64,000 nt of DNA, taken from positions 682,001 to 746,000 of the forward strand of contig NZ_FOIB01000001.1 of assembly GCF_900111765.1 (NCBI RefSeq), given 5' to 3'. The position numbers were made by a program, and so were the translations under genes. The notes under the pieces are model-generated. The model ran no database searches. It saw only the letters and a program-made list of their open reading frames with translations, and was not told where the DNA came from. The DNA is from Myxococcus fulvus. GTDB taxonomy: Bacteria > Myxococcota > Myxococcia > Myxococcales > Myxococcaceae. Of this stretch, positions 1-64,000 are shown piece by piece. The number at the start of each line of letters is the position of its first letter. Positions within the stretch are counted from its first letter, which is position 1.

Positions 1-2
1 CC

Positions 3-3694
<3,692 letters not shown>

Positions 3695-3698
<4 letters not shown>

Positions 3699-4528
3699 GC
3701 ACCGGGGCCCAGTCCGCGGCGCTGGAGACGCTGGAGGCGGAGCTTCTGTTGGAGGGCGTGGCCCGACACTGGGGCTTCGACCTGCGCAGCCACTCGCGTC
3801 CGCAGCTGCTCCGGCGGCTGCGGCGTCACCTGCGCGAGGAGCGCCTGGAGTCCTTCTCCGCGCTCCAGGCCCGCGTGCTCCACGACAGCGAGGCGCTGGA
3901 GGGGCTCTTGCGCGCGCTGTCGTGCACGCCGCCCACGCTCTTCTCGGACGCGGCCTTCTTCCGCGACTTCCGCTCGCGCGTCGTCCCCGTGCTGCGCACC
4001 TGGCCGTCGGTGCGCGTGTGGCACGCGGGCTGCGGCACGGGCGAGGACACCTACTCGCTGGCCATCCTCCTGCACGAGGAGGGGCTGTGGGGGCGCTGCA
4101 GGCTGTACGCGTCCGACGCGAGTGAAGGGCTGCTCGCGGACGCGCGCACGGGCGTGGTGCCCCTGCCCGGCGAGGACTGCGCGCGCCGCCACGCGGAGTC
4201 GGGGGGCAAGGGCTCGCTGTCGGACCACTACACGCGCGACGGCAACTGGGCGCTCGTCCAGCCGAAGCTGCGCGACGGCATCTTCTTCACCCAGCACAAC
4301 CTGGCCATCGACGGCTCGTTCAACGAGTTCCACGTCATCGTGTGCCGCGACACGCTGCTGTCCTTCAACCGCGCGCTGCACAACCGCGTGCACTCGCGCC
4401 TGTACGAGAGCCTGGCCCGCTTCGGCTTCCTGTGCCTGGGGCGCAAGGAGTCGCTGTCGCGCACGCCCCATGCAGCGGCCTTCGAGGAGCTGGAGGGCAC
4501 AGGCCGCATCTTCCGGAGGGTGTCATGA
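3695..4528 (+). CDS. CheR-type methyltransferase
   Basis: This is a 277-residue protein of the usual CheR length. The GTG start at 3695 sits inside the stop of the upstream kinase, giving a GTGA overlap. It has the N-terminal helical CheR region, then the SAM-binding glycine motif [12 protein letters not shown] and a C-terminal segment that includes [12 protein letters not shown], which corresponds to the family's CRNVLIYF-like block. CheR enzymes use S-adenosylmethionine to methylate glutamates on chemoreceptors. Here there is no receptor in the cluster, so the substrate may be the poly-HAMP kinase upstream or be absent. The CRN motif is CRD and the following motif is changed, so activity is probable rather than certain. 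It is followed by an ATGA overlap with the CheB-like gene. Confidence 0.85.
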
Positions 4529-5073
4529 GCGTGGGGTTGCTGGTGGTGGGCGCGCCGCGTGGCGCCGCGGCGGACCTGGAGACGCTGCTGTCCGTGCTGC
4601 CGGCGCACCTGCCGGCGCCCGTCGTCGTGGCGCTGCACCGGGGCCCGCACGACCGGCTGGCGGAGCCCTTGGGCCGCCGCTGCGCGCTGCCGGTGGTGGA
4701 GCCGGACGACAAGGACGACCTGGTGCCCGGCCGCGTGTACCTGGCGCCGTGGGGCTACCACCTGCTGGTGGACCGGGGCTCGGTGTCGCTGTCGGTGGAG
4801 CCTCCCGAGCACGGCTGTCGTCCCGCCATCGACGCGCTCTTCGAGTCCGCCGCGGACAGCCATGGCGCCGCCGCGGCGGGGCTGCTCTTCGGCGGCCATG
4901 AAGACGGCCTCGCGGGCTTGAGCCTCGTCCAGGCGCGCGGCGGCCGCGTGGCGCTGGTGGGCGGCGAGGACGTGGAGCTGCTCGACGCCGAGGTGGAGCG
5001 GTTGTCACTCGAGGACGTGGGAGGTTGGCTCGCGCGACTGGCCTACGTGTCGCGCGGCAGGGTGCAGCCATGA
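4525..5073 (+). CDS. CheB-like methylesterase domain, catalytic serine apparently lost
   Basis: The product has 182 residues and is a stand-alone CheB catalytic domain with no receiver. Alignable landmarks include the family's His in VALHRGPHD (residue 38), PGRVYLAP (about 68-75), and the Asp-Gly turn LFGGHEDGLAG (Asp127). The nucleophile motif of CheB is GASTGG or GASAGG; here the same place after the first beta strand reads GAPRGA (residues 9-14), with proline where serine should be. Known CheB enzymes demethylate or deamidate receptor glutamates using a Ser-His-Asp triad, so this copy is probably inactive or uses different chemistry. It overlaps CheR-like upstream and the receiver gene downstream by ATGA, so dosage is tied to both partners. 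Confidence 0.82.
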   Translation: MSVGLLVVGAPRGAAADLETLLSVLPAHLPAPVVVALHRGPHDRLAEPLGRRCALPVVEPDDKDDLVPGRVYLAPWGYHLLVDRGSVSLSVEPPEHGCRPAIDALFESAADSHGAAAAGLLFGGHEDGLAGLSLVQARGGRVALVGGEDVELLDAEVERLSLEDVGGWLARLAYVSRGRVQP

Positions 5074-6125
5074 GCCCCGTGTCCGTCCTCCTGGTCGACG
5101 ACCAGCCCGAGGGGCTGCTCGCGCTGGAGGCGACGCTCGCGCCGCTGGGACTCCAGCTCGTCACCGCGCGCAGCGGCCGCGAGGCGCTGCGCCACCTGCT
5201 GTCGCAAGACTTCGCCGCCATCCTCCTGGACGTCGTGATGCCGGGCATGGACGGCTTCGAGACGGCGAGCCTCATCCGCGAGCGCGAGCGCAGCCGCCAC
5301 ACCCCGCTGCTCTTCCTCACCGCCCTGTCGCGTGGCCAGCTGCCGGAGCTGCGCGCCTACGCCGTGGGCGCGGTGGACTATCTGCTCAAGCCCTACGAGC
5401 CGGAAATCCTCCGCTCCAAGGTGAGCGTGTTCGCGGACCTCTACCGCAAGACGGAGCTGGTGAAGCGTCAGGCGGAGGTGCTGCGGGAGACCGAGCGGCG
5501 CGAGCACGAGGGCGAGCTGGCCGAGGCCCAGCGCCGCGTGGACGCCGAGCGCGCCCGTGCCCGCGAGGAGCTGCTGCGCCGGGAGATGGAGACACACCGC
5601 AACCAGCAGCGGTGGCTGGAGGCCGTGCTCGCCGCGCTCCCCACGCCGCTCGCCCTGGTGGAGCCGGGCACGGGCCACACCCTGCTGGCCAACCGCGCCG
5701 CCCAGGGGCTCGCCGGCGGAGGGCTGGCGTACCGCGAGGCCCAGAGCCTCCTCGAGGGCCTCGTCGTGCGGGGAACGGAGGGCCAGGTGCTCTCCACCGA
5801 CGAGCAGCCCCTCATGCGCGCGGCCCGCGGCGAGGCCCTCCAGGGCTTCCACGTGGACTGGGAATGGGGCGGACAGCAGGGCTCGGTGCGCGCTTTCAGC
5901 ACCTGGCTGCCCCGGATGCATGGCCGCCCGGAGACGGTGCTGCTCGCCCTTCTGGACGTGGCGGCGCCGAGCGCCACGGTGCAGCTTGTGGAAGGACTCA
6001 GGCAGCTTACGCCCGTCCACCCCGGACGGGAGGGCGTGGAGGGCCCGCTTCCCGTGAGGCAGGACGAGCGGGCGAGGGACGCGTCCACGCCGGAACCTGA
6101 ACATCCTGTTGCGAGAAAAGGTTGA
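5070..6125 (+). CDS. Response regulator: receiver, coiled coil and PAS-like region
   Basis: This 351-residue protein starts at an ATG that overlaps the CheB-like stop. Residues about 4-120 form a receiver with the acidic pair in LLVDDQ, acceptor Asp in LLDVVMPGMDG, and Lys in YLLKPYEPE. A charged Arg/Glu-rich coiled coil follows (about 135-180), then a PAS-like region (about 185-310) containing LEAVLAALPTPLALVEPGTG. There is no transmitter or DNA-binding domain, so it is an adaptor or a partner for another kinase. The C-terminus is Pro/Glu rich and probably disordered. As the fourth coupled gene of the module it is the natural phosphate acceptor for the poly-HAMP kinase. Confidence 0.86.
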   Translation: MSPVSVLLVDDQPEGLLALEATLAPLGLQLVTARSGREALRHLLSQDFAAILLDVVMPGMDGFETASLIRERERSRHTPLLFLTALSRGQLPELRAYAVGAVDYLLKPYEPEILRSKVSVFADLYRKTELVKRQAEVLRETERREHEGELAEAQRRVDAERARAREELLRREMETHRNQQRWLEAVLAALPTPLALVEPGTGHTLLANRAAQGLAGGGLAYREAQSLLEGLVVRGTEGQVLSTDEQPLMRAARGEALQGFHVDWEWGGQQGSVRAFSTWLPRMHGRPETVLLALLDVAAPSATVQLVEGLRQLTPVHPGREGVEGPLPVRQDERARDASTPEPEHPVARKG

Positions 6126-6155
6126 CGCACAAAATAACGTGGGCATGGTGGCCCT

Positions 6156-6560
6156 GTGAGCGACGCCGGACTTCCGCCGCGGGTCCAGCGCTTCATCACG
6201 ACGCACATCGACTCCCTGGAGAAGCTGGAGGTGCTCCTCCTGCTTCGAGCCCAGCCGGGGCGGGAGTGGACCGCGTCATCGGTGAGCCTGGAGCTGCGCA
6301 TCACAGAACCTTCCGCCAACGCGAGGTTGGCGGACCTCACCGCGAGGAGCCTGCTGGTGAGCGACGGCGGTCGTGTGCCCGTCTATCGCTTCAGTCCCGC
6401 GAGCTCCGAGGACGTGCAGGCCGTCACGGAGCTGGCGGCGGTGTATGGTGCGCGTCGGGTGAGTGTCATCTCCTTCATCTTCTCGAGGCCGCTGGACAAG
6501 GTGCGCGGGTTCGCGGAAGCGTTCGTGCTCAAGAAGGACAAGGACGGCGACCATGGCTGA
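6156..6560 (+). CDS. Small winged-helix-like protein, conserved in signalling clusters
   Basis: A 134-residue protein read from GTG at 6156. The first half (IDSLEKLEVLLLLRAQPGREWTAS onward) looks like a winged-helix or MarR-like fold, with helices followed by TARSLLVSDGGRVPVYRF as a possible wing. The tail is helical with VYGARRVSVISFIFSRPLD, a segment that could pack against the membrane or a partner. No recognised ligand site is visible. It ends eight bases inside the next gene, which encodes a small membrane protein, so the two are likely co-translated. A regulator or adaptor role is an inference from fold and neighbourhood. Confidence 0.75.
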   Translation: MSDAGLPPRVQRFITTHIDSLEKLEVLLLLRAQPGREWTASSVSLELRITEPSANARLADLTARSLLVSDGGRVPVYRFSPASSEDVQAVTELAAVYGARRVSVISFIFSRPLDKVRGFAEAFVLKKDKDGDHG

Positions 6561-6813
6561 AGCGGTCTACATCCTCTGCGCCTTGACGAGCATCGCGTGC
6601 GCGGTGCTGCTCCTGCGCGCGTGGAAGCGCAGTCAGTCCAGGCTCCTGTTGTGGAGCGGGCTGTGCTTCGTGGGCATGGCGGCGAACAACGTGCTGTTGT
6701 TCATCGACCTGGTGATTCTGCCGACGACGATTGACCTGTACCTGCCCCGGCAGCTCACCACCCTGGCCAGCGCCTCCGTCCTGCTGTACGGCCTCATCTG
6801 GGACGCCTCGTAA
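6553..6813 (+). CDS. Small three-helix membrane protein, DUF5985-like
   Basis: An 86-residue protein with three predicted transmembrane helices: residues about 3-22, 30-52 and 66-84. The basic loop RAWKRSQSR lies between helices one and two. It starts at ATG within the 3' end of the winged-helix-like gene. Size and topology match small myxobacterial proteins annotated as DUF5985, which I recall as sitting in pairs; I cannot verify the family here. It is a paralogue by layout of the next gene. Function unknown; a membrane anchor or sensor subunit for the upstream signalling module is possible. Confidence 0.72.
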   Translation: MAEAVYILCALTSIACAVLLLRAWKRSQSRLLLWSGLCFVGMAANNVLLFIDLVILPTTIDLYLPRQLTTLASASVLLYGLIWDAS

Positions 6814-6828
6814 CGAGGGAAGCCACGC

Positions 6829-7095
6829 ATGTTCCAGTCCATGCTCAACGGCGCGGTGGCGATGGCGTGGCTGGCGTGCGCGCTGTTCTTCCTTCGCTTC
6901 TGGAGGCAGTCGCACGACCGGCTGTTCGCCTTCTTTGCGCTGTCGTTCGCGGTGCTGGGGGTGAACTCGGTGGTGGCCGGGCTCATCGACGTGCAGGACG
7001 AGCGGCGCTACTACATCTACGTGGCCCGGCTTGTCGCCTTCCTCATCATCCTCTACGCCATCTGGGACAAGAACCGCGCGAGTCGACGCGGCTGA
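6829..7095 (+). CDS. Small three-helix membrane protein, second DUF5985-like copy
   Basis: An 88-residue protein with three hydrophobic helices (about 5-22, 31-52, 62-80). It shares the layout of its upstream neighbour: helix, basic linker FWRQSHDR, helix ending in a region with Asp (LIDVQDERR here, FIDLVILPT there), and a last helix ending in YAIWDKN against YGLIWD upstream. This argues for duplication of one ancestral gene. It lies 15 bases downstream, so both are in one operon and may form a heteromer. Function unknown. Confidence 0.72.
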   Translation: MFQSMLNGAVAMAWLACALFFLRFWRQSHDRLFAFFALSFAVLGVNSVVAGLIDVQDERRYYIYVARLVAFLIILYAIWDKNRASRRG

Positions 7096-7147
7096 TGTGT
7101 CCTGACAGGCACCCGTCCTCCGCGTTCAGTGGTGGGGCGGCGCGCGG

Positions 7148-7178
7148 GTGGTTCTCCTGGCCGGTACAGGAGAACCAC
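7148..7178 (+). promoter_or_regulatory. 12-bp inverted repeat enclosing the ribosome binding site
   Basis: The arms GTGGTTCTCCTG (7148-7159) and CAGGAGAACCAC (7167-7178) are a perfect match around a seven-base loop. The right arm contains the AGGAGA Shine-Dalgarno sequence, seven bases before the ATG at 7181. In RNA this hairpin would hide the ribosome binding site of the PhoX-like gene; in DNA it could be an operator. Either way it implies control at the start site. Confidence 0.7.
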
Positions 7179-7180
7179 GC

Positions 7181-8350
7181 ATGCGGCTCGGTCGTCGCGA
7201 CTTCCTTCGCCTCTCCGCGCTCGGGGGGAGCGCGCTCGCCGTCGGCCCCGGGTTCTGGAAGGCCGCCTATGCGGCCCCGGCCCAGGCGGGCCCCGGGCCC
7301 TATGGCGCCATCTCCGGCTCGCCGGACATCAACGGCCTGAGGCTGCCCGCGGGCTTCACCTCGCGCATCATCGCGCGCTCGGGGCATCCGGTGGGGCCCA
7401 CGGGTTACGTGTGGCATCCGGCGCCGGACGGGGGGGCCTGCTTCGCGCGGCCGGAGGGTGGCTACGTCTATGTGTCCAACAGCGAGGCCATCTCCGGCGG
7501 CGCCAGCGCGGTGCGCTTCGACGCGGGCGGCCGGGTGCTGGCGGCCTATCGAATCCTCGCGGGCACGCGGCTGAACTGCGCGGGCGGCCCCACGCCGTGG
7601 GGCACGTGGCTGTCGTGCGAGGAGCACCCGACGGGTTGGGTGTGGGAGTGCAACCCGGCGCGGCCGTCGCAGGGCGTGGAGCGGCCGGCGCTCGGCGCGT
7701 TCCCACACGAGGCGGTGGCGGTGGACCCGGTGGGCAAGCGGCTCTACCTGACGGAGGACCAGCCCGAGGGGCGGCTGTACCGCTTCACGCCGTCGGTGTG
7801 GCCCCGGCTGTCGGAGGGCACGCTGGAGGCCGCGAAGGTGTCGGGCGACGCGCTGGCGGGCGAGGCCCGGCTGTCCTGGGTGCGGTGCTCGCCGGAGAGG
7901 TCCGTGTCGCGTCAGCCGGACGTCGCGGCGCGCACGACGGTGTTCGAGGGCGGCGAGGGCTGCTGGTACGACGGCGGCATCGTCTACTTCACCACCAAGG
8001 GGGACAACCGCGTGTGGGCGCACACGCCGGCGACGGGGGCGCTGGAGGTCATCTACGCGGCGTCACTCCTGCCGCTCGCGCCGCTGACGGGCGTGGACAA
8101 CGTGGTGGTGTCGCGCTCGGGGGACCTCTTCGTCGCCGAGGACGGCGGCACCATGGACCTGTGTCTCATCACCCCGGGGCCCCAGCGCGTGGTGGCGTCG
8201 TTCCTCCGGCTGAGGGGGCACACGGGCTCGGAGCTCACCGGGCCGGCCTTCAGCCCGGATGGGCGGCGGCTGTACTTCAGCTCGCAGCGCGGCACCTCGA
8301 ACTCCATCAACGCGGGCGTCACGTTCGAGGTGTCCGGTCCCTTCCGCTGA
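7181..8350 (+). CDS. Tat-exported PhoX-like (DUF839) protein
   Basis: The product has 389 residues with a twin-arginine leader GRRDFLRLSALGG at the N-terminus and a likely cleavage after AAYA. The mature part has the layout of the PhoX/DUF839 family: an early GYVWHPAPDGG segment, NCAGGPTPWGTWLSCEEH, a beta-propeller-like run, and the late block LYFSSQRG. PhoX enzymes are calcium/iron phosphatases of the periplasm; the NCAGG..PWGTWLSCEE block carries the family's metal-ligand cysteine and acidic residues. Substrate is unknown and DUF839 members also include proteins of untested activity. Its ATG follows the self-complementary leader at 7148-7178. Confidence 0.82.
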   Translation: MRLGRRDFLRLSALGGSALAVGPGFWKAAYAAPAQAGPGPYGAISGSPDINGLRLPAGFTSRIIARSGHPVGPTGYVWHPAPDGGACFARPEGGYVYVSNSEAISGGASAVRFDAGGRVLAAYRILAGTRLNCAGGPTPWGTWLSCEEHPTGWVWECNPARPSQGVERPALGAFPHEAVAVDPVGKRLYLTEDQPEGRLYRFTPSVWPRLSEGTLEAAKVSGDALAGEARLSWVRCSPERSVSRQPDVAARTTVFEGGEGCWYDGGIVYFTTKGDNRVWAHTPATGALEVIYAASLLPLAPLTGVDNVVVSRSGDLFVAEDGGTMDLCLITPGPQRVVASFLRLRGHTGSELTGPAFSPDGRRLYFSSQRGTSNSINAGVTFEVSGPFR

Positions 8351-8401
8351 AGGGGGCGCGTGGCTTGACGACGCGGGAGGGCTCTTGCAGATACGGGGGC
8401 C

Positions 8402-9337
8402 ATGTCCACGCTTCCTTCCTTCTCGCCCCGCCGCGCGCTGGGCCGCACCGGCTTCGTCGCCACGGCGGTGGGTATCGGTGACATCGCCGACCGCTCGACG
8501 CCCCGCGAGGTGCTCGTCGCCACGCTCACGCGCGCGCTGGACGCGGGGCTGAACGTCATCGACACCGCGCCCAACTACGAGGAGGGCCTGAGCGAGGAGG
8601 TGGTGGGCGAGGCGCTGCGCGGCCGCCGCGAGGGTGTGTTCCTCATCGACAAGGTGGACGTGCTCGACGCGCCGGTGGGGCCTCAGGTCGAGGCGAGCCT
8701 GAAGCGGCTGGGGCACGCGCACGTGGACCTGTTCGTCTTCCACGCCGTGTCGGAGCTGTCCGCGTGGGAGGCGCTCGCCGCGCCGGGCGGGGGACTGGAG
8801 CAGTTGGGCGGGTGCGTGCGCGCGGGACAGGCGCGCTTCCGGGGCATCTCCAGCCATCATCCGGAGGTGCTGCGCCGGGCGGTGCTGTCGGGGCTGTGCG
8901 ACGTGGTGATGTTCCCCCTGGGGCCCTTCGTGGACGCGCGCTACGTGGAGGACGTGCTGCCGCTGGCGCGCTCGCGCGGCGTGGGCGTGGTGTCGTTCAA
9001 GACGTTCGGCGCGGGCAAGCTCTTGGGCGACACGGAGGGCTATGGCCGACCGCTGGAGTCGCGGCCCCGGGGCAAGGTGGGCTCCGGCGGCCGCGAGGAC
9101 CGGGAGGCGCCGCTGTTGCCGCACCTGGGCGTGGAGGAGTGCGTGCGCTACACGCTGACGCTGGACCCGGACGTCATGTTGATGGGGATGAGCCACCCCA
9201 ACGAGCAGGACGCGGCGCTCGCGGCGGCCCACGCCTGGCGTCCGCTCACGCCCGAGGCGCTGGAGGACGTGCGCGTGCGCGCGCGTCAGGCCATCGACGG
9301 CAAGGGCGCCGTGTGGTGGAACCCGACCGCGGCTTGA
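8402..9337 (+). CDS. Aldo/keto reductase
   Basis: A 311-residue NADPH-dependent oxidoreductase with a (beta/alpha)8 barrel. Visible family features are the N-terminal GRTGFVATAVGIG, the catalytic Asp and Tyr in VIDTAPNYEEG, Lys in FLIDKVDV and His in LFVFHAVSE, which together form the AKR tetrad. It lies 51 bases downstream of the PhoX-like gene in the same direction and may share its transcript, although the TTGACG at 8365 could serve as a weak -35 box. The substrate is not predictable. Length and motifs are normal for the family. Confidence 0.88.
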   Translation: MSTLPSFSPRRALGRTGFVATAVGIGDIADRSTPREVLVATLTRALDAGLNVIDTAPNYEEGLSEEVVGEALRGRREGVFLIDKVDVLDAPVGPQVEASLKRLGHAHVDLFVFHAVSELSAWEALAAPGGGLEQLGGCVRAGQARFRGISSHHPEVLRRAVLSGLCDVVMFPLGPFVDARYVEDVLPLARSRGVGVVSFKTFGAGKLLGDTEGYGRPLESRPRGKVGSGGREDREAPLLPHLGVEECVRYTLTLDPDVMLMGMSHPNEQDAALAAAHAWRPLTPEALEDVRVRARQAIDGKGAVWWNPTAA

Positions 9338-9463
9338 GCTTCGCGGCTCGAAGAACCCCGAGTCATTTCGCCCGAAACACACCCTGAGCGTGGGGGATGT
9401 GGCCATTCAACGTCTGGCGGGTCTGGGATTGGACAGTCCTCCCGTCCCCGGAGGGGGGCGGCA

Positions 9464-9492
9464 TTGTTGCGGGCGCCGGGACGCTCTTAGCT
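9464..9492 (+). promoter_or_regulatory. Weak sigma70-type promoter candidate
   Basis: TTGTTG (9464-9469) and TTAGCT (9487-9492) are spaced by 17 bases and lie 33 bases before the kinase ATG at 9525. The -10 match is poor, so this is only a candidate. The rest of 9338-9463 shows no gene, only a short GC-rich hairpin (CCTCC...GGAGG near 9440). Confidence 0.25.
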
Positions 9493-9524
9493 GCGGGCCT
9501 CACCGCGCTCTCGGGGTCGCCTTC

Positions 9525-11915
9525 ATGTCCGCCGAGCCGAACCCACTCGACGACCTTCCTGGCGACACGGCCGGGACACCGCGAGGCGCCGCGGCGACAG
9601 GGCCTCGCGCCGAGCCTGTGTCCTCCGAGTCCGCGCGCCTGGCCTTCCTGTATCGCGCGGGCGAGGCGCTGGGGGCCTCGCTGGAGTGGCGCACGGTGTT
9701 GCGACGGCTGGCGGAGCTGGTGGTGCCGGAGCTCGCGGACTGGTGCGCGGTGGACGTGCTGGGGGACGACGGCCGCGTGGAGCGCGTGGCCGCGGCGCAC
9801 CGGGAGCCGGGGCGGGTGGCGCTGGTGCACGAGCTGTTCCGCCTGCGCCCGGTGGACCTGACGATGTCGGACGCCATCGCGCAGACGCTGCGCACCGGCG
9901 TCGCGTCGCGGATGGAGGCCGTGTCGGAGCGGGTCTGGGAGCGCGAGGTGGCGCTGGGCGCGCGGGCGGGGATGGTGTTGCCGCTGGTGGCGCGCGGCCG
10001 GGTGCTGGGGGCGATGTCGCTGCTGCGCGGTGACGCGGCGGCGGGCTTCACGGAGCAGGACCTGGAGGTGGCGCGGGAGCTGGGGCGTCGCGCGAGCCTC
10101 TCCATGGAGAACGCGCTGTTGTACGAGGAGGCCCGGGCGTCCCAGGCGCTCTCCGCGCGCTTGCAGACGGTGACGGCGGCGCTGTCCCGCGCGGCCACCG
10201 CCGAGGACGTGGCCCGGGTGCTGGTGCATGACGGGCTGGAGGCCTCGGGCGCGTCGCGTGGCACGGTGATGAGCCTGACGGACGAGGGCTTCATCCGCTT
10301 CATCGGCGCGTTCGGCTATTCGAGGGAGTTCAGGGCCGCGCTGGAGGGGCAGCGTCCCCTGGTGGTGCCGGTGCTGGCGCGCGCGGCCGAGCGGCGGGAG
10401 GCGCAGTGGTTCTCGCGCCTGGAGGACTTGTTGCCCATGACGGGCATCGTCCGGCGCGAGGTGGCGGCGCTGGGGGACGGCGCGCGCGCGGTGCTGCCGC
10501 TGCTGACGGAGCGGGGCGTGCGCGGCTTCGTGTGGCTGGCCTGGGAGGGGCCGCGCGACTTCACCGCGCTGGAGCGCTCGTTCCTGGGGGCGCTGGCCCA
10601 GCAGTGCTCGCAGGCGCTGGAGCGCGCGGCGCTGTACGGCACGCTGCGCGAGCGGGGCGAGCGGTTGCACCACGCGCTCCAGATGGGGAAGGAGGCCGAG
10701 GAGCGGCTGTTCTTCCTGCTCGAGGCGAGCCGCGCGCTGGCCGAGCACCTGGACGACGTGGAGTGGACGCTGGAGCACGTGGCGCGCGTGGCCGCCAGCA
10801 GCGTGGCGTCCAGCTGTCTGGTGGAGCTGGTGGGGCCGGATGGCACGCTGCGGTGCGTGGCGTCCGCGCACCAGGAACCCTCGCGGGATGCGTCGGTGCT
10901 CCAGGCGCTCGGGGGAGAGGGCGCGCTGTCGCTGTCGCGCGAGTGCTTCCAGTCCGGAGAGCCGCGCTTCGTGCCGGACGTGGACGCGGCGCTGTGCGAG
11001 CGATTGTCGGACAGCTCCGAGCAGCGGGCGTTGTTGCAGGCGCTCAGGCCGGCGTCGCTGTTGGTGGTGCCGGTGCGCACGCGCGGACGCACGTTGGGCG
11101 TCATCACGTTGGGGACGTCGCCGCCGCAGCGGCCGCTGGCCATGTCGGACGTGTCGATGATGGAGGAGCTGGCGCGACGCGTGGCGGTGGCGCTGGAGAA
11201 CGCGTCGCTGTACCGGGACGCGCAGGCGGCGGTGCGGCTGCGCGACGAGTTCCTCTCCGTGGCGAGCCACGAGCTGAAGACGCCGTTGACGAGCCTGAAG
11301 CTCCAGCATGGGCTCATCGACCGGGCGCTGGGGCTGGACTCGCGCGAGAAGGTGGCGCCGAGGTTGTCCACGGCGATGCGACAGGTGCAGCGGCTGGCGT
11401 CGCTGGTGGACCACCTGTTGGATGTGAGCCGTGTCTCGCTGGGCCGGCTGGCATTGGAGCCCACGGAGGTGGACCTGGGGCAGGCGGTGCGCGACGCGGT
11501 GGACCGGATGGAGGAGGTCTTCGCGGTGGCCGGGTGCACGGTGCGGGTGGAGATTCCCGAGCCGCTCCAGGGGCGGTGGGACTCGCTGCGGTTGGACCAG
11601 GTGCTGGTCAACCTGCTCACCAACGCGGCGAAGTACGGCGCGGGGCGGCCGGTGCAGGTGTCCGCGTCGGCCGACGGCGAGGCGCGGGTTCGCCTGTCGG
11701 TGCGCGATGAGGGCATCGGCATCTCGGAGACCGACCTGCCGCGCCTGTTCGGCCGCTTCGAGCGCGCGGTGTCGGAGCGCCACTACGGTGGCCTGGGGCT
11801 GGGGCTCTACATCAGCCGGCAGATTGTGGAGGCCATGGGCGGGAGCATCGAGGTGGAGAGCCGCGAGGGCGTGGGCTCCGTCTTCACCGTGCTGTTGCCT
11901 CGTTCAGCAGGCTGA
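9525..11915 (+). CDS. Soluble sensor histidine kinase with three GAF domains
   Basis: The 796-residue product begins at the ATG at 9525; the open frame extends further upstream but without coding character. Three GAF-type domains follow one another (about residues 35-195, 205-375 and 385-555); the first and third contain the LPL.ARGR.LG or VPVRTRGRTLG strand. Then come HisKA with ASHELKTPLTSLKLQ (about 580) and HATPase with LLTNAAKYG, DEGIGI and GGLGLGLYIS. There is no membrane helix and no receiver, so it is a cytoplasmic kinase with an unlinked partner. GAF domains bind small molecules such as cyclic nucleotides or chromophores; none of the ligand residues can be called here. Its 3' end overlaps the convergent protease gene by 32 bases. 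Confidence 0.9.
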   Translation: MSAEPNPLDDLPGDTAGTPRGAAATGPRAEPVSSESARLAFLYRAGEALGASLEWRTVLRRLAELVVPELADWCAVDVLGDDGRVERVAAAHREPGRVALVHELFRLRPVDLTMSDAIAQTLRTGVASRMEAVSERVWEREVALGARAGMVLPLVARGRVLGAMSLLRGDAAAGFTEQDLEVARELGRRASLSMENALLYEEARASQALSARLQTVTAALSRAATAEDVARVLVHDGLEASGASRGTVMSLTDEGFIRFIGAFGYSREFRAALEGQRPLVVPVLARAAERREAQWFSRLEDLLPMTGIVRREVAALGDGARAVLPLLTERGVRGFVWLAWEGPRDFTALERSFLGALAQQCSQALERAALYGTLRERGERLHHALQMGKEAEERLFFLLEASRALAEHLDDVEWTLEHVARVAASSVASSCLVELVGPDGTLRCVASAHQEPSRDASVLQALGGEGALSLSRECFQSGEPRFVPDVDAALCERLSDSSEQRALLQALRPASLLVVPVRTRGRTLGVITLGTSPPQRPLAMSDVSMMEELARRVAVALENASLYRDAQAAVRLRDEFLSVASHELKTPLTSLKLQHGLIDRALGLDSREKVAPRLSTAMRQVQRLASLVDHLLDVSRVSLGRLALEPTEVDLGQAVRDAVDRMEEVFAVAGCTVRVEIPEPLQGRWDSLRLDQVLVNLLTNAAKYGAGRPVQVSASADGEARVRLSVRDEGIGISETDLPRLFGRFERAVSERHYGGLGLGLYISRQIVEAMGGSIEVESREGVGSVFTVLLPRSAG

Positions 11916-14271
11916 GTGCGCGCTCGAGCACCTCGTCGCGTCCGGCGCGCAGACCCTCGAGTGTGGGGTGGACCTCCACGTCGGGGCGCAGGCCCACGCC
12001 CTGGACTGTCTGGCCCTCGGGTGTCTCGAAGCGTTGGCCGGTGAAGAGGACGCAGACGGCGCCAGGGAGGCAGACGTTGGTGGTGTCGCCCACGGCGCCC
12101 GCGGTGGCGCTGCCCACGAGGCGTGCACCTGACGCGGCGCGCACCATCATCGCGGTGTATTCGCCCTGGCTCAGGGTCCGTGCGTCCACGAGGAGGATGA
12201 CGTGGCCTCGGTAGAGGGGGCCGTTGCCAGGTGGGAGCAGGGTGGGGAAGCGCTCCTCCAGACGCTCTCCGGCGGAGAGCCTGGGGCGGGAGATGAGCGC
12301 GGACGTCGTGGCGCCGCGCGTGTTGAGACGGGGCGCGAGCGCCCAGGCGCTGCCCTGGGGATAGCCGCGCAGGTCGAGCACCAGTCCCCGCGTGTCCTTC
12401 ATGGCGGTGAGCATGGGGTCCACGGACTCGGCGCGCAGCCTGCGCAGGTCCACGTAGCCGATGCCGCCGCTCAGCATCTTCCACGGGGCGTCATCGCGAG
12501 GTGGGGGACGCAGGAACGGGAGGAAGTCGCGTGAGCGGGGCAGGCGCGACTCCTTGAGGCGGCCGTCAGCGCCCTGGAGCATGACCTCGACGTGCTTGCC
12601 GTCCGCGCCCGCGAGCAACAGGCTGGCGACGCGCTCGGCCCTCGCGGCGTCGTGTGAGGCACCGAGGAGGGAGGTGAGCCGCCGCGCGTGCAGGGCGACG
12701 GGCTCCTGGTCCACGGCGACCACCTCGTCGCCCACCTGGATGCCGGCGGCGCGGGTGACCTCGGGCGCGGGGAGCTCCGTCACGATGAAGCGCCCCTGGA
12801 TGGGCCGCAGGACGACGGGGGCGTTGGCCTCGGCGAGCGCGCGCAGTGGCTGGCCCTGCTCCGCGACGAAGATGTGCCCGTCGTGGACGCGCGCGGCCAG
12901 GGTGTAGAGGACTTGTGTGTAGGCGCGAGCGTCCGCTGCTTCGCGAGCGGGACCGAGGAACGTGGGCAGGACGGAGTCCCAGTCCCGCAGCGCCTTCGGG
13001 TCGGGATGGAAGAAGCGCATCACGTTCCAGAACCGGATGACGGCGAGCAGCCGATGCGGCTCCGGTGGATACGCCGGGTCCTCGTACAGGGCCTCGGTGC
13101 TGACGATGGGGAGCGTGGAGCCGGGCCTCGATGGGGATGCGCTCGCGCGTGTCCGCGTCCCCATGGTGCCCGAACGCACCCCTCGGAGCGCGGCCTGGAA
13201 CGCGGGCCCCGAGTCACCCTCGTCCGCCTCCACCGGCACGGTGACGTCCGCGAGCAGTCCCGAGGCACCGGAGGCGAACACGAGCTCCGACGCGCGCACC
13301 ACCGCGCGATATCCCCCAGGCAGCGGCAGCGTGCGAGTCCTCACGGCGGAGGACTCATCGAGCCCACCCTGCGCCACGATGCGCGTGCGAGGCGTGGACA
13401 TCAGCGCGAGCACCAGCGGCGTCAGCGGTGTCCGCGCATTGACGAGCAATGCCACCGAGCGCTTCGGCGTCCCGGACACCGGCGTGAATCTCCGCGCGAG
13501 CCGAGTCTCGACGGACGCGCTGTATCCCCCGGAGCTGGGGCCCCACTGCACGGGGTGGCCCGAGTACACACGGAAGCGCTCCGCGGGCGCCGTCAGCTCC
13601 TCCGCCACCAGCGAGCGCTCCAGGAAGCCGAGCGACATCTCCGCCCACGTGGCCGCGTCACCCCCACTCACGCGCAGGTCGATGACCACGCGGCGAGCCC
13701 GCGCGAGCTCCGGCTCCAGCGCGCTCATCGCGGGGTACAGCGCGTCGACATTCGCGAAGCGTCGGTCCAGGTCCAACACCAGCACGTCACCCACCCAGCG
13801 CGACAGCGGCCCCGGCGCCGTGCTCGTGGCCACCACCGGCTCATCCCTCACGACCCGGGTGAGCGGATCCTCGAGCGTGCGCAGCATGCCGCCCACCGTC
13901 GCGGCGAGCGCCTCGGGTGTGCTCGCCGCGAGCGCACCGGGCAGCGCGGCGAGCAGCGCCGCATCCCAATCGACCGCGCCTGTCGCGAGCGCCGGATGCG
14001 CGTACTTCACCTCGCCCCATACGCGCCCCAGCACCGCGGCGTTCTCCAACGCGGGCTCGACGCGCGCACCAGGTCCACGAACCTCCGCGCCCACCCCGAC
14101 ACCCGCGCCGAGCAGCACCGTCAACACTCCGACACCGAGTGTCCAGGTCGGCACCCGTCGGATTCTCACGTGCTCCACAACCACCTCCGATGACGGCCCC
14201 GCCTGCTCGACACCACCCGCACGGGAAAGTTCCCGAGCGAACTGCTCCGAGGCTCCGCGGGCTGCCTTCAT
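11884..14271 (-). CDS. Membrane-anchored tandem S41 peptidase, first half degenerate
   Basis: A 795-residue protein. I chose ATG at 14271 because GGAG lies five bases upstream; GTG at 14298 would add nine residues. A single membrane helix (VPTWTLGVGVLTVLLGAG, about 40-58) anchors a periplasmic region. Two S41-like halves follow. The second has a PDZ-like part (VTRAAGIQVGDEVVAVDQEPV) and the nucleophile block VDARTLSQGEYTAMMV with Ser near residue 700. The first half has the matching block VNARTPLTPLVLALM, where the serine position is Leu (about residue 280), so it is likely inactive. S41 peptidases are C-terminal processing or tricorn-type enzymes. Convergent overlap with the upstream kinase gene. 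Confidence 0.85.
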   Translation of the reverse strand: MKAARGASEQFARELSRAGGVEQAGPSSEVVVEHVRIRRVPTWTLGVGVLTVLLGAGVGVGAEVRGPGARVEPALENAAVLGRVWGEVKYAHPALATGAVDWDAALLAALPGALAASTPEALAATVGGMLRTLEDPLTRVVRDEPVVATSTAPGPLSRWVGDVLVLDLDRRFANVDALYPAMSALEPELARARRVVIDLRVSGGDAATWAEMSLGFLERSLVAEELTAPAERFRVYSGHPVQWGPSSGGYSASVETRLARRFTPVSGTPKRSVALLVNARTPLTPLVLALMSTPRTRIVAQGGLDESSAVRTRTLPLPGGYRAVVRASELVFASGASGLLADVTVPVEADEGDSGPAFQAALRGVRSGTMGTRTRASASPSRPGSTLPIVSTEALYEDPAYPPEPHRLLAVIRFWNVMRFFHPDPKALRDWDSVLPTFLGPAREAADARAYTQVLYTLAARVHDGHIFVAEQGQPLRALAEANAPVVLRPIQGRFIVTELPAPEVTRAAGIQVGDEVVAVDQEPVALHARRLTSLLGASHDAARAERVASLLLAGADGKHVEVMLQGADGRLKESRLPRSRDFLPFLRPPPRDDAPWKMLSGGIGYVDLRRLRAESVDPMLTAMKDTRGLVLDLRGYPQGSAWALAPRLNTRGATTSALISRPRLSAGERLEERFPTLLPPGNGPLYRGHVILLVDARTLSQGEYTAMMVRAASGARLVGSATAGAVGDTTNVCLPGAVCVLFTGQRFETPEGQTVQGVGLRPDVEVHPTLEGLRAGRDEVLERALSLLNEATAR

Positions 14272-14483
14272 CGAGGCTCCGCGTTCAAGCGCGTCCACGC
14301 ATGGTGAAGCGCGTGGCCGCGCGCGTGGGTGGCGGGTCTTCTCCGCGTGGTGGAAGTGCTCGCGGGGAGCAGTCGTCGCAAAGGGCTGGCTCCCTCGCTC
14401 CAGGCGTGTGGCCCGGCCGTGCTCACGGCTCCGAGGTCTCGCGCGGCGCTCGACACCCGTACACCTGGAACTGGAGAACGTTC

Positions 14484-14999
14484 ATGCGACGTCTGAACCT
14501 CATTGCGACTCCCTCTCTCGTGGTGGCCCTGTGCGCGTTGCTCGCGAGCGGATGCGGTGGCTCACCCGGGCCCGACGTGGAGCCGTCCACCGGCGAGCCT
14601 CAATCCGGTGGCCTGGAGGGCGCGCCCGGCACCGACGAAGGCGAGGCCCCGGGAGCCGACTCCGATGATCCGTTCCATCCGCTCAACGCGGGCAAGGTCA
14701 CCCTCTGCCACATCCCGCCGGGCAACCCCGACAACGCGCACTCCATCACCGTGGGCCTGGCCGCCGTGAAGGCCCACGTCAAGCACGGCGACACGCTGGG
14801 CGCCTGTGGCGGCGAGCCCGACGCGGGCACCGGCGGTGAGCCCGACGCGGGCACCGGCGGCGAGCCCGACGCGGGCACGGGTGGCGAGCCGGATGCCGGC
14901 TCCTGCGCGCCCGTCGAAGCGCCCTGTGGCGAAGGCGCCGCCTGCTGCTCGGGCCTGGCCTGCTCGACCGACGGCTACTGCGAGCCCATCATCGGCTGA
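14484..14999 (+). CDS. Secreted lipoprotein with GGEPDAGT repeats
   Basis: A 171-residue protein, ATG at 14484 with GGAG at -10. The leader ends in a lipobox LLASGC, giving a lipidated Cys near residue 26. It continues with an acidic linker, then a short domain KVTLCHIPPGNPDNAHSI ending in AHVKHGDTLGAC, then four GGEPDAG(T/S) repeats (14808-14903) and a Cys-rich tail with CGEGAACCSGLACS. The CHIPPGNP..H..AH..HGD pattern, with paired Cys and His, looks like a metal-binding or disulfide-stabilised module seen in secreted bacterial proteins. The Cys-rich end resembles small knottin-like domains. Function unknown; outer surface location inferred. Confidence 0.82.
   Translation: MRRLNLIATPSLVVALCALLASGCGGSPGPDVEPSTGEPQSGGLEGAPGTDEGEAPGADSDDPFHPLNAGKVTLCHIPPGNPDNAHSITVGLAAVKAHVKHGDTLGACGGEPDAGTGGEPDAGTGGEPDAGTGGEPDAGSCAPVEAPCGEGAACCSGLACSTDGYCEPIIG
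14808..14903 (+). repeat. Four 24-bp in-frame repeats (GGEPDAGT)
   Basis: Four consecutive 24-base units encode GGEPDAG followed by Thr three times and Ser once. They differ only at synonymous positions in the first three units, which suggests recent slippage or purifying selection on the peptide. The unit forms a flexible acidic linker in the lipoprotein. Confidence 0.9.
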
Positions 15000-15041
15000 T
15001 GAACAGGGCCCACCGGCCCTCCCGAAGACGACGTCTCACCC

Positions 15042-15088
15042 AGACCCCTCCGGCGGCGCCCCCGTGGCTCCGCCCGAGGGGTCTTCCT
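15042..15088 (+). terminator. Hairpin terminator after the repeat lipoprotein
   Basis: AGACCCCTC (15042-15050) pairs with GAGGGGTCT (15076-15084), and the inner GGCGG (15052-15056) pairs with CCGCC (15070-15074). This gives a 14-pair stem with one C-C mismatch, followed by the pyrimidine-rich TCCTGTT. It lies about 40 bases past the stop codon. Confidence 0.7.
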
Positions 15089-15599
15089 GTTCGCCGGGTG
15101 AGCCATGCCCCTCGGTTCATCCTCATCACATCTTTTGACTCAAGGAACCCGACCCCCTGCGTCTTCCCTCCAGGGGGCGGCGAGACAGGGAAGCCGTGAA
15201 ACGTGTTCCACAAAACATGGGAGTGAGACGGAGAGAAAAGGAATCCCAGAAACCCAACCGCGCATTGCGAGTCGAGCGGTAAAGTTTTCAACCGAATGGC
15301 TGTAGTTTCTGCGGAGAGGGCAGGGGAGACTTCCAGCAATGAGGGGTGCTTTCTTTCCTCACTGTCCGGAACCCGAAGTCCACGCCTCGATTCGCATGAA
15401 GCGCCGGTGCCAGCGCGGTTGAATCGAGGGTGGCACACGACTCGCAACCCGTCGTCCGAATCACCCTGTCCCCGCGTCCCCCAATCGCCCCGTGTTCGTC
15501 CAGAACGTCATCTGCTCCTGCGTGCCTCCGCACTCCGACCCCAGTGAGTGTCCGACCTGGGTGCGTCCTCACCGGAACACGCCGGCGGAAGGGAACACG
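15089..15599. other. 511-base non-coding stretch upstream of the kinase gene
   Basis: No open frame here has coding character. Base composition is locally lower in GC around 15200-15310 (for example GTAAAGTTTTC), typical of a promoter or regulatory region. The only structured signal I can name is the sigma54-like site at 15431-15446. No tRNA or small RNA could be recognised. Confidence 0.6.
15431..15446 (+). promoter_or_regulatory. Sigma54-type promoter candidate
   Basis: TGGCAC (15431-15436) is followed after five bases by TCGCA (15442-15446). The GG and GC dinucleotides are ten bases apart, as in -24/-12 promoters; the -12 element has one mismatch to TTGCA. It would start a transcript near 15458, about 140 bases before the kinase ATG at 15600. 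Confidence 0.4.
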
Positions 15600-17405
15600 A
15601 TGTTGTACGCGGGGACGCCGCCTCCGCCCGTCCGGGTGGAGACGCTGACGCCGGTCCCCACGCCCGTGCCGGGCTCGTTGGTGGGGCATCAGCTGGGGCA
15701 CTTCAAGCTGCTGAAGGAGCTGGGCCGCGGCGGCATGGGCACGGTGATGCTGGCCGAGCACGCCCTCATCCAGAAGCGCGTGGCCATCAAGGTGCTGCAC
15801 TCGCACCTGGCGCAGGACCCGGACCTGGTGGCCCGCTTCCTGTCGGAGGCGCGCACGCTGACGGTGGTGCAGCACGAGAACGTCGTCGCGCTCTACGATT
15901 TGGACACGCGCGATGGCCGTCCCTACCTGGTGATGGAGTACCTGGAGGGGCAGAGCCTGGCGGCCTTCGCCAAGGAGCCGCTGCCGCCCGCGCTGGTGGT
16001 GGACCTGCTCTCGCAGGTCTGTGACGCGCTGGGCGCGGCGCACGCGCACGGCATCGTCCACCGCGACTTGAAGCCGGCCAACGTCTTCCTGGTGCCGGGG
16101 CCGCAGGGCCGCCAGCGCGTGAAGCTGCTGGACTTCGGCATCGCCAAGCTGCTGTCGCGTCCGGCGGGCGTGCACACCACGGAGGTGGGCGTGCTGTTGG
16201 GGACGCCGGAGTTCATGGCCCCCGAGCAGTGCGGCGACGAAGTGGTGGACGCGCGCACGGACCTCTACGCGGTGGGTGTGCTGGGCTACTTCCTGCTCAC
16301 CGGGCGCGTGCCCTTCGCGGGCCGCACCGCGGCGGAGGTGCTCATCGGCCACCTCCAGAAGCCGCCGGTGCCGCCGCACGAGGTGCGCCCGGACGTGCCC
16401 AGGACGCTGTCGCGCGTGCTCCTGCGCGCCCTGGCCAAGCGCCCCGCGGACCGCTTCGCCCAGGCCTCGGACCTGCGCGCCGCGCTCGCCACCGCGCTCG
16501 CGCCCGAGCCGGAGCCCGCCGCGCCCGGCTTCACCGCCCGGGTGCGCATGGCGGGCACGCCGCACTCGCACGAGCTGTCCTGCGAGTGGGTGGGCCGCGC
16601 CGGCCTCTTCCTGCACACGCCCGCCGCGCCGCCGCCGCTGCTCTCCGACGTGGGGCTCTTGTTGCGGCTGCCCGGTGGAGAGCTGGCGTGCACCGGCCAG
16701 GTGGTGCGCCACGTGACGGAGGAGCAGGCCAGGGCCTGGCGCATGTCGCCGGGCTTCGGCGTGCAGCTTCGCGACACGTCCCCCGCCTTCCAGGAGGCGC
16801 TCGCCCGGCTGAAGTCCGGCGTGCGCCTGGAGCCGCCCACGCCGCCGCCGTCGCCCATGCGCGAGGACGCCGAGGCGGAGCGCGTGCTCCAGGGCTTCCG
16901 CAACCGGATGTCCGGAGACCACTACGCCGTGCTGGACGTCCCCCGGGACGCCACGCCGGAGACGCTGCGCCTGGGCGCCCAGCGCGCCCGTACGGCGCTC
17001 GAGCCTCTCACGGCGCGCAACCTGTCCCTGGGCCAGCGCGCCCAGTTCGAGCGGGTGGGGGAGCGGGTGGCCGCGGCGCTGCATGTGCTGGGGCACGTGG
17101 AGCGCCGGGCCGAGTACGACGCGCGCCTGGGCAACGTGGAGGGCGTGGAGCGCTGCCTCGCCGCGGGCCTCACCGCCACGGCGCTGGAGAACTGCCGCCG
17201 CCGCTTCCTCGCGGAGTTCCCCGGCCGCGATGGCCGCGCCGCGGTGCAGCGGCTGTCCGGTGACGCCCTGTCCTCGGTGGGTCGGCTGCAGGAGGCGCTC
17301 ACCGCCTACGAGCAGGCGGTGCGCATGGACCCGCTGGATTTGGAAGGGCTCAAGCGCTGGCGCATGCTGCGGGCCCGGCTGCGCAACACGCCCACGCCCC
17401 GGTAG
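15600..17405 (+). CDS. Ser/Thr protein kinase fused to PilZ, J-like and TPR domains
   Basis: The 601-residue protein starts at ATG 15600, preceded by GGAAGGGA. Residues about 35-285 are a Hanks-type kinase: LGRGGMGTV, VAIKVL, HRDLKPANV, LDFGIAK and FMAPEQ are all intact, so it should be active. Residues about 310-405 look like a PilZ domain (FTARVRMAG at the start, then LPGGELACTGQVVRHV and PGFGVQL). Residues about 440-505 resemble a J domain, DHYAVLDVPRDATPETLRLGA ending in RAEYDARLG, but without the HPD tripeptide. A TPR-like tail (505-600) ends in AYEQAVRMDPLDLEGLKRW. No membrane helix is seen. The architecture suggests a kinase regulated by, or acting on, cyclic-di-GMP signalling. Confidence 0.88.
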   Translation: MLYAGTPPPPVRVETLTPVPTPVPGSLVGHQLGHFKLLKELGRGGMGTVMLAEHALIQKRVAIKVLHSHLAQDPDLVARFLSEARTLTVVQHENVVALYDLDTRDGRPYLVMEYLEGQSLAAFAKEPLPPALVVDLLSQVCDALGAAHAHGIVHRDLKPANVFLVPGPQGRQRVKLLDFGIAKLLSRPAGVHTTEVGVLLGTPEFMAPEQCGDEVVDARTDLYAVGVLGYFLLTGRVPFAGRTAAEVLIGHLQKPPVPPHEVRPDVPRTLSRVLLRALAKRPADRFAQASDLRAALATALAPEPEPAAPGFTARVRMAGTPHSHELSCEWVGRAGLFLHTPAAPPPLLSDVGLLLRLPGGELACTGQVVRHVTEEQARAWRMSPGFGVQLRDTSPAFQEALARLKSGVRLEPPTPPPSPMREDAEAERVLQGFRNRMSGDHYAVLDVPRDATPETLRLGAQRARTALEPLTARNLSLGQRAQFERVGERVAAALHVLGHVERRAEYDARLGNVEGVERCLAAGLTATALENCRRRFLAEFPGRDGRAAVQRLSGDALSSVGRLQEALTAYEQAVRMDPLDLEGLKRWRMLRARLRNTPTPR

Positions 17406-17483
17406 GCGGGCGGCCGGGCGCCAGGGGGGGACCCACGTACCTTGCGTCCCGGGGTGGGCTCCTCGTTAATCCACCCTGTACCC

Positions 17484-18788
17484 ATGGCCTCCGACTCCGA
17501 CGACTCGCTTCCACCCCAAGGGCGCTTCACCCGGCTGCGCAAGCTGGCGGGCCTCTCCATGCAGGTGGGCACCGACGTGCTCAAGAGCAGCGCGAAGCGC
17601 CTGACGGGCGGCACGCCGGAGTTGCTCAGCAAGAACGCCGCGGAGAAGCTCGTCTCCACCCTGGGGGAGCTCAAGGGCGCGGCCATGAAGCTGGGCCAGG
17701 CCCTCTCCATGGACCCGGACCTGCTCACCCCCGAGGTGCGCCAGGTCCTCGCCCGCCTGCAGAACCAGGCCCCCGCCATGTCCCACGACATGGTGTCGCG
17801 CGTGGTGCGCGAGGAGCTGGGCTGTCCCCCCGAGGAGGCCTTCCGCGAGTTCAGCCGCGAGCCCCTGGCCGCCGCCTCCCTGGGCCAGGTGCACCGCGCG
17901 GTGCTCGCGGACGGGCGCGCCGTGGCGGTGAAGGTGCAGTACCCGGGCATCGCCGAGTCGCTGACGCACGACATGGAGAACCTGGGCCTCGTCGTGAAGA
18001 CGATGTCCAAGGCCTCGCGGCTGATGGACGGCTCGGCGTACTTCCAGGAGTTCCGCGACGAGCTGCTGCTGGAGCTGGACTACCGGCGCGAGGCGGAACT
18101 GGCCCGAGGCTTCGCGAAGAGCGTGGCCCGGCTGGAGGACCTCCACGTCCCCGGCGTCATCGACGGCCACAGCGCCGGGCGCGTGCTGACGATGGAGCTG
18201 CTGGAAGGCCTGACGCTCAAGGACTGGGTGACGAAGGAGTCCTCCAACGAGGAGCGCTTCCGCGTGTCGCGCCAGCTCATCCGCGCCACGTACGGGCCCT
18301 TCTTCGGCGCGGGCGAAATCCACGCGGACCCGCACCCGGGCAACTTCATGGTGATGCCGGACGGGCGCCTGGGCCTGCTCGACTTCGGCTCCATCAAGCG
18401 CTTCAGCCCGCGCTTCGTGGACGCCAACCGGCGCATGTTCCAGCAGTCCCTGAAGCTGGAGCCCTTCGACGTGCTGCGGCTGAGCCTGGAGGTGGGCTTC
18501 ACGGTGGAGATACCTGGCGACGAGGCCGCGGACCTCATCCGCGAGGTGCTGCACATCGCCGGCAGGCCCATGCGCACCACGCCCTACGACTACACGTCCT
18601 GCGAAATCCCCCGCGACATGCGCAACCACTTCACGCGCAACGCGGCCCGCTTCCTGAAAATCAAGCCGCCGCCGGAGGCGGTGATGTTCTTCCGCTCCAC
18701 GGGGGGCCTGGCGCAGAACCTGCGGCTCATCGGCGCCCGCGGGGACTTCCGCGGCGTCTTCCTGGAGATGGCGGAGCTGCTCGGCTGA
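17484..18788 (+). CDS. ABC1/UbiB-family atypical kinase
   Basis: A 434-residue protein of the UbiB/ABC1 (COQ8-like) family. It has the family's KxGQ motif in MKLGQALSM (about residue 70), the Ala-rich nucleotide loop in AAASLGQVHRA, VAVKVQYPGI with the Lys, HADPHPGNF as the catalytic loop and LLDFGSIKRF as the metal-binding DFG. Unlike many UbiB proteins there is no C-terminal pair of membrane helices. COQ8/UbiB members are ATPases or kinases supporting isoprenoid quinone or lipid metabolism; the exact role of this one is unknown. Start ATG 17484 lies 78 bases after the upstream kinase gene and the two may be co-transcribed. Confidence 0.88.
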   Translation: MASDSDDSLPPQGRFTRLRKLAGLSMQVGTDVLKSSAKRLTGGTPELLSKNAAEKLVSTLGELKGAAMKLGQALSMDPDLLTPEVRQVLARLQNQAPAMSHDMVSRVVREELGCPPEEAFREFSREPLAAASLGQVHRAVLADGRAVAVKVQYPGIAESLTHDMENLGLVVKTMSKASRLMDGSAYFQEFRDELLLELDYRREAELARGFAKSVARLEDLHVPGVIDGHSAGRVLTMELLEGLTLKDWVTKESSNEERFRVSRQLIRATYGPFFGAGEIHADPHPGNFMVMPDGRLGLLDFGSIKRFSPRFVDANRRMFQQSLKLEPFDVLRLSLEVGFTVEIPGDEAADLIREVLHIAGRPMRTTPYDYTSCEIPRDMRNHFTRNAARFLKIKPPPEAVMFFRSTGGLAQNLRLIGARGDFRGVFLEMAELLG

Positions 18789-18807
18789 GCGCCGCCCCCG
18801 CGCGCGG

Positions 18808-19212
18808 CTACGGCGCGGAGGAGGCCGCCTGGCCGCGGCCCTTGGCGTGGATGGCATGGAGCCTTCGCGCCAGCTCCTCGCCCTGGGTGCTCTTGGTGAT
18901 GTAGCCGTCCGCGCCCGACTCCAGCGCCAGCTTGCGCAGCTGCGCCTCGTCCGACGCGGAGAAGAGCACGAAGCGCGTGCCCGCCGGGGCCTGCCCTCGC
19001 GCCAGCGTCAGCACCCGGTCCCCGGTGAGGGCCGGGATGTTCACGTCCAGCAGCACCAGGTCCGGCATCGTCGTGCGCACCAGGTTGGACACGCCCAACG
19101 AGGAGCGGTGGGTGCGCACATCGAACCCGTACGCCGACAGCGAGCGCTCCGCGAGCGTGAGCTGCTCCTGGTCGTCATCCACCACCAACACTCGGATTTT
19201 CAGCTCCGACAT
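18808..19212 (-). CDS. Single-domain response regulator
   Basis: A 134-residue receiver with no output domain. It has the acidic pocket VLVVDDD, the acceptor Asp in LLDVNIPALTGD, the Ser/Thr position in FSASDE and the Lys in YITKSTQGEEL. It is a close paralogue of the receiver at 23939-24331, sharing RSLSAYGF, LGVSNLV, SASDE.LR.LAL.SGADGYI and QGEEL. Single-domain receivers usually act by protein contact or as phosphate sinks. The PAS kinase at 19416-20645 lies immediately upstream on the same strand with a strong hairpin between them. Confidence 0.88.
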   Translation of the reverse strand: MSELKIRVLVVDDDQEQLTLAERSLSAYGFDVRTHRSSLGVSNLVRTTMPDLVLLDVNIPALTGDRVLTLARGQAPAGTRFVLFSASDEAQLRKLALESGADGYITKSTQGEELARRLHAIHAKGRGQAASSAP

Positions 19213-19359
19213 GACTCCTCCCCCTCATGGGCGCCGGACGCCCACCGGATGTCGCCACCAGGCCGGGTGGCCTACGGATTATCACCTAGCCGAGGGCCGC
19301 CTGTCGCCCCCTCCCGCCCTCGCGAAGTCGCCTGTCGCTCCCCGAGGACAGGACGTGGT

Positions 19360-19397
19360 GGGTGGACCGGGTGTACCTCCACCCGCCCCGTCCACCC
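19360..19397 (-). terminator. Hairpin downstream of the PAS kinase gene
   Basis: GGGTGGAC plus CGGGTG (19360-19373) pairs with CACCCG and GTCCACCC (19380-19397) with a four-base bulge, giving a 14-pair stem just beyond the kinase stop. It lacks a T run. A second weaker inverted repeat (CGAGGGC 19291-19297 with GCCCTCG 19316-19322) lies closer to the receiver gene. Confidence 0.5.
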
Positions 19398-19415
19398 TGG
19401 CTTGGGCCCCGTGTC

Positions 19416-20645
19416 TCAGCCGGAGCGGTACTCCGAGGCCCGGCCGCTCCGGCCCGTGGCCGTCCGCCTCAGCGAGGGGAGGGTGATGGTGAAGACGGCG
19501 CCGCCCTCCGGCCGGTTGGACGCGACGAGGGTGCCGCGCGCCCGCGTCACCACCTCGTGCGCCATGGAGAGGCCCAGGCCCGTGCCGTGCTGGCCCTTGG
19601 TGGTGAAGAAGGGCTGGAAGATGGAGAGCAGGTGCTGCTCGGGGATGCCCGTGCCCTCGTCCTCCACGGTGATGACGACCTGGCCAGGTGTCTGGTGGCC
19701 GCGCACGCGCAGGGTGCCGCCCTTCGGCATGGCGTCGCGGCCGTTGCGCAGCAGGTTGAGGAACACGCAGCGCAGGTCCGCCGCGGAGCTCTCCACCAGC
19801 GGCATCCGGGGCACGTCCACGTCCAGGTGCAGGCTCAGCCCCTCGCGCGCGGCCCGCGACTCCAGCTCCCCCCGGGCGATCTCCACCGCGTCACGCACCA
19901 CGTCGGCCAGCTGCACCGGCTCCACGGGGGACTCGGGCTTCTGGCGCGCGAAGTCGCGCAGCCGGGACAGCCGCGTCGTCGCGTCCGCCACGATGCGCAA
20001 GAGCGTGTCCACGTGGGCCGGCGCCTCCTGCTCACCCTGCTTGTCAGGGCGGGTCTGGAGCAACTCCAGCCGCAGCTTCATGGCCACCAGCAGGCTGCTC
20101 AAATCATGGGCGATTCCCGAGGCCTGCTCGCTGAGCATGCGCAGGTGCTCGCGCTCCGCCAGGGCGCGGCGCTCCTTCTCCAGCGCCTCCTCCTGACGCG
20201 CCTGCTCGGTGATGTCGCGGGCGAGCACCAGGACGACCCGCGGCGACAGGTCCGCGCGGACATGCCGGACGCCCACCTCCAATTGTTGATGACCCCCCGC
20301 GTAGGTGTAGCGCGAGGTGCGGGCCAGCTCCTCCGGCGCCGAGTCCAGGGCCCGCACCTCCGCGGCCACGACGCTGCGCAGCGTGAGCAGTGCGGGCCCC
20401 TCCTCTTGTCCACGCTCTGTCAAACGTCGCCAGGGTCCTCGGGCGAGTGTGAGGGATTGCCAACGCAGGTTGACATAGAGCACCGCGTCGCCCCGGAGCA
20501 GGGCCACCGCGCCTGCAATGCCTTCCAGGGCCCAGGAGTGTCGGGAGGGCGTCAGGGGCTCGTCCTCGAAGTCGGGCCCGTGTGTCTTGTTCACCTTTTC
20601 GAGGAGGGCCGCCAGCTCATGCTCGGTCGACGACGCGGGTGACAT
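19416..20645 (-). CDS. Soluble PAS-domain sensor histidine kinase
   Basis: A 409-residue kinase, started at ATG 20645; the open frame continues upstream without coding character. A PAS domain (about residues 25-160) ends in VLVLARDITEQARQ, a linker coiled coil follows, then the H box in GIAHDLSSLLVAMKLR (about 190) and a HATPase with LLRNGRDAMPKGG, DEGTGIPEQ and GTGLGLSMAHE. The HDLSSLL box matches kinases whose dimerisation helix uses HDLNNLL-like sequences. No membrane helix and no receiver. The natural partners are the receiver at 18808 and, across the divergent promoter region, the NarL-type regulator at 20955. Confidence 0.88.
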   Translation of the reverse strand: MSPASSTEHELAALLEKVNKTHGPDFEDEPLTPSRHSWALEGIAGAVALLRGDAVLYVNLRWQSLTLARGPWRRLTERGQEEGPALLTLRSVVAAEVRALDSAPEELARTSRYTYAGGHQQLEVGVRHVRADLSPRVVLVLARDITEQARQEEALEKERRALAEREHLRMLSEQASGIAHDLSSLLVAMKLRLELLQTRPDKQGEQEAPAHVDTLLRIVADATTRLSRLRDFARQKPESPVEPVQLADVVRDAVEIARGELESRAAREGLSLHLDVDVPRMPLVESSAADLRCVFLNLLRNGRDAMPKGGTLRVRGHQTPGQVVITVEDEGTGIPEQHLLSIFQPFFTTKGQHGTGLGLSMAHEVVTRARGTLVASNRPEGGAVFTITLPSLRRTATGRSGRASEYRSG

Positions 20646-20954
20646 GCGTTGAGCTGTAACCCAGGGCGCGGCACGCGGCAAGGGAGGGTCCCCCGCCCTC
20701 ACGGAGCTCCAGCCCGCACGGGTATGTCTGATGTGGACTGTACTGCCATTCCCCCGTGCGCCGGGCGCGAAAGACTGACATACGGAAGGGACCCGACATG
20801 GACCGCATCCCTGGATGGAGGACCCGCGCGCCAGCGAATGGCTCACCTTGAACAGTCCTTGAACAACTTTTGAACATCGCCTGATGAACAAGGTCGCGGA
20901 AGAGCTCTCGTCGAAAGGTGCATCCCGAGGGCTCTCATCGCATCTGGAGTGATG
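20646..20954. other. Divergent promoter region (309 bases) with repeat elements
   Basis: No gene is seen. The stretch separates a kinase on the minus strand from a regulator on the plus strand. It contains inverted arms GCACGGG (20716-20722) with CCCGTGC (20753-20759), GTATGTC (20722-20728) with GACATAC (20777-20783), and the direct repeats at 20848-20890. This density of repeats suggests binding sites for one or more regulators. Confidence 0.55.
20848..20890 (+). repeat. TTGAACA direct repeats with 11-base spacing
   Basis: TTGAACA occurs at 20848-20854, 20859-20865 and 20870-20876, exactly 11 bases apart, with a fourth variant ATGAACA at 20884-20890. Repeats one helical turn apart are typical of direct-repeat operators for response regulators. 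They lie 65-107 bases upstream of the regulator start. Confidence 0.75.
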
Positions 20955-21656
20955 ATGACGACAGACATTTCCAATGAGAGAATCCGGGTGGCGCTCCTGG
21001 AGGACCAACAGGTCTTCAGGGAGAGTCTTGTATTGGTCCTCGAGAGCGCGGGCATGGACGTGGTGGCGCGCTGTTCCCAGACGCCGCCCTTCCTGGCGCG
21101 GGTGCGTGAGCAGATGCCGCACGTGGCGGTGCTGGACCTGAAGCTGGAGCCGCCGGGCCAGGATGGGACGACGACGGGGATGACGGCGCTGCAGTGCCTG
21201 CATGACTTCTACCCGTCGGTGAGGTCCCTGGTGTTGTCGAGCCACGACGAGCCGGAGGTGGTGGAGCAGTGCCTGCAGGCCGGCGCCGCGGGCTACCTCT
21301 GGAAGCACAACGTGGGCTGCGCGGAGGTGGTGGAGGCGGTGACGCGCGTGGCGCGCGGGGAGCGGCTGATGCCGCCCGGGCTGTCGTGGGTGCCGTCGCT
21401 GCCCGGCTTCATGATGCAGCACGAGGTGCCGACGGGCGGCGCGGAGCTGGGGCTGCTCACGCCGCGCGAGCGCGAGGTGCTGGGGTACGTGGCCGCGGGC
21501 GCGGACAACCTCAAGATTGCCGCGTGCCTGAGCATCACCGAGCGCACGGTGAAGGCGCACATCACCAGCATCTACAAGAAGATCGGCTCGGAGAACCGCA
21601 CGCAGCTGGCGGTGCTCGCGCTGCAGCTGGGCGTTCAGCGCCCGGCAGGCATCTGA
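20955..21656 (+). CDS. NarL/LuxR-type response regulator
   Basis: A 233-residue regulator. ATG 20955 is preferred because GGAG ends five bases upstream; an in-frame ATG three bases earlier and a GTG six bases earlier are possible. The receiver has acidic residues in LLEDQQVF, the acceptor Asp in AVLDLKLEP, Ser in VLSSHDE and Lys in GYLWKHNVG. The C-terminal helix-turn-helix reads LTPREREVLGYVAAG, then LSITERTVKAHITSIYKKIG, the standard LuxR signature. It should bind DNA as a dimer after phosphorylation and is likely controlled by or controls the adjacent repeats. An insertion of a few Gly/Thr residues follows the acceptor Asp. Confidence 0.92.
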   Translation: MTTDISNERIRVALLEDQQVFRESLVLVLESAGMDVVARCSQTPPFLARVREQMPHVAVLDLKLEPPGQDGTTTGMTALQCLHDFYPSVRSLVLSSHDEPEVVEQCLQAGAAGYLWKHNVGCAEVVEAVTRVARGERLMPPGLSWVPSLPGFMMQHEVPTGGAELGLLTPREREVLGYVAAGADNLKIAACLSITERTVKAHITSIYKKIGSENRTQLAVLALQLGVQRPAGI

Positions 21657-21780
21657 GACCGCGGTACGCCAGCACTTGCAGGCAATGGGCTCTTACGCGG
21701 GCGCATGAGAGGGTGGGTGGACCCGTGGCGCTCCACTCCCGAAACCCCCGCGCGCGGGTCTTCGCGTCACCATCCCCGGC

Positions 21781-21817
21781 GGGCCAGGGCAGCTGAACGC
21801 AGCGGCTGCCCTGGCCC
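21781..21817. terminator. Strong bidirectional hairpin between convergent genes
   Basis: GGGCCAGGGCAGC (21781-21793) pairs perfectly with GCTGCCCTGGCCC (21805-21817) around an 11-base loop. It sits between the stops of the NarL-type regulator (21656) and the methyltransferase (21842) and is followed by GTTCACTT on the plus strand. Confidence 0.8.
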
Positions 21818-21841
21818 GTTCACTTATCGTGTCCGAGTGCG

Positions 21842-22885
21842 TCAGGGCTTCTGGGCCGTCACCAGCTCGAAGGGGCCGCCGGACAGCACGTGCACGCGGT
21901 GGAAGCCCGCCTGCGTGAGCATCCGCTCGTACAGCTCCACCTCGCGCAGCCGGCTGACGCACGAGTCCACGCCGATGAGGAAGTAGGTCCAGAAGAACTG
22001 CGCGGCCAGGCGCTCCGGGGTGCGGAACTCCTCGCAGATGATGACGCGCCCTCCCGAGGGGAGCGCCGTCCACGCCGCCTGCAAGAGCGCCTGCGCCGTC
22101 TGCGGCGCCCAGTCGTGCAGCACGCGCACGAAGCTCATCACGTCGTAGCCCGTGGGCAGCGGCTCCTTCAGGAAGTCTCCGGCCACGAAGCCCAGACGCG
22201 AGGGGGCCAGGCCGAAGCGCTCGCGCGTGCGCTCCACCAGCGGGCGCGTCGCCGGCAGGTTGAAGACATCCACCTTCAACCCCGGGTGCTCTTCCGACAG
22301 GTGCGCCGCGAGGCTGCCGTCGCCGCCGCCCACGTCGAGCACGCGCTGGCCGTCCTTCCACAGCTCGGGCGCGTGCAGGCGCAGCGCCTCGAGAATCGGC
22401 GGCAGCCCCGCCGCCATGCTCGTCTCGAAGCCCTCCAACTGCTCGGGGGTGCGCAGGGGCCAGTCGAAGTCCGCGGGGGCGATGGAGTGTTGCCCGCGCA
22501 GCACCTCCGGCAGCCGCCCGTGCAGCGTGCGCCAGGCGAACTTCTCGCGGTCCGTCTCCCGGCCCTTGGGCCCCAGCACGGCGAGGGTCGCGTCGCGCAG
22601 GCCCTCCACCGCGTGGTAGCGCGCGGACGCGAGCGCGTCCGTGTCCTGCTCGCGCGTCACCAGGCCCAGGCTCTCCAGACAGTCGAGCAGCTTGTAGAGC
22701 CGTCCCGGCACCAGGCCATGTCTCGCGGCCAACTGGGCCAGGGTGATGGGCTCGGGGCCCTCCAGCGAGTCGAGCAGCCCCAGCTCCAGCGACGCCGTCA
22801 GCACGTCCACCGCCTTGGCGCCGTTGTAGAGCAGGTGCAACAGTGCGCGAGGCGAGCGCTCCACACCGCCCGCCTTCGACGTCAC
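21842..22885 (-). CDS. SAM-dependent O-methyltransferase (family 2 type)
   Basis: A 347-residue enzyme read from GTG at 22885, which overlaps the stop of the dioxygenase-like gene as GTGA. The N-terminal part is a winged-helix dimerisation domain (LLHLLYNGAKAVDVL, ARHGLVPGRLYKLLDCLESLGL). The C-terminal Rossmann domain has LDVGGGDGSLAAHL (about 183-196) and the family's catalytic His in FVRVLHDW (about 254). Such enzymes methylate hydroxyls of aromatic or polyketide metabolites, or are related to acetylserotonin and hydroxyneurosporene methyltransferases. Coupling to a tryptophan-dioxygenase-like enzyme suggests an indole- or kynurenine-derived product, which is an inference. Confidence 0.88.
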   Translation of the reverse strand: MTSKAGGVERSPRALLHLLYNGAKAVDVLTASLELGLLDSLEGPEPITLAQLAARHGLVPGRLYKLLDCLESLGLVTREQDTDALASARYHAVEGLRDATLAVLGPKGRETDREKFAWRTLHGRLPEVLRGQHSIAPADFDWPLRTPEQLEGFETSMAAGLPPILEALRLHAPELWKDGQRVLDVGGGDGSLAAHLSEEHPGLKVDVFNLPATRPLVERTRERFGLAPSRLGFVAGDFLKEPLPTGYDVMSFVRVLHDWAPQTAQALLQAAWTALPSGGRVIICEEFRTPERLAAQFFWTYFLIGVDSCVSRLREVELYERMLTQAGFHRVHVLSGGPFELVTAQKP

Positions 22886-23784
22886 GACTCGCCCCGGGTG
22901 GGCGTGAAGCCCGCGTGCGCCACCGGACACACGCCGCCCGTCCTGGTGGCGGGCGCGGCATAGGCCGCCGCGCTCATCGCGCCCTCCATGCAGCCGTCGC
23001 GGCGCGCGCCTGGAGCGTGGCCTCCCTCGCGGCGCCACCCGGCCGTCAGCTCCACGCGCACGTCCCAGAGCTGACGGAACAAAGGCAGCGTCATCCGCCC
23101 CGCGAGCACCTGCGTGGGCAGCCCATCCAGCGCCTTCACCGAGCGGTCCACGCCGATGGTGCGCCGCACCAGCTGGAAGTGCTTGTACAGCCAGCCCTGG
23201 AAGGCCTCGTCCACGTCCACCAGCTGCTCGCACAGCCGCTTCAGGTCGTCCGGCCCGCCGCCCGAGTACACGTCCAGGAGCGTGCGCGAGCGCCGCGCGA
23301 GCAGCCGCTCCAGCGCGGCCTCCAGTCCCTCGGAGGCCTTGCGCAGCATGTTGTAGCCCGGGGACTCCTGGCCGCTGCCGTTGCCCAGGCTGCGGCGGAT
23401 GACCTGATAGGTGTCCGGCGTCATCGTCTCCATCACCGCCATCTCCGCCTCCAGGCTCCGGAGGATTCGCACCAGCCGCTCCAGCCGGGCGGACGCGGCC
23501 CACAGGGCGTCCCTGTCGAACTCCGCCACCACCTCCACCGCCTCGCGCGAGCCCAGCTTCAGCCACAGCTCCTGCGCCTGGTGCACCACCTGGAACATCA
23601 GCTCGTCGTGCGAGACGCGCTCCTCCTCCGACGCCTGCAACGACAACAGCTGCTGCGTCTTCAGATAGACCTCGTAGTCCAGCTCCCCCTTCCCCACCCA
23701 CTTCTTCAACAGGGGGTTGAACAGCGGCGCATCCAGTTCTCGCCGTAACTTTTCCGCAGGACTGTAATCATTGAACGTGTGCAT
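22882..23784 (-). CDS. Atypical tryptophan 2,3-dioxygenase-like haem enzyme
   Basis: A 300-residue protein starting at ATG 23784 with GGAGG just upstream; longer starts exist. Helical TDO landmarks are present: VSHDELMFQVVHQAQELWLKL, where His59 matches the distal His of TDO, and YKHFQLVRRTIG, where His202 matches the haem ligand. Two conserved substrate-binding segments differ. The SGFQS..YR region reads GNGSGQESPGYNML (about 135-146), and the Gly-rich GTGGSSG loop after the haem His is replaced by unrelated residues (about 213-228). It therefore probably acts on a modified tryptophan or another indole. The C-terminus carries an extra Gly/Ala-rich tail. Coupled to the methyltransferase gene. 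Confidence 0.82.
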   Translation of the reverse strand: MHTFNDYSPAEKLRRELDAPLFNPLLKKWVGKGELDYEVYLKTQQLLSLQASEEERVSHDELMFQVVHQAQELWLKLGSREAVEVVAEFDRDALWAASARLERLVRILRSLEAEMAVMETMTPDTYQVIRRSLGNGSGQESPGYNMLRKASEGLEAALERLLARRSRTLLDVYSGGGPDDLKRLCEQLVDVDEAFQGWLYKHFQLVRRTIGVDRSVKALDGLPTQVLAGRMTLPLFRQLWDVRVELTAGWRREGGHAPGARRDGCMEGAMSAAAYAAPATRTGGVCPVAHAGFTPTRGES

Positions 23785-23787
23785 GGA

Positions 23788-23801
23788 CCCCTCCGGAGGG
23801 G
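23788..23801 (-). promoter_or_regulatory. 14-bp perfect palindrome over the ribosome binding site
   Basis: CCCCTCCGGAGGGG is its own reverse complement and ends three bases before the ATG at 23784. It includes the Shine-Dalgarno GGAGG. As DNA it could be an operator at the start site; as RNA the stem is too tight to fold alone but could pair between transcripts. Confidence 0.55.
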
Positions 23802-23893
23802 AGAAACGGGCATTCATGGCGGAGAGCGAAGCAGACGTGCCCGACGGTGACGGCCAGAGGCTCGCGACGACGACGGTGCTGCTGCGGGTGGAA

Positions 23894-23928
23894 GCCGCGC
23901 CCCGACCCTTTCGGGCACGAGGCGCGGC
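23894..23928 (-). terminator. Hairpin terminator of the FIST-kinase-receiver operon
   Basis: GCCGCGCC (23894-23901) pairs with GGCGCGGC (23921-23928), with a nested CCCG...CGGG inside. It begins 11 bases past the stop of the receiver gene on the minus strand. No T run follows. Confidence 0.55.
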
Positions 23929-23938
23929 GGTGAGGGCT

Positions 23939-24331
23939 TCAGGGTGAAGGCGGGCGCGGCTTGAGGCGGAAGGTGCGCAGCCGGTTGGCCAGCTCCTCCC
24001 CCTGGACGCTCTTGGAGATGTAGCCGTCCGCGCCGGACGCCAGCGCGAGCGAGCGCAGCTTCGACTCGTCGGAGGCCGAGTAGAGGATGAACTTCGTCTT
24101 GGCGGACGCGTACTGGCGCGCCAGGTTGACGACCTTGTCGCCCTTGAGGGCGGGGAAGTTCACGTCGATGAGCACGAAGTCCGGCTCCGACTGGCTCACC
24201 AGGTTGGACACACCCAACGCCGAGGTGTGCGTGAGCACCTCGAAGCCATACGCGCTCAGCGAGCGCTGCACGAGGTCGAGCAGGTCCGGGTCATCGTCCA
24301 CCACCAGGACGCGTGCTTTTTCTTCAGCCAT
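23939..24331 (-). CDS. Single-domain response regulator (paralogue of 18808-19212)
   Basis: A 130-residue stand-alone receiver with VLVVDDDPD, acceptor Asp in LIDVNFPALKGD, YSASDE and Lys in YISKSVQGEEL. All phosphorylation residues are present. Its ATG lies eight bases inside the end of the upstream hybrid kinase gene, so the two are translationally coupled and it is the obvious partner of that kinase. It is nearly the same protein as the receiver at 18808 in its core motifs, which suggests duplication and possible cross-talk. Confidence 0.9.
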   Translation of the reverse strand: MAEEKARVLVVDDDPDLLDLVQRSLSAYGFEVLTHTSALGVSNLVSQSEPDFVLIDVNFPALKGDKVVNLARQYASAKTKFILYSASDESKLRSLALASGADGYISKSVQGEELANRLRTFRLKPRPPSP

Positions 24332-27275
24332 GGCTTCTCCCTAGATGCTTGCGGATCATCTCGAGCAACTGGTCACGATCAAGGGGCTTGGTGAGGTACG
24401 CGGTGCAACCGGCCGCGTGCGCCTTGTCCTGATATTCACGCCCCGCGTGAGCCGTCACCGCGATGACGGGCACGTTGGCCACGGAGGGTACCGCACGCAA
24501 GCGACGTGTTGCCTCCCAACCATCCAACCGCGGTAGGGACAAGTCCATCAGGATGAGGTCCGGATTGTCGCGCGTGGCGCGCTCCAGGCCGTGCTCTCCG
24601 TCCTCCGCTTCGATGACTTCGAACAGTCCGCCCAGGTAGCGCCGGACGATGTCCCGATTCTGGGCACTGTCCTCCACGTACAGGATGCGCGGCAGCCGCC
24701 CCGCGGACGCGGCGCGCTGGGACAACAAGAGGCCCTTGGCCTGGGCGATGACGTCCTCGAGCGCGTGGCCGCCCTTCTTCACGAAGCCGGCGAAGCCGTC
24801 GCGCAGCAGCGCCTCCTCCTCGGTGCTGAGCGACTTGCCGGTGAGCACCACCACGGGCACCTGGAGCTTCTCGGCGCGCAGGCGCCGGAGCACCTCGAAG
24901 CCGTCCAGGTTGGGCATCATCAAATCCAACACGACGAGCGACGGCGGGGACACGCGCGCCTTGAGCAGCGCGTCCTCGCCGCTCCGGGCCTCGGCGGTGC
25001 TGAAGCCCGCGCGGCGCAGGTTGCGGCTGACCAGCTCGCGCGTGGCGGAGTCGTCGTCCACCACCAGCACTTCGCCCACCCCCGCGGACGAGCCCAGCGA
25101 CTGGGCCAGGCTGCGCTGCACCACCTCCACCAGCCGCTCGGGCTCCACGGGCTTGACGAGGTACTCGCACGCGCCCAGCGAGAAGCCGCGCGAGCGCTGC
25201 TCCTCCACGGAGATGAGGATGACGGGGATGCCCGACAGCGCCGGCTCGCTCTTGAGCTGGCTGAGCACGCTCCACCCGTCCAGCTTGGGCAGGTGGATGT
25301 CCAGCAGGATGGCCTGGGGCTTGAGCTCCCGCGCCCGCTTGAGCGCGATGATGCCGTCCTCGGCCACCACCACCTTGAAGCCCACGGGCTCCAGCTGGCC
25401 CGTCACCAGCTGCTGGATGAGCGGATCATCATCCACCACCAGCACGGTGCTGCCCGGCTGCGCGAGCGCGCCCACGTGGCTTGCCACCTCCGCCACGGGC
25501 ACGCCGCGCTCGGAGGGCTGCGAGGCCTGCGCGCCCGTCGACGCCGCGTCCGGGGTGTTGGGCAGGCGCACCGTGAAGGTGGTGCCGCGGCCCAGCGTGG
25601 ACGTCACGGAGACGGTGCCGCCCAGGACGCGCGACAGCTCGCGGACGATGGCGAGCCCCAGGCCCGTGCCGCCCACCTTGCGCGTGGTGGAGCCGTCCAC
25701 CTGGCGGAACTTCTCGAAGATGAAGGGGAGCTGGTCGGCGGGGATGCCCACGCCGGTGTCCTCGACAATCATCACCACCTCGTCCCCGTTGGGGACCAGG
25801 CTCAACGCCACCTCGCCCGTCTCGGTGAACTTGGCGGCGTTGCTCAACAGGTTGAGCATGATCTGCCGCAGCTTCAGCGCGTCGGTGCGCAGGGTCTCGA
25901 CCGCCGCGTCCACGTGCACCGTGAGGGCCACGTCCTTGCCCTTGAGGTACTCCTTCACGGTGGCCATGCACTCCTCGGCCAGCTCGCGCACGTCCACGGG
26001 CTCGGTGACGACGTCCACCTTGCCGGACTCAATCTTGGACAGGTCCAGGATGTCGTTGATGAGCGCCAGCAGCGTCTTGGCGTTCGTCTTGACGACGTTG
26101 AGGTCGCGCCGGCCGTGGGCCGTCAGCCGCGAGCCCTCCTCGCGCATGAGCAGGTCGCAGTAGCCGATGATGCCGTTGAGCGGCGTGCGGATTTCGTGGC
26201 TGAAGTTGGCCAGGAACTCGCTCTTGAGGCGGGCGGCGGCCTCGGCCTCGCGGGCGCGCTCCTCCTCGTTGCGCTTGGCCACCGCCAGCTCCTGGGCCAG
26301 CCGGTCCAGGTCCTCGTTCTGCTGGCGGATGATCTCCATCTGCAGCGCGCGCTGCTGATAGGACGCCAGCGAGCGGGCGGACACCGCGCGCGTGCGTTTG
26401 ATCTCCTCCAGGCTCGCGGCCAGCTGCTTGTTGGCCGCCTCCAGCTCCGCCTTGGACGCGCGCAGCATCTCCTCGTTCTGCTTGCGCTCGGTGATGTCCT
26501 CGGTGACGCCCAGCACGTAGCGGGCCTCGCCGGTGGCGTCGAGCAGCGGCAGCTTGCGCGTGGCGAAGATGCGGTCCACGCCGCCGGCGCGCGCCACCTC
26601 CTCGAACGAGCGCATCTTCTTGGACGCGAGGATGTCCGAGTCGATGGCGATGAACGAGTCGGCCTGCTCCTTCGGGAAGTAGTCGTGGTCCAGCTTGCCG
26701 AGCAGCCACTCCTTGGTGACGCCGAACGCGTCCGCGAACGTCTTGTTCGCCACCACCAACCGCCGCGTCGCCGCGTCCTTCACGAAGAGGACGAAGGGCA
26801 GGGCGTCGATGATGTTGCCCAGAATCCAGTTGGCGTGATGCAGCTGCTCCTGGGTGGCGTCATGGCGCAGCCGGTCGCCGGCCAGCGGCAGCTCGCGCCG
26901 CAGCACGTGCCCCAGCCGGTTGAAGCGGTCCTCGCTGACGTAGTCGCGAGCGCCCGCGCGGGTGCTCGCCTCCAACAGCTCGTCGCTCCACTCGCGCGAC
27001 AGGACGACGAAGGGCAGCTCGCGCGAGTGCTTGCGCCACAGGCCTTGCGCCTCGGCGAAGCCCAGGCCGGGCAGCTCCGAGCCGCACACGACGAGCGACC
27101 AGGGGCGGGCGAGCGCGGCCTCCAGGGCCTGCGCGCTGGTGGCGCGCTCGACGTGGGCGACGACACCCGCGTGCCCGAGCGCCTCTTCCACGCGCTGACA
27201 CTCGCGCTCACTGGCGACGAGCAGCAGGGACGTGGCGTCCGTCACGGGGACGGAAGGGGGGAGGGAGGTGGCCAT
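24324..27275 (-). CDS. Hybrid histidine kinase with pseudo-receiver, PAS and three receivers
   Basis: A 983-residue protein. Residues about 15-125 fold like a receiver but lack the acidic pocket and acceptor Asp ([11 protein letters not shown]), so it is a pseudo-receiver. A PAS domain (about 145-275) ends in [12 protein letters not shown], then a coiled coil (280-355), HisKA with [19 protein letters not shown], HATPase with [21 protein letters not shown] and [11 protein letters not shown], and three receivers. The receivers have acceptor Asp in [22 protein letters not shown] and [11 protein letters not shown]. No membrane helix. It starts three bases after the FIST gene stop and overlaps the receiver gene downstream, so the four-gene unit should respond to whatever the FIST protein or cytochrome detects. 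Confidence 0.93.
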
Positions 27276-27278
27276 GAC

Positions 27279-28442
27279 TCAGTTCGCCCCGAACACCAGC
27301 GCGGTCAACGTGGTGTTGATGTGGAACCCTGAATAGATTTCGAAGTGCACGTTCATCCCAGCGGCGGTGGGTGCGGCCTTCAGGGTCTCCGCGAGCTGGG
27401 CCACGCTGTTGGTGGCATGCGCGTACCACATGCGCCCGCCGCAGTGGAACAGGAGAGCGGCCTGGGGGTTCGTCACCCGGCGGGGCATCTCGTCGGTGAA
27501 GAAGCCGCGCGTCATGCCCGCCATGTCCCCCAGCTTCATCAGCTCCAGCTCCGTGCCCTCCTCCAGCAGGTTGGCGAAGAGGATGGAGCCGTCCTCCTGG
27601 GGCCGCCACGCGGCGCGGATGAAGTACTCGCGGCCCACGCGCAGCGCGGTGGGGCGCACCGCGAAGCCCTCGGGCGTGCCGAACTCCAGGTCCTTCACGT
27701 CCTTGACGCCCAGGATTTCGGCGTAGCGCTTCGCGGCCGGGTGCCCGTCGATTTCGAGCGCGCGGGTGTGGCTCTCGTCCACCTTGGTGATGGTGAGCTT
27801 CTCCCCGGTGGGCACGTACCAGTGCGAGCGCAGCGCCGCCCAGGGCGCGCTCGTGCGGAACAGCGCCACCAGCACCGCGTCGGTGGCCACCTCGCCGTCC
27901 ACGTGCACCAGCGCGGACTGCTTGGCCGGGTCGCGGTTGTCGTCGCTGGCCCCGCCACCCACCAGCACCAGCGTCTGGCTGCGCTCCAGGATGCCGAGCA
28001 GCAGCTCCTCCTTCTTGTAACGAAAGCCGTCGTCGATGACGAGGCCCACGTAGCGCCGCGGGTCCAGGTCCTGCTGGCGCACGCCCAGGTTCTCGCACGC
28101 GCGCTTGATGGCCGTCTGTCCGGCGGTGATGGCGTCCACCGACAGCTGCGTGCCCAGCCCCAGGCCCACCTCCAGGTCGCCGGAGAGGGCGGACAGCACC
28201 ACGCTGCCCTCGTGGATGCCGGTGTTGTCCAGTTCGCCCGCCGTCGTCGCGCCGACCAGGCGCGTGCCCGGGGGCAGCCGCTCGCGCACCGCGCGGTTCA
28301 ACGCGTGCTGGTCCCGGTTGCGCGAGGCGAACATCGTCACCAGCACGGGCTTGATGTTGCCCAGCTGGCTCAACAGGTCCTCCGCGGCCGCGGCCGGCTC
28401 CATCAGCGTGGTTCGAGCCGTCTGCATCTTCACTTGGGCCAT
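27279..28442 (-). CDS. FIST-domain sensor protein
   Basis: A 387-residue protein with FIST N and FIST C regions and nothing else. Start ATG 28442 follows a GGAGG six bases upstream. Recognisable features are the N-terminal alternating strands with VGATTAGELDNTGIHEGSVVLSAL, the central LVLVGGGASDDNR and the C-terminal NPQAALLFHCGGRMWYA. FIST domains are predicted ligand-binding sensory modules, proposed for amino acids, and are usually linked to kinases or chemoreceptors. Here the sensor is a separate gene three bases ahead of the hybrid kinase. The cytochrome gene ends 28 bases upstream on the same strand. Confidence 0.88.
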   Translation of the reverse strand: MAQVKMQTARTTLMEPAAAAEDLLSQLGNIKPVLVTMFASRNRDQHALNRAVRERLPPGTRLVGATTAGELDNTGIHEGSVVLSALSGDLEVGLGLGTQLSVDAITAGQTAIKRACENLGVRQQDLDPRRYVGLVIDDGFRYKKEELLLGILERSQTLVLVGGGASDDNRDPAKQSALVHVDGEVATDAVLVALFRTSAPWAALRSHWYVPTGEKLTITKVDESHTRALEIDGHPAAKRYAEILGVKDVKDLEFGTPEGFAVRPTALRVGREYFIRAAWRPQEDGSILFANLLEEGTELELMKLGDMAGMTRGFFTDEMPRRVTNPQAALLFHCGGRMWYAHATNSVAQLAETLKAAPTAAGMNVHFEIYSGFHINTTLTALVFGAN

Positions 28443-28470
28443 GGAGGACCTCCGAGGTGTCTGGCGGCGG

Positions 28471-30324
28471 CTACAGGCCGCTGCGCGGGTGCTGGGTATG
28501 ACAGGCGCCGGTGCACTGCTGGAAGGACTCGGGTCCTCCGCCGACGTACATGCTTTCAATCTTCCCGAACTGGGCCTCGTGGCTCTTCGGGTAGCTCTTG
28601 TGGCACGACAGGCACGCGGCCTTGCTCGTGCGCTGGATGCTCTCCTTGTTCAGGTGGCAGGAGGAGCACTGCTCCAGCGGCTTGTCGAAGCGGTTGGAGC
28701 GCGAGTGGATGAAGTGCGTGCGCACGAAGATGGGCCCCTCCAGCTCGAAGCCCAGCGGCGCGTGGCAGCCCGAGCACGCGGCGCGGTTGTCGTTGCCGTG
28801 GAGCACCTGGGACAGCTCGCCGCCCTCGCTGTGGCAGCTGTTGCACGGGCCCGTGGTGAGCCTGGCCTCCGTGCGGCGCGTGGTGCCCACCTGGATTTCA
28901 ATCGTCCGCGAGCCGGGCAGGTCCTCGCCCAGGTACGTGCGGCGGCCCTTCACCGTCACCAGATAGGTGCCGGGCGTGGCGTCGGCGGGAATCTTGTACT
29001 GCCACCGGTCCGTGTTGGGCCGGTCCCACAAGCCCTCCTCCGGGAAGAAGGCGCCGCGGAAGACGATGTTGGCGAACGGGAGGATGGCGAACTGCGAGTA
29101 CACGCCGTCGCGCGCCTCGGTGGCGACCACCTGCTCGTCCACCTCCGGGTCCAGGAAGGCCTCGAGCGCGATGACGCTGCGGATGGGCTGGATGTTCTGC
29201 GCGGGCCCGATGATTTGGGACATCAACATCCGCTCCCGGTGCTTGCGCCGGTAGTACGTCGTCGTCGCATCGAAGAAGGCCCGATAGTACTGGATGCCCG
29301 CCGCGTTTCCGTCCGGCGCGACCTCATTGTAGGACGGCAGACTGCCTTCGGGGTGCAGTCTGTTGCCCGCCCCGTCCTTCAGGGCGACCTGGAAGGTGAT
29401 TTCGGACCCTGGGGCATACGTGCCATCGCGGCGCGGCGGGGTGAGCGCCTTCACGTCGATGCCGAAGCCATAGCTGTAGTCGGCGTCGCGCACCTGCTCC
29501 ACGGGGATGATGTAGGGCGTGAAGGGGCGCAGGCTCCAGCGCAGGCGCAGCGCGGTGGTGGTGTTGGTGAGCGTGAAGGCCTTCGCCTTGGCGTGCTCGT
29601 ACGCGTTGCGCACCTCCACCAGCGCCTCCTCCTCGAACTTCCGGGCGCCCGTGCAGTCGGTGGGGGACTGGCAGTCGGTGATGGACTGGATGGCGCGCAG
29701 CCGGCGGATGAAGAAGTCGTCGGTGCGCTCGCGGCGCGAGTCCTCCGAGCCGATGTTGAGCACCACGGGCAGGCCCGTGAGCCGGCCGCGCGAGTCCACG
29801 GGCTCCACCGTGAAGACGCTGGGCACGTCCATCCACGCCGCGCCCCGATAGAAGCGCCGACGGGTGAAGGCGCCCGGGCTGCCCAGCAGCACCGGCTCCT
29901 CGTCCACCGCCTTCAGCCCCGACCAGCCCAGCCCCGCGAAGTCGCTCTGCGCCCTCAGCGCGGACAGCCCCGTGTCCCGGTTGGACAGCACCGAGGCGCG
30001 CAGGTCGATCTGATTGATGTAGAAGCTCGAGCCCGCGCGCACGCGGAGCAGTTGCCCCTTGCCGTTGTCCACCTCGAGCGCCAGCCCCACCGGCTTGGGC
30101 AGGGGCGGCCACGGCCAGCCCAGCAGCGCCTGCGACTCCGACGTGCCCTGCGCGGGCTCCATCGCCAGCGCCGCCTCGTCCAGTGACGCGTCTTCCGGTC
30201 CGCCGCAGGCCACCAGCAACCCCGTCACCAGGGCCCACGCCAACGTCTGGCGGGCCGTGGGGTAACCGAGCGAGCGGTGCGTACACGCTTCGCGCTGGGA
30301 CCAGGGTGCTCCAAGTCCACCCAT
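28471..30324 (-). CDS. Multiheme c-type cytochrome lipoprotein
   Basis: A 617-residue protein from ATG 30324, with GGAGAG at about -7. The leader ends in lipobox LLVAC (Cys40). A long beta-rich region with no known domain follows (about 60-490). The C-terminal part carries four standard haem motifs: CNSCH (494), CSGCH (517), CSSCH (553), CLSCH (571). A fifth, CTGACH (604), has three residues between the cysteines. Several other histidines (RTHFIH, HGNDN) could be distal ligands. The arrangement recalls outer-membrane multiheme lipoproteins of the OmcA/MtrC group, though much shorter. A role in extracellular electron transfer or redox sensing is inferred. Confidence 0.85.
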   Translation of the reverse strand: MGGLGAPWSQREACTHRSLGYPTARQTLAWALVTGLLVACGGPEDASLDEAALAMEPAQGTSESQALLGWPWPPLPKPVGLALEVDNGKGQLLRVRAGSSFYINQIDLRASVLSNRDTGLSALRAQSDFAGLGWSGLKAVDEEPVLLGSPGAFTRRRFYRGAAWMDVPSVFTVEPVDSRGRLTGLPVVLNIGSEDSRRERTDDFFIRRLRAIQSITDCQSPTDCTGARKFEEEALVEVRNAYEHAKAKAFTLTNTTTALRLRWSLRPFTPYIIPVEQVRDADYSYGFGIDVKALTPPRRDGTYAPGSEITFQVALKDGAGNRLHPEGSLPSYNEVAPDGNAAGIQYYRAFFDATTTYYRRKHRERMLMSQIIGPAQNIQPIRSVIALEAFLDPEVDEQVVATEARDGVYSQFAILPFANIVFRGAFFPEEGLWDRPNTDRWQYKIPADATPGTYLVTVKGRRTYLGEDLPGSRTIEIQVGTTRRTEARLTTGPCNSCHSEGGELSQVLHGNDNRAACSGCHAPLGFELEGPIFVRTHFIHSRSNRFDKPLEQCSSCHLNKESIQRTSKAACLSCHKSYPKSHEAQFGKIESMYVGGGPESFQQCTGACHTQHPRSGL

Positions 30325-30472
30325 GGGTGACTCTCCTCGTACATGTGGTTGAGGGCACCACCATTGGCGCCCCGGCCAGCGGACCCTGTAGCCCTTCGCC
30401 CGCATGGGACGAGGGGGGCCGGATCTCTCCCGTTTCCGGGTTTCCCCGGTTCGAGCCTTTTTAGCCGTACGA

Positions 30473-30502
30473 AGAATATCTGGACTGAACAGACGCCTTC
30501 AA
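30473..30502 (-). promoter_or_regulatory. Sigma70-type promoter candidate for the cytochrome operon
   Basis: Reading the minus strand, TTGAAG (30502-30497) and TATTCT (30478-30473) are 18 bases apart in a locally AT-rich area between the upstream kinase stop (30588) and the cytochrome start (30324). The leader would be about 140 bases. No other feature is seen in 30325-30587. Confidence 0.4.
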
Positions 30503-30587
30503 CTTCTGGGAAAATAATCCGCCCTCTTTAAATCCCGGAAGGCACCAACTGTTCGGATTTCCTCAATACGCTGCGGGCTGAACCGAC

Positions 30588-32438
30588 TCAAGCGGTCGCT
30601 TGCAGGGGAATGTGAGCCCTGCCCTGCAGGGCACGGGGGAGTTCAACAGTGAATTCCGCGCCTTCCCCGATTCGGCTCCGGACGTGGATGGAGCCGCCGT
30701 GGGCCTGGACCAGCTGTTGGACGATGTAGAGCCCCAGGCCGGTGCCGGGGTGGTGGCGGCCGTCGCCGTGGACGCGCTCGAAGCGGTGGAACAGGCGCTG
30801 CTGGTCCCCGGGGGCGATGCCCAGGCCCGCGTCCTTCACGGTGACGCGCGCGTGGGAGGCGTCCGCGTGGACACTGATTTCCACGGGGTGGCCGTGGCCG
30901 AACTTGAGGGCGTTGTTGACCAGGTTGGTGAGGACGCGGTCCAGGCGCAGCCGGTCCCACGAGCCGGTGGTGTCCTCCTCCTGCACGCGCACGGTGAGCG
31001 CGCAGCCGGCGGCGGCGGCCTGCTCCGCGTGGCGCTCGGCCACCTCCCGCGTCAGCGCGGCCAGGTCCATCTGCTCGCGGTCCAGCGTCATGGGGCCCGC
31101 GGACAGGCTCGACAGGTCCAGCAGGTTGTGGAGCAGCCGGCCCATGCGCCGGGCCTCGCCCTCCACGCCCACCAGGCCCTCGCGCAGCCGGGGCTCGTGC
31201 GCGTTCACCTCCAGCAGGCGAAGGCGCCTCAGGCGCAGCTGGAGCGAGGACAGCGGGTTGCCCAGGTCGTGCGCGGCCACGCCGATGAGCTCCAGCGCGC
31301 CCTGCGCCTCGGTGAGCAGGCGCGCGTTGTCCAGCGCGAGCGCGGCCCGCGCGGCCAGCTCCTCCATGAAGGCGCGGTCCACCTCGCCGTAGCGCCGCGC
31401 GCCGGTGGACAGCAGGCACAGCGCGCCCAGCACGCGCGAGCCCACCGCCAGCGGCACGGTGAGCGAGGAGGTGACGCCCAGCACGCGCAAGAGCTCGCCG
31501 TGGGCGCTGCCCTCGAGCGCCGCGGGCAGGTGCTCGAAGTCCACCTCCGACAGGAGCTCCGCCCGGCCCGTGCACACCACGTGGCAGGGGCCCACCTCGT
31601 CCGCGTCGGGGCAGCGCAAGAGCGGCTCCCACAGGCGGCTGGCGGCCTGGTCATCCGCGCACGCCACGGCCTGGGGGCGCACGCGGCCGTCGGCGGAGGG
31701 GAGGAAGAGGATGCACGCGTCGGCGACCTCGGGCACGCACAGGCGCGTGAGGGCCTCGCCCACCTCGCGCGCGCCGGACAACGGCTGCAGCACGCGGCCC
31801 GCCTCGGCGAAGAGCGCCTGGGCGCGCTCCATGCGGCGCCGCTCGGTGATGTCGCGCGTCACCTCCGCGAAGCCGCGCAGCCGCCCGCGCGAGTCCGACA
31901 GCGCGGTGAGCAGCGTCTCCGCCCAGAAGCGCGTGCCGTCGCGCCGCACGCGCCAGCCCTCGGACAACAGGCGCCCCTCACGTCGGGCGCGCTCCAATTG
32001 GGCGCGAGGCAGGCCCGCGGCCACGGCGTCCTCGGGGTGCAGTCGCTCCAGCGCGCTGCCCGCCACGTCCTCGGCGGCCCAGCCCGTCAGCCGCTGCGCG
32101 CCGGCGTTCCAGGCCGTCACGCGGCCGCGGGAGTCGAGGAAGCACAGGGCGTAGTCCGTCACCGCCTCCATGAGCAGGCCCAGGCGCTGCTCGCTGTGCT
32201 CGTGGCGCGCGTGCAGCGGCGCCAGCAGGTGGCGCAGCACCAGCCCCAGCGCGCCCACGCCGGCGAGCCCCACCGAGCCCGCGAGGAGCGCCTGTCGCAA
32301 GGCCAGGCGCGAGACCTCTTCATGGGTGAACAGTCCGTGCACGACGGACAGGAGCGTCGCGAACAACAACAGGCCGGCGAGCATGCAGGCGGACACCCCC
32401 GCACCCACCCGCTGGGCGAACGTCCAACGTCGCATCAT
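30588..32438 (-). CDS. Membrane sensor histidine kinase with PAS and GAF domains
   Basis: A 616-residue kinase; ATG 32438 has GGAG six bases upstream and a second ATG follows immediately. Two membrane helices (about 13-33 and 50-70) flank a very short outer loop. A PAS domain (about 85-210) with ITDYALCF-like and WNAGAQRLTGW segments ends in VTRDITERRR, a GAF domain (about 225-385) follows, then the H box in GVAAHDLGNPLSSLQLRLR and a HATPase with LVNNALKFGHG, DAGLGIAPG and GTGLGLYIVQQ. The HDLGNPL box is a known variant. No receiver gene is adjacent, so its partner lies elsewhere. It is transcribed divergently from the RapA-like gene. Confidence 0.9.
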   Translation of the reverse strand: MMRRWTFAQRVGAGVSACMLAGLLLFATLLSVVHGLFTHEEVSRLALRQALLAGSVGLAGVGALGLVLRHLLAPLHARHEHSEQRLGLLMEAVTDYALCFLDSRGRVTAWNAGAQRLTGWAAEDVAGSALERLHPEDAVAAGLPRAQLERARREGRLLSEGWRVRRDGTRFWAETLLTALSDSRGRLRGFAEVTRDITERRRMERAQALFAEAGRVLQPLSGAREVGEALTRLCVPEVADACILFLPSADGRVRPQAVACADDQAASRLWEPLLRCPDADEVGPCHVVCTGRAELLSEVDFEHLPAALEGSAHGELLRVLGVTSSLTVPLAVGSRVLGALCLLSTGARRYGEVDRAFMEELAARAALALDNARLLTEAQGALELIGVAAHDLGNPLSSLQLRLRRLRLLEVNAHEPRLREGLVGVEGEARRMGRLLHNLLDLSSLSAGPMTLDREQMDLAALTREVAERHAEQAAAAGCALTVRVQEEDTTGSWDRLRLDRVLTNLVNNALKFGHGHPVEISVHADASHARVTVKDAGLGIAPGDQQRLFHRFERVHGDGRHHPGTGLGLYIVQQLVQAHGGSIHVRSRIGEGAEFTVELPRALQGRAHIPLQATA

Positions 32439-32553
32439 GTGAGGCTCCCCCCGCTCCTGGCGAAGCCCGCAACCGGCCCGCATCAGGAAGGTGATGGACA
32501 GCATCCCCGATGCGAGGACAGCGGAAAATTGCCCGGTTGGACAAAGTCTGAGT

Positions 32554-32586
32554 CACCCCAGGGAGGTTGCTGACACTCCCTGGGTG
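32554..32586. promoter_or_regulatory. Imperfect inverted repeat in the kinase/helicase divergent region
   Basis: CACCCCAGGGAG (32554-32565) pairs with CTCCCTGGGTG (32576-32586) with one bulged C and a ten-base loop. It lies about 116 bases from the kinase start and 90 bases before the helicase start, where an operator or a leader hairpin could act. Confidence 0.5.
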
Positions 32587-32676
32587 GAAGGACTCCCCAT
32601 CTGGAATGGCCATCGCCAGGGCGCGGGGTTATGAGGCGAGCCCCCCTCATTCGTCTCGCGTCTGTCCTCACCGCCT

Positions 32677-35600
32677 ATGTCTCTCGTCGAAGGTCTGAAG
32701 GTCCGCTATCTCCCCCAGCCCGAATGGGGTGTGGGTCACCTGCTGTCCCTCCAGGAGGACGGAGCCAAGGCGCTCGTCGTCTTCCCCGCACGGGAGGACG
32801 CCCCGGTGCTGGTGTCCACCAAGGGCGGCGCCCTGGTGTCCTACCCGCTGCCGCCGGGGGAGCCGGTGGTGACGTACAAGGGGCGGCTGGCCCTGGTGGT
32901 GGCCGAGGAGCCGGGAGCGCGGGGCCTTCGGCGCTACGTGCTGAGGTACGCGGACACGGGCGAGGAGGACGAGCTGCCGGAGTCCGAGGTGCGCGCGCTG
33001 CCGCCGCGCTCGGACCTGTTGTCGACACTTCGCGAGGGCCGGGTGGGTGACGCGCGCGCCTTCACGCTGCGCAAGCAGGCGTTGGTGCTGGACGACGAGC
33101 GGCGGTGTGACGCGCTGGGCGCGCTGCTCGCCAGCCGCGTGATGGTGAAGCCCCACCAGGTGGGTGTGGTGCAGCGGGTGTTGTCCGCCCGGCGTCCGCG
33201 CTTCGTGCTCGCCGACGAGGTGGGCCTGGGCAAGACGATTGAAGCGGGCATGGTGTTCAGCGCGCTGCGGCTGTCGGGCCTGGTGCGGCGCTGTCTGGTG
33301 GTGGCCCCCAGCCACCTCACCGTGCAGTGGCTGGTGGAGCTGTTCCACAAGTTCAACCAGCTCTTCACGCTGATGGACTCGGACCGCTACGCGCAGTCCC
33401 TCAAGGAGGCCCCGGGGGTGTCCCCCTGGGCGCGCTTCCCGCTGGTGGTGACCAGCCTGGAGCTGTTGTCGCGCAGCGAGGAGCACCGCCAGGAGCTCGC
33501 GGGCGAGGACGCGTTCTGGGACCTGGTCATCATCGACGAGGCGCACCACCTGAAGGGCGAGCGCGCCTTCGAGGCCGCCTCCGTGCTGGCGAAGAACTCC
33601 TGGGGCCTCCTGCTGCTCACCGCGACGCCCATGCAGCTGGACCCGGCCGAGTACCACGGGCTGCTCACGCTCATCGACCAGGCCACGGCCCCGTCGGTGA
33701 AGGGCTTCGAGGAGCGGCTCGCGCGCCAGGAGGAGCTGTCCACCGCGGTGCGCGCGCTGCGCGAGGGCGGCAAGGCCCAGGCCACCTCCGCGGTGAAGGC
33801 CCTGGCCCAGCGCTTCCCCGAGGACGCGCGGCTCAAGACGCTGAAGGAACCGGACGCGCTGCTGCAGCACCTGGCGGAGACGTACAGCCTCAGCGACACA
33901 TTGGTGCGTAACCGCCGTGCGGTGGTGGGTGGTTTCTCCACGCGCAGGCTGCACCGGCACCCGGTGACGCTGCCCGCCGAGGAGCTGAAGGTCCGCGACG
34001 CGGCGCTGGAGGTGCTGGCGCAGGGCACGCTGAGGGGCGCGCCCCTGGGCAACGTGCTGCGCCGGCTGGAGTCCAGCTCCGCGGCGTTCTCCGGTGCAGT
34101 GAAGTCCAACCCGGTGCTGAAGGCGAAGGCGGACGTGCTGAAGCTGCCGTCGCGTGACGCGAAGTTCAGCGCCTTCGTGGGCGTGCTACGCGGCGTGTGG
34201 AAGGCGGAGCCCTCCGCGAAGGTGCTCGTCTTCACCGAGAGCCGCGACACGCTGGAGATGCTCCAGTCGGAGCTGTCGCGCGAGAACGTGGAGGCCTTGG
34301 GCTACCACGGTGATTTGCCGCTGGTGGAGCGGGACAGGCAGGTGGCGCGCTTCCGGGACCCCGAGGGGCCCAAGGTGCTGCTCTGCACGGAGGTGGGCGG
34401 CGAGGGCCGCAACTTCCAGTTCGCGCACCACCTGGTGCACTACGACCTCCCCTGGAGCCCGGCGACGGTGGAGCAGCGCATCGGCCGCCTGGACCGCATC
34501 GGCCAGACGCACCCGGTGGAAATCCACGTCTTCGACGTGGCGGGCACGCTGGCGTCGGACGTGCTGACGCTGCTGGCGGACGCGGTGGGCGTGTTCGGCG
34601 AGACGGTGGGCGGCCTGGACGCGGTGCTGGAGGAGGTGGAGGACCGGCTGGCGGAGCTGGCGCTGCTGCCGCGCGAGGCGCGCGTGGCCTATGCGGGCGA
34701 GCTGAAGACGAAGGTGGAGTCGGCGCGCGAGCAGGTGAAGCGCGCGTATGATCCGCTGCTGGACGTGCGCAGCTTCGACCGCCCCGCGGTGGAGCGCCTG
34801 GTGAAGAAGGCCCAGGAGCGCATGGGCATCGAGTCGGACGAGGACGGCGACGACGGCGATGCGCCCGGGCTGGAGGACGGCCTGTGGGGCGTCGCGCGGG
34901 ACTTGGACGAGCGGCTGGAGGAGACCGTCACGGAGCTGGCGCGCCGGGTGGGCATCGGCGTGGACACCGACGAGCAGGTGGAGGCCTTCCAGGTGGCGTT
35001 CCAGTTCGGCCACGCGCTGAAGGTGGACGGCCTGCCGGGGCTGGACGTGCTGGAGGACCGCACGCAGCTGGGCACCTTCTGGCGCGACACCGCGGTGGAG
35101 GCCGAGGAGCTGGAGTACTTCGCCACCGGCCACCCGCTGGTGGAGGCGCTGTTCGGCTTCCTGCGCGACGGACCCTATGGCCGCAGCGCGTTCCGCTTCA
35201 TCGAGAGGCGCGGGCCCCAGAAGGCGCGCGGCGTGGAGCTGCTCTACCACCTGCAGCTGCCGGAGCCGGAGGACACCTCCCCCGGCGCGCGCGTGCCCAG
35301 CCGTCAGCTGGCGCGCTTCCTGGAGCGCACCCTGGTCCACGTGGCCGTGGTGGACGGGGGCGCCTCGGGCCCCAAGGCCGACGACGCGGTGCTCCCCGCG
35401 CTGGAGACCGAGGGCAAGACGCTCAAGGGCGACGAGGTGTCGCGCGCCTTCCCGGGCTTCGACGCCTTCCTCGACGCCGCGGTGCCCGTGGGCCAGAAGG
35501 CCGCCGAGGCCGCGCTGAAGAAGCTCACCACCGCCGCCCGCGAGGCCATCGAGGCCGAGCGCGACGCCGGCCTGGAGCGCCTGCGCCTGTCCCTGGACCA

Positions 35601-35733
35601 CCAGGGCCTGTCGGATGACGCCCTCGCCACCCAGCTGGGCGCCGAGCACGCGCACTACGAGCGTCTGCTCCACGCCCTGCGTGACGCGAAGGTGACACTC
35701 GACTCCGCTTGCGGTTTCATTCTCAACCGCTGA
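32677..35733 (+). CDS. rapA: RapA-like SNF2-family helicase
   Basis: A 1018-residue Swi2/Snf2 ATPase that resembles RNA-polymerase-associated RapA in length and order. An N-terminal SH3/Tudor-like region (about 1-110) starts with WGVGHLLSLQEDG and ends before the helicase core. The core has motif I in DEVGLGKTIEAG, motif II in IIDEAHHLKG, motif III in LLLLTATPMQ, and motifs V-VI in LLCTEVGGEGRN and VEQRIGRLDRIGQ. A long C-terminal portion (about 650-1018) contains acidic ESDEDGDDGD. RapA recycles stalled RNA polymerase in bacteria; SNF2 proteins can also remodel other DNA-protein complexes. It stands alone with a terminator-like hairpin after it. Confidence 0.82.
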   Translation: MSLVEGLKVRYLPQPEWGVGHLLSLQEDGAKALVVFPAREDAPVLVSTKGGALVSYPLPPGEPVVTYKGRLALVVAEEPGARGLRRYVLRYADTGEEDELPESEVRALPPRSDLLSTLREGRVGDARAFTLRKQALVLDDERRCDALGALLASRVMVKPHQVGVVQRVLSARRPRFVLADEVGLGKTIEAGMVFSALRLSGLVRRCLVVAPSHLTVQWLVELFHKFNQLFTLMDSDRYAQSLKEAPGVSPWARFPLVVTSLELLSRSEEHRQELAGEDAFWDLVIIDEAHHLKGERAFEAASVLAKNSWGLLLLTATPMQLDPAEYHGLLTLIDQATAPSVKGFEERLARQEELSTAVRALREGGKAQATSAVKALAQRFPEDARLKTLKEPDALLQHLAETYSLSDTLVRNRRAVVGGFSTRRLHRHPVTLPAEELKVRDAALEVLAQGTLRGAPLGNVLRRLESSSAAFSGAVKSNPVLKAKADVLKLPSRDAKFSAFVGVLRGVWKAEPSAKVLVFTESRDTLEMLQSELSRENVEALGYHGDLPLVERDRQVARFRDPEGPKVLLCTEVGGEGRNFQFAHHLVHYDLPWSPATVEQRIGRLDRIGQTHPVEIHVFDVAGTLASDVLTLLADAVGVFGETVGGLDAVLEEVEDRLAELALLPREARVAYAGELKTKVESAREQVKRAYDPLLDVRSFDRPAVERLVKKAQERMGIESDEDGDDGDAPGLEDGLWGVARDLDERLEETVTELARRVGIGVDTDEQVEAFQVAFQFGHALKVDGLPGLDVLEDRTQLGTFWRDTAVEAEELEYFATGHPLVEALFGFLRDGPYGRSAFRFIERRGPQKARGVELLYHLQLPEPEDTSPGARVPSRQLARFLERTLVHVAVVDGGASGPKADDAVLPALETEGKTLKGDEVSRAFPGFDAFLDAAVPVGQKAAEAALKKLTTAAREAIEAERDAGLERLRLSLDHQGLSDDALATQLGAEHAHYERLLHALRDAKVTLDSACGFILNR

Positions 35734-35793
35734 GACGTGCGGGGCAGGGGTCGGGCTGGCGCAGTGACGCGAGGTGTCGGAGGCTCGCGCGGA

Positions 35794-35824
35794 CAGTCCC
35801 ACTGTGTCGTGGACAGTGGGGCTG
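35794..35824 (+). terminator. Hairpin after the RapA-like gene
   Basis: CAGTCCCACTGT (35794-35805) pairs with ACAGTGGGGCTG (35813-35824) over 12 positions, one of them a G-T wobble, around a seven-base loop. It lies 60 bases past the stop. No T run follows. Confidence 0.55.
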
Positions 35825-35849
35825 GGTGCCGAATTTGGCTACGGTCCAG

Positions 35850-35878
35850 TTGACCGATTCCTCAATCAACAAGATTCA
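35850..35878 (+). promoter_or_regulatory. Promoter candidate for the pseudopilin operon
   Basis: TTGACC (35850-35855) and GATTCA (35873-35878) are 17 bases apart in AT-richer sequence. A start near 35884 would leave a leader of about ten bases before the ATG at 35895. Confidence 0.35.
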
Positions 35879-35894
35879 GGGAATTGGAAGGTGT

Positions 35895-36689
35895 ATGCTT
35901 CCCCGCGCCATTTCACCCACATCCAGGCAGTCCGGACAGGCAGCGGTGGAAGCGGCGCTGACGCTCCCGCTGGTGGTGTTCCTGGTGTTGGGGACGCTGC
36001 AGCTCTTCATGATGCTGCAGGCGCGAATCCTGGCGCAGGTGGCGGTGTACCGGGCGGTGCGGGCTGGCAGCCTCAACCACGCGGACTGCCTGCCGATGAT
36101 GCACGCGGCGATGGTGACGATGCTGCCGTCGGTGGTGCGCACGGACAGCCCGCGGGCGCTGGCGGACGCGTTCCGGGTGCGGCGGGACAACGAGTACCGG
36201 GTGACCAGCTCCTACGGGAACCTGTTCCGGGGCCCCATGGTGGAGATCGTCCGCGACTCGCCGGACGCGGCGTGGGTGCAGTCGCTCGCCTTCAACGAGG
36301 ATTTGCTGTTCGACCAGGCCACGGACAGCGACGCGGCGCTCGACAACCGCACGTTGGAGATCCGCATGGTGGCCTGGTACTACATGCGCATCCCCTTCGC
36401 GAACTGGGTGATGAGCCGGATGTTCCTGGCCCACTTCGGTCTGCGTCGCTACACCGCCACCAACCCGCTGATGCCGGCGCAGAAGCAGTCGGACTGGTGG
36501 AACGACGAGGCGCCGCCCCTGGGTCCGGATGACTGGCCCGGTGGCGCGCTCGACGAGCGCATGGTGTCGTGGAGCCAGCAGGGCCACTTCGTCTTCCCCA
36601 TCCAGGTCCACGCGGCGATGCGGATGATGACGCCGGTGATGGCCCAGAACTTCCCGCGAGGCGCCGAATGTCCCGTCACCGGCTTCTGA
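35895..36689 (+). CDS. TadE-like pseudopilin
   Basis: A 264-residue protein, ATG 35895 preceded by GGAAGG. It has a short basic N-terminus, then GQAAVEAALTLPLVVFLVLG, a hydrophobic helix with Glu five residues after the glycine, the pattern cut by prepilin peptidase in Tad pseudopilins. The rest is a larger periplasmic domain without a known family, with few cysteines. TadE/F proteins are minor pilins for the tight-adherence or Flp pilus. This opens a tightly packed operon with two further TadE/G-like genes and a secreted repeat protein. Confidence 0.8.
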   Translation: MLPRAISPTSRQSGQAAVEAALTLPLVVFLVLGTLQLFMMLQARILAQVAVYRAVRAGSLNHADCLPMMHAAMVTMLPSVVRTDSPRALADAFRVRRDNEYRVTSSYGNLFRGPMVEIVRDSPDAAWVQSLAFNEDLLFDQATDSDAALDNRTLEIRMVAWYYMRIPFANWVMSRMFLAHFGLRRYTATNPLMPAQKQSDWWNDEAPPLGPDDWPGGALDERMVSWSQQGHFVFPIQVHAAMRMMTPVMAQNFPRGAECPVTGF

Positions 36690-38203
36690 GTGCTCCGCGC
36701 GGTCAGGCGCTCGTCCTCTTCGCGCTGACGTTGCTCTTGCTCGCGTTGATGGTGCTGATGTCGCTGGGCTTCGGCATGCGCGCCAAGGAGCGCGTCGAAA
36801 TCCAGATGGCCGCGGACGCGGCGGCCTACAGCCAGGCGGTGGCCGCGGCGCGCACGTTCAACGCCATCTCCGTGATGAACCGCGCGCAGGTGGCGCACAT
36901 GGTGGCCATGGCCGGCACCCAGGCGCTCATCAGCCGCAGCAGCCAGGTGTACGCGGCCCACATGGTCTGCGCGCCCAAGTACACCGACGTGCAGTGGGAG
37001 GCGCTGGACAAGAACGCCGCCACTCAGACGAAGCTGGCTCAGGGCAAGGCGGGCAACCTGTACCAGGCGGGGCTGGAGATCTATGCGCACCTGCTCACCG
37101 AGCATGTCGCCGGGCAGAAACTCGCGGTGCGCATCGCCCGGGGCGCCAACCCGGAACTGGAGGCGACGGCGGACGGCGCGGCCAAGAGCTTCCTGGAGCT
37201 CAACGGCTCTGAAGACGTGCCTCGCCACGGGCCGCTGATGGACGCCGTGCGGCGAGGTGGCGGCGCCTGTGGCGGCGGCGCGGTGTGCCCGGTGGGCGGC
37301 GCCTCGCGCGCGCACCTGAACGCCACCATGGGCAGCCTGGGCTGGACGTGGGTGCACAACCGGCCCACCGGCAGCGCGGGGTTCGGCACGGGCGGCGCGG
37401 CGCGCTCCACGGCCTTCCGTCGCTACGGCTCCGCCGCGGAGATGGACCCTTCGACCTACAACACGGTGTCGGGGCGCAACGCCACGGGCCATGACCACGG
37501 GACGGCCATCGTCCCCACGCAGTGCGCGAGCAACGCGCCGCCCGCGCCGGTGCCGGTGACGGATGCGTGGGTGATGTCCGACGAGCAGCAGACGCCGCAG
37601 GACCAGCACGTGTACGGCCTGCGCCTCCCGCCGGGGCAGGCGCCCGAAGCAGGTGAGCCCCTCTACGAGCGGCACACGCTGGGCGCGTGCGTGACGTGCC
37701 CGGGCATCTGGCCGTTCGCCATGAGCTACAACGTGGACGAGATGTGGCGCGGGCCGAGCAACCACTACGCCCAGCCGAAGCTGTACTCGGTGTTGCATCG
37801 CGATTACGGCAGTGACGCGCGCCGCAGGAACCCGGACCCGTGGAACCTGTTCTTCCGCTTCAAGTTCTCGGAGGAGAACACGACGGAGTTCGACCTCTCG
37901 ATTCCGCTGGGGCGCTCGCGGCCGACGGGGCGTGAGAGCGTGCAGCGCAACCAAGTCGCGCTGTCGGCGGGCATCGTCTACTACCACCGGCCGCGCGCGG
38001 CGGCGCAGGGGGGAGGCTGGCGCGAGCCGCCCAACTTCCTGAACCCGTTCTGGCGCGCCACGCTGGTGAGCGCCGAGGGCGCGGTGGACGACAGGCCGGC
38101 CGAGAGCCTGGAGACGGCGGGGTTCGCCGAGCACGGCCGGACGCTGCGCGAGCTGGAGCAGGCGGGTTATCGCGGCGGCAGCCGGCGGGGAGCGGGGTAC
38201 TGA
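36668..38203 (+). CDS. TadG-like pilus assembly protein
   Basis: A 511-residue protein overlapping the upstream gene by 22 bases. The N-terminal helix PRGQALVLFALTLLLLALMVLM and the following MRAKERVEIQMAADAAAYSQAVAAAR are the hallmark of TadG/pilus-assembly TadE-G proteins, whose ADAAA.S.A segment follows the helix. In this one the +5 residue is Leu rather than Glu, so peptidase processing is doubtful. The large C-terminal part (about 200-511) is unique and includes several Cys pairs (CACVTC-like and GGGACGGGAVC). Likely anchored in the inner membrane with the body in the periplasm. Confidence 0.78.
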   Translation: MSRHRLLSAPRGQALVLFALTLLLLALMVLMSLGFGMRAKERVEIQMAADAAAYSQAVAAARTFNAISVMNRAQVAHMVAMAGTQALISRSSQVYAAHMVCAPKYTDVQWEALDKNAATQTKLAQGKAGNLYQAGLEIYAHLLTEHVAGQKLAVRIARGANPELEATADGAAKSFLELNGSEDVPRHGPLMDAVRRGGGACGGGAVCPVGGASRAHLNATMGSLGWTWVHNRPTGSAGFGTGGAARSTAFRRYGSAAEMDPSTYNTVSGRNATGHDHGTAIVPTQCASNAPPAPVPVTDAWVMSDEQQTPQDQHVYGLRLPPGQAPEAGEPLYERHTLGACVTCPGIWPFAMSYNVDEMWRGPSNHYAQPKLYSVLHRDYGSDARRRNPDPWNLFFRFKFSEENTTEFDLSIPLGRSRPTGRESVQRNQVALSAGIVYYHRPRAAAQGGGWREPPNFLNPFWRATLVSAEGAVDDRPAESLETAGFAEHGRTLRELEQAGYRGGSRRGAGY

Positions 38204-38204
38204 C

Positions 38205-39161
38205 ATGCGCTCGCGACGCGCGGCACGACGAGGACAGTCGCTCATCGAGACGTCGCTGGGGTTGATGGTGTTCGTCACCATCCTCCTGTTCGGCATCTAC
38301 TTCGCGGAGGTGGGCGCGCTGACGCTGAAGGTGCAGGAGGCCGCCAACTTCGCGCTCTGGAACGCCACGGGGCGCGTGATGCACGACCCGGCGGCGGGAG
38401 CGTGGCAGCGGCCCTCCGCGGTGACGGGCGCGCTGGCGGAGGCGAACGGGCGCTACGTGGACTACGACGGGCGCAGCCGCATGGACGGGGCGGGTGGGGT
38501 GCCGGTGCAGCTCGCCGTCGCTCGCGCGCAGCCCATCCAGGTGGACTGCGAGCCGGAGCTCCCCGCGGGAGTCCCCACGCTGGAGCCGGTGCACGCGGGT
38601 GGGCCGCTGGGAGATATGCGGGTGGCGTCGCCGGGCATGCGCTGCACGGCGTCCACGCGGCTTCGCGCGGAGCGCATCGGCCGCTTCATGGAGCCGAGCT
38701 TCTTCCAGACCTCGCAGCGCGTGGCGGCGGCGACGTTCCGCGTGTGCGCGGCGGGGCGTGCGACGTCGGGCGAGTGCCGGGGTCGGTTCGGGGTGTTCCT
38801 GGACGACTGGGGCCTGTCGACGGTGGCGGAGGGACGCGCCTGCGCGCTGAGCATCAACAGCGGCAGGGTGTGTGGCAACCCGGACTACTACCTCTGGGCG
38901 GAGCGGGTGTACCGGCGCAACGGCGGTGGCGGGAACGCGGGCTCGCAGCTGGCGGGCCTGGTGGGCTCGGAGTCGGTCAACGAGGACCAGTTCTTCATGA
39001 GCTTCCGGGGCGAGGAGGACCGCTACGAGGAGAACATCGGCGCCACGCACGCGGGCGGCCAGTCCGTCTGGGAGACGACGCCGTTCCGGGCCTCGAACCT
39101 GGGGCGCCGGTATGACGTGCCCCGGGAGAACCGGTGGCTGGGTGGAGTGCGGGTGCGGTGA
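38205..39161 (+). CDS. TadE-like pseudopilin, second copy
   Basis: A 318-residue protein one base after the previous stop. The N-terminus RRGQSLIETSLGLMVFVTILLF has Glu five residues after the glycine and a hydrophobic helix, as expected of a prepilin-peptidase substrate. The remainder is an extracytoplasmic domain with about ten cysteines arranged in CTAST, CAAG, CRGR, CALS and CGNP contexts. Co-operonic with the first TadE-like and TadG-like genes; they probably form a small-subunit complex at the tip or base of a Tad-type machine. The core motor CpaF sits at 58623-60383 in the same window. Confidence 0.78.
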   Translation: MRSRRAARRGQSLIETSLGLMVFVTILLFGIYFAEVGALTLKVQEAANFALWNATGRVMHDPAAGAWQRPSAVTGALAEANGRYVDYDGRSRMDGAGGVPVQLAVARAQPIQVDCEPELPAGVPTLEPVHAGGPLGDMRVASPGMRCTASTRLRAERIGRFMEPSFFQTSQRVAAATFRVCAAGRATSGECRGRFGVFLDDWGLSTVAEGRACALSINSGRVCGNPDYYLWAERVYRRNGGGGNAGSQLAGLVGSESVNEDQFFMSFRGEEDRYEENIGATHAGGQSVWETTPFRASNLGRRYDVPRENRWLGGVRVR

Positions 39162-40405
39162 GGTCCGTGCTCGCCGTCCTGTGCCTGCTGGGCACGGCGC
39201 CCGTCGCCGCGAGTACGTCCGTGGGCGAGCAGGAGCCCTTGAATCGAGGCTCGCCGGGTACGGGTCTCTCGGACCCGAAGGCTCGGCGCGCGGCCCGGGC
39301 GAGCGAGCCGGTCAGGCCGGATGCCACCCCTCCTCGCGCTGGCGCGAGCACGGCTGCTGAGAAGTCGAACCCCGCGCCGTCGAGTGCTCCGCGCGCAGTC
39401 GGCGCAGGCACCGCCGCGAAGTCCGTCGCTGCGTCGTCGAGCCCACCGCGCGCCGCTGACTTGAGCGACGCAACGAAGTCGGGCGCCGCGTCGTCGGGCG
39501 CGTCTCGTGCCGCTGGTTCGAGCGACGCAACGAAGTCGGGCGCCGCGTCGTCGAGCCCACAGCGCGCCGCTGGCTCGAGCGACACAACGAAGTCCGTCGC
39601 CACGTCATCGGGCCCACCGCGCGCCGCTAACTCGAGCGACGCAACGAAGTCCAGCGCCACGTCGTCGAGCCCATCGCGAGCCGCTGGCTCGAGCGACGCA
39701 ACGAAGTCCAGCGCCGCGTCGTCGAGCCCATCGCGCACCACTGGCTCGAGCGACGCAACGAAGCCCGGCGCGAGCCCCTCCGCGGACACCGGACCGCGCT
39801 TCGCGTGGCCGTCGCTGCGCGTGCTGGAGCAGGTGGACGCCAGCGAGGTGCTCGACGCCAACGGTGTGCCCGTGGTGCTGCGCGCCGTGGTGGTGAAGGA
39901 CTCCGCGCAGGACCTGGTGCAGCGCTTCGCGGATGCCTTCCGCGCGGGCGGCCTCCACGTCCCTCCAGGCTCCGAGCAGCCGCAGCTCGCCAGCGGCGTG
40001 GCCATGCTCACCGGCGTCGACATGTACCGGGGGCTCACCTACACCGTCATCCTCCAGCCCCAGGAGGGCGGCGTCACGCTCGTGTACCTGGGCGAGGCCA
40101 ACCATGCCCTGGCCCGCGAGCCGAGCATCGCCGGTGACGTCGCCACGCTCCCTCCCGGTGCGCACGGCGTGATGCGCGTGAGCGACGAGAGCTCCAGGAC
40201 ACTGTCCTTCCAGGTCCCCATGTCCGAGGCCGAGGTGCGCACCTTCTACGCCCAGGCGCTGGGGCGCGACGGCTGGCGGCTCGCCGACGGGGAGACGTCC
40301 ATCTACACCCGTCCCGGTGAAGAACTGCGCATCATCCAGGCGCCCGCCGAGAAGGGGATGCGCTCCGTGGTGCTCGTCCACCGGGGTCGACTTCGCGAGC
40401 CCTGA
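39158..40405 (+). CDS. Secreted Ser/Ala-rich repeat protein at the end of the Tad-like operon
   Basis: A 415-residue protein starting at GTG 39158 inside the previous stop (GTGA). The N-terminus VRSVLAVLCLLGTAPVAAS is a signal peptide. Residues about 25-205 are Ser, Ala, Pro and Thr rich with six 19-residue repeats. The C-terminal domain (about 215-415) is folded: LRVLEQVDASEVLDANGVPV, VVKDSAQDLVQRFADAF, and near the end FYAQALGRDGWRLADGETSIY. I do not recognise it, but paired segments DLVQRFADAF and EVRTFYAQAL suggest a duplicated fold resembling beta-alpha pilus or secretion accessory domains. Likely a periplasmic or surface adaptor for the pseudopilins. Confidence 0.75.
   Translation: MRSVLAVLCLLGTAPVAASTSVGEQEPLNRGSPGTGLSDPKARRAARASEPVRPDATPPRAGASTAAEKSNPAPSSAPRAVGAGTAAKSVAASSSPPRAADLSDATKSGAASSGASRAAGSSDATKSGAASSSPQRAAGSSDTTKSVATSSGPPRAANSSDATKSSATSSSPSRAAGSSDATKSSAASSSPSRTTGSSDATKPGASPSADTGPRFAWPSLRVLEQVDASEVLDANGVPVVLRAVVVKDSAQDLVQRFADAFRAGGLHVPPGSEQPQLASGVAMLTGVDMYRGLTYTVILQPQEGGVTLVYLGEANHALAREPSIAGDVATLPPGAHGVMRVSDESSRTLSFQVPMSEAEVRTFYAQALGRDGWRLADGETSIYTRPGEELRIIQAPAEKGMRSVVLVHRGRLREP
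39422..39763 (+). repeat. Six 57-bp in-frame repeats (19-residue Ser/Ala unit)
   Basis: Six consecutive 57-base units encode a peptide of the form S.AASSSP.RAAGSSDATK. Copies differ by a few point changes and never by frame. The unit carries a conserved Lys at its end and would make a flexible, possibly modified linker. Confidence 0.88.
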
Positions 40406-40406
40406 G

Positions 40407-40424
40407 GCGCGGGTCGTCGCGCCA
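40407..40424. terminator. Small hairpin between convergent genes
   Basis: GGCGCG (40407-40412) pairs with CGCGCC (40419-40424) around a six-base loop, two bases after the repeat-protein stop and 27 bases before the convergent gene's stop. It is short, so only weakly supported. Confidence 0.3.
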
Positions 40425-40450
40425 CGTCCCGTCGGACACCCCCGCGCGAC

Positions 40451-41005
40451 TCAGGCGCGCAGCTTCTCGCGCAGCGCCTTGGCGCGGCTCTGCATGTCCG
40501 GGTCCATGCTGGTCAGCTCCACCGACTTCAGCCGCTGGTCCAGGCTCTGCGGCTTCTTCTGCAGCTTGCCTTCTTCCGCCAGCACCTCCAGCCGGGCCAG
40601 CGCCTTGTCGACGATGCGCTCGCGCGGGTGGTCCAGCAGGCTGTCGAGGAAGTACGCGTCCTCGGGCAGCTCCGGGTACTTCTCCAGGTAGTCCACCACG
40701 GCCTTCACCCAGTCGGCGCGCGTCTCGGACTCCGTGACCTTCTGCATGGCCTGCTTCTGGGCCTTGCGCTTGCCCTCCGGGTCGAACGTCTTCGCCAGCC
40801 CCTCGGGCAGCTCGCCGCCCGTGAAGAGCGCGTCCGCGGCGGCCTTGTACTTCTGGTAGCTCGCGCTGCGCTCAATCTTCTGCTGCGCGGGGTCATCCTG
40901 CCGCGAGTGGTACTTGCTGCCCTTGGCGCGGCCCGCGTCGATTTCGCGCCACGTCTTGTTGCGCTTCCCGGAGAAGCCGCCGCCGTCGTCGTTGTCCTTG
41001 GCCAT
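40451..41005 (-). CDS. Conserved hypothetical charged protein
   Basis: A 184-residue hydrophilic protein with an N-terminal Gly/Lys-rich tail (MAKDNDDGGGFSGKRNKTW) and a mostly helical body. The region LPEDAYFLDSLLDHPRERIVDKALARLEVLAEEG repeats helix-turn-helix spacing like HEAT or ARM repeats. The C-terminal part is also helical. No catalytic motif. It starts three bases after the stop of the upstream unknown gene, so they are one transcript. Function unknown; a protein-protein scaffold is the simplest reading. Confidence 0.75.
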   Translation of the reverse strand: MAKDNDDGGGFSGKRNKTWREIDAGRAKGSKYHSRQDDPAQQKIERSASYQKYKAAADALFTGGELPEGLAKTFDPEGKRKAQKQAMQKVTESETRADWVKAVVDYLEKYPELPEDAYFLDSLLDHPRERIVDKALARLEVLAEEGKLQKKPQSLDQRLKSVELTSMDPDMQSRAKALREKLRA

Positions 41006-41008
41006 CCT

Positions 41009-41770
41009 TCATCTCCCCTTGCGTGCGCCCCAGAGCGCCGCGAGTCCGCGTTGGACGAGGGTGCGCACCACCTCCAGCTCCTGTGCGGTCAGGGGCTGCA
41101 CCTCGTCCTGCTCCGCCTCGAAGAGCGCCTCGGCCGCGTACGTCCGCAGCGACTCGGGCACCGGTGGAGCCGTCGTGTCCGCCACCAGCGCCGCCGGGCG
41201 CACCGAAGCGACCCCCGGCGACCAACCCAGCTCCAGCATGGCGTACAGCTCGAAGAGCAGGTGGCGGGCGACCCCGTATCCTTCGTCCGTGAGCCCCGCG
41301 GCGTCAAGCGCGCCCAGCAGGGCATCCTGTCGGTTCTCGAAGGCGTGCATCAGCCGCGTGCGCGCCTTCTCGTCATCCTCCAGATAACGCCAGGCCGTCT
41401 CGACGAATTCGCTCGAGGGCTCGCCCGGGTGGAAGTCCGCGGGCGCGACGGGCCGGCTCTTCTTCGGCCGGGGCGGACGCTCCCCATCTTCCAGGCGCAC
41501 CACGCGCCCCTCTGCCACCAGGTCCCAGAGGCCCAAGAGGTTCTGGTACAGCTTGCGCGCGATGTCCGGCGAGGGGAAGCGCGGCTCGCCCTCGAAGAGC
41601 CCCGGGATGACGTCGCCCTGGGGACGGCCCTTGGCGTGCGCCGCCTGCATGCGGGCGAGCACCTCCGCGGTGTCGTACGGGCTGCCGGACAGCTCCAGCA
41701 ATCCATCCAGCATCGGCGCGCCCTCGAACTGGCGCTGGAAGTCACTGCCTCGGTCCTTGGAGCGGCTCAT
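41009..41770 (-). CDS. Hypothetical protein, helical
   Basis: A 253-residue protein; ATG 41770 is chosen because the MSRSKDRGSDFQ start looks like a genuine soluble N-terminus, whereas the longer frame adds a basic stretch. It is acidic and helical, with VLARMQAAHAKGRPQGDVIPGLFEGEPRFPSPD and a middle linker PPRPKKSRPVAPADFHPG. No known domain can be named. Operon with the next gene (three-base gap). It lies between a Tad-like operon and small unknown genes, so its role cannot be inferred from context. Confidence 0.72.
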   Translation of the reverse strand: MSRSKDRGSDFQRQFEGAPMLDGLLELSGSPYDTAEVLARMQAAHAKGRPQGDVIPGLFEGEPRFPSPDIARKLYQNLLGLWDLVAEGRVVRLEDGERPPRPKKSRPVAPADFHPGEPSSEFVETAWRYLEDDEKARTRLMHAFENRQDALLGALDAAGLTDEGYGVARHLLFELYAMLELGWSPGVASVRPAALVADTTAPPVPESLRTYAAEALFEAEQDEVQPLTAQELEVVRTLVQRGLAALWGARKGR

Positions 41771-41815
41771 GGCGGCGGGACGCTTACCCCGGCGGGCTGC
41801 CGAGCGCACGCGGCA

Positions 41816-42040
41816 TCAGGTGTCCTGGGGCCACTCGCCCATCAGGTCGTCCTGGCGCTCCTTGGGGTTGGACGTCCACTCGAAGTCCTCCGGGACGTGG
41901 CCGCCGCCGTGCTGACGCGTGCCGTCCCAGCTCACCTGTCCGGTGAGGAAGTGCTCGTCGGGCTCTCCTGTGATGGCCGCGCGCTCATCGGGCAGCGTGA
42001 AGGGCGTGTCCAGGGGCTCTTTGGGGATGAGGATGGGCAT
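41816..42040 (-). CDS. Small acidic hypothetical protein
   Basis: A 74-residue protein from ATG 42040. The sequence PILIPKEPLDTPFTLPDERAAI then WDGTRQHGGGHVPEDFEW is rich in Pro, Asp and Glu and has no membrane helix. It ends 46 bases before the next gene on the same strand. It looks like a genuine short gene by codon usage but has no recognised family, so confidence is moderate. Confidence 0.6.
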   Translation of the reverse strand: MPILIPKEPLDTPFTLPDERAAITGEPDEHFLTGQVSWDGTRQHGGGHVPEDFEWTSNPKERQDDLMGEWPQDT

Positions 42041-42211
42041 GGCGGACCTCGCTGCGCAGGCGTCAGGCGCGCCAGGTGTTTGCTGGCGCACGCGCCCGTC
42101 ACCCCCACAACATGGGCAGGCGGCCGGGGCCGTGGGAGCTGGTAGGGGCGGGCGGGCGGGGGCATGGCCGCCTTCCGTTTCGGAGCCGGCGCACCTAGTC
42201 TCCCATCCCGA

Positions 42212-42868
42212 ATGGCCGAGTCCTCGCCGGAGACGTTGAAGACCGCGGTGCTGGCCCTCTCCCGCGTCCACGCGGTGGAGGGTCCGCCGGGAGAGAACGG
42301 GCTGCGCACCGTCTGGCACATGGGCACGGACGGCGCGGAGCTGATGTCCCAGGTGGACTCCGACGGGCGCGTGCGCAGGCAGGAGCTGACGCTGTTGGAG
42401 GACCACTACATGTGGGCCAGCGGCGAGGGCGTGCGCACCGGCCGTGTCGAGTCCGAGGGTGGCCCCACGGTGCCCGTGGTGAAGGCGGACCCACAGCTGG
42501 TCCCCCACCGGCTCGTGCGCGCCGCCCAGGCGATGGGCACGTACACCGGACAGGACCGCTACATCCTCCACATGCAGCGCGTGCTGGCGCTCGCTCGCGA
42601 GGGCCTGGAGATGGCCGGCGCGGGCGTCATCATCCGCGAGTCCCAGCGTCCCTCGGAGCCCACGTTGCCCTCACTGGAGTCCGCGCCCGTGTCCCCGCCC
42701 GTCACGCCCGAGCCATCGCAGGAGGAGCAGGTCCAGTACGTGTTCGGCGCGCCACATCCTCACGAGGTGGCCCCGCCGGTGTCGCGCGGCTCCGAGGGCA
42801 TGGTGATGCTCGCCGTGTTCGGCGTGGGCGTGGTGGTGGGCCTCCTGTTGCTCATCTGGCTGCTCTGA
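42212..42868 (+). CDS. Tail-anchored membrane protein
   Basis: A 218-residue protein from ATG 42212. The cytoplasmic N-terminal part (about 1-150) is a compact alpha/beta-like domain with VWHMGTDGAELMSQVDSDG and TLLEDHYMWASGEGVRTG, followed by a Pro/Glu linker and a single C-terminal helix MVMLAVFGVGVVVGLLLLIWLL. That topology means it is anchored by its tail, with the domain facing the cytoplasm. No enzyme motif is visible. Its 3' end overlaps a convergent gene by 109 bases. Confidence 0.72.
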   Translation: MAESSPETLKTAVLALSRVHAVEGPPGENGLRTVWHMGTDGAELMSQVDSDGRVRRQELTLLEDHYMWASGEGVRTGRVESEGGPTVPVVKADPQLVPHRLVRAAQAMGTYTGQDRYILHMQRVLALAREGLEMAGAGVIIRESQRPSEPTLPSLESAPVSPPVTPEPSQEEQVQYVFGAPHPHEVAPPVSRGSEGMVMLAVFGVGVVVGLLLLIWLL

Positions 42869-43809
42869 GCGGGGGCGATTTCCAGGCCGAGCAGTCGCAG
42901 CATGTCCAGCGTGGTGGGCACCGTGTCGCGGGGCAGGGTGACGTGGGTGTTGCGCGCCACCGAGCGCACCGGGTGCAGGTCCATCACCAGCAGCGCCGTC
43001 ACGGCGGCCGCGGGCACCAGCCTGGGGACCCAGCGCGGCCTGGGGTGGGAGGGGGACTGGCGGCTGAGGCCGCGCGCCAGCAGCATGATGCCCAGCACCA
43101 CCAGCACCGACGTGCACATCCACCGCAGCTCGCGCAGCCGCACGGCAGACTCCATGCCGAAGGACACCCACTCCTCTCGCCCGGCGTGGGGCACCGCTCC
43201 CAGGCCGGTGAGCATCTCCAGGAAGTGACGCGCCTCCAGCGCGCCCACCGCCGCCACGGACGCCAGCGCCGCCGTCACCCCGCTGGCCAGCAGGAGTCCC
43301 CGGGCACGTCGCGCGCCCCCGGCCTCGTCCGCGCACGAAGGGCTGAAGCGCGCCAGCGCCAGCCCCAGCGAGAGTCCCAGCAACAGCGCCGTGCTCGTCC
43401 ACGCGCCCAGGAGCCGGGGCGCCATGGCCTGGCCGGTGCTCAGGGCGACATCCAGCGCGGTGTCCTGCGTGGACAGCCGAGTCAGGCTGGACATCGCGCG
43501 GCCCACCAGCACCTCGGTGCCGAGCAGCCCCACCATCCACGGCAGCGTGGCCATGCCCAGCATCACCGCCAGCGGTACGCGACGACCCAGCCCCGTGCTC
43601 GCCAGGGCCAGCGACAACAGCGGCAGCTCCACCAGCAACGACAGGGCCACCATCGCGGCGAAAGGACCCGCTGCGTCCACCACCTCCGCCAACGCCTCCG
43701 GGCCGTTCATCAGCGGTGCGAGCGTGAAGCACCACACGACGACAGTGACTGGCACGGCCGAGGCGACGGAAAGTGCAGGGGCGAGACGGGGCCGCAGAGT
43801 AACAAGCAT
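42760..43809 (-). CDS. Multi-pass membrane protein
   Basis: A 349-residue protein from ATG 43809 with seven or eight hydrophobic segments, for example LSVASAVPVTVVVWCFTLAPL near the N-terminus and VLVVLGIMLLARGL near the C-terminus. Between them are short charged loops. The last 45 residues are low-complexity Pro/Thr and lie in the overlap with the convergent gene. No transporter signature is seen. It follows another membrane gene and an ABC exporter on the same strand, suggesting a three-gene membrane operon. The role is unknown. Confidence 0.68.
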   Translation of the reverse strand: MLVTLRPRLAPALSVASAVPVTVVVWCFTLAPLMNGPEALAEVVDAAGPFAAMVALSLLVELPLLSLALASTGLGRRVPLAVMLGMATLPWMVGLLGTEVLVGRAMSSLTRLSTQDTALDVALSTGQAMAPRLLGAWTSTALLLGLSLGLALARFSPSCADEAGGARRARGLLLASGVTAALASVAAVGALEARHFLEMLTGLGAVPHAGREEWVSFGMESAVRLRELRWMCTSVLVVLGIMLLARGLSRQSPSHPRPRWVPRLVPAAAVTALLVMDLHPVRSVARNTHVTLPRDTVPTTLDMLRLLGLEIAPAQSSQMSNRRPTTTPTPNTASITMPSEPRDTGGATS

Positions 43810-43847
43810 TCCCGGATAGACTAGTCTCTCCAGGTAATTCTTGGAAT

Positions 43848-44225
43848 TCAGACTGGGGGACGACCGATGAGCCAGTACACGACGGTGGAGAGCGCGCCGG
43901 CGATGGGGGAGGCGAGCACACCCAGCAGGTAGAGCTGCGGGCACCCGCCTTCGGAGCAGCCGATGCGGCCGTAGGCGAGGGCGCCGGCGAGCAGGAGGGG
44001 CACGTGCATGCCGATGAAGAAGATGCCCAGGCCCCGCACGACGAGCCCGCGGTACCAGGTGCGGGTCCACAATCGGAAGACGACGGGGACCAGGACGAGG
44101 GTGCTGGTGGTGGCGGCGGCGAGCACCCCTTGGCGCGCGGACACCGCCACGCACGCGAGGGCGGCGAGTGCCAGGGAGGGCACCAGGAGCAGCGCGTTGA
44201 GGGACAGGGGCTCCCGGTGACGCAT
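43848..44225 (-). CDS. Four-helix membrane protein
   Basis: A 125-residue protein from ATG 44225 with four hydrophobic segments (about 8-30, 33-50, 55-80 and 95-118). The loop CSEGGCPQ has two cysteines flanking a Gly-Gly turn and could form a disulfide on the outer face. It sits between the ABC exporter and the multi-pass protein, with 38 and 73-base gaps, so it is probably co-transcribed with them. Function unknown. Confidence 0.68.
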   Translation of the reverse strand: MRHREPLSLNALLLVPSLALAALACVAVSARQGVLAAATTSTLVLVPVVFRLWTRTWYRGLVVRGLGIFFIGMHVPLLLAGALAYGRIGCSEGGCPQLYLLGVLASPIAGALSTVVYWLIGRPPV

Positions 44226-44298
44226 GACGCGCTCGGGACGCTGGCAGAGCAGGTGCCCGGAGGCAAGCGCCGCACGCGCGGGTGTCCGGCAGGAATCC

Positions 44299-46062
44299 TT
44301 ACGCGGCGACCGCGCCTTCACCCAGCAGTCGCGTGTACCGGCCGCGCAGCGCGAGCAGCTCCGCGTGGGTGCCGGCCTCGACGATGCGGCCCTCCTCCAC
44401 CACGGCGATGACGTCCGCGTCGCGCACGGTGGACAACCGGTGCGCAATCACCAGCACCGTGCGCCCGCGCATCAGCGTCTCCAGCCCCGCGCCCACCGCG
44501 GCCTCGCTCGCCGCGTCCAGCGCGCTCGTCGGCTCGTCGAGCAGCAACACCGATGGCTTGCACAGGAACGCGCGGGCCAGCGCCAATCGCTGCCGCTGTC
44601 CGCCCGACAACCTCGCGCCGCGCTCACCCACGGACTCGTCCAGTCCACCCGGCATCGCGCGCACGAAGTCCTCCGCGTGCGCCAGCTTCAACGCCTCCCA
44701 CAGCTCCGCGTCCGTCGCCTCCGGCCGTCCCAGCCGCAGGTTGTGGCGCACCGTCCCCGAGAACAGCACCGGCTCCTGCGGCACCCACGCGAGCTGCCCG
44801 CGCACGCTCGACGGCTTGAGCGACGACAGCGGCGTGTCGTCCCACAACACCTGTCCGCCCGACGTCGGCAGGAAGCCCAGCAGCACGGAGAACAGCGTCG
44901 TCTTCCCCGCGCCGGACGGCCCCACCAACGCCACGCGCTTGCCCGCGGGCACCACCAGGTCCACGCCGCGCAGCGCCTCGCGTCCGTCCTGGTACGTGGC
45001 CTTCACGTCCTTGAGCACCAGCGCCTTCGACAGCGGCCGCGCGTCGTCACCCGTGTCCGGAGGCGAAGGCTCGTCCGCGATGGCGAACAGCCGCTCCGCC
45101 GCGGCCAGGCCCGTGAGCACCTGCGACAGCGTGCCGCTCAGCGACTTCACCGGCTGGTACAAGAGCAGCGCCGCGGCCAGGAACGACAACAGCCGCCCGG
45201 CCAGCTCCGGGTCCGCCGACACGGCGCGCGCCCCCCACGCCACCGCCATGGCCACGCCCGCGATGCCGAGCAGCTCCACCGTGGGGCTCACCGCGCCGCG
45301 CAGGAACAGCGAGCGGCGCATCTCGCCCAGGTACTTGTCCGCCTCCACGTCGAAGGCCTCGAGCGCCCGCGCCTGCCCGCCGTAGGCCTGCACCACCGGC
45401 AGGTTCTGAAGCTGCTCGGCCATCAGCGACGTCTGCACGCCCAGGCTCTGCAGCGAGCGGGCGGCGACCTTCTTCAGCGAGCGGGCGAAGCGATTGATGG
45501 GCAGCACGGTCACCGGCACCACGATGAACGTGAAGAGGAAAAGCTTCGCGTCGATGAGGAAGCACGTCGTCAACAGGGCCAACGCCTGCAGCCCATCCTT
45601 CACGTACGATGACAGCGCCTGCGTGATGGAGAACTCCACCATCGGCACGTCCGACGTGAAGCGCGCGAGCAGCTCTCCCGAGTGACGCCGCTCGAAGAAC
45701 GCGGGCGGCTGTCCGAGCAGGCGCCCGTAGAGGAAGCCTCTCAAATCCGCCATCACCCGCTGGCCCAGCCGCTGCATCAGCCCGCCCTGGAGGAACTGGG
45801 CCGCGGCCTTCACCAGCGCGAGCGCGACGACCACCAGCGGCAGCCGTCGCAACAACGCATCACCCGGCAGCGACACGCCCGCCACCGTGACGGGCTGACT
45901 GGTGAGCACCGCGCGCAACAGCGGACCGACGACCCACGCGTACGCGGACGTGGCCATCGCGGCGACCAGGGACGCGCCCACTCCCGCCGCGAGCAACGGG
46001 CGGTAGGGACGCAGATAGCCGAGGAGTCGGCGGTAGACGTGTGCGGAAGGACGAGGAGCCAC
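44299..46062 (-). CDS. ABC exporter, fused membrane and ATPase domains (MsbA-like)
   Basis: A half-transporter of 587 residues if started at GTG 46062; an ATG at 46182 with GGAGG six bases upstream would add 40 Arg-rich residues and leave only 38 bases to the divergent gene, so I prefer 46062. The N-terminal six-helix domain (about 10-300) leads to an ATPase domain with GPSGAGKTT, Q-loop VPQEPVLFSG, signature RLSGGQRQRLALARA, Walker B LLLDEPTSALD and H-loop IAHRLST. All key residues are intact, so it exports lipids, peptides or a metabolite as a homodimer. The neighbours are two membrane proteins of unknown role. Confidence 0.88.
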   Translation of the reverse strand: MAPRPSAHVYRRLLGYLRPYRPLLAAGVGASLVAAMATSAYAWVVGPLLRAVLTSQPVTVAGVSLPGDALLRRLPLVVVALALVKAAAQFLQGGLMQRLGQRVMADLRGFLYGRLLGQPPAFFERRHSGELLARFTSDVPMVEFSITQALSSYVKDGLQALALLTTCFLIDAKLFLFTFIVVPVTVLPINRFARSLKKVAARSLQSLGVQTSLMAEQLQNLPVVQAYGGQARALEAFDVEADKYLGEMRRSLFLRGAVSPTVELLGIAGVAMAVAWGARAVSADPELAGRLLSFLAAALLLYQPVKSLSGTLSQVLTGLAAAERLFAIADEPSPPDTGDDARPLSKALVLKDVKATYQDGREALRGVDLVVPAGKRVALVGPSGAGKTTLFSVLLGFLPTSGGQVLWDDTPLSSLKPSSVRGQLAWVPQEPVLFSGTVRHNLRLGRPEATDAELWEALKLAHAEDFVRAMPGGLDESVGERGARLSGGQRQRLALARAFLCKPSVLLLDEPTSALDAASEAAVGAGLETLMRGRTVLVIAHRLSTVRDADVIAVVEEGRIVEAGTHAELLALRGRYTRLLGEGAVAA

Positions 46063-46220
46063 TGTTCGGCGGCGGACTCTGTCACCGAGTCGTCGGGAGG
46101 TCCACGTCCAGGGGCGACCGGAGCGTCGTGCCCCGTCGCCTGCCCTGCGACCAACCGTCACTGGCAGGCAGGCCCATTCCATTGCCCCCCTCCATCCCTG
46201 CGGACAGCTTCAGGGGAGCC

Positions 46221-46661
46221 ATGGACACCAATAACGAAAAAGAGGTCCTTTTCAATCCGGGCTGCGAGCCGGTGGTTGAAGACGAGGAGCGCCGCCGGCT
46301 CCTGTGGCTCATGGCCGAGTACTTCCGCACCATCGGATACACGGACATCAAGGCCCGTCTGCCCGGCTTCATGCCGCCTCCCATCCTGTCGGGCACCATC
46401 GAGGATGCGCGTCCCGACTTCACCTGCCGCCAGTCGGATTCGGCGCGCACACCCATCATCCTGGAGATCGTCACCCCGAGCATGGTGGAGGAGCCGACCG
46501 CGGAGAACCGCTGGAGCCTCTTGGCCAGCGCCGCCAAGCTCTACAACGCGGAGCTGCACTTCGTGGTGCCCAAATGGGCCTCCACCGGCGCCGTGGACCC
46601 GACGCTCAAGCGTCGCCTCGCCCGCATGGAGCTGACCGCCAACCGCGTGTGGACCGTCTAG
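46221..46661 (+). CDS. Conserved hypothetical small protein
   Basis: A 146-residue protein with a clear GGGGAG Shine-Dalgarno before ATG 46221. The body contains LLWLMAEYFRTIGYTDIKARLPGF, then RPDFTCRQSDSARTPIILEIVTPS and a final LHFVVPKW segment. The PD...LEIVT arrangement resembles the PD-(D/E)XK nuclease fold, but the catalytic Lys position is not obvious, so I would not call it an enzyme. It may bind nucleic acid or a protein partner. A strong terminator follows. Confidence 0.7.
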   Translation: MDTNNEKEVLFNPGCEPVVEDEERRRLLWLMAEYFRTIGYTDIKARLPGFMPPPILSGTIEDARPDFTCRQSDSARTPIILEIVTPSMVEEPTAENRWSLLASAAKLYNAELHFVVPKWASTGAVDPTLKRRLARMELTANRVWTV

Positions 46662-46700
46662 GCCCACCCGCCCCAACCCAAGGCTCGACGCCCTCTTTTC

Positions 46701-46741
46701 GCCGCCCGGCGGGCCCCACGGCCCCCGGGCGGCCCTCGTTT
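46701..46741 (+). terminator. Hairpin terminator after the small protein gene
   Basis: GCCGCCCG (46701-46708) pairs with CGGGCGGC (46726-46733); an inner GGGCC/GGCCC adds further pairs around CCAC. It is followed by CCTCGTTT, a modest T-rich end, about 40 bases past the stop. Confidence 0.65.
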
Positions 46742-46753
46742 CCGCCCCCTGGA

Positions 46754-46781
46754 TTGCTGGCGCGTTCGGCTGCGTTATAGT
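46754..46781 (+). promoter_or_regulatory. Sigma70-type promoter of dnaJ
   Basis: TTGCTG (46754-46759) and TATAGT (46776-46781) are separated by 16 bases. The -10 match is good. It lies about 55 bases before the dnaJ ATG and touches the inverted repeat at 46781. Confidence 0.6.
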
Positions 46782-46805
46782 GACTCAGAGTTTTTCGCTG
46801 AGTCA
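46781..46805 (+). promoter_or_regulatory. Inverted repeat operator at the dnaJ start site
   Basis: TGACTCAG (46781-46788) and CTGAGTCA (46798-46805) are perfect eight-base arms around a nine-base spacer. The spacing equals that of the CIRCE heat-shock operator, but the arm sequence is different from TTAGCACTC. Because it begins on the last base of the -10 box and covers the expected start, a repressor bound here would block transcription. Confidence 0.6.
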
Positions 46806-46837
46806 AAAAGTCCAGCAAATTCCAGGGGTTGAAGCGA

Positions 46838-47968
46838 ATGCCAGCGGCGGCGGGACAGAAACGCGACTACTACGAGGTCTTGGGTGTGGCCAAGACCGTC
46901 TCCGCGCAGGAGCTCAAGAGCGCGTTTCGCAAGGTGGCGCTCCAGTACCACCCGGATCGCAACCCGGGGAACAACGAGGCCGAGGAGAAGTTCAAGGAGG
47001 CCTCGGAAGCCTACGAGGTGCTCAGCGACCCTGACCGGCGGGCGAAGTACGACCGCTTCGGGCACTCGGGCAACCCCTTCGAGGGCTTCGGCGGCGCGGG
47101 CGGCGGGTTCCAGGGCGTCAACATCAACGACATCTTCGGCGAGATTTTCGGCGACATCTTCGGCGGTGGCCGGGGTGGCGGACGCCGCACCAGCTCGCGT
47201 GGCGCGGACCTGCGCTACAACCTGGAGATCACCTTCGAGGAGGCCGCGTTCGGCAGCCGGCCCAAGGTGACGATTCCCCGGCCGAAGAAGTGCGAGACGT
47301 GCAGCGGCTCGGGCAGCAAGAGCGGCGCGGGTCCGCGGCCTTGCGGCACCTGCGGCGGCAACGGCGAGCTGCGCTACACCCAGGGCTTCTTCGCGGTGTC
47401 GCGGCCGTGCGGTGACTGCGGCGGCACGGGCGCGGTGGTGCCGGACCCGTGCGCGCGCTGCAAGGGCTCGGGCAAGACGCCGTCCGAAGAGGTCATCGAG
47501 GTGGCCATCCCCGCGGGCGTGGACAACGGCACGCGCGTGCGGCTGACCGGCATGGGCGAGCCCGGCGACAGGGGCGGTCCTCCGGGCGACCTCTACGTCA
47601 CCGTCATCGTCAAGGAGCACCCGCTCTTCCAGCGCGAGGAGTACGAGGTCTTCTGCGAGGTGCCCATCTCCTTCACCCACGCGGCGCTGGGCGCGAAGAT
47701 CGACGTCCCCACGCTCGACGGGAAGGTGAAGATGACCATCCCGGCCGGCACCCAATCCGGAAAAGTCTTCAGGCTCAAGGCCAAGGGCATCCCCCACCTG
47801 CACAGCCAGCAGCGCGGAGACCAGCACGTGCGCGTGGTGGTGGAGACGCCCACGGAGCTGTCCTCCAAGCAGCGCGACCTGCTCGAGAAGCTCGCGGAGC
47901 TGTCGGGCGAGGAGTCCCATCCCCAGTCGAAGAGCTTCTTCGCCAAGGTGAAGGAGCTGTTCGGCTGA
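46838..47968 (+). CDS. dnaJ: Chaperone DnaJ
   Basis: A 376-residue type I Hsp40, normal length. Start ATG 46838 rather than the in-frame TTG nine bases earlier. The J domain has YHPDRNPGN with the HPD tripeptide. A Gly/Phe-rich region follows (FGGAGGGFQG), then four zinc motifs CETCSGSG, CGTCGGNG, CGDCGGTG and CARCKGSG, and the substrate-binding C-terminal domains. It delivers unfolded proteins to DnaK and stimulates its ATPase. dnaK and grpE are not adjacent. Control is suggested by the inverted repeat at the start site. Confidence 0.96.
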   Translation: MPAAAGQKRDYYEVLGVAKTVSAQELKSAFRKVALQYHPDRNPGNNEAEEKFKEASEAYEVLSDPDRRAKYDRFGHSGNPFEGFGGAGGGFQGVNINDIFGEIFGDIFGGGRGGGRRTSSRGADLRYNLEITFEEAAFGSRPKVTIPRPKKCETCSGSGSKSGAGPRPCGTCGGNGELRYTQGFFAVSRPCGDCGGTGAVVPDPCARCKGSGKTPSEEVIEVAIPAGVDNGTRVRLTGMGEPGDRGGPPGDLYVTVIVKEHPLFQREEYEVFCEVPISFTHAALGAKIDVPTLDGKVKMTIPAGTQSGKVFRLKAKGIPHLHSQQRGDQHVRVVVETPTELSSKQRDLLEKLAELSGEESHPQSKSFFAKVKELFG

Positions 47969-47976
47969 CACGGCGA

Positions 47977-47999
47977 GGCCGGACCTCCCGTGTCCGGCC
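47977..47999 (+). terminator. Hairpin after dnaJ
   Basis: GGCCGGAC (47977-47984) pairs perfectly with GTCCGGCC (47992-47999) around CTCCCGT, nine bases past the dnaJ stop. No T run follows. Confidence 0.5.
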
Positions 48000-48216
48000 G
48001 GCCGCTCCACGAGGGGGCCCGGGAATCCATGGAGCGCGGCCCCCGGGCCGCGTGGGCGTGGTCCCGGCGCCGCGCCAACGTGAGGAAGTCAACGCGCCAC
48101 GGGGCGCGGGCCCCCACGGGCATGAAGGGTGCAGCAGGGGAGGGGTTCCGCGAGGAATCTTCTCCCCGCTCCGTTGTCGACGGAGGCGCGTCGCCGCTGC
48201 TATGCACCCCACTGCC

Positions 48217-50385
48217 ATGGAAGTCCTGCCTACCTTGCGCCGCTCGCTCATCGTCGCGCTGGCCCTGCTGCTGACGGCCTGTCCTCGTACCTCCCGCACT
48301 CCGTCCGGTGGCACCACGGGCGAGGACGTGCCCACGGGGGACCCGTTCCCGAAGAAGCCCGCCATCGAGGTGCGCAAGGACGCGTCCGCGGACGCGGCGC
48401 TCGCCCAGGCGCGGCAGACGGCCCAGGCCACGCCGGACAAGAAGCAGGCCGCGGAGGCCTACCTGTCCGTGCGCAAGGCGTACCCGGCGACGACGGCGGG
48501 CCAGGACGCGCTCTACCAGGCGGGTGTCCTGTTCTTCGAGTCCAAGGACTACGTCAACGCGCGCAAGTCCTTCAACGAGCTGCTCTTCGAGAACCCGCTC
48601 TACACCCAGGCCGAGGACGCCAAGCGCAAGCTGGCGCTGTCCGCCATGGAGGTGGGCGCGTACCGGGACGCGTACCAGACGCTGTCGAGCCTCGCCGAGC
48701 GCGCCGAGGGCGCCGAGAAGGAGCAGCTGCTGCGTGACGCGGCGCGCGCCGCCGAGGGCGCGGGCCTGTACGGCCAGTCGCTGACGATGGCGGTGGAGGA
48801 GGCGGGGCAGGCGAAGACGCAGGCGGAGCGTGACGCCGCGGTGGCCCGGGTGGAGGCGCTGGTGGAGGGCCGCGCGGACTTCGTGGACATCGCGCGCGTG
48901 GCGGACGGGCTGTCGCCGTCCAACCCGGCCTGGCCCGTGCTCACCTTCAAGCTGGCGCGCGTCTACTACCACCTGCGCGAGTGGAACCGGCTGGAGGAGA
49001 CGCTCAACCGTTTCCTGGCGGAGGCGCCTGGCAGCCCGTTCGCGCCCCAGGCCCGGGAGCTGCTCGCGCGCGCCACGCGGCGCGTGGAGGCCAAGCCCCG
49101 CACGGTGGGCGTGCTGCTGCCCATGACGGGCCGCTACCAGCCCATCGGCGAGGCGGTGCTGCGCGGCATCCAGCTGGGCCTGGAGGGCAGCGACATCGAG
49201 CTGGTGGTGAAGGACACGCAGGGCGACGTGAACAAGACGGGCCAGGCGATGGAGCAGCTCGCCTTCGACGACGGCGCCATCGCGGTGCTGGGGCCGGTGC
49301 TCGCGGACGACTCCAAGCGCGCGGCGCTGGTGGCCGAGGAGCTCCAGGTGCCGCTGCTCACCATGACGCGGCAGGATGGCGTCACGGACCTGGGCGCGTA
49401 CGTGTTCCGCAACATGCTGACCAACGCCGCGCAGGCCAACGCCGTCGCGGACTACGCCATCAACGTGAAGGGCTACAAGAAGTTCGCCCTGCTGTACCCG
49501 AACATCCCGTACGGCGTGGAGCTGGCGAACGAGTTCTGGGACCAGGTGGTGGACCAGGGCGGCGTGGTGCGCGGCGCGGAGCGCTACTCGCATGACCAGA
49601 CGACGTTCACCCAGGAGGCCAAGAAGCTGGTGGGCCGCTACTACCTCGAGGACCGCGGCGACTACGTCGAGGGCGTGCGCGACTTGCAGGGTGAGAACCT
49701 GGACGCCTTCCGCCGCCGCAAGGCGCTGGAGAAGGTGAAGAGCGGCGTCGAGCCCATCATCGACTTCGAGGCCATCTTCATGCCGGACGACTGGCGGCGG
49801 GTGAGCCTGGTGGCCCCGGCGCTGGCGGTGGAGGACATCGTCACCAACGCGTGCGACCCGCGCGATTTGGAGCGCATCCGCAAGACGACGGGCAAGAAGG
49901 AGCTGAAGACGGTGACGCTCTTCGGCGCCAACCAGTGGAGCAGCCCCAAGGGGCGCTCGGGCCTGCCGGAGCTCATCGAGCGCGGCGGCAAGTTCGTCAC
50001 CTGCTCGGTGTACGTGGACGGCTTCTTCGTGGACTCGCAGCGGCCGGCCACGCGCAACTTCGTGCGCAAGTACCGCGAGTCGTACAAGCAGGAGACGGGC
50101 AAGGACCCGGGCCTCTTGGAGGCCATCGGCTACGACTCCGGCCGCATGCTCCGCCAGCTGGTGGAGAAGAAGGAGGGCGCTCCGCGCACGCGCGCGCAGA
50201 TGCGTGAGTCGCTCGCCAACCTGAAGGACTTCGACGGCGCCACCGGCCGCACCTCGTTCAACGACAAGCGCGAGGCCGTCAAGCAGCTCTTCCTCCTGTC
50301 CATCGACAACAAGGGCGTCACCGAAATCAACGTGGACAAGGAGCGCGAGAAGGCGGCCTCCGCGACGGGAGGCTCGGGTTCATGA
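48217..50385 (+). CDS. LpoA-like lipoprotein (TPR plus periplasmic-binding fold)
   Basis: The product is 722 residues from ATG 48217; an in-frame ATG 15 bases earlier is possible because neither has a good ribosome site. The leader ends in lipobox LLTAC. A TPR-like helical region (about 50-290) is followed by a type 1 periplasmic-binding domain starting VGVLLPMTGRYQPIGEAVLRG, with LAFDDGAIAVLGPVLADDS and YNIPYG-like strands. LpoA of gammaproteobacteria has exactly this order and activates penicillin-binding protein 1A from the outer membrane. Whether this protein does so is inference; similar proteins may also be amino-acid or ABC-type binding lipoproteins. The stop overlaps the next gene by ATGA. 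Confidence 0.82.
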   Translation: MEVLPTLRRSLIVALALLLTACPRTSRTPSGGTTGEDVPTGDPFPKKPAIEVRKDASADAALAQARQTAQATPDKKQAAEAYLSVRKAYPATTAGQDALYQAGVLFFESKDYVNARKSFNELLFENPLYTQAEDAKRKLALSAMEVGAYRDAYQTLSSLAERAEGAEKEQLLRDAARAAEGAGLYGQSLTMAVEEAGQAKTQAERDAAVARVEALVEGRADFVDIARVADGLSPSNPAWPVLTFKLARVYYHLREWNRLEETLNRFLAEAPGSPFAPQARELLARATRRVEAKPRTVGVLLPMTGRYQPIGEAVLRGIQLGLEGSDIELVVKDTQGDVNKTGQAMEQLAFDDGAIAVLGPVLADDSKRAALVAEELQVPLLTMTRQDGVTDLGAYVFRNMLTNAAQANAVADYAINVKGYKKFALLYPNIPYGVELANEFWDQVVDQGGVVRGAERYSHDQTTFTQEAKKLVGRYYLEDRGDYVEGVRDLQGENLDAFRRRKALEKVKSGVEPIIDFEAIFMPDDWRRVSLVAPALAVEDIVTNACDPRDLERIRKTTGKKELKTVTLFGANQWSSPKGRSGLPELIERGGKFVTCSVYVDGFFVDSQRPATRNFVRKYRESYKQETGKDPGLLEAIGYDSGRMLRQLVEKKEGAPRTRAQMRESLANLKDFDGATGRTSFNDKREAVKQLFLLSIDNKGVTEINVDKEREKAASATGGSGS

Positions 50386-52007
50386 GGGGTGGGGTGGGGC
50401 TGCTGGCGGCGGCGCTGCTGGCGGCGGGCGGTGGTGGGTGCGCGCACGGGGTCGCGACGCTGCCTCCGGACGTGGTGTCCCGGCTGGACGAGACGCCGGG
50501 CGCCTATGTCACGGGCGCGACGGCGGGGCTGGGCAAGGGCGCGGTCCTCAACCGGACGGACTTCATCTGGGGCCTGGACTTCTCGCCCCGGCAGCGGCGC
50601 GTGGCGTACACGCGGCTGGGCTCGCGCTCGTACTTCCTGACGCTGTGGGCGCTGGAGACGCCGCCCCGGAAGCTGGGCGACCCGGCCATCAATCCGTACG
50701 AGTTCGACGTGGAGGGCGTGGCCTTCTCGCCGGATGGCAGCCTGGTCGCCACCGCGGGGCGTGACGGCGCGGTGCGCCTGTTCGACGCGGCCACGGGCGA
50801 GCCCAGGGGCGTGCGCGCCACCGAGGAGCCGCTGTCCGTCGTGGCCTTCCACCCCGAGGGCAAGTGGCTGGTGGCGGGCGGCGTGAAGGGCCTGCTCACG
50901 GTGCTGGCGGTGCCGGACCTGGCCTATGTGTCCGAGGAGCGTGGGCACGAAGGGCCGGTGAGCGGCGTGGTCTTCTCTCCGGACGGGACGCTGTACTCGG
51001 GCGGCTGGGACAAGCACGTGCGCGCGTGGACGACCCAGGTCCAGTCGCTGTCGCCGCAGGAGGCGCGTGTGCGCTTCGAGCGGCGCGGTGGCTCGGCCAT
51101 CGTCGTGGGCGCGCTCAACGGCAAGACGCCGGTGGGCTTCACGCTGGATGCGCGCGTGCCCCAGGTGGTCATCACCCGCGAGGCGGCGACGCAGGCGGGC
51201 ATCGACCTGTCGCAGCTGAAGGACACGGTGGACGTGCCGGGCGCGCTGGGCACGACGCAGGCGCGGGTGGCGCGGGGACAGTCGCTGCGCTTCAAGTCGC
51301 TGGAGGTGCGCGACGTGGACGTGGCGGTGTGCGACGCGTGCGTGCCGCAGGGCTTCCAGGGCGTGCTGGGCGCGCCGTTCTCCGACAAGGTGGACGTGGC
51401 CTTCGACGAGCAGACGCTGGAGGCGCGCCTCGCGCTGAAGGGTGGGGCTCAGGCGGGCGCGGCGGTGGTGGACACGCTGGTGCTCGCGCGGCGTTCGGAC
51501 TTCACGTTCCCCGCGCATGTCAGCGACGTCACGGTGGACGCGCGGGGCGCCCGGCTGGGCGTGGGGTTGTCGGAGCAGAAGCCGGAGAGGGATCGCGCGG
51601 TGTACGAGCGCGAGCGCAAGGGCGTCGAGGAGCCTCGGGGCGACTTCAACGCGGGTGCGGTGGTGGACGCGGCGACGGGGAAGGTGCTGCACAAGTGGCC
51701 GGTGCACCGGGGCGTGGTGTCCACGGCGGCGATTTCGCCGGATGGGCGCTCGCTCGTGTCCGGGGGCTGGGACAAGCAGGTGCACCTCTTCACCGAGGGG
51801 CACGAGGCCGCGCGAGGCTCGTACGGCTTCGACTGGTCCGTGCGCCGCGTGCGCTTCAGCCCGGATGGGCGCAGGGTCGGCGTGGCCGCGTGGACGCCGC
51901 AGGTGGCCAGCAGCTCCGGTGAGAGCGACCCGTCCGCGGTGCTGCTCGACGTGGGCTACGTCGACGGCGCCACCGTGGTTCCTCCCGGGGCGCCCGTCGC
52001 CCCGTAG
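50382..52007 (+). CDS. WD40-repeat lipoprotein with inserted retropepsin-like domain
   Basis: A 541-residue protein whose ATG lies in the stop of the LpoA-like gene. A short leader ends near Cys20, a likely lipidation site though the preceding residues are all glycine. WD40-type blades with FSPDG or SPDG turns occur before residue 225 (VEGVAFSPDGSLVATAG, VSGVVFSPDGTLYSGGWDKHVRAW) and after residue 370 (TAAISPDGRSLVSGGWDK, RRVRFSPDGRRVG). Between them, about 232-350, is a domain like the retropepsin-type aspartic protease: VGFTLDARVPQVVIT, TQAGIDL, then FQGVLGAPFSDKVDVAFD. The catalytic D-T/S-G is replaced by D-A-R at 256-258. It is probably non-catalytic and binds a partner. Confidence 0.75.
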   Translation: MRGGVGLLAAALLAAGGGGCAHGVATLPPDVVSRLDETPGAYVTGATAGLGKGAVLNRTDFIWGLDFSPRQRRVAYTRLGSRSYFLTLWALETPPRKLGDPAINPYEFDVEGVAFSPDGSLVATAGRDGAVRLFDAATGEPRGVRATEEPLSVVAFHPEGKWLVAGGVKGLLTVLAVPDLAYVSEERGHEGPVSGVVFSPDGTLYSGGWDKHVRAWTTQVQSLSPQEARVRFERRGGSAIVVGALNGKTPVGFTLDARVPQVVITREAATQAGIDLSQLKDTVDVPGALGTTQARVARGQSLRFKSLEVRDVDVAVCDACVPQGFQGVLGAPFSDKVDVAFDEQTLEARLALKGGAQAGAAVVDTLVLARRSDFTFPAHVSDVTVDARGARLGVGLSEQKPERDRAVYERERKGVEEPRGDFNAGAVVDAATGKVLHKWPVHRGVVSTAAISPDGRSLVSGGWDKQVHLFTEGHEAARGSYGFDWSVRRVRFSPDGRRVGVAAWTPQVASSSGESDPSAVLLDVGYVDGATVVPPGAPVAP

Positions 52008-52080
52008 CGCGAAGGCGTGAGCGCCACCTCGAGGCTCATGCCGTTCGGACGCTCCCGGCGCCGCGTTGGCGCTACCCCGC

Positions 52081-52773
52081 TCAGTAGTTGAAGAAGATGT
52101 GCTCGCGGGGCACGCCGCGCTCACGCAGCGCCTCGATGACGCCCTTGGACATGCCGGGTTGTCCGCAGACGAAGGCGCGGGCGTCCGCGACGGCCTCTTC
52201 GCCCAGGTGCGTCTGCACGTAGCCGGTGAGCCCCTGCCAGCCGCTGGCGCCGGGCTGGCTGACGGTGCGCACCACCTGCACGCCGCCCTCCTCCCACGTG
52301 TGCAGCTCGCCCTGGTACGCGAAGGCCCCGGGCGTGCGCGCGCCGAAGTAGAGCTTCACGCGGCCGAAGAGCGCGCGGTCCCGGCGCACGGTGGCGATGA
52401 CGGGCCGGATGGCGGAGATGCCGGAGCCGGTGGCGAACAGCAGCACGTCATGCCCGCGCGCGCGCTCCACGGGGAAGCCCTTGCCCTCGGGCGCGGACAC
52501 CTGCACCCGCGCGCCGAGCGGCAGACGGATGAGCGCGTCGGGCAGCGGGCTGCCGTCCTTGAGCAGGAACTCCCAGCGAAGCCCCTGGGCCTCGGGCGGG
52601 GAGGCGATGGCGAAAATCCCCGGCTGCAGCCCGGGCAGGCTCATCCGGACGTACTGGCCGGGGTGCGCGTGGGTTCCCACCAGGGGTGTGCCCTGGATGT
52701 CGAGCACGAGGTCGGTGAGCCCATCGGCTGCGGGGGTACGGGCGGTGACGGTGGCCGGATGCCAGTCGGGCAT
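52081..52773 (-). CDS. Ferredoxin-NADP reductase-like flavoprotein
   Basis: A 230-residue enzyme from ATG 52773. The FAD-binding region has GQYVRMSL and FAIASPP, equivalent to the family's RxYS block with a changed Tyr context. The NAD(P)-binding region has LLFATGSGISAIRPVI (about 110-125), and the C-terminus ends in VPREHIFFNY with the terminal aromatic. CGQPGMSKG gives the second nucleotide-binding motif. This makes it an electron-transfer flavoprotein of the FNR superfamily, with no iron-sulphur domain. Its electron partner is not adjacent. It is divergent from the transglycosylase-like gene by 58 bases. Confidence 0.85.
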   Translation of the reverse strand: MPDWHPATVTARTPAADGLTDLVLDIQGTPLVGTHAHPGQYVRMSLPGLQPGIFAIASPPEAQGLRWEFLLKDGSPLPDALIRLPLGARVQVSAPEGKGFPVERARGHDVLLFATGSGISAIRPVIATVRRDRALFGRVKLYFGARTPGAFAYQGELHTWEEGGVQVVRTVSQPGASGWQGLTGYVQTHLGEEAVADARAFVCGQPGMSKGVIEALRERGVPREHIFFNY

Positions 52774-52831
52774 GGTGAGTGCGGTTCTAACCCGTGTGTC
52801 GGGCGCGTGCTGCCCCTGGTAGCCTGGGGCG

Positions 52832-53602
52832 GTGAAGAGTCTCTTGTGGATAATCCTGTTCATGCTCGGCCTGGCCGGCGTGCTCATTCCGCTGACGTAT
52901 CTCTATACGGCCAGCAAGCTGCCCCAGCTCGAGAGTGAGTTCGACGTCGAGAAGCTGCTCAAGCACAGCATCGAAGGCGAGCGGATGAGCCTGCGCGCGG
53001 GCCAGTTCGAGCGCAACCCGCGCCCCATCACCTTCAACCGCCCGGACTTCTCCCGGCTGCCCAAGGACCTGGTGGCGCTCTACATCCGCCACATGGACTG
53101 CCCGCGCTACTTCCAGACGCCGCGCGAGGACGGCGCGGCCTGGGCCTGGCGCCTGTTCGTGGGCGCCACGGTGGGCTCGTCCCCGCCGGGCGAGGGCGCC
53201 TGTGAGCGGCTGTTGGCCATGCGCATCGCCCAGGCCCTGGGCATCTCCGGCAAGCTGGAGCTGACGGTCGCCGCGCACCGGCTGCACACCTTCATGCAGA
53301 AGGACCAGCTCATCGCGTACGACCTGGCCATCCTCTACTTCGAGCGCGGCATCGTCGGCGTGGAGGACGCGGCCTTCCGGCTCTTCAAGAAGGAGCTCAA
53401 CGAGCTGCAGCTCCAGGAGTTCGCCGAGCTGCAGCTCGCGCTGCCGCCGTTCTACCGCTACTGGGAGATCCGCCAGTGCAAGAACCCCACGGTGCTGCGG
53501 CAGGACCGCGACACGCTGCTGGGGGATTTGGCGGGGTGGAAGCTGGTGAGCGAGGACCGCGCGCGCAACGCGACGTCCCAGAAGCTGGGCTGCATGGAGT
53601 GA
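52832..53602 (+). CDS. Membrane protein resembling an inactive GT51 transglycosylase
   Basis: A 256-residue protein from GTG 52832 with a single N-terminal helix (LLWIILFMLGLAGVLIPLTYLY) and the bulk outside. The body follows the order of the GT51 peptidoglycan glycosyltransferase domain: LPKDLVALYIRHMD..RYF (about 76-94) at the place of the E-D-x-x-F motif, then AAHRLHTFMQKDQLIAYDLA, LYFERGIVGVEDAAFRLFKK, and LQLQEFAELQLALPPFYRYW. The catalytic Glu of motif 1 is Met88 and the GxSTxTQQ loop reads PGEGACERLL, so both catalytic features are lost. I infer a pseudoenzyme that could regulate cell-wall synthesis; no database comparison was possible. Confidence 0.72.
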   Translation: MKSLLWIILFMLGLAGVLIPLTYLYTASKLPQLESEFDVEKLLKHSIEGERMSLRAGQFERNPRPITFNRPDFSRLPKDLVALYIRHMDCPRYFQTPREDGAAWAWRLFVGATVGSSPPGEGACERLLAMRIAQALGISGKLELTVAAHRLHTFMQKDQLIAYDLAILYFERGIVGVEDAAFRLFKKELNELQLQEFAELQLALPPFYRYWEIRQCKNPTVLRQDRDTLLGDLAGWKLVSEDRARNATSQKLGCME

Positions 53603-53612
53603 GCGGTTCGCT

Positions 53613-53634
53613 CGGGCGCGCGTCGGTGCGCCCG
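53613..53634. terminator. Hairpin between convergent genes
   Basis: CGGGCGC (53613-53619) pairs with GCGCCCG (53628-53634) around an eight-base loop, in the 36 bases between the stops of the GT51-like gene and the kinase gene. It would serve both strands. Confidence 0.5.
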
Positions 53635-53638
53635 GGCC

Positions 53639-55705
53639 TCAGTCCTTCTTGATGAACATCGTCTCCAGGAGGTCGATGCCCTGCTGGACATTGCGTAAGG
53701 CGTTGGCGTCGTCGGCGTCCTTGGCGGCGATGCGGAGGTTGTCCAGCCGATTCAGCATGGCGGTCGGGCTCGTCACCCGCTTCTGCGCCAGGAGCTCGGG
53801 CAGGGCTTCCTCCAACGATTCGATGCGCTTGAGCACCTTGGCGCGCGACTGCGGGTCCAAGGGGAGGGCGGCGGTCTTGCTCGTGCTCGAGGAGCGTCCC
53901 GTGCGCGCCACTGTCTCAGGCGCCTCGGTGGAGGAACCGACCTCGCGCGAGGACTTCGCGAGGGCCAGCGATTTCTTCGTGGCGCTTGCCGAGCCCGCGG
54001 ACCCCGCTTCGGACTCGGACGGGGCCACGACGGGTGCGCTCGCGGCGGCCAGCGGCGCACCGGACTGACCGGTCGCGCCCGCGACGGTGGGAGCCTGCTG
54101 CGCGGTGGAGCCCGCGGGATTCTGGCCATCACCGACGGCCGAGGTTCCGACGGCGCCGCCCACCCCAGGGACCTGCTGCCCCGCGTGGGCTTCGTCCACA
54201 GGGGCCGCGGCGAGCGGTCCGGTGCCAGCTTCGTTCCGCGCAGTCCCGGCGAGATGCCCGTCGCCGGCTTCGTTCCGCGCAGTCCCGGCGAGATGCCCGT
54301 CGCCGGCTTCGTTCCGCGTCGCCACGGCGAGACGCTCGGCTTCGTCCTGGGCCTCTGCGGCGAGACGCCCGGCGCGAGCATCCACCTCGCGCTGGGGCGT
54401 GAGCGGCACGGCGCGAGCCGGCTCGCGCAGGATGAACGCCGCGGCGCCGGCGAGCAGCAGCGCGGCCGTCCCCACCGCCACGGCCACGGGCAGGTGCTTG
54501 CGCGCGGGCGCATCCAGCACCGCCGTCGGCCGCAGGCCCCGCTCCGCGCCCAGCTCCGACGGCGCGGGCACGGGCGCGGTGGGCCTGCGCGAGGCGGCGT
54601 CGTCCGGGACGGACGGCTTCGGCTGCGTGGGGGCGAGGGCGCTCGCGTTGGAGTGCGTGGTGGAGCGCAGGGAGCGGCGCAGCTTGTGGAGCTGCTGCCG
54701 GAGCGCATCCGCCGAGTTGGGGCGCGCCTCCGGGTCCTTGGTCAGCATCTGCAGGATGAACGCATCCAGCGCGGGCGGCAGGTCGGGGACGAACTCCGAC
54801 GGCCGGGGCGGACGCGCCTCCACGTGCTTCATCAGCAGGTCCACCGGCGAGCTGCCGATGAAGGGCAGCCGCCCCGTCACCATCTCGAACGTGACGACGC
54901 CCAGTGCGTAGAGGTCGGTCATCGGACCCACCTCCTGGCCTCGCGCCTGCTCCGGGGCCATGTACTCCGGCGTGCCCACCACCATGTCCGTGCGCGTCTG
55001 CGCGGTACGGCCGGTGGGGCCCTGGCCCCGCTTGGCGAGGCCGAAGTCCAGCACCTTCACGTACCGCGAGCCGTCCGGCTGGTGGACCATGAAGATGTTG
55101 CTCGGCTTCAAGTCCCGGTGCACCACGCCCGCGCCATGCGCCGCGGCCAGCGCCGCCAGCACCTCGTCCAGGATGGGCAGCGCCTCCAGCACGGGCAGCC
55201 GCGTCTTCTCCGAGAGCACCGCGTCGAGCGGCTGGCCCTCCAGGTACTCCATGACGATGTACTGCCGGCCGTCGGGCACCTGGCCGAAGCCGAAGATGTC
55301 GATGATGCCGCGGTGGCGGATGGCGTTCACCGCGCGCGCCTCGGCGAGCAGCCGCTCCACCTGCTCGGTGGAGTGCGCCAGCTCCGGGCGCAGCACCTTC
55401 ACCGCCACGCGCTTGCCGATGAGCGGCTGGATGCCCTCGTACACCAGCCCCATGCCGCCCACGCCCACCCGAGCGCGCAGCTCGTACTCACCAAGCTTCA
55501 GGCCGATGAGCGGGTCCCTCATGGACTCCGCCGAGGCCTCCAGGGTGCTCTGCACGATGACCTTCGGCTCGTCGGCCTCCGGCGATGCCGGTGCCGGCGG
55601 TGGGACGTGGAACGCAGCGAGTGCCACGGTGCCATCCCGCGGGCACACACCGGTGTCGGCGGGGACGGGAAGACCACAGGTTTCGCAGTTCAGCTCGGAA
55701 GCCAT
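53639..55705 (-). CDS. Membrane Ser/Thr protein kinase with repeat tail
   Basis: A 688-residue eukaryotic-like kinase from ATG 55705. The N-terminus has a small zinc-ribbon-like segment (CETCGLPVPADTGVC). The kinase domain (about 72-330) has VGVGGMGLVYEG, VAVKVL, HRDLKPSNI, LDFGLAK and YMAPEQ intact, so it should be active. A membrane helix (LPVAVAVGTAALLLAGAAAFI, about 425-445) separates it from a Glu/Ala/Ser-rich periplasmic tail with 13-residue repeats and a final helical region ending in LETMFIKKD. No PASTA or other known sensor is present. Substrates are unknown. Confidence 0.88.
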   Translation of the reverse strand: MASELNCETCGLPVPADTGVCPRDGTVALAAFHVPPPAPASPEADEPKVIVQSTLEASAESMRDPLIGLKLGEYELRARVGVGGMGLVYEGIQPLIGKRVAVKVLRPELAHSTEQVERLLAEARAVNAIRHRGIIDIFGFGQVPDGRQYIVMEYLEGQPLDAVLSEKTRLPVLEALPILDEVLAALAAAHGAGVVHRDLKPSNIFMVHQPDGSRYVKVLDFGLAKRGQGPTGRTAQTRTDMVVGTPEYMAPEQARGQEVGPMTDLYALGVVTFEMVTGRLPFIGSSPVDLLMKHVEARPPRPSEFVPDLPPALDAFILQMLTKDPEARPNSADALRQQLHKLRRSLRSTTHSNASALAPTQPKPSVPDDAASRRPTAPVPAPSELGAERGLRPTAVLDAPARKHLPVAVAVGTAALLLAGAAAFILREPARAVPLTPQREVDARAGRLAAEAQDEAERLAVATRNEAGDGHLAGTARNEAGDGHLAGTARNEAGTGPLAAAPVDEAHAGQQVPGVGGAVGTSAVGDGQNPAGSTAQQAPTVAGATGQSGAPLAAASAPVVAPSESEAGSAGSASATKKSLALAKSSREVGSSTEAPETVARTGRSSSTSKTAALPLDPQSRAKVLKRIESLEEALPELLAQKRVTSPTAMLNRLDNLRIAAKDADDANALRNVQQGIDLLETMFIKKD
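54229..54318 (-). repeat. 39-bp in-frame repeats in the kinase tail
   Basis: Two identical 39-base units (54229-54267 and 54268-54306) plus a diverged third encode RNEAGDGHLAGTA-type peptide in the periplasmic tail. Perfect identity suggests recent duplication and a length-variable stalk. Confidence 0.8.
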
Positions 55706-55822
55706 CTCGGGAAGAAAGGCCAGCGTAGCAAGACCGGGAGGGGGGCGCGATGGGCTTCGGACCTGGGTGCAGGGCGAGCGTTCAGGCGACGCACACCCCA
55801 AGTGTCCCCGACGCCCCTCCAG

Positions 55823-55838
55823 CGTCGGTCAGCCGACG
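55823..55838 (-). terminator. Small hairpin after the Gly-rich lipoprotein gene
   Basis: CGTCGG (55823-55828) pairs with CCGACG (55833-55838) around TCAG, a few bases beyond the stop at 55846 on the minus strand. Alternative pairing with an adjacent CGACGC is possible. Confidence 0.3.
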
Positions 55839-55845
55839 GATGTCC

Positions 55846-57519
55846 CTACGGCGAGGTCGGGCAGCCCCACGTCGGTACGGACGCGCCGGGTTCGCCCGCA
55901 GGGCCCGTGCTCGGTCCACCATCGCCGCCCGGACCCTGGGTGATGGTCGTCCCCGCGTCGTCCTGCGTCACCTGCGAGCGTGTGCACCAGATGCCCACCG
56001 AGGGGCCGCCGCCACCACCGCCGCCAGGCCCACCCGCGCCTCCGTTGCCGCCCTTGCCGCCCGCGCCTCCGGCGCCACTGCGGTAGGTCATGTCTTCGAG
56101 GTTGGTGCGCGGCACGATGGGACCACCCTCACCACCGGGTCCCCCGAGTCCACCCGCGCCGCCCCGCCCGCCCGCGCCGCCGCCGAGCGTCTCGATGGAC
56201 GTGGCCGTCTCCAACGCCACGTTCGAGTCGAACACCAGCAGGCCGATGGAGGCACCGCCACCACCGCCGCCCTGGCCGCCCTGGCCGCCGCAGCCACCCG
56301 CGCCGCCGCCGCTGCCTCCGGGGCTGGCGGGCTCGGGGAGCTGGGGGTCCGACTGGATGGTGCAACTGCCACCACTGCCGCCACCACCACCGCCCGTGCC
56401 GGACCGCCCCGCCTCACCCGCGCCTCCGTTCTGGCCCGTGCCCACCGTCCACGTCCCGTCGACCTCCGACAAGGTCCCCATTCCCGCGCCGAGCGTGCCC
56501 GCGTCCCCGGGGATGCCCGCGATGCCCGCGTCTCCCGCGAAGCCGTCGCCAGCGGCACAACTGCAGGTGGAGGGGGAGGCGCTACAGTCCTTCACGTCAT
56601 GGCGTCCACCGGCGCCGCCCGTGCCTCCCGTGGGAGGGTCTCCCGCTTGAGGCTGTCCCGGGGCTCCCATGATGCCCGCGGCCTTGTGGACTCCGGGAGC
56701 GCCGTCTCCGCCAGCGCGCGAGCCCTCGCCGGGGCACGCCAGGTTGATGCCTCCAACGCCGCCGTCACCCGGGATGAGCGGGCCGCCATCGGGCGTCGTG
56801 CCGCCCTCGCCGCCGTCGGGGCCCGGTGCACCGGCGTCCCCGTTCGCGCCATCCTGGCCCGCGGCGCCGTGTCCGGCCGTGAGCACGGTGTGGCGCAGCC
56901 GCACGTCCGAGCCGATGACGCGCAGGGCGATGGAGGGCTGTCCCGGCGCCTGTCCATCCGCGGAGCGCACGCGCAGGTACTCCAGCACGATGCCCGCGTC
57001 GGACAAGCCGCGCACGGTGAGCGCGGTGGGGCCGGCCTCCAGCTGGGCCACCTGGGTGCCGGCGCGGCGCCAGCCGCCATCGCGCCCCGCGTAGCCGCCG
57101 TGGAGCGAGACGGGCACGTCCAGCGTCAGCTCACCCTCCTGGTACGCCCCGCCCGCCAGGTACACCCGCGTGGGCGCGCCGCCGTCCCACTGGCGCACGA
57201 GCGACAGCGCGTGGCCGAGCGTGCGCAGCGGCGCGTCGCGCGTGCCGGTGCCGTTGACGTCGTCGCCCGTCACGGGGTCGACGAACAGGCCCTCGCTGGC
57301 GCGGCCATCCACGCCGTCGCAGTCGGAGTCCTCGAAGGTGTCGTCCGGGGTGTCGTCGATGGCGGTGTTGGGGATGCAGCGCCCGGCGTCGGGCACCTGC
57401 TCGCACCGGCCCTCGTCGAGGCAGCGCTTCCGGGCGGCGTCGAAGTCGTAGCAACCGCCGGCGGCGAGCACCGCGCCGAGCGCCGCGCCCAGGGCGCCGA
57501 GCGTCCAGGTCTTCCGCAT
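55846..57519 (-). CDS. Gly-rich surface lipoprotein
   Basis: A 557-residue protein from ATG 57519, with GAGAGGA upstream. The leader ends in a lipobox AAGGC, then a short Cys-containing region (about 25-60) and a DUF1565-like segment, where VDPVTGDDVNGTGTRDAPLRTL is the opening typical of parallel beta-helix proteins. Residues about 200-530 are dominated by Gly, Asp and Ala in collagen-like and GG-X patterns interrupted by short folded strands. Such proteins are commonly exported in myxobacteria. Likely an outer-membrane surface structural protein; its ligand is unknown. The next gene on this strand starts 14 bases upstream of it. Confidence 0.8.
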   Translation of the reverse strand: MRKTWTLGALGAALGAVLAAGGCYDFDAARKRCLDEGRCEQVPDAGRCIPNTAIDDTPDDTFEDSDCDGVDGRASEGLFVDPVTGDDVNGTGTRDAPLRTLGHALSLVRQWDGGAPTRVYLAGGAYQEGELTLDVPVSLHGGYAGRDGGWRRAGTQVAQLEAGPTALTVRGLSDAGIVLEYLRVRSADGQAPGQPSIALRVIGSDVRLRHTVLTAGHGAAGQDGANGDAGAPGPDGGEGGTTPDGGPLIPGDGGVGGINLACPGEGSRAGGDGAPGVHKAAGIMGAPGQPQAGDPPTGGTGGAGGRHDVKDCSASPSTCSCAAGDGFAGDAGIAGIPGDAGTLGAGMGTLSEVDGTWTVGTGQNGGAGEAGRSGTGGGGGGSGGSCTIQSDPQLPEPASPGGSGGGAGGCGGQGGQGGGGGGASIGLLVFDSNVALETATSIETLGGGAGGRGGAGGLGGPGGEGGPIVPRTNLEDMTYRSGAGGAGGKGGNGGAGGPGGGGGGGPSVGIWCTRSQVTQDDAGTTITQGPGGDGGPSTGPAGEPGASVPTWGCPTSP

Positions 57520-57533
57520 GGGTCCTCTCGAGG

Positions 57534-58475
57534 TCATGGCCACGTCCCGGACAGGCCCACCATGGCGCCACCCGACGTCACGGCGGCGGAGGGGACGACC
57601 TTCGCGGGAGGGTCGTCCTCCGGCCACAGGAACATCACCGCGCCGGCGACGAGCCCCGCCGCGCCCAGCCCGAAGGCCACGCGGCTCACCGTCTGCGCGC
57701 TCTTGCCCTGGGACACCAGCGCGTCCGAGTCCCGCAAGGGGATGTCCGCGCCGCCGGTCTCCAGCGTGTCGTAGCGGTCCTTGGCCTTCAGGTAGAACAC
57801 CGTCCCCACGCCCGCGAGCACCACGCCGCCCGCCGCGGGCAGCCAGGACCAGCGTCGCGCGGAGGAGGTCCGCGCGATGGCGGGCTCCGTCGGCACGGGC
57901 GCTGGCTGGGCGCCGGGCTCGGAGGTGCCGGGCCGGGTCACTCGCGCGGGCGGGGGCACGTCATCGATGCGCGGCGCAGGGGGCGGTGGCCGCAGCGCAC
58001 GCAGCGTCGCGGGCAGCACCACGTCCATCGTCTGCGTGAGCGCGTCCAGCAGGCTGTCCTCGAGCACGTCGGAGACGGAGTGCTCGGCGATGAGCGCGCC
58101 GTCCTTCGCCGCGTGGGTCTTCATGCTCGCGCGGTAGCCCTGGGGCTTTCGCACCAGCTCCGTGACGAGCACGACCTCCGCCTGGCTGACGTTTCCCAGC
58201 CATTGGAGGCAGGGCGCCTCGGTGCGCTTGCAGCGCAGGAGCGCGCGCCGCTTCGTCGCGGGCAGCTTGCGGGTGACGTTGTCCATCCGGATGACGAGCA
58301 CGCCTCGCGACTCGAGCTGCTCCGTGATGTGCTCGCGCGCGAAATCCACGACGTGGGTGGGAGTTCCCGTCGCGTCCGGGGGCGCGACCAACACGCTCAA
58401 GGGCCCTTGTGGGGCGGGGAGCGTGGGCGCCTGGGATGCGACCACGGTGAAGACGGCGACGAGGGAGATCAACAC
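57534..58475 (-). CDS. Membrane protein with periplasmic domain, unknown family
   Basis: A 313-residue protein from GTG 58475; no good start codon gives a strong ribosome site. It has an N-terminal signal-like segment (VLISLVAVFTVVASQAP), an extracytoplasmic domain of about 150 residues with LSVLVAPPDATGT, VLVIRMDNVTRKLPATKRRALLRCK and SQAEVVLVTELVRKPQGY, then a Pro-rich linker and two C-terminal helices (about 210-228, 275-295). The domain pattern suggests a curli or PEGA-like assembly or a TolB-like ABC family, but I cannot name it. It is in an operon with the Gly-rich lipoprotein. Confidence 0.68.
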   Translation of the reverse strand: MLISLVAVFTVVASQAPTLPAPQGPLSVLVAPPDATGTPTHVVDFAREHITEQLESRGVLVIRMDNVTRKLPATKRRALLRCKRTEAPCLQWLGNVSQAEVVLVTELVRKPQGYRASMKTHAAKDGALIAEHSVSDVLEDSLLDALTQTMDVVLPATLRALRPPPPAPRIDDVPPPARVTRPGTSEPGAQPAPVPTEPAIARTSSARRWSWLPAAGGVVLAGVGTVFYLKAKDRYDTLETGGADIPLRDSDALVSQGKSAQTVSRVAFGLGAAGLVAGAVMFLWPEDDPPAKVVPSAAVTSGGAMVGLSGTWP

Positions 58476-58582
58476 GTGAGCACTTTCCCCCCGACACGAC
58501 CTCCTCGCAAGAAGGGGAATCAGGGGCGACCCACCTCGGGTGGCGTCACGCTCGCGGGCGGTGCGTGCGGTGGCGGGGGACT

Positions 58583-58605
58583 CCACCACCCGGGTAGGGT
58601 GGTGG
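58583..58605 (-). terminator. Hairpin terminator after the CpaF-type gene
   Basis: CCACCACCC (58583-58591) pairs perfectly with GGGTGGTGG (58597-58605) around five bases. It lies 17 bases beyond the CpaF stop on the minus strand. Confidence 0.65.
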
Positions 58606-58622
58606 CGTCGTGACCCGAGGCC

Positions 58623-60383
58623 TCAGCGCCGAGGCCGCTCCGACGGAGCGGGGCGGATCTGCGTTTTCTCGGAGCCGCCCTGGGGCTCGGCCGTCGCGCC
58701 CGTGTCCTCGTCCTCGTCCTCGACGTGGGCGGGCATGGACGGCGGGGGCCTGCGCGCGGCGAGCGCGGGGCGGGCCCCGGGAGGCGGAGGCCTGGGCGGC
58801 GGCGTGCCTGGGCGACGCGGCGGCGGAGGCCGGCCCGCGTCGGTGAGCAGCTCCTCGTCCACCTCCACCTTGGCCTCGGCAGCGTGGTCCATGCCGCTGG
58901 CGAAGGGGCTGCGGGTGGGCGGCGGCGTCTTGTCGTCGTCGCTCTCGGGAGGAGGCGGCGGGCGCGCGGCGGGAGGTCGGGCGGCGGCCTGTCCCGCGGG
59001 CGGCGTGGCGCTGGCCGCCCTGGGCGGCGCGGCCGGCGTCGCGGGCTTCCCAGTGGGCAGGTTCGCGGGCACCTGCACCTGCACGGGCGCGGCGGCGGGC
59101 GCGGGCGCTCCACCGGCCTTGGCGGCCTTGGCCTCGCGCGCGTTCTGCTTGAGCTTCTCCTCGAAGGCGGACCACTCCTGCTTGAAGTGCGCGGGGTCCG
59201 GCTGTCCCTCCTCGCGGTGCTTCAGCGAGGGCGCCCACCGCACGGTGTACGACTCACCGGCGTGGAACGTGGGCGGAGGCGGCAGGCCGTAGGTGGCCGG
59301 GTCGAAGAACGAGTCCTCCAGGTCGTTGAAGCCGTACGCCTTCGCCTTGGCGACGAAGTTGGGGATGATGCCCGTGGGCGCGTGGTAGCCGAGGATGTGG
59401 TCGTCCTCGTCCTTGGCCACCGGCGTGAAGACGAAGATGTCCTGCGTGCGGTAGTCGCCCTTCTCGTTGAGCGGCAGCACCTCCGACAGGGCAATCGTCT
59501 TGCGGCTGCCGTCGTGCAGACGCTCGCAGCAGATGACGAAGTTGATGGCGCTGGCCACCTGCGCGCGCACGGCCACCATGGGCAGCTCCACGCCGGACAT
59601 GAGGCACAGCGACTCGATGCGGCGCAGCGTGTCCGTGGGCGTGTTGGCGTGCGTGGTGGCCAGCGAGCCGCCGTGGCCCGTGTTCATCGCCTGCATCAGG
59701 TGGAACGCCTCGCCGCCGCGCACCTCGCCGACCACGATTCGGTCCGGACGCAGACGCAGCGCCGAGTGCAGCAGGTCTCCCATGTCCACGCCGCCCTTGC
59801 CGAACTTGTCCGGCGGACGGCTCTCGAAGGCGACCACGTGCGTCTGGTTGAGCTGGAGCTCGGCCGAGTCCTCGATGGTGAGGATGCGCTCCTCGTCGGG
59901 GATGAGCGACGAGACGATGTTGAGCAGCGTCGTCTTGCCGGAGCCCGTGCCGCCGGCCACCAGCATGTTGAGCTTGGTGGCGATGCCCGCCTCGATGAGC
60001 CGCGCCATCTGCGGCGTCAGCGAGCCGAACTTCAGGAGCGACTGGACGGTCAGCTTCTCCTTGAAGAACTTGCGGATGGAGATGGTGGTGCCGCGGCGGG
60101 CAATCGGCGGAATCACCACGTGGATGCGGCTGCCGTCCGGCAGGCGCGCGTCCAGGCGCGGGCGCTCGTCGGTGAGCATGCGGCCGACGAACTGGGCCAT
60201 GTTGCGCGCGGCGCCGATGAGGCCTTCCTCGGTGAAGGCCGCGTCCGTCTTCGTCAGTCGGCCCTTCTTCTCGATCCACACGTCGGTGGGGCCGTTGATC
60301 ATGATCTCCGACACCGCCTCGTCGTCCAGATAGGGCAGGACGGGCTTGAGGAAGGCGCGGAGTGACTCGGTGTACATCGTCAT
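58623..60383 (-). CDS. cpaF: CpaF/TadA-type secretion ATPase with Pro-rich tail
   Basis: A 586-residue ATPase of the Tad/type IV pilus secretion family. It begins directly at the ATPase region (MTMYTESLRAFLKPVLPYLDDEAVSEIMINGPTDVWIE), with Walker A GGTGSGKTT, Walker B-type RIVVGEVRGGEAF and the GHGGSLATTHANT motif. The catalytic core ends near residue 350, followed by SYTVRWAPSLKHREEG and about 160 residues of Ala/Pro-rich sequence unusual for CpaF. No other Tad core gene is adjacent, although TadE/TadG-like genes lie at 35895-39161. It probably powers assembly of those pseudopilins or another filament. Confidence 0.88.
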   Translation of the reverse strand: MTMYTESLRAFLKPVLPYLDDEAVSEIMINGPTDVWIEKKGRLTKTDAAFTEEGLIGAARNMAQFVGRMLTDERPRLDARLPDGSRIHVVIPPIARRGTTISIRKFFKEKLTVQSLLKFGSLTPQMARLIEAGIATKLNMLVAGGTGSGKTTLLNIVSSLIPDEERILTIEDSAELQLNQTHVVAFESRPPDKFGKGGVDMGDLLHSALRLRPDRIVVGEVRGGEAFHLMQAMNTGHGGSLATTHANTPTDTLRRIESLCLMSGVELPMVAVRAQVASAINFVICCERLHDGSRKTIALSEVLPLNEKGDYRTQDIFVFTPVAKDEDDHILGYHAPTGIIPNFVAKAKAYGFNDLEDSFFDPATYGLPPPPTFHAGESYTVRWAPSLKHREEGQPDPAHFKQEWSAFEEKLKQNAREAKAAKAGGAPAPAAAPVQVQVPANLPTGKPATPAAPPRAASATPPAGQAAARPPAARPPPPPESDDDKTPPPTRSPFASGMDHAAEAKVEVDEELLTDAGRPPPPRRPGTPPPRPPPPGARPALAARRPPPSMPAHVEDEDEDTGATAEPQGGSEKTQIRPAPSERPRR

Positions 60384-60522
60384 GGCGCCTCGCAGGCTAG
60401 CGCGCCCGGGGCCTTCCCCCCAAGAACCCGTCCCGCCCGCCCGGTCGCTTCCAGTGCGGCTGTCACCCCCTGGACGCCGGGACGAAAGCGATGGGCCCCC
60501 CGCGCGGGCGGTGCTTCAATGC

Positions 60523-60539
60523 CCGACCTCGCAGGTCGG
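60523..60539 (+). promoter_or_regulatory. Inverted repeat just upstream of the ung ribosome site
   Basis: CCGACCT (60523-60529) and AGGTCGG (60533-60539) form a perfect seven-base palindrome with a three-base centre, 15 bases before the ung ATG. It could be an operator or a leader hairpin next to the GGGGAG ribosome site. Confidence 0.5.
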
Positions 60540-60554
60540 ACGGGGAGTCACACC

Positions 60555-61232
60555 ATGTTGAAGGACGGGTTGCCGGAGGACTGGAAGCGGGAGCTCAAGT
60601 CCGCGCTCGATTCACCCTCGTTCCAGGAGCTGGAGCGCTTCGTCGCCCAGGAGCGCGAGGCGGCCACCATCTTCCCCGCGGAGGAGGACCTCTTCTCCGC
60701 CTTCCGGCTGACGCCCTACGCCGACGTGCGCGTGCTGCTCCTGGGCCAGGACCCGTACCATGGGCCCGGGCAGGCACACGGGCTGGCGTTCTCCGTGAAG
60801 CCCGGCGTGCCCTCGCCGCCCTCGCTGGTGAACATCTTCAAGGAGCTGGAGGCGGACGTGGGGGAGCCACGCCCCAAGACGGGCTCCCTCATCCCCTGGG
60901 CCGAGCAGGGCGTGCTGCTGCTCAACGCCGTGCTCACCGTGCGCCAGGCCCAGCCCAACAGCCACGCGGGCCACGGCTGGGAGGACTTCACCGACGCCGT
61001 CATCCGCGCCGTGAGCGCCAAGGAGGACGCCGTCGTCTTCCTCCTCTGGGGCAAGTACGCGCAGAAGAAGAAGAAGCTCATCGACGCGAAGCGCCACGTG
61101 GTCATCGAGGGCACCCACCCCTCGCCCCTGTCGGCCAGCAGCGGCTTCTTCGGCAGCAAACCCTTCAGCAAGGTGAACCAGGCCCTGGAGTCCAAGGGCC
61201 GGCCCCCGGTCGACTGGCGCCTGTCCCGGTGA
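60555..61232 (+). CDS. ung: Uracil-DNA glycosylase (family 1)
   Basis: A 225-residue enzyme with all family 1 motifs: the water-activating GQDPYHGPGQAHGLAFSV, the uracil pocket VLLLNAVLTV, and the DNA-intercalating HPSPLSAS. Start ATG 60555 is preceded by GGGGAG seven bases away. It removes uracil from DNA and starts base excision repair. Length is normal. Divergent from cpaF. The upstream palindrome suggests some control, but not a LexA box I can recognise. Confidence 0.96.
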   Translation: MLKDGLPEDWKRELKSALDSPSFQELERFVAQEREAATIFPAEEDLFSAFRLTPYADVRVLLLGQDPYHGPGQAHGLAFSVKPGVPSPPSLVNIFKELEADVGEPRPKTGSLIPWAEQGVLLLNAVLTVRQAQPNSHAGHGWEDFTDAVIRAVSAKEDAVVFLLWGKYAQKKKKLIDAKRHVVIEGTHPSPLSASSGFFGSKPFSKVNQALESKGRPPVDWRLSR

Positions 61233-61307
61233 AGCGGCGGGCCGCACCGCCCGTCCGGGCATGAAGGCCGTGCCTCCGGGACGAGGCTTGATACGGTGCG
61301 TCGCGAC

Positions 61308-62114
61308 ATGACCGCCGCCTTCGTCGCCGCCTCCACGCCCGAGCTGCTGGAACCCAACCTCTACCGCACCCGCTTCCACGCGGACTGGTACCAGGGGAGG
61401 GGGGCCTACGGCGGCGTGGTGGCGGGCACGGCGCTGCGCGCGCTGGAGCACACGCTGTCCGACGCGGCCCGGCCGGTGCGCTCCTTCACCATGCACTTCT
61501 GCTCCCCCGCGGTGGAGGGCGAGGCGCGGGTGCTGACGCGCATCGAGCGCGCCGGGAAGCTCGTCACCCACGCCACGGTGCGGGTGGAGAACGACGCGGG
61601 CGTGGTGGCCGTGGGCAGCGCGACTTTTGGTGCCTCGCGCGGCAACGCCCTCGAGTACCTGGAGCTCACGCCCCCCAAGGTGCCGCCTCCGCTGGAGGTG
61701 CCGGTGACGCCCGACGACGTGCCCATGCCGGACTTCTGCCGCCACTTCGAGTTCCGCTTCTGCCTGGGCTCGGCGCCGTACTCGGGCTCGGACGTGGCGG
61801 AGACGGGCGGCTGGCTCCGCCCCCGGCAGCCCACGGCGCTGGACGCGCCCCTGTGCGTGGGACTGATGGACGCCTACCCCCCGGCGGCCCTCTCCCGCGT
61901 GGACGGCTTCCGCCCGGCGGCCACGGTGGACTTCACCGTGCACTTCTTCCACCCGCTGCCCATGCCGGGGCTCGAGCCGGACGCCCACTTCCTGCGCACC
62001 GGCCGTTCGCGTCAGGCGGGCGAGGGCTACGCGGACGACTACCAGCAGCTGTGGACCGAGGACGGCGTGCTGCTGGCCCAGTGCCGCCAGCTCTTCGTCG
62101 TCATGGGCGGCTGA
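61308..62114 (+). CDS. Acyl-CoA thioesterase-like double hotdog protein
   Basis: A 268-residue protein; ATG 61308 is preferred over GTG 61296. The N-terminal half has YQGRGAYGGVVAGTALRALEHTL, typical of TesB-like acyl-CoA thioesterases, followed by MHFCSPAVEGEARVLTRIERAGKLVTHATVRVENDAGVVAVGSATFG. The C-terminal half repeats a hotdog strand pattern (ATVDFTVHFFHPLP and FLRTGRSRQAGEGYADDYQQLWTEDGVLLAQCRQLFVV). It should hydrolyse acyl-CoA or an acyl-carrier thioester; the exact chain length is not predictable. Confidence 0.85.
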   Translation: MTAAFVAASTPELLEPNLYRTRFHADWYQGRGAYGGVVAGTALRALEHTLSDAARPVRSFTMHFCSPAVEGEARVLTRIERAGKLVTHATVRVENDAGVVAVGSATFGASRGNALEYLELTPPKVPPPLEVPVTPDDVPMPDFCRHFEFRFCLGSAPYSGSDVAETGGWLRPRQPTALDAPLCVGLMDAYPPAALSRVDGFRPAATVDFTVHFFHPLPMPGLEPDAHFLRTGRSRQAGEGYADDYQQLWTEDGVLLAQCRQLFVVMGG

Positions 62115-62153
62115 AGACCGGACGTCCTCCCTTCATCTGGTAGTGTCGGCGTC

Positions 62154-62648
62154 GTGCAAGTGCTCTCGGTCGTCGTCACCGTCATCGCCGCGCTGCTCGC
62201 GGCGGTGGGGGTCCTCTTCGTGGTCGCGGGCATCAAGGACGTCCTGCGCGCCACGCGCACCCGGCGCTGGCCCACCGCGCCCGGCACCATCCGCTCCGCC
62301 GAGGAGTTCGAGCGCCGCCTCCCCGCGCCCCCCATGGCCGAGCCCCGCGTCTTCTACGAGGCCGTCATCGAGTACGAGTACACCGTGGGCCGCGTCCTGG
62401 TCGGAACCACCGCCCTGCGCGTGGACCCCGCCGCGTACACGAACCCGGAGCACGCCCAGTCCATCCTCCGGCGCTATCCCCCAGGACAGGCCGTCCGGGT
62501 CGCCTACAACCCGGCGGACCCCACCGACGCGGTGCTGGAGCCCGGCGCGCACGCACCCAGCTTCGTGCGGCTGGGCGTGGGGCTGGGGCTGGTGGCGCTC
62601 GGCGCCTGCATGCCGCTGGTGGCGCGCTGGTTCGCGGCGCGCCTGTAG
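62154..62648 (+). CDS. DUF3592-like membrane protein
   Basis: A 164-residue protein from GTG 62154 with hydrophobic helices at both ends (about 3-24 and 140-158) and a central domain. The segment ALRVDPAAYTNPEHAQSILRRYPPGQAVRVAYNPADPTDAVLEPG is the DUF3592 pattern, where YPPGQ.V.V.YNP.DP..AVLEPG is the conserved core. DUF3592 proteins are widespread with unknown function, often near cell-envelope genes. It is not obviously linked to the flanking thioesterase. Confidence 0.8.
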   Translation: MQVLSVVVTVIAALLAAVGVLFVVAGIKDVLRATRTRRWPTAPGTIRSAEEFERRLPAPPMAEPRVFYEAVIEYEYTVGRVLVGTTALRVDPAAYTNPEHAQSILRRYPPGQAVRVAYNPADPTDAVLEPGAHAPSFVRLGVGLGLVALGACMPLVARWFAARL

Positions 62649-62738
62649 GAAAATCTCCGTCCTGGACGCAACTGATCCACGTCCCCCGCGACAATCCCCT
62701 CACATTCTTTCCCGGCCAGTCCCCGGCCGAGGTCCTCC

Positions 62739-63683
62739 ATGAGCGATCGCTCCTCCATCCGTCGCGGTCAGCAGAACCCGGTTCGCACCAGCCAGACGTC
62801 GCAGAACGCCGCGGTGGTGAAGAACACGACCACGGAGAAGGTCGTCAAGGACACCAACACGGGCGTCCAGACCACCTTCGACAACGGCCGGCTCCAGAGC
62901 CACTTCGAGCGTGAGAAGAGCACCACGCAGAACTGGAACACCAGCTACAGCACCGAGTCCCAGCATGAGTCCACGGGCCGCGTGACGGGCGCCATGGCGA
63001 GCCTGCTGGGCGCCATCCCGAAGGTCGGCATCGACGGCCAGTTCACCAAGGGCGCGGCGGTCAAGAAGTTCGAGGGCGGCTTCGGCGACGCCAACAGCGT
63101 GGCCCAGGGCTACGGCAAGGTGAGCCTGCTCGAGGCCGAGCTCAAGGGCTCCGGCGAGGTGGGCATCGAGGGCGGCAAGCTGTTCGCCCGCGGCGACCTG
63201 GACGCGAAGGCCACGCTGGTGGACGCCGAGGGCACGCTGCGCGCGGGTGTCGGCCCCATCCAGGCGGAGCTGCAGGGCAAGGCGTGGGTGGGCGCGAAGG
63301 CGGGTCTCCACGGTGAAGTGACGGTGGACCCCATCAACGGCAAGTACGCGGCCCGCGTCGGTGGTGACGCGTTCATCGGCGCCCGCGCCGGTGCCACGGG
63401 CACGGTGAAGCTGGGCGACTACGGCGGCGTCACGGGCCGTGCGGAGGCCTGGGCCGGTGTGGGTGTCTCGGCCCGTGCCGAGGCCAGCTGGGACAACGGC
63501 CGCTTCAAGGCCCGCGTGGACTTCGGCGCGGCCCTGGGCGTGGGCTTCAAGCTCGGCTTCGACGTGGACATCAACTTCGGCAAGATTGCCGACGCGGTGA
63601 AGAGCGTCGTCGAGAAGCCCATCGAAGTGGCCAAGAATGTGGTGAAGTCCGTCGGCAACTTCTTCAAGGGGCTGTTTGGCTGA
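62739..63683 (+). CDS. Unknown protein with Ala/Gly-rich repeated strand region
   Basis: A 314-residue protein, ATG 62739 preceded by GAGG. The N-terminal part (about 1-80) is polar and Thr-rich. The central region (about 130-270) alternates small residues in short strands (VSLLEAELKGSGEVGIEGGKL, LQGKAWVGAKAGLHGEV, GDAFIGARAGATGTV), a pattern seen in the structural repeats before toxin domains and in some phage or contractile-tail proteins. The C-terminus ends in an amphipathic helix pair FGKIADAVKSVVEKPIEVAKNV and GNFFKGLFG, which might insert into a membrane. I cannot assign it. Its stop overlaps the TPR gene start. Confidence 0.7.
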   Translation: MSDRSSIRRGQQNPVRTSQTSQNAAVVKNTTTEKVVKDTNTGVQTTFDNGRLQSHFEREKSTTQNWNTSYSTESQHESTGRVTGAMASLLGAIPKVGIDGQFTKGAAVKKFEGGFGDANSVAQGYGKVSLLEAELKGSGEVGIEGGKLFARGDLDAKATLVDAEGTLRAGVGPIQAELQGKAWVGAKAGLHGEVTVDPINGKYAARVGGDAFIGARAGATGTVKLGDYGGVTGRAEAWAGVGVSARAEASWDNGRFKARVDFGAALGVGFKLGFDVDINFGKIADAVKSVVEKPIEVAKNVVKSVGNFFKGLFG

Positions 63684-64000
63684 TGGCGGAGACCGCCAGG
63701 TACGACGCACTTCTCGCAGCCGGGGAGCTGGACCAGGCACGCCGGGAGGCCGAGGCCGCGCTCAAGCGCGATGCTTCGGACCTGGCGGCCCGGGTCGCGC
63801 TCGCCCGGCTCGCGGCATTCGATGGCAACGAGGCCCAGGCCGAGTCATGGCTCGCGGGCGTGAGCGCGGAGGAGCCGGACGTGCAGCTGGTCCGGGCCGC
63901 GCTGCTCACCCGGCGAGGTGACGCGGCCGGCGCCCTGGCGCTCTACCGCAAGGTGGCGAAGGCGCGGCCCCAGAAGGCCGAGGCCTGGTTCGGCCAGGGC
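63683..64000 (+). CDS. TPR-repeat protein (3' end outside window)
   Basis: ATG 63683 overlaps the previous stop by one base (TGATG). The visible 106 codons encode helical repeats: YDALLAAGELDQARREAEAALKRDASDLAAR, then LARLAAFDGNEAQAESWLAGVSAEEPD and RGDAAGALALYRKVAKARPQKAEAWFG. This is a TPR or Sel1-like solenoid. The reading frame is still open at 64000, so the gene continues beyond the window. Overlap with the Ala/Gly-rich protein suggests the pair works together, for instance as a chaperone and its cargo. Confidence 0.85.
   Translation, partial: MAETARYDALLAAGELDQARREAEAALKRDASDLAARVALARLAAFDGNEAQAESWLAGVSAEEPDVQLVRAALLTRRGDAAGALALYRKVAKARPQKAEAWFGQG

Follow-up and report, generated by a model that had tools for sequence, protein, structure and literature searches.

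A gene in the DNA of Myxococcus fulvus, which we call PGT (for pseudo-GT51), appears to encode a descendant of the GT51 peptidoglycan polymerases from which the catalytic motifs of that family have gone. Our preferred reading, to which we assign a probability of about 0.55, is that PGT is a membrane-anchored pseudo-transglycosylase, non-catalytic and retained as a subunit for binding or scaffolding. It lies on the forward strand at 52832..53602 of the window, i.e., the whole stretch of 64,000 nucleotides that was analyzed (G000:C1:682001-746000, part of a 10.8-Mb genome), and unprefixed coordinates given below are those of the window unless a locus is named. The initial annotation, made from these letters alone, had described an apparent GT51 pseudoenzyme; what is new relative to it are four cysteines, the spread of the family, a nearby ATPase, and another family of degenerate GT51-like proteins.

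An open reading frame was present at exactly 52832-53602 (+), encoding 256 amino acids plus a stop codon from a GTG start. The GC content at third codon positions was 0.96, which is a coding composition, and, judged by its own sequence, the gene was single-copy in the source genome. Relatives with 61-92% identity were carried by 16 named loci, from Myxococcus, Pyxidicoccus, Archangium, and Hyalangium. In the four nearest pairs tested (versus L002-L005), dN/dS was 0.13, 0.17, 0.20, and 0.27, whereas the same simple method gave 0.42, 0.55, and 0.77 versus the more distant L006, L013, and L016. A complete Myxococcus-type locus, with the same gene order and a PGT of 80% identity, was also found in L011 (BNCN01000008.1), labeled Comamonas sp. 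KCTC 72670; this assembly is probably mislabeled or contaminated.

Among the matches listed in a profile search, the PGT family occurred in 89 of the 147 genomes of the source class (88 long matches, plus one partial match at a contig edge in G050), i.e., in 85 of the 96 genomes of the source taxonomic family and in four of the 51 in the remainder of the class (G137, G139, G039, and G040). The search also covered 48 genomes that belong to the phylum but to other classes, and there no family-level matches (E of 4e-27 or better) were among those listed; the top matches in these genomes, down to 3.7e-17, were in open frames of the size of a penicillin-binding protein (PBP). PGT was absent, again among the matches listed, from 11 of the 96 genomes of the source taxonomic family. 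One of these was G042, where the locus was syntenic and the ATPase discussed below was present, with PGT cleanly missing between the kinase and reductase genes. Genome G128 had two family members, the second of which (G128:C265:5940-6668, L050) was 30% identical to that of the window and had a different neighborhood.

The initial annotation had proposed a profile search against GT51, and this was positive. The Pfam Transgly profile (PF00912) matched PGT at 1.4e-8 with 34.9 bits (cut-off 27), in a match confined to positions 85-157 of its 178, while PBP1A-type models of NCBIfam matched far below their cut-offs. When divergent relatives were compared with PF00912, L053 passed, and L048, L049, L050, L052, and L135 scored less than 27 bits. 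A profile made from 24 diverse PGT members matched the solved PBP1A and PBP2 chains of the PDB with E values from 9.7e-10 to 2.6e-6. When its profile was compared with one built from 32 genuine GT51 rows of related genomes, the family aligned over 240 columns with an E value of 2.2e-19, whereas control profiles (one reversed and five column-shuffled) gave values from 0.027 to 0.62.

The two halves of the protein did not contribute equally. Alone, the C-terminal half of PGT matched the GT51 profile at 1e-16, but with the N-terminal half the E value was 0.066, and the 15 columns that aligned were unrelated. When the columns of residues 71-137 were shuffled in their context, the score fell in all 40 trials, from 137.6 to a mean of 124.9 (maximum 135.7). 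The effect was less clear when residues 71-99 or 100-137 were shuffled separately, since four and eight of 40 trials, respectively, reached the real score, and there was no clear contribution from residues 35-70, for which six of 40 did so. With residues 1-34, which include the N-terminal helix, shuffling reduced the score from 137.6 to 113.7, and the real score was not reached in any of 40 trials. The membrane helix and an 'LP' segment of PGT also matched GT51. Thus, the claim that the sequence follows the GT51 fold block by block stood for the C-terminal half, but the N-terminal half was not recognized on its own and gained only modestly in context, so that the placement of motifs 1 and 2 rests on colinearity. 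We regard the GT51 ancestry of PGT as solid and, at the level of sequence comparison, secure, with the signal coming from the C-terminal half. AlphaFold2 models of the full protein (pLDDT 48) and of residues 60-256 (pLDDT 49), with 17 sequences each, were both poor.

These comparisons divide PGT into several segments, all on the forward strand. A hydrophobic helix near the N terminus (residues 4-27; 52841..52912) aligned with its counterpart, the membrane helix, in genuine GT51 proteins, and we read it as a single predicted membrane anchor. The recognizable C-terminal GT51 portion, covering the region of motifs 3-5 without the RKxxE glutamate, comprised residues 138-206 (53243..53449). It was followed by residues 207-256 (53450..53599), which resembled what follows GT51 in PBP1A-type proteins and carried Cys216 and Cys254. 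The long helix segment singled out in the initial annotation, KDQLIAYDLAILYFERG, was indeed present, and aligned with the GT51 sequence SKDEILxLYLNxIYFGxG.

The catalytic motifs had not survived. Motif 1, which we take to be ED..F with the catalytic Glu, was carried by the genuine GT51 rows together with G[AG]STxT[QM]Q and RKxxE; 31 of 32 rows fitted the patterns used, the exception being L071, whose LEDKRF was disallowed by the first pattern. The spacing from the catalytic Glu to the GGST block was 31 residues in 21 of 31 genuine rows, 36 in nine, and 32 in one. A spacing of 31 places the Glu position at residue 89 of PGT, which was Asp in the window protein, while a helix-anchored alignment places it at Met88. 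Residue 89 in 66 PGT sequences was Gly in 37, Glu in 16, Asp in eight, Ala in two, and Asn, Gln, or Arg in one each; the deep member L049 had Glu at the alternative position, 88. Because the residue at the Glu position varies among close relatives, it is not being kept as a catalytic residue. The Asp of the GT51 'ED' corresponded to an invariant Cys in the PGT family. At the position of motif 2, the window protein had GEGACERL and the family G-x-G-x-C-E, with G[AG]STxT[QM]Q absent, and the glutamate of motif 3 (RKxxE) was replaced by Leu144, with no conserved Glu there in the family.

The earlier description of a protein lacking the catalytic Glu therefore holds for the window protein (Asp89 or Met88), with the proviso that 16 of the 66 relatives have Glu there by the commonest spacing; the GxSTxTQQ loop, also said to be lacking, was absent from PGT. 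Profiles, alignments, and controls all bear out a protein that derives from GT51 and has lost its catalytic motifs, and the sequence evidence supports the view that PGT would be catalytically dead as a GT51 polymerase.

In place of the lost motifs, the family had acquired a conserved pattern of its own. Four cysteines, the only ones in the window protein, i.e., Cys90 (53099..53101), Cys124 (53201..53203), Cys216 (53477..53479), and Cys254 (53591..53593), were kept without exception in all 66 unique family sequences, 23 of which remained after thinning at 70% identity. The 66 were those unique over the first 240 residues, drawn from 109 hits covering at least 200 model positions; the copy in G050, being partial, was outside this set. 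Even the most distant members, L135 and L136, kept all four, whereas the 32 genuine GT51 rows had no cysteines at those four places. Other residues were nearly as constant, i.e., Arg51 (66 of 66), Arg107 (65 of 66), Glu99 (64 of 66), and Gly122 (64 of 66), although Glu99, plus Arg107 or the pattern near it, was not kept in L135 and L136, as read from their sequences. Glu99, Arg107, and Cys90 are part of a new conserved pattern, C90-P91...E99...G101...W104...R107, within residues 77-107 (53060..53152), a stretch that is colinear with GT51 motif 1 and whose homology is supported only in context. Residues 120-133 (53189..53230) are colinear with motif 2 (GGSTxTQQ), and here read G-[DE]-G-x-C-E. 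Mean column entropy was 1.59 bits in the motif-1-like stretch, 1.45 in the motif-2-like stretch, 1.45 in the motif-5 stretch, and 2.04 in the C-terminal linker.

A second family of degenerate GT51-like proteins, which we term group B (L189-L218), bears on how the cysteines may be paired. At E values of 1.6e-27 or better, it was matched in 32 of the 147 genomes of the class, with one copy in the genome of the window (G000:C4:622439-623158, L205); G105 (L102) contained tandem copies. Like PGT, these proteins were small and combined an N-terminal helix with the C-terminal half of GT51, motifs 1 and 2 being absent; unlike PGT, they lacked Cys90 and Cys124 and had, where motif 1 would be, a 'P.WPWT'-like segment. 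Among 32 unique group B sequences, both C-terminal cysteines were present in 22 and neither in eight, the split leaving out L218, which was cut short, and L217, in which the second Cys was shifted; because the sequences are related, independent gains or losses of cysteine are far fewer than 30. That the two cysteines are kept or lost together in group B supports a disulfide between Cys216 and Cys254 in PGT. A Cys90-Cys124 disulfide is proposed by exclusion and by colinearity; as neither residue ever varies, covariation gives no signal on their pairing. In a FastTree phylogeny of 89 sequences, PGT and group B formed clades with local support of 0.903 and 0.965, respectively, and fell together on one side of the genuine GT51 proteins with support of 0.864, although long branches could produce that arrangement. 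In the seven group B loci examined, we found no ATPase and no other PGT neighbors.

The gene most closely tied to PGT by position in deep lineages encodes a stand-alone TadA/CpaF-like secretion ATPase, found in the window on the reverse strand at 58626..60383. It scored 181.9 bits against the Pfam family T2SSE, far above the cut-off, and its best NCBIfam hit was TIGR03819 (TadA), at 278.7 bits versus a cut-off of 373.15. In L049 and L135, among the deepest members of the family, PGT was directly downstream of the ATPase gene on the same strand, and in L048 it was downstream of it across about 1.1 kb with two opposite-strand open frames that, by eye, look like an insertion element. The window ATPase was an orthologue of that in L049 (65% identity). 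In 21 of 37 PGT loci, including the window, the ATPase was inside the span retrieved, and in G048 and G076 it lay about 8.5 and 7 kb from PGT, respectively. With an orthologue cut set after the list was seen (at least 63% identity, versus at most 49%), the ATPase was present in 14 of 14 PGT-bearing but nine of 23 PGT-lacking genomes among 37 hand-chosen from the 147, a co-occurrence that is confounded by kinship; in seven of the 14 it was on another contig and thus unlinked. PGT is therefore tied to the ATPase by its position in deep lineages and by occurrence, yet the ATPase does not need PGT, since it also occurs in genomes without it, such as G042.

Genes for lipoproteins, one of which has several TIG domains (PF01833), adjoined the ATPase/PGT operon in deep lineages (L135, 8315-14596; L048, 254-4527; L049, 490-6043; L136, 656-5733 and beyond), and, by eye, were also next to the ATPase in the class outgroup G145 (L179). 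At 35781-36684 (+) in the window, 17 kb from PGT, was a gene for a TadE-like protein (PF07811, 5.7e-9); the two genes after it, to 39155, had by eye pilin-like N-terminal hydrophobic stretches and no Pfam hit. All three are possibly further Tad-like parts.

The immediate neighborhood of PGT, in the order DnaJ, LpoA-like lipoprotein, WD40 protein, reductase (on the opposite strand), and PGT, was widespread in the source taxonomic family. The reductase gene, for a ferredoxin-reductase-like NAD(P)H/flavin reductase (52081..52773, reverse strand), is head to head with PGT, the proposed starts being separated by 58 bp (52774-52831). The pairing is conserved, in that 39 of the 44 PGT-family loci examined had a match to the reductase. 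A Ser/Thr protein kinase gene (53639..55801, reverse strand) is convergent with PGT, and is a neighbor only. The lipoprotein encoded at 48217..50385 on the forward strand has TPR and periplasmic-binding-protein parts in an LpoA-like layout, but with 21.8 bits against PF04348 it did not pass the LpoA (LppC) cut-off of 28.8. In the WD40 protein (50382-52007, forward strand), a retropepsin-like Asp_protease_2 stretch, residues 243-333, lies between the WD40 parts; the catalytic motif of retropepsins is D[TS]G, and by eye this position reads DAR, so that this stretch may also be a dead enzyme.

What PGT might do can be put as follows. The ancestor would have been a GT51 peptidoglycan polymerase, either monofunctional or of the class A PBP type, and PGT, by its sequence, would no longer polymerize lipid II. 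Its domain would lie in the periplasm, held by a single membrane helix and stabilized by two disulfides, with Cys90-Cys124 pinning the former active-site cleft. It could bind, without carrying out any chemistry, a glycan strand, a lipid-linked precursor, or a partner protein, and would dock either a partner PBP or an envelope machine, for which the stand-alone TadA/CpaF-like ATPase is the most likely motor, at sites of peptidoglycan synthesis. On balance PGT is more probably a binding or scaffold protein than an enzyme. Against our reading, Cys90 and Cys124 are at the old active site by colinearity only, and both structure models are poor. A more elaborate version is unlikely but can be stated precisely: the disulfide-stapled protein might couple the Tad-type motor to the cell wall, its dead GT51 domain recognizing lipid II or nascent glycan and so marking a site of passage, with the old active site (C90, E99, R107, and C124) serving as the new ligand site. 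The initial annotation had suggested a regulator of peptidoglycan or polysaccharide synthesis, a role that PGT may conceivably have.

Several other explanations were weighed. The same conserved residues might form a new enzyme active site, or a site for a small ligand, on the GT51-derived scaffold, using E99, R107, R51, and the Cys90 and Cys124 loops. Constraint on the motif-1-like and motif-2-like stretches, which contain charged invariants, is about as strong as on the retained GT51 part, and the conservation of E99, R107, and R51 (64, 65, and 66 of 66) is that of a catalytic set. However, PGT matches no enzyme family in Pfam or NCBIfam except GT51, the two most distant members have lost E99 but kept the four cysteines, and the structure models are too poor to show a pocket, so that we find a new activity quite unlikely. 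PGT might instead regulate genuine class A PBPs, or serve them as an accessory subunit, by forming a pair with these proteins or with the nearby LpoA-like lipoprotein. A single membrane helix with a GT51-like C-terminal half resembles a PBP subunit, and there are four genuine GT51 genes in the genome of the window. The LpoA-like gene is 2.4 kb upstream of PGT, in an order conserved in the source taxonomic family, and in L052 such a gene is immediately upstream on the same strand. In addition, class A PBPs of M. xanthus regulate a hydrolase, according to the sections of PMC10475089 consulted, so that regulation of this type exists there. Set against this, LpoA-like proteins, which here score below the LppC cut-off, were found in 138 of the 147 class genomes irrespective of PGT, and a gene so nearly universal gives no evidence of a specific link. 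This set back the LpoA connection as the main explanation, and we consider an accessory role of this kind rather unlikely.

The N-terminal half invites the idea of a chimera, in which only the C-terminal half came from GT51 and the cysteine-bearing N-terminal half is an unrelated domain. The failure of that half to match GT51 by itself is what such an origin would give, but it raised the profile score in context (40 of 40 shuffles), residue 89 is 31 residues from Gly120, the commonest GT51 spacing, the membrane helix and 'LP' segment match GT51, and the models, although of low confidence, still place the helices in GT51 order. A chimeric origin is, accordingly, very unlikely in our estimation. 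Least credible of all is that PGT is a decaying gene without function: its absence from 11 of the 96 genomes listed above, including G042, is what decay might produce, but this is contradicted by purifying selection between near relatives and by the four cysteines, unchanged in all 66 sequences although identities fall to about 30%.

We therefore continue with the non-catalytic binding or scaffold subunit as the preferred account of PGT. Many enzyme families include catalytically dead members with regulatory roles. Our literature search, with most subscription journals and preprints outside its coverage, found no description of a pseudoenzyme of GT51 or of any peptidoglycan glycosyltransferase. 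The sections of PMC10475089 consulted report that the three class A PBPs of M. xanthus are dispensable, singly and together, and that with moenomycin 15.3% of cells of the triple mutant still lose rod shape, which was ascribed there to nonspecific toxicity. It is conceivable that a moenomycin-binding pseudo-GT51 contributes to this residual 15.3%. If our reading holds, M. xanthus would offer a tractable case, since its class A PBPs are dispensable, for learning what a transglycosylase fold does without chemistry, and attention would also be drawn to a stand-alone Tad-type ATPase without a known partner.

Two known systems provide the closest comparisons. The PGT-linked ATPase is, like KilF of the Kil/Tad apparatus of M. 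xanthus, of the broad T2SSE/TadA type. The part of PMC8460266 consulted places KilF beside FHA, secretin, and prepilin-peptidase genes. The window ATPase differs from the ATPase of the Kil/Tad-like cluster, which is a 43% identical gene elsewhere in the genome that, read by eye, adjoins genes of those same three kinds; membership of PGT in the Kil predation system was rejected because the window ATPase is distinct from the ATPase of this Tad/Kil-like cluster. Compared with GT51 itself (PF00912), i.e., with PBP1A-type class A PBPs and monofunctional MtgA-type enzymes, PGT is without motifs 1 and 2, the glutamate of motif 3, and a transpeptidase domain, and has four invariant cysteines, but shares with them the N-terminal helix, the C-terminal half of the domain, and the linker that follows it.
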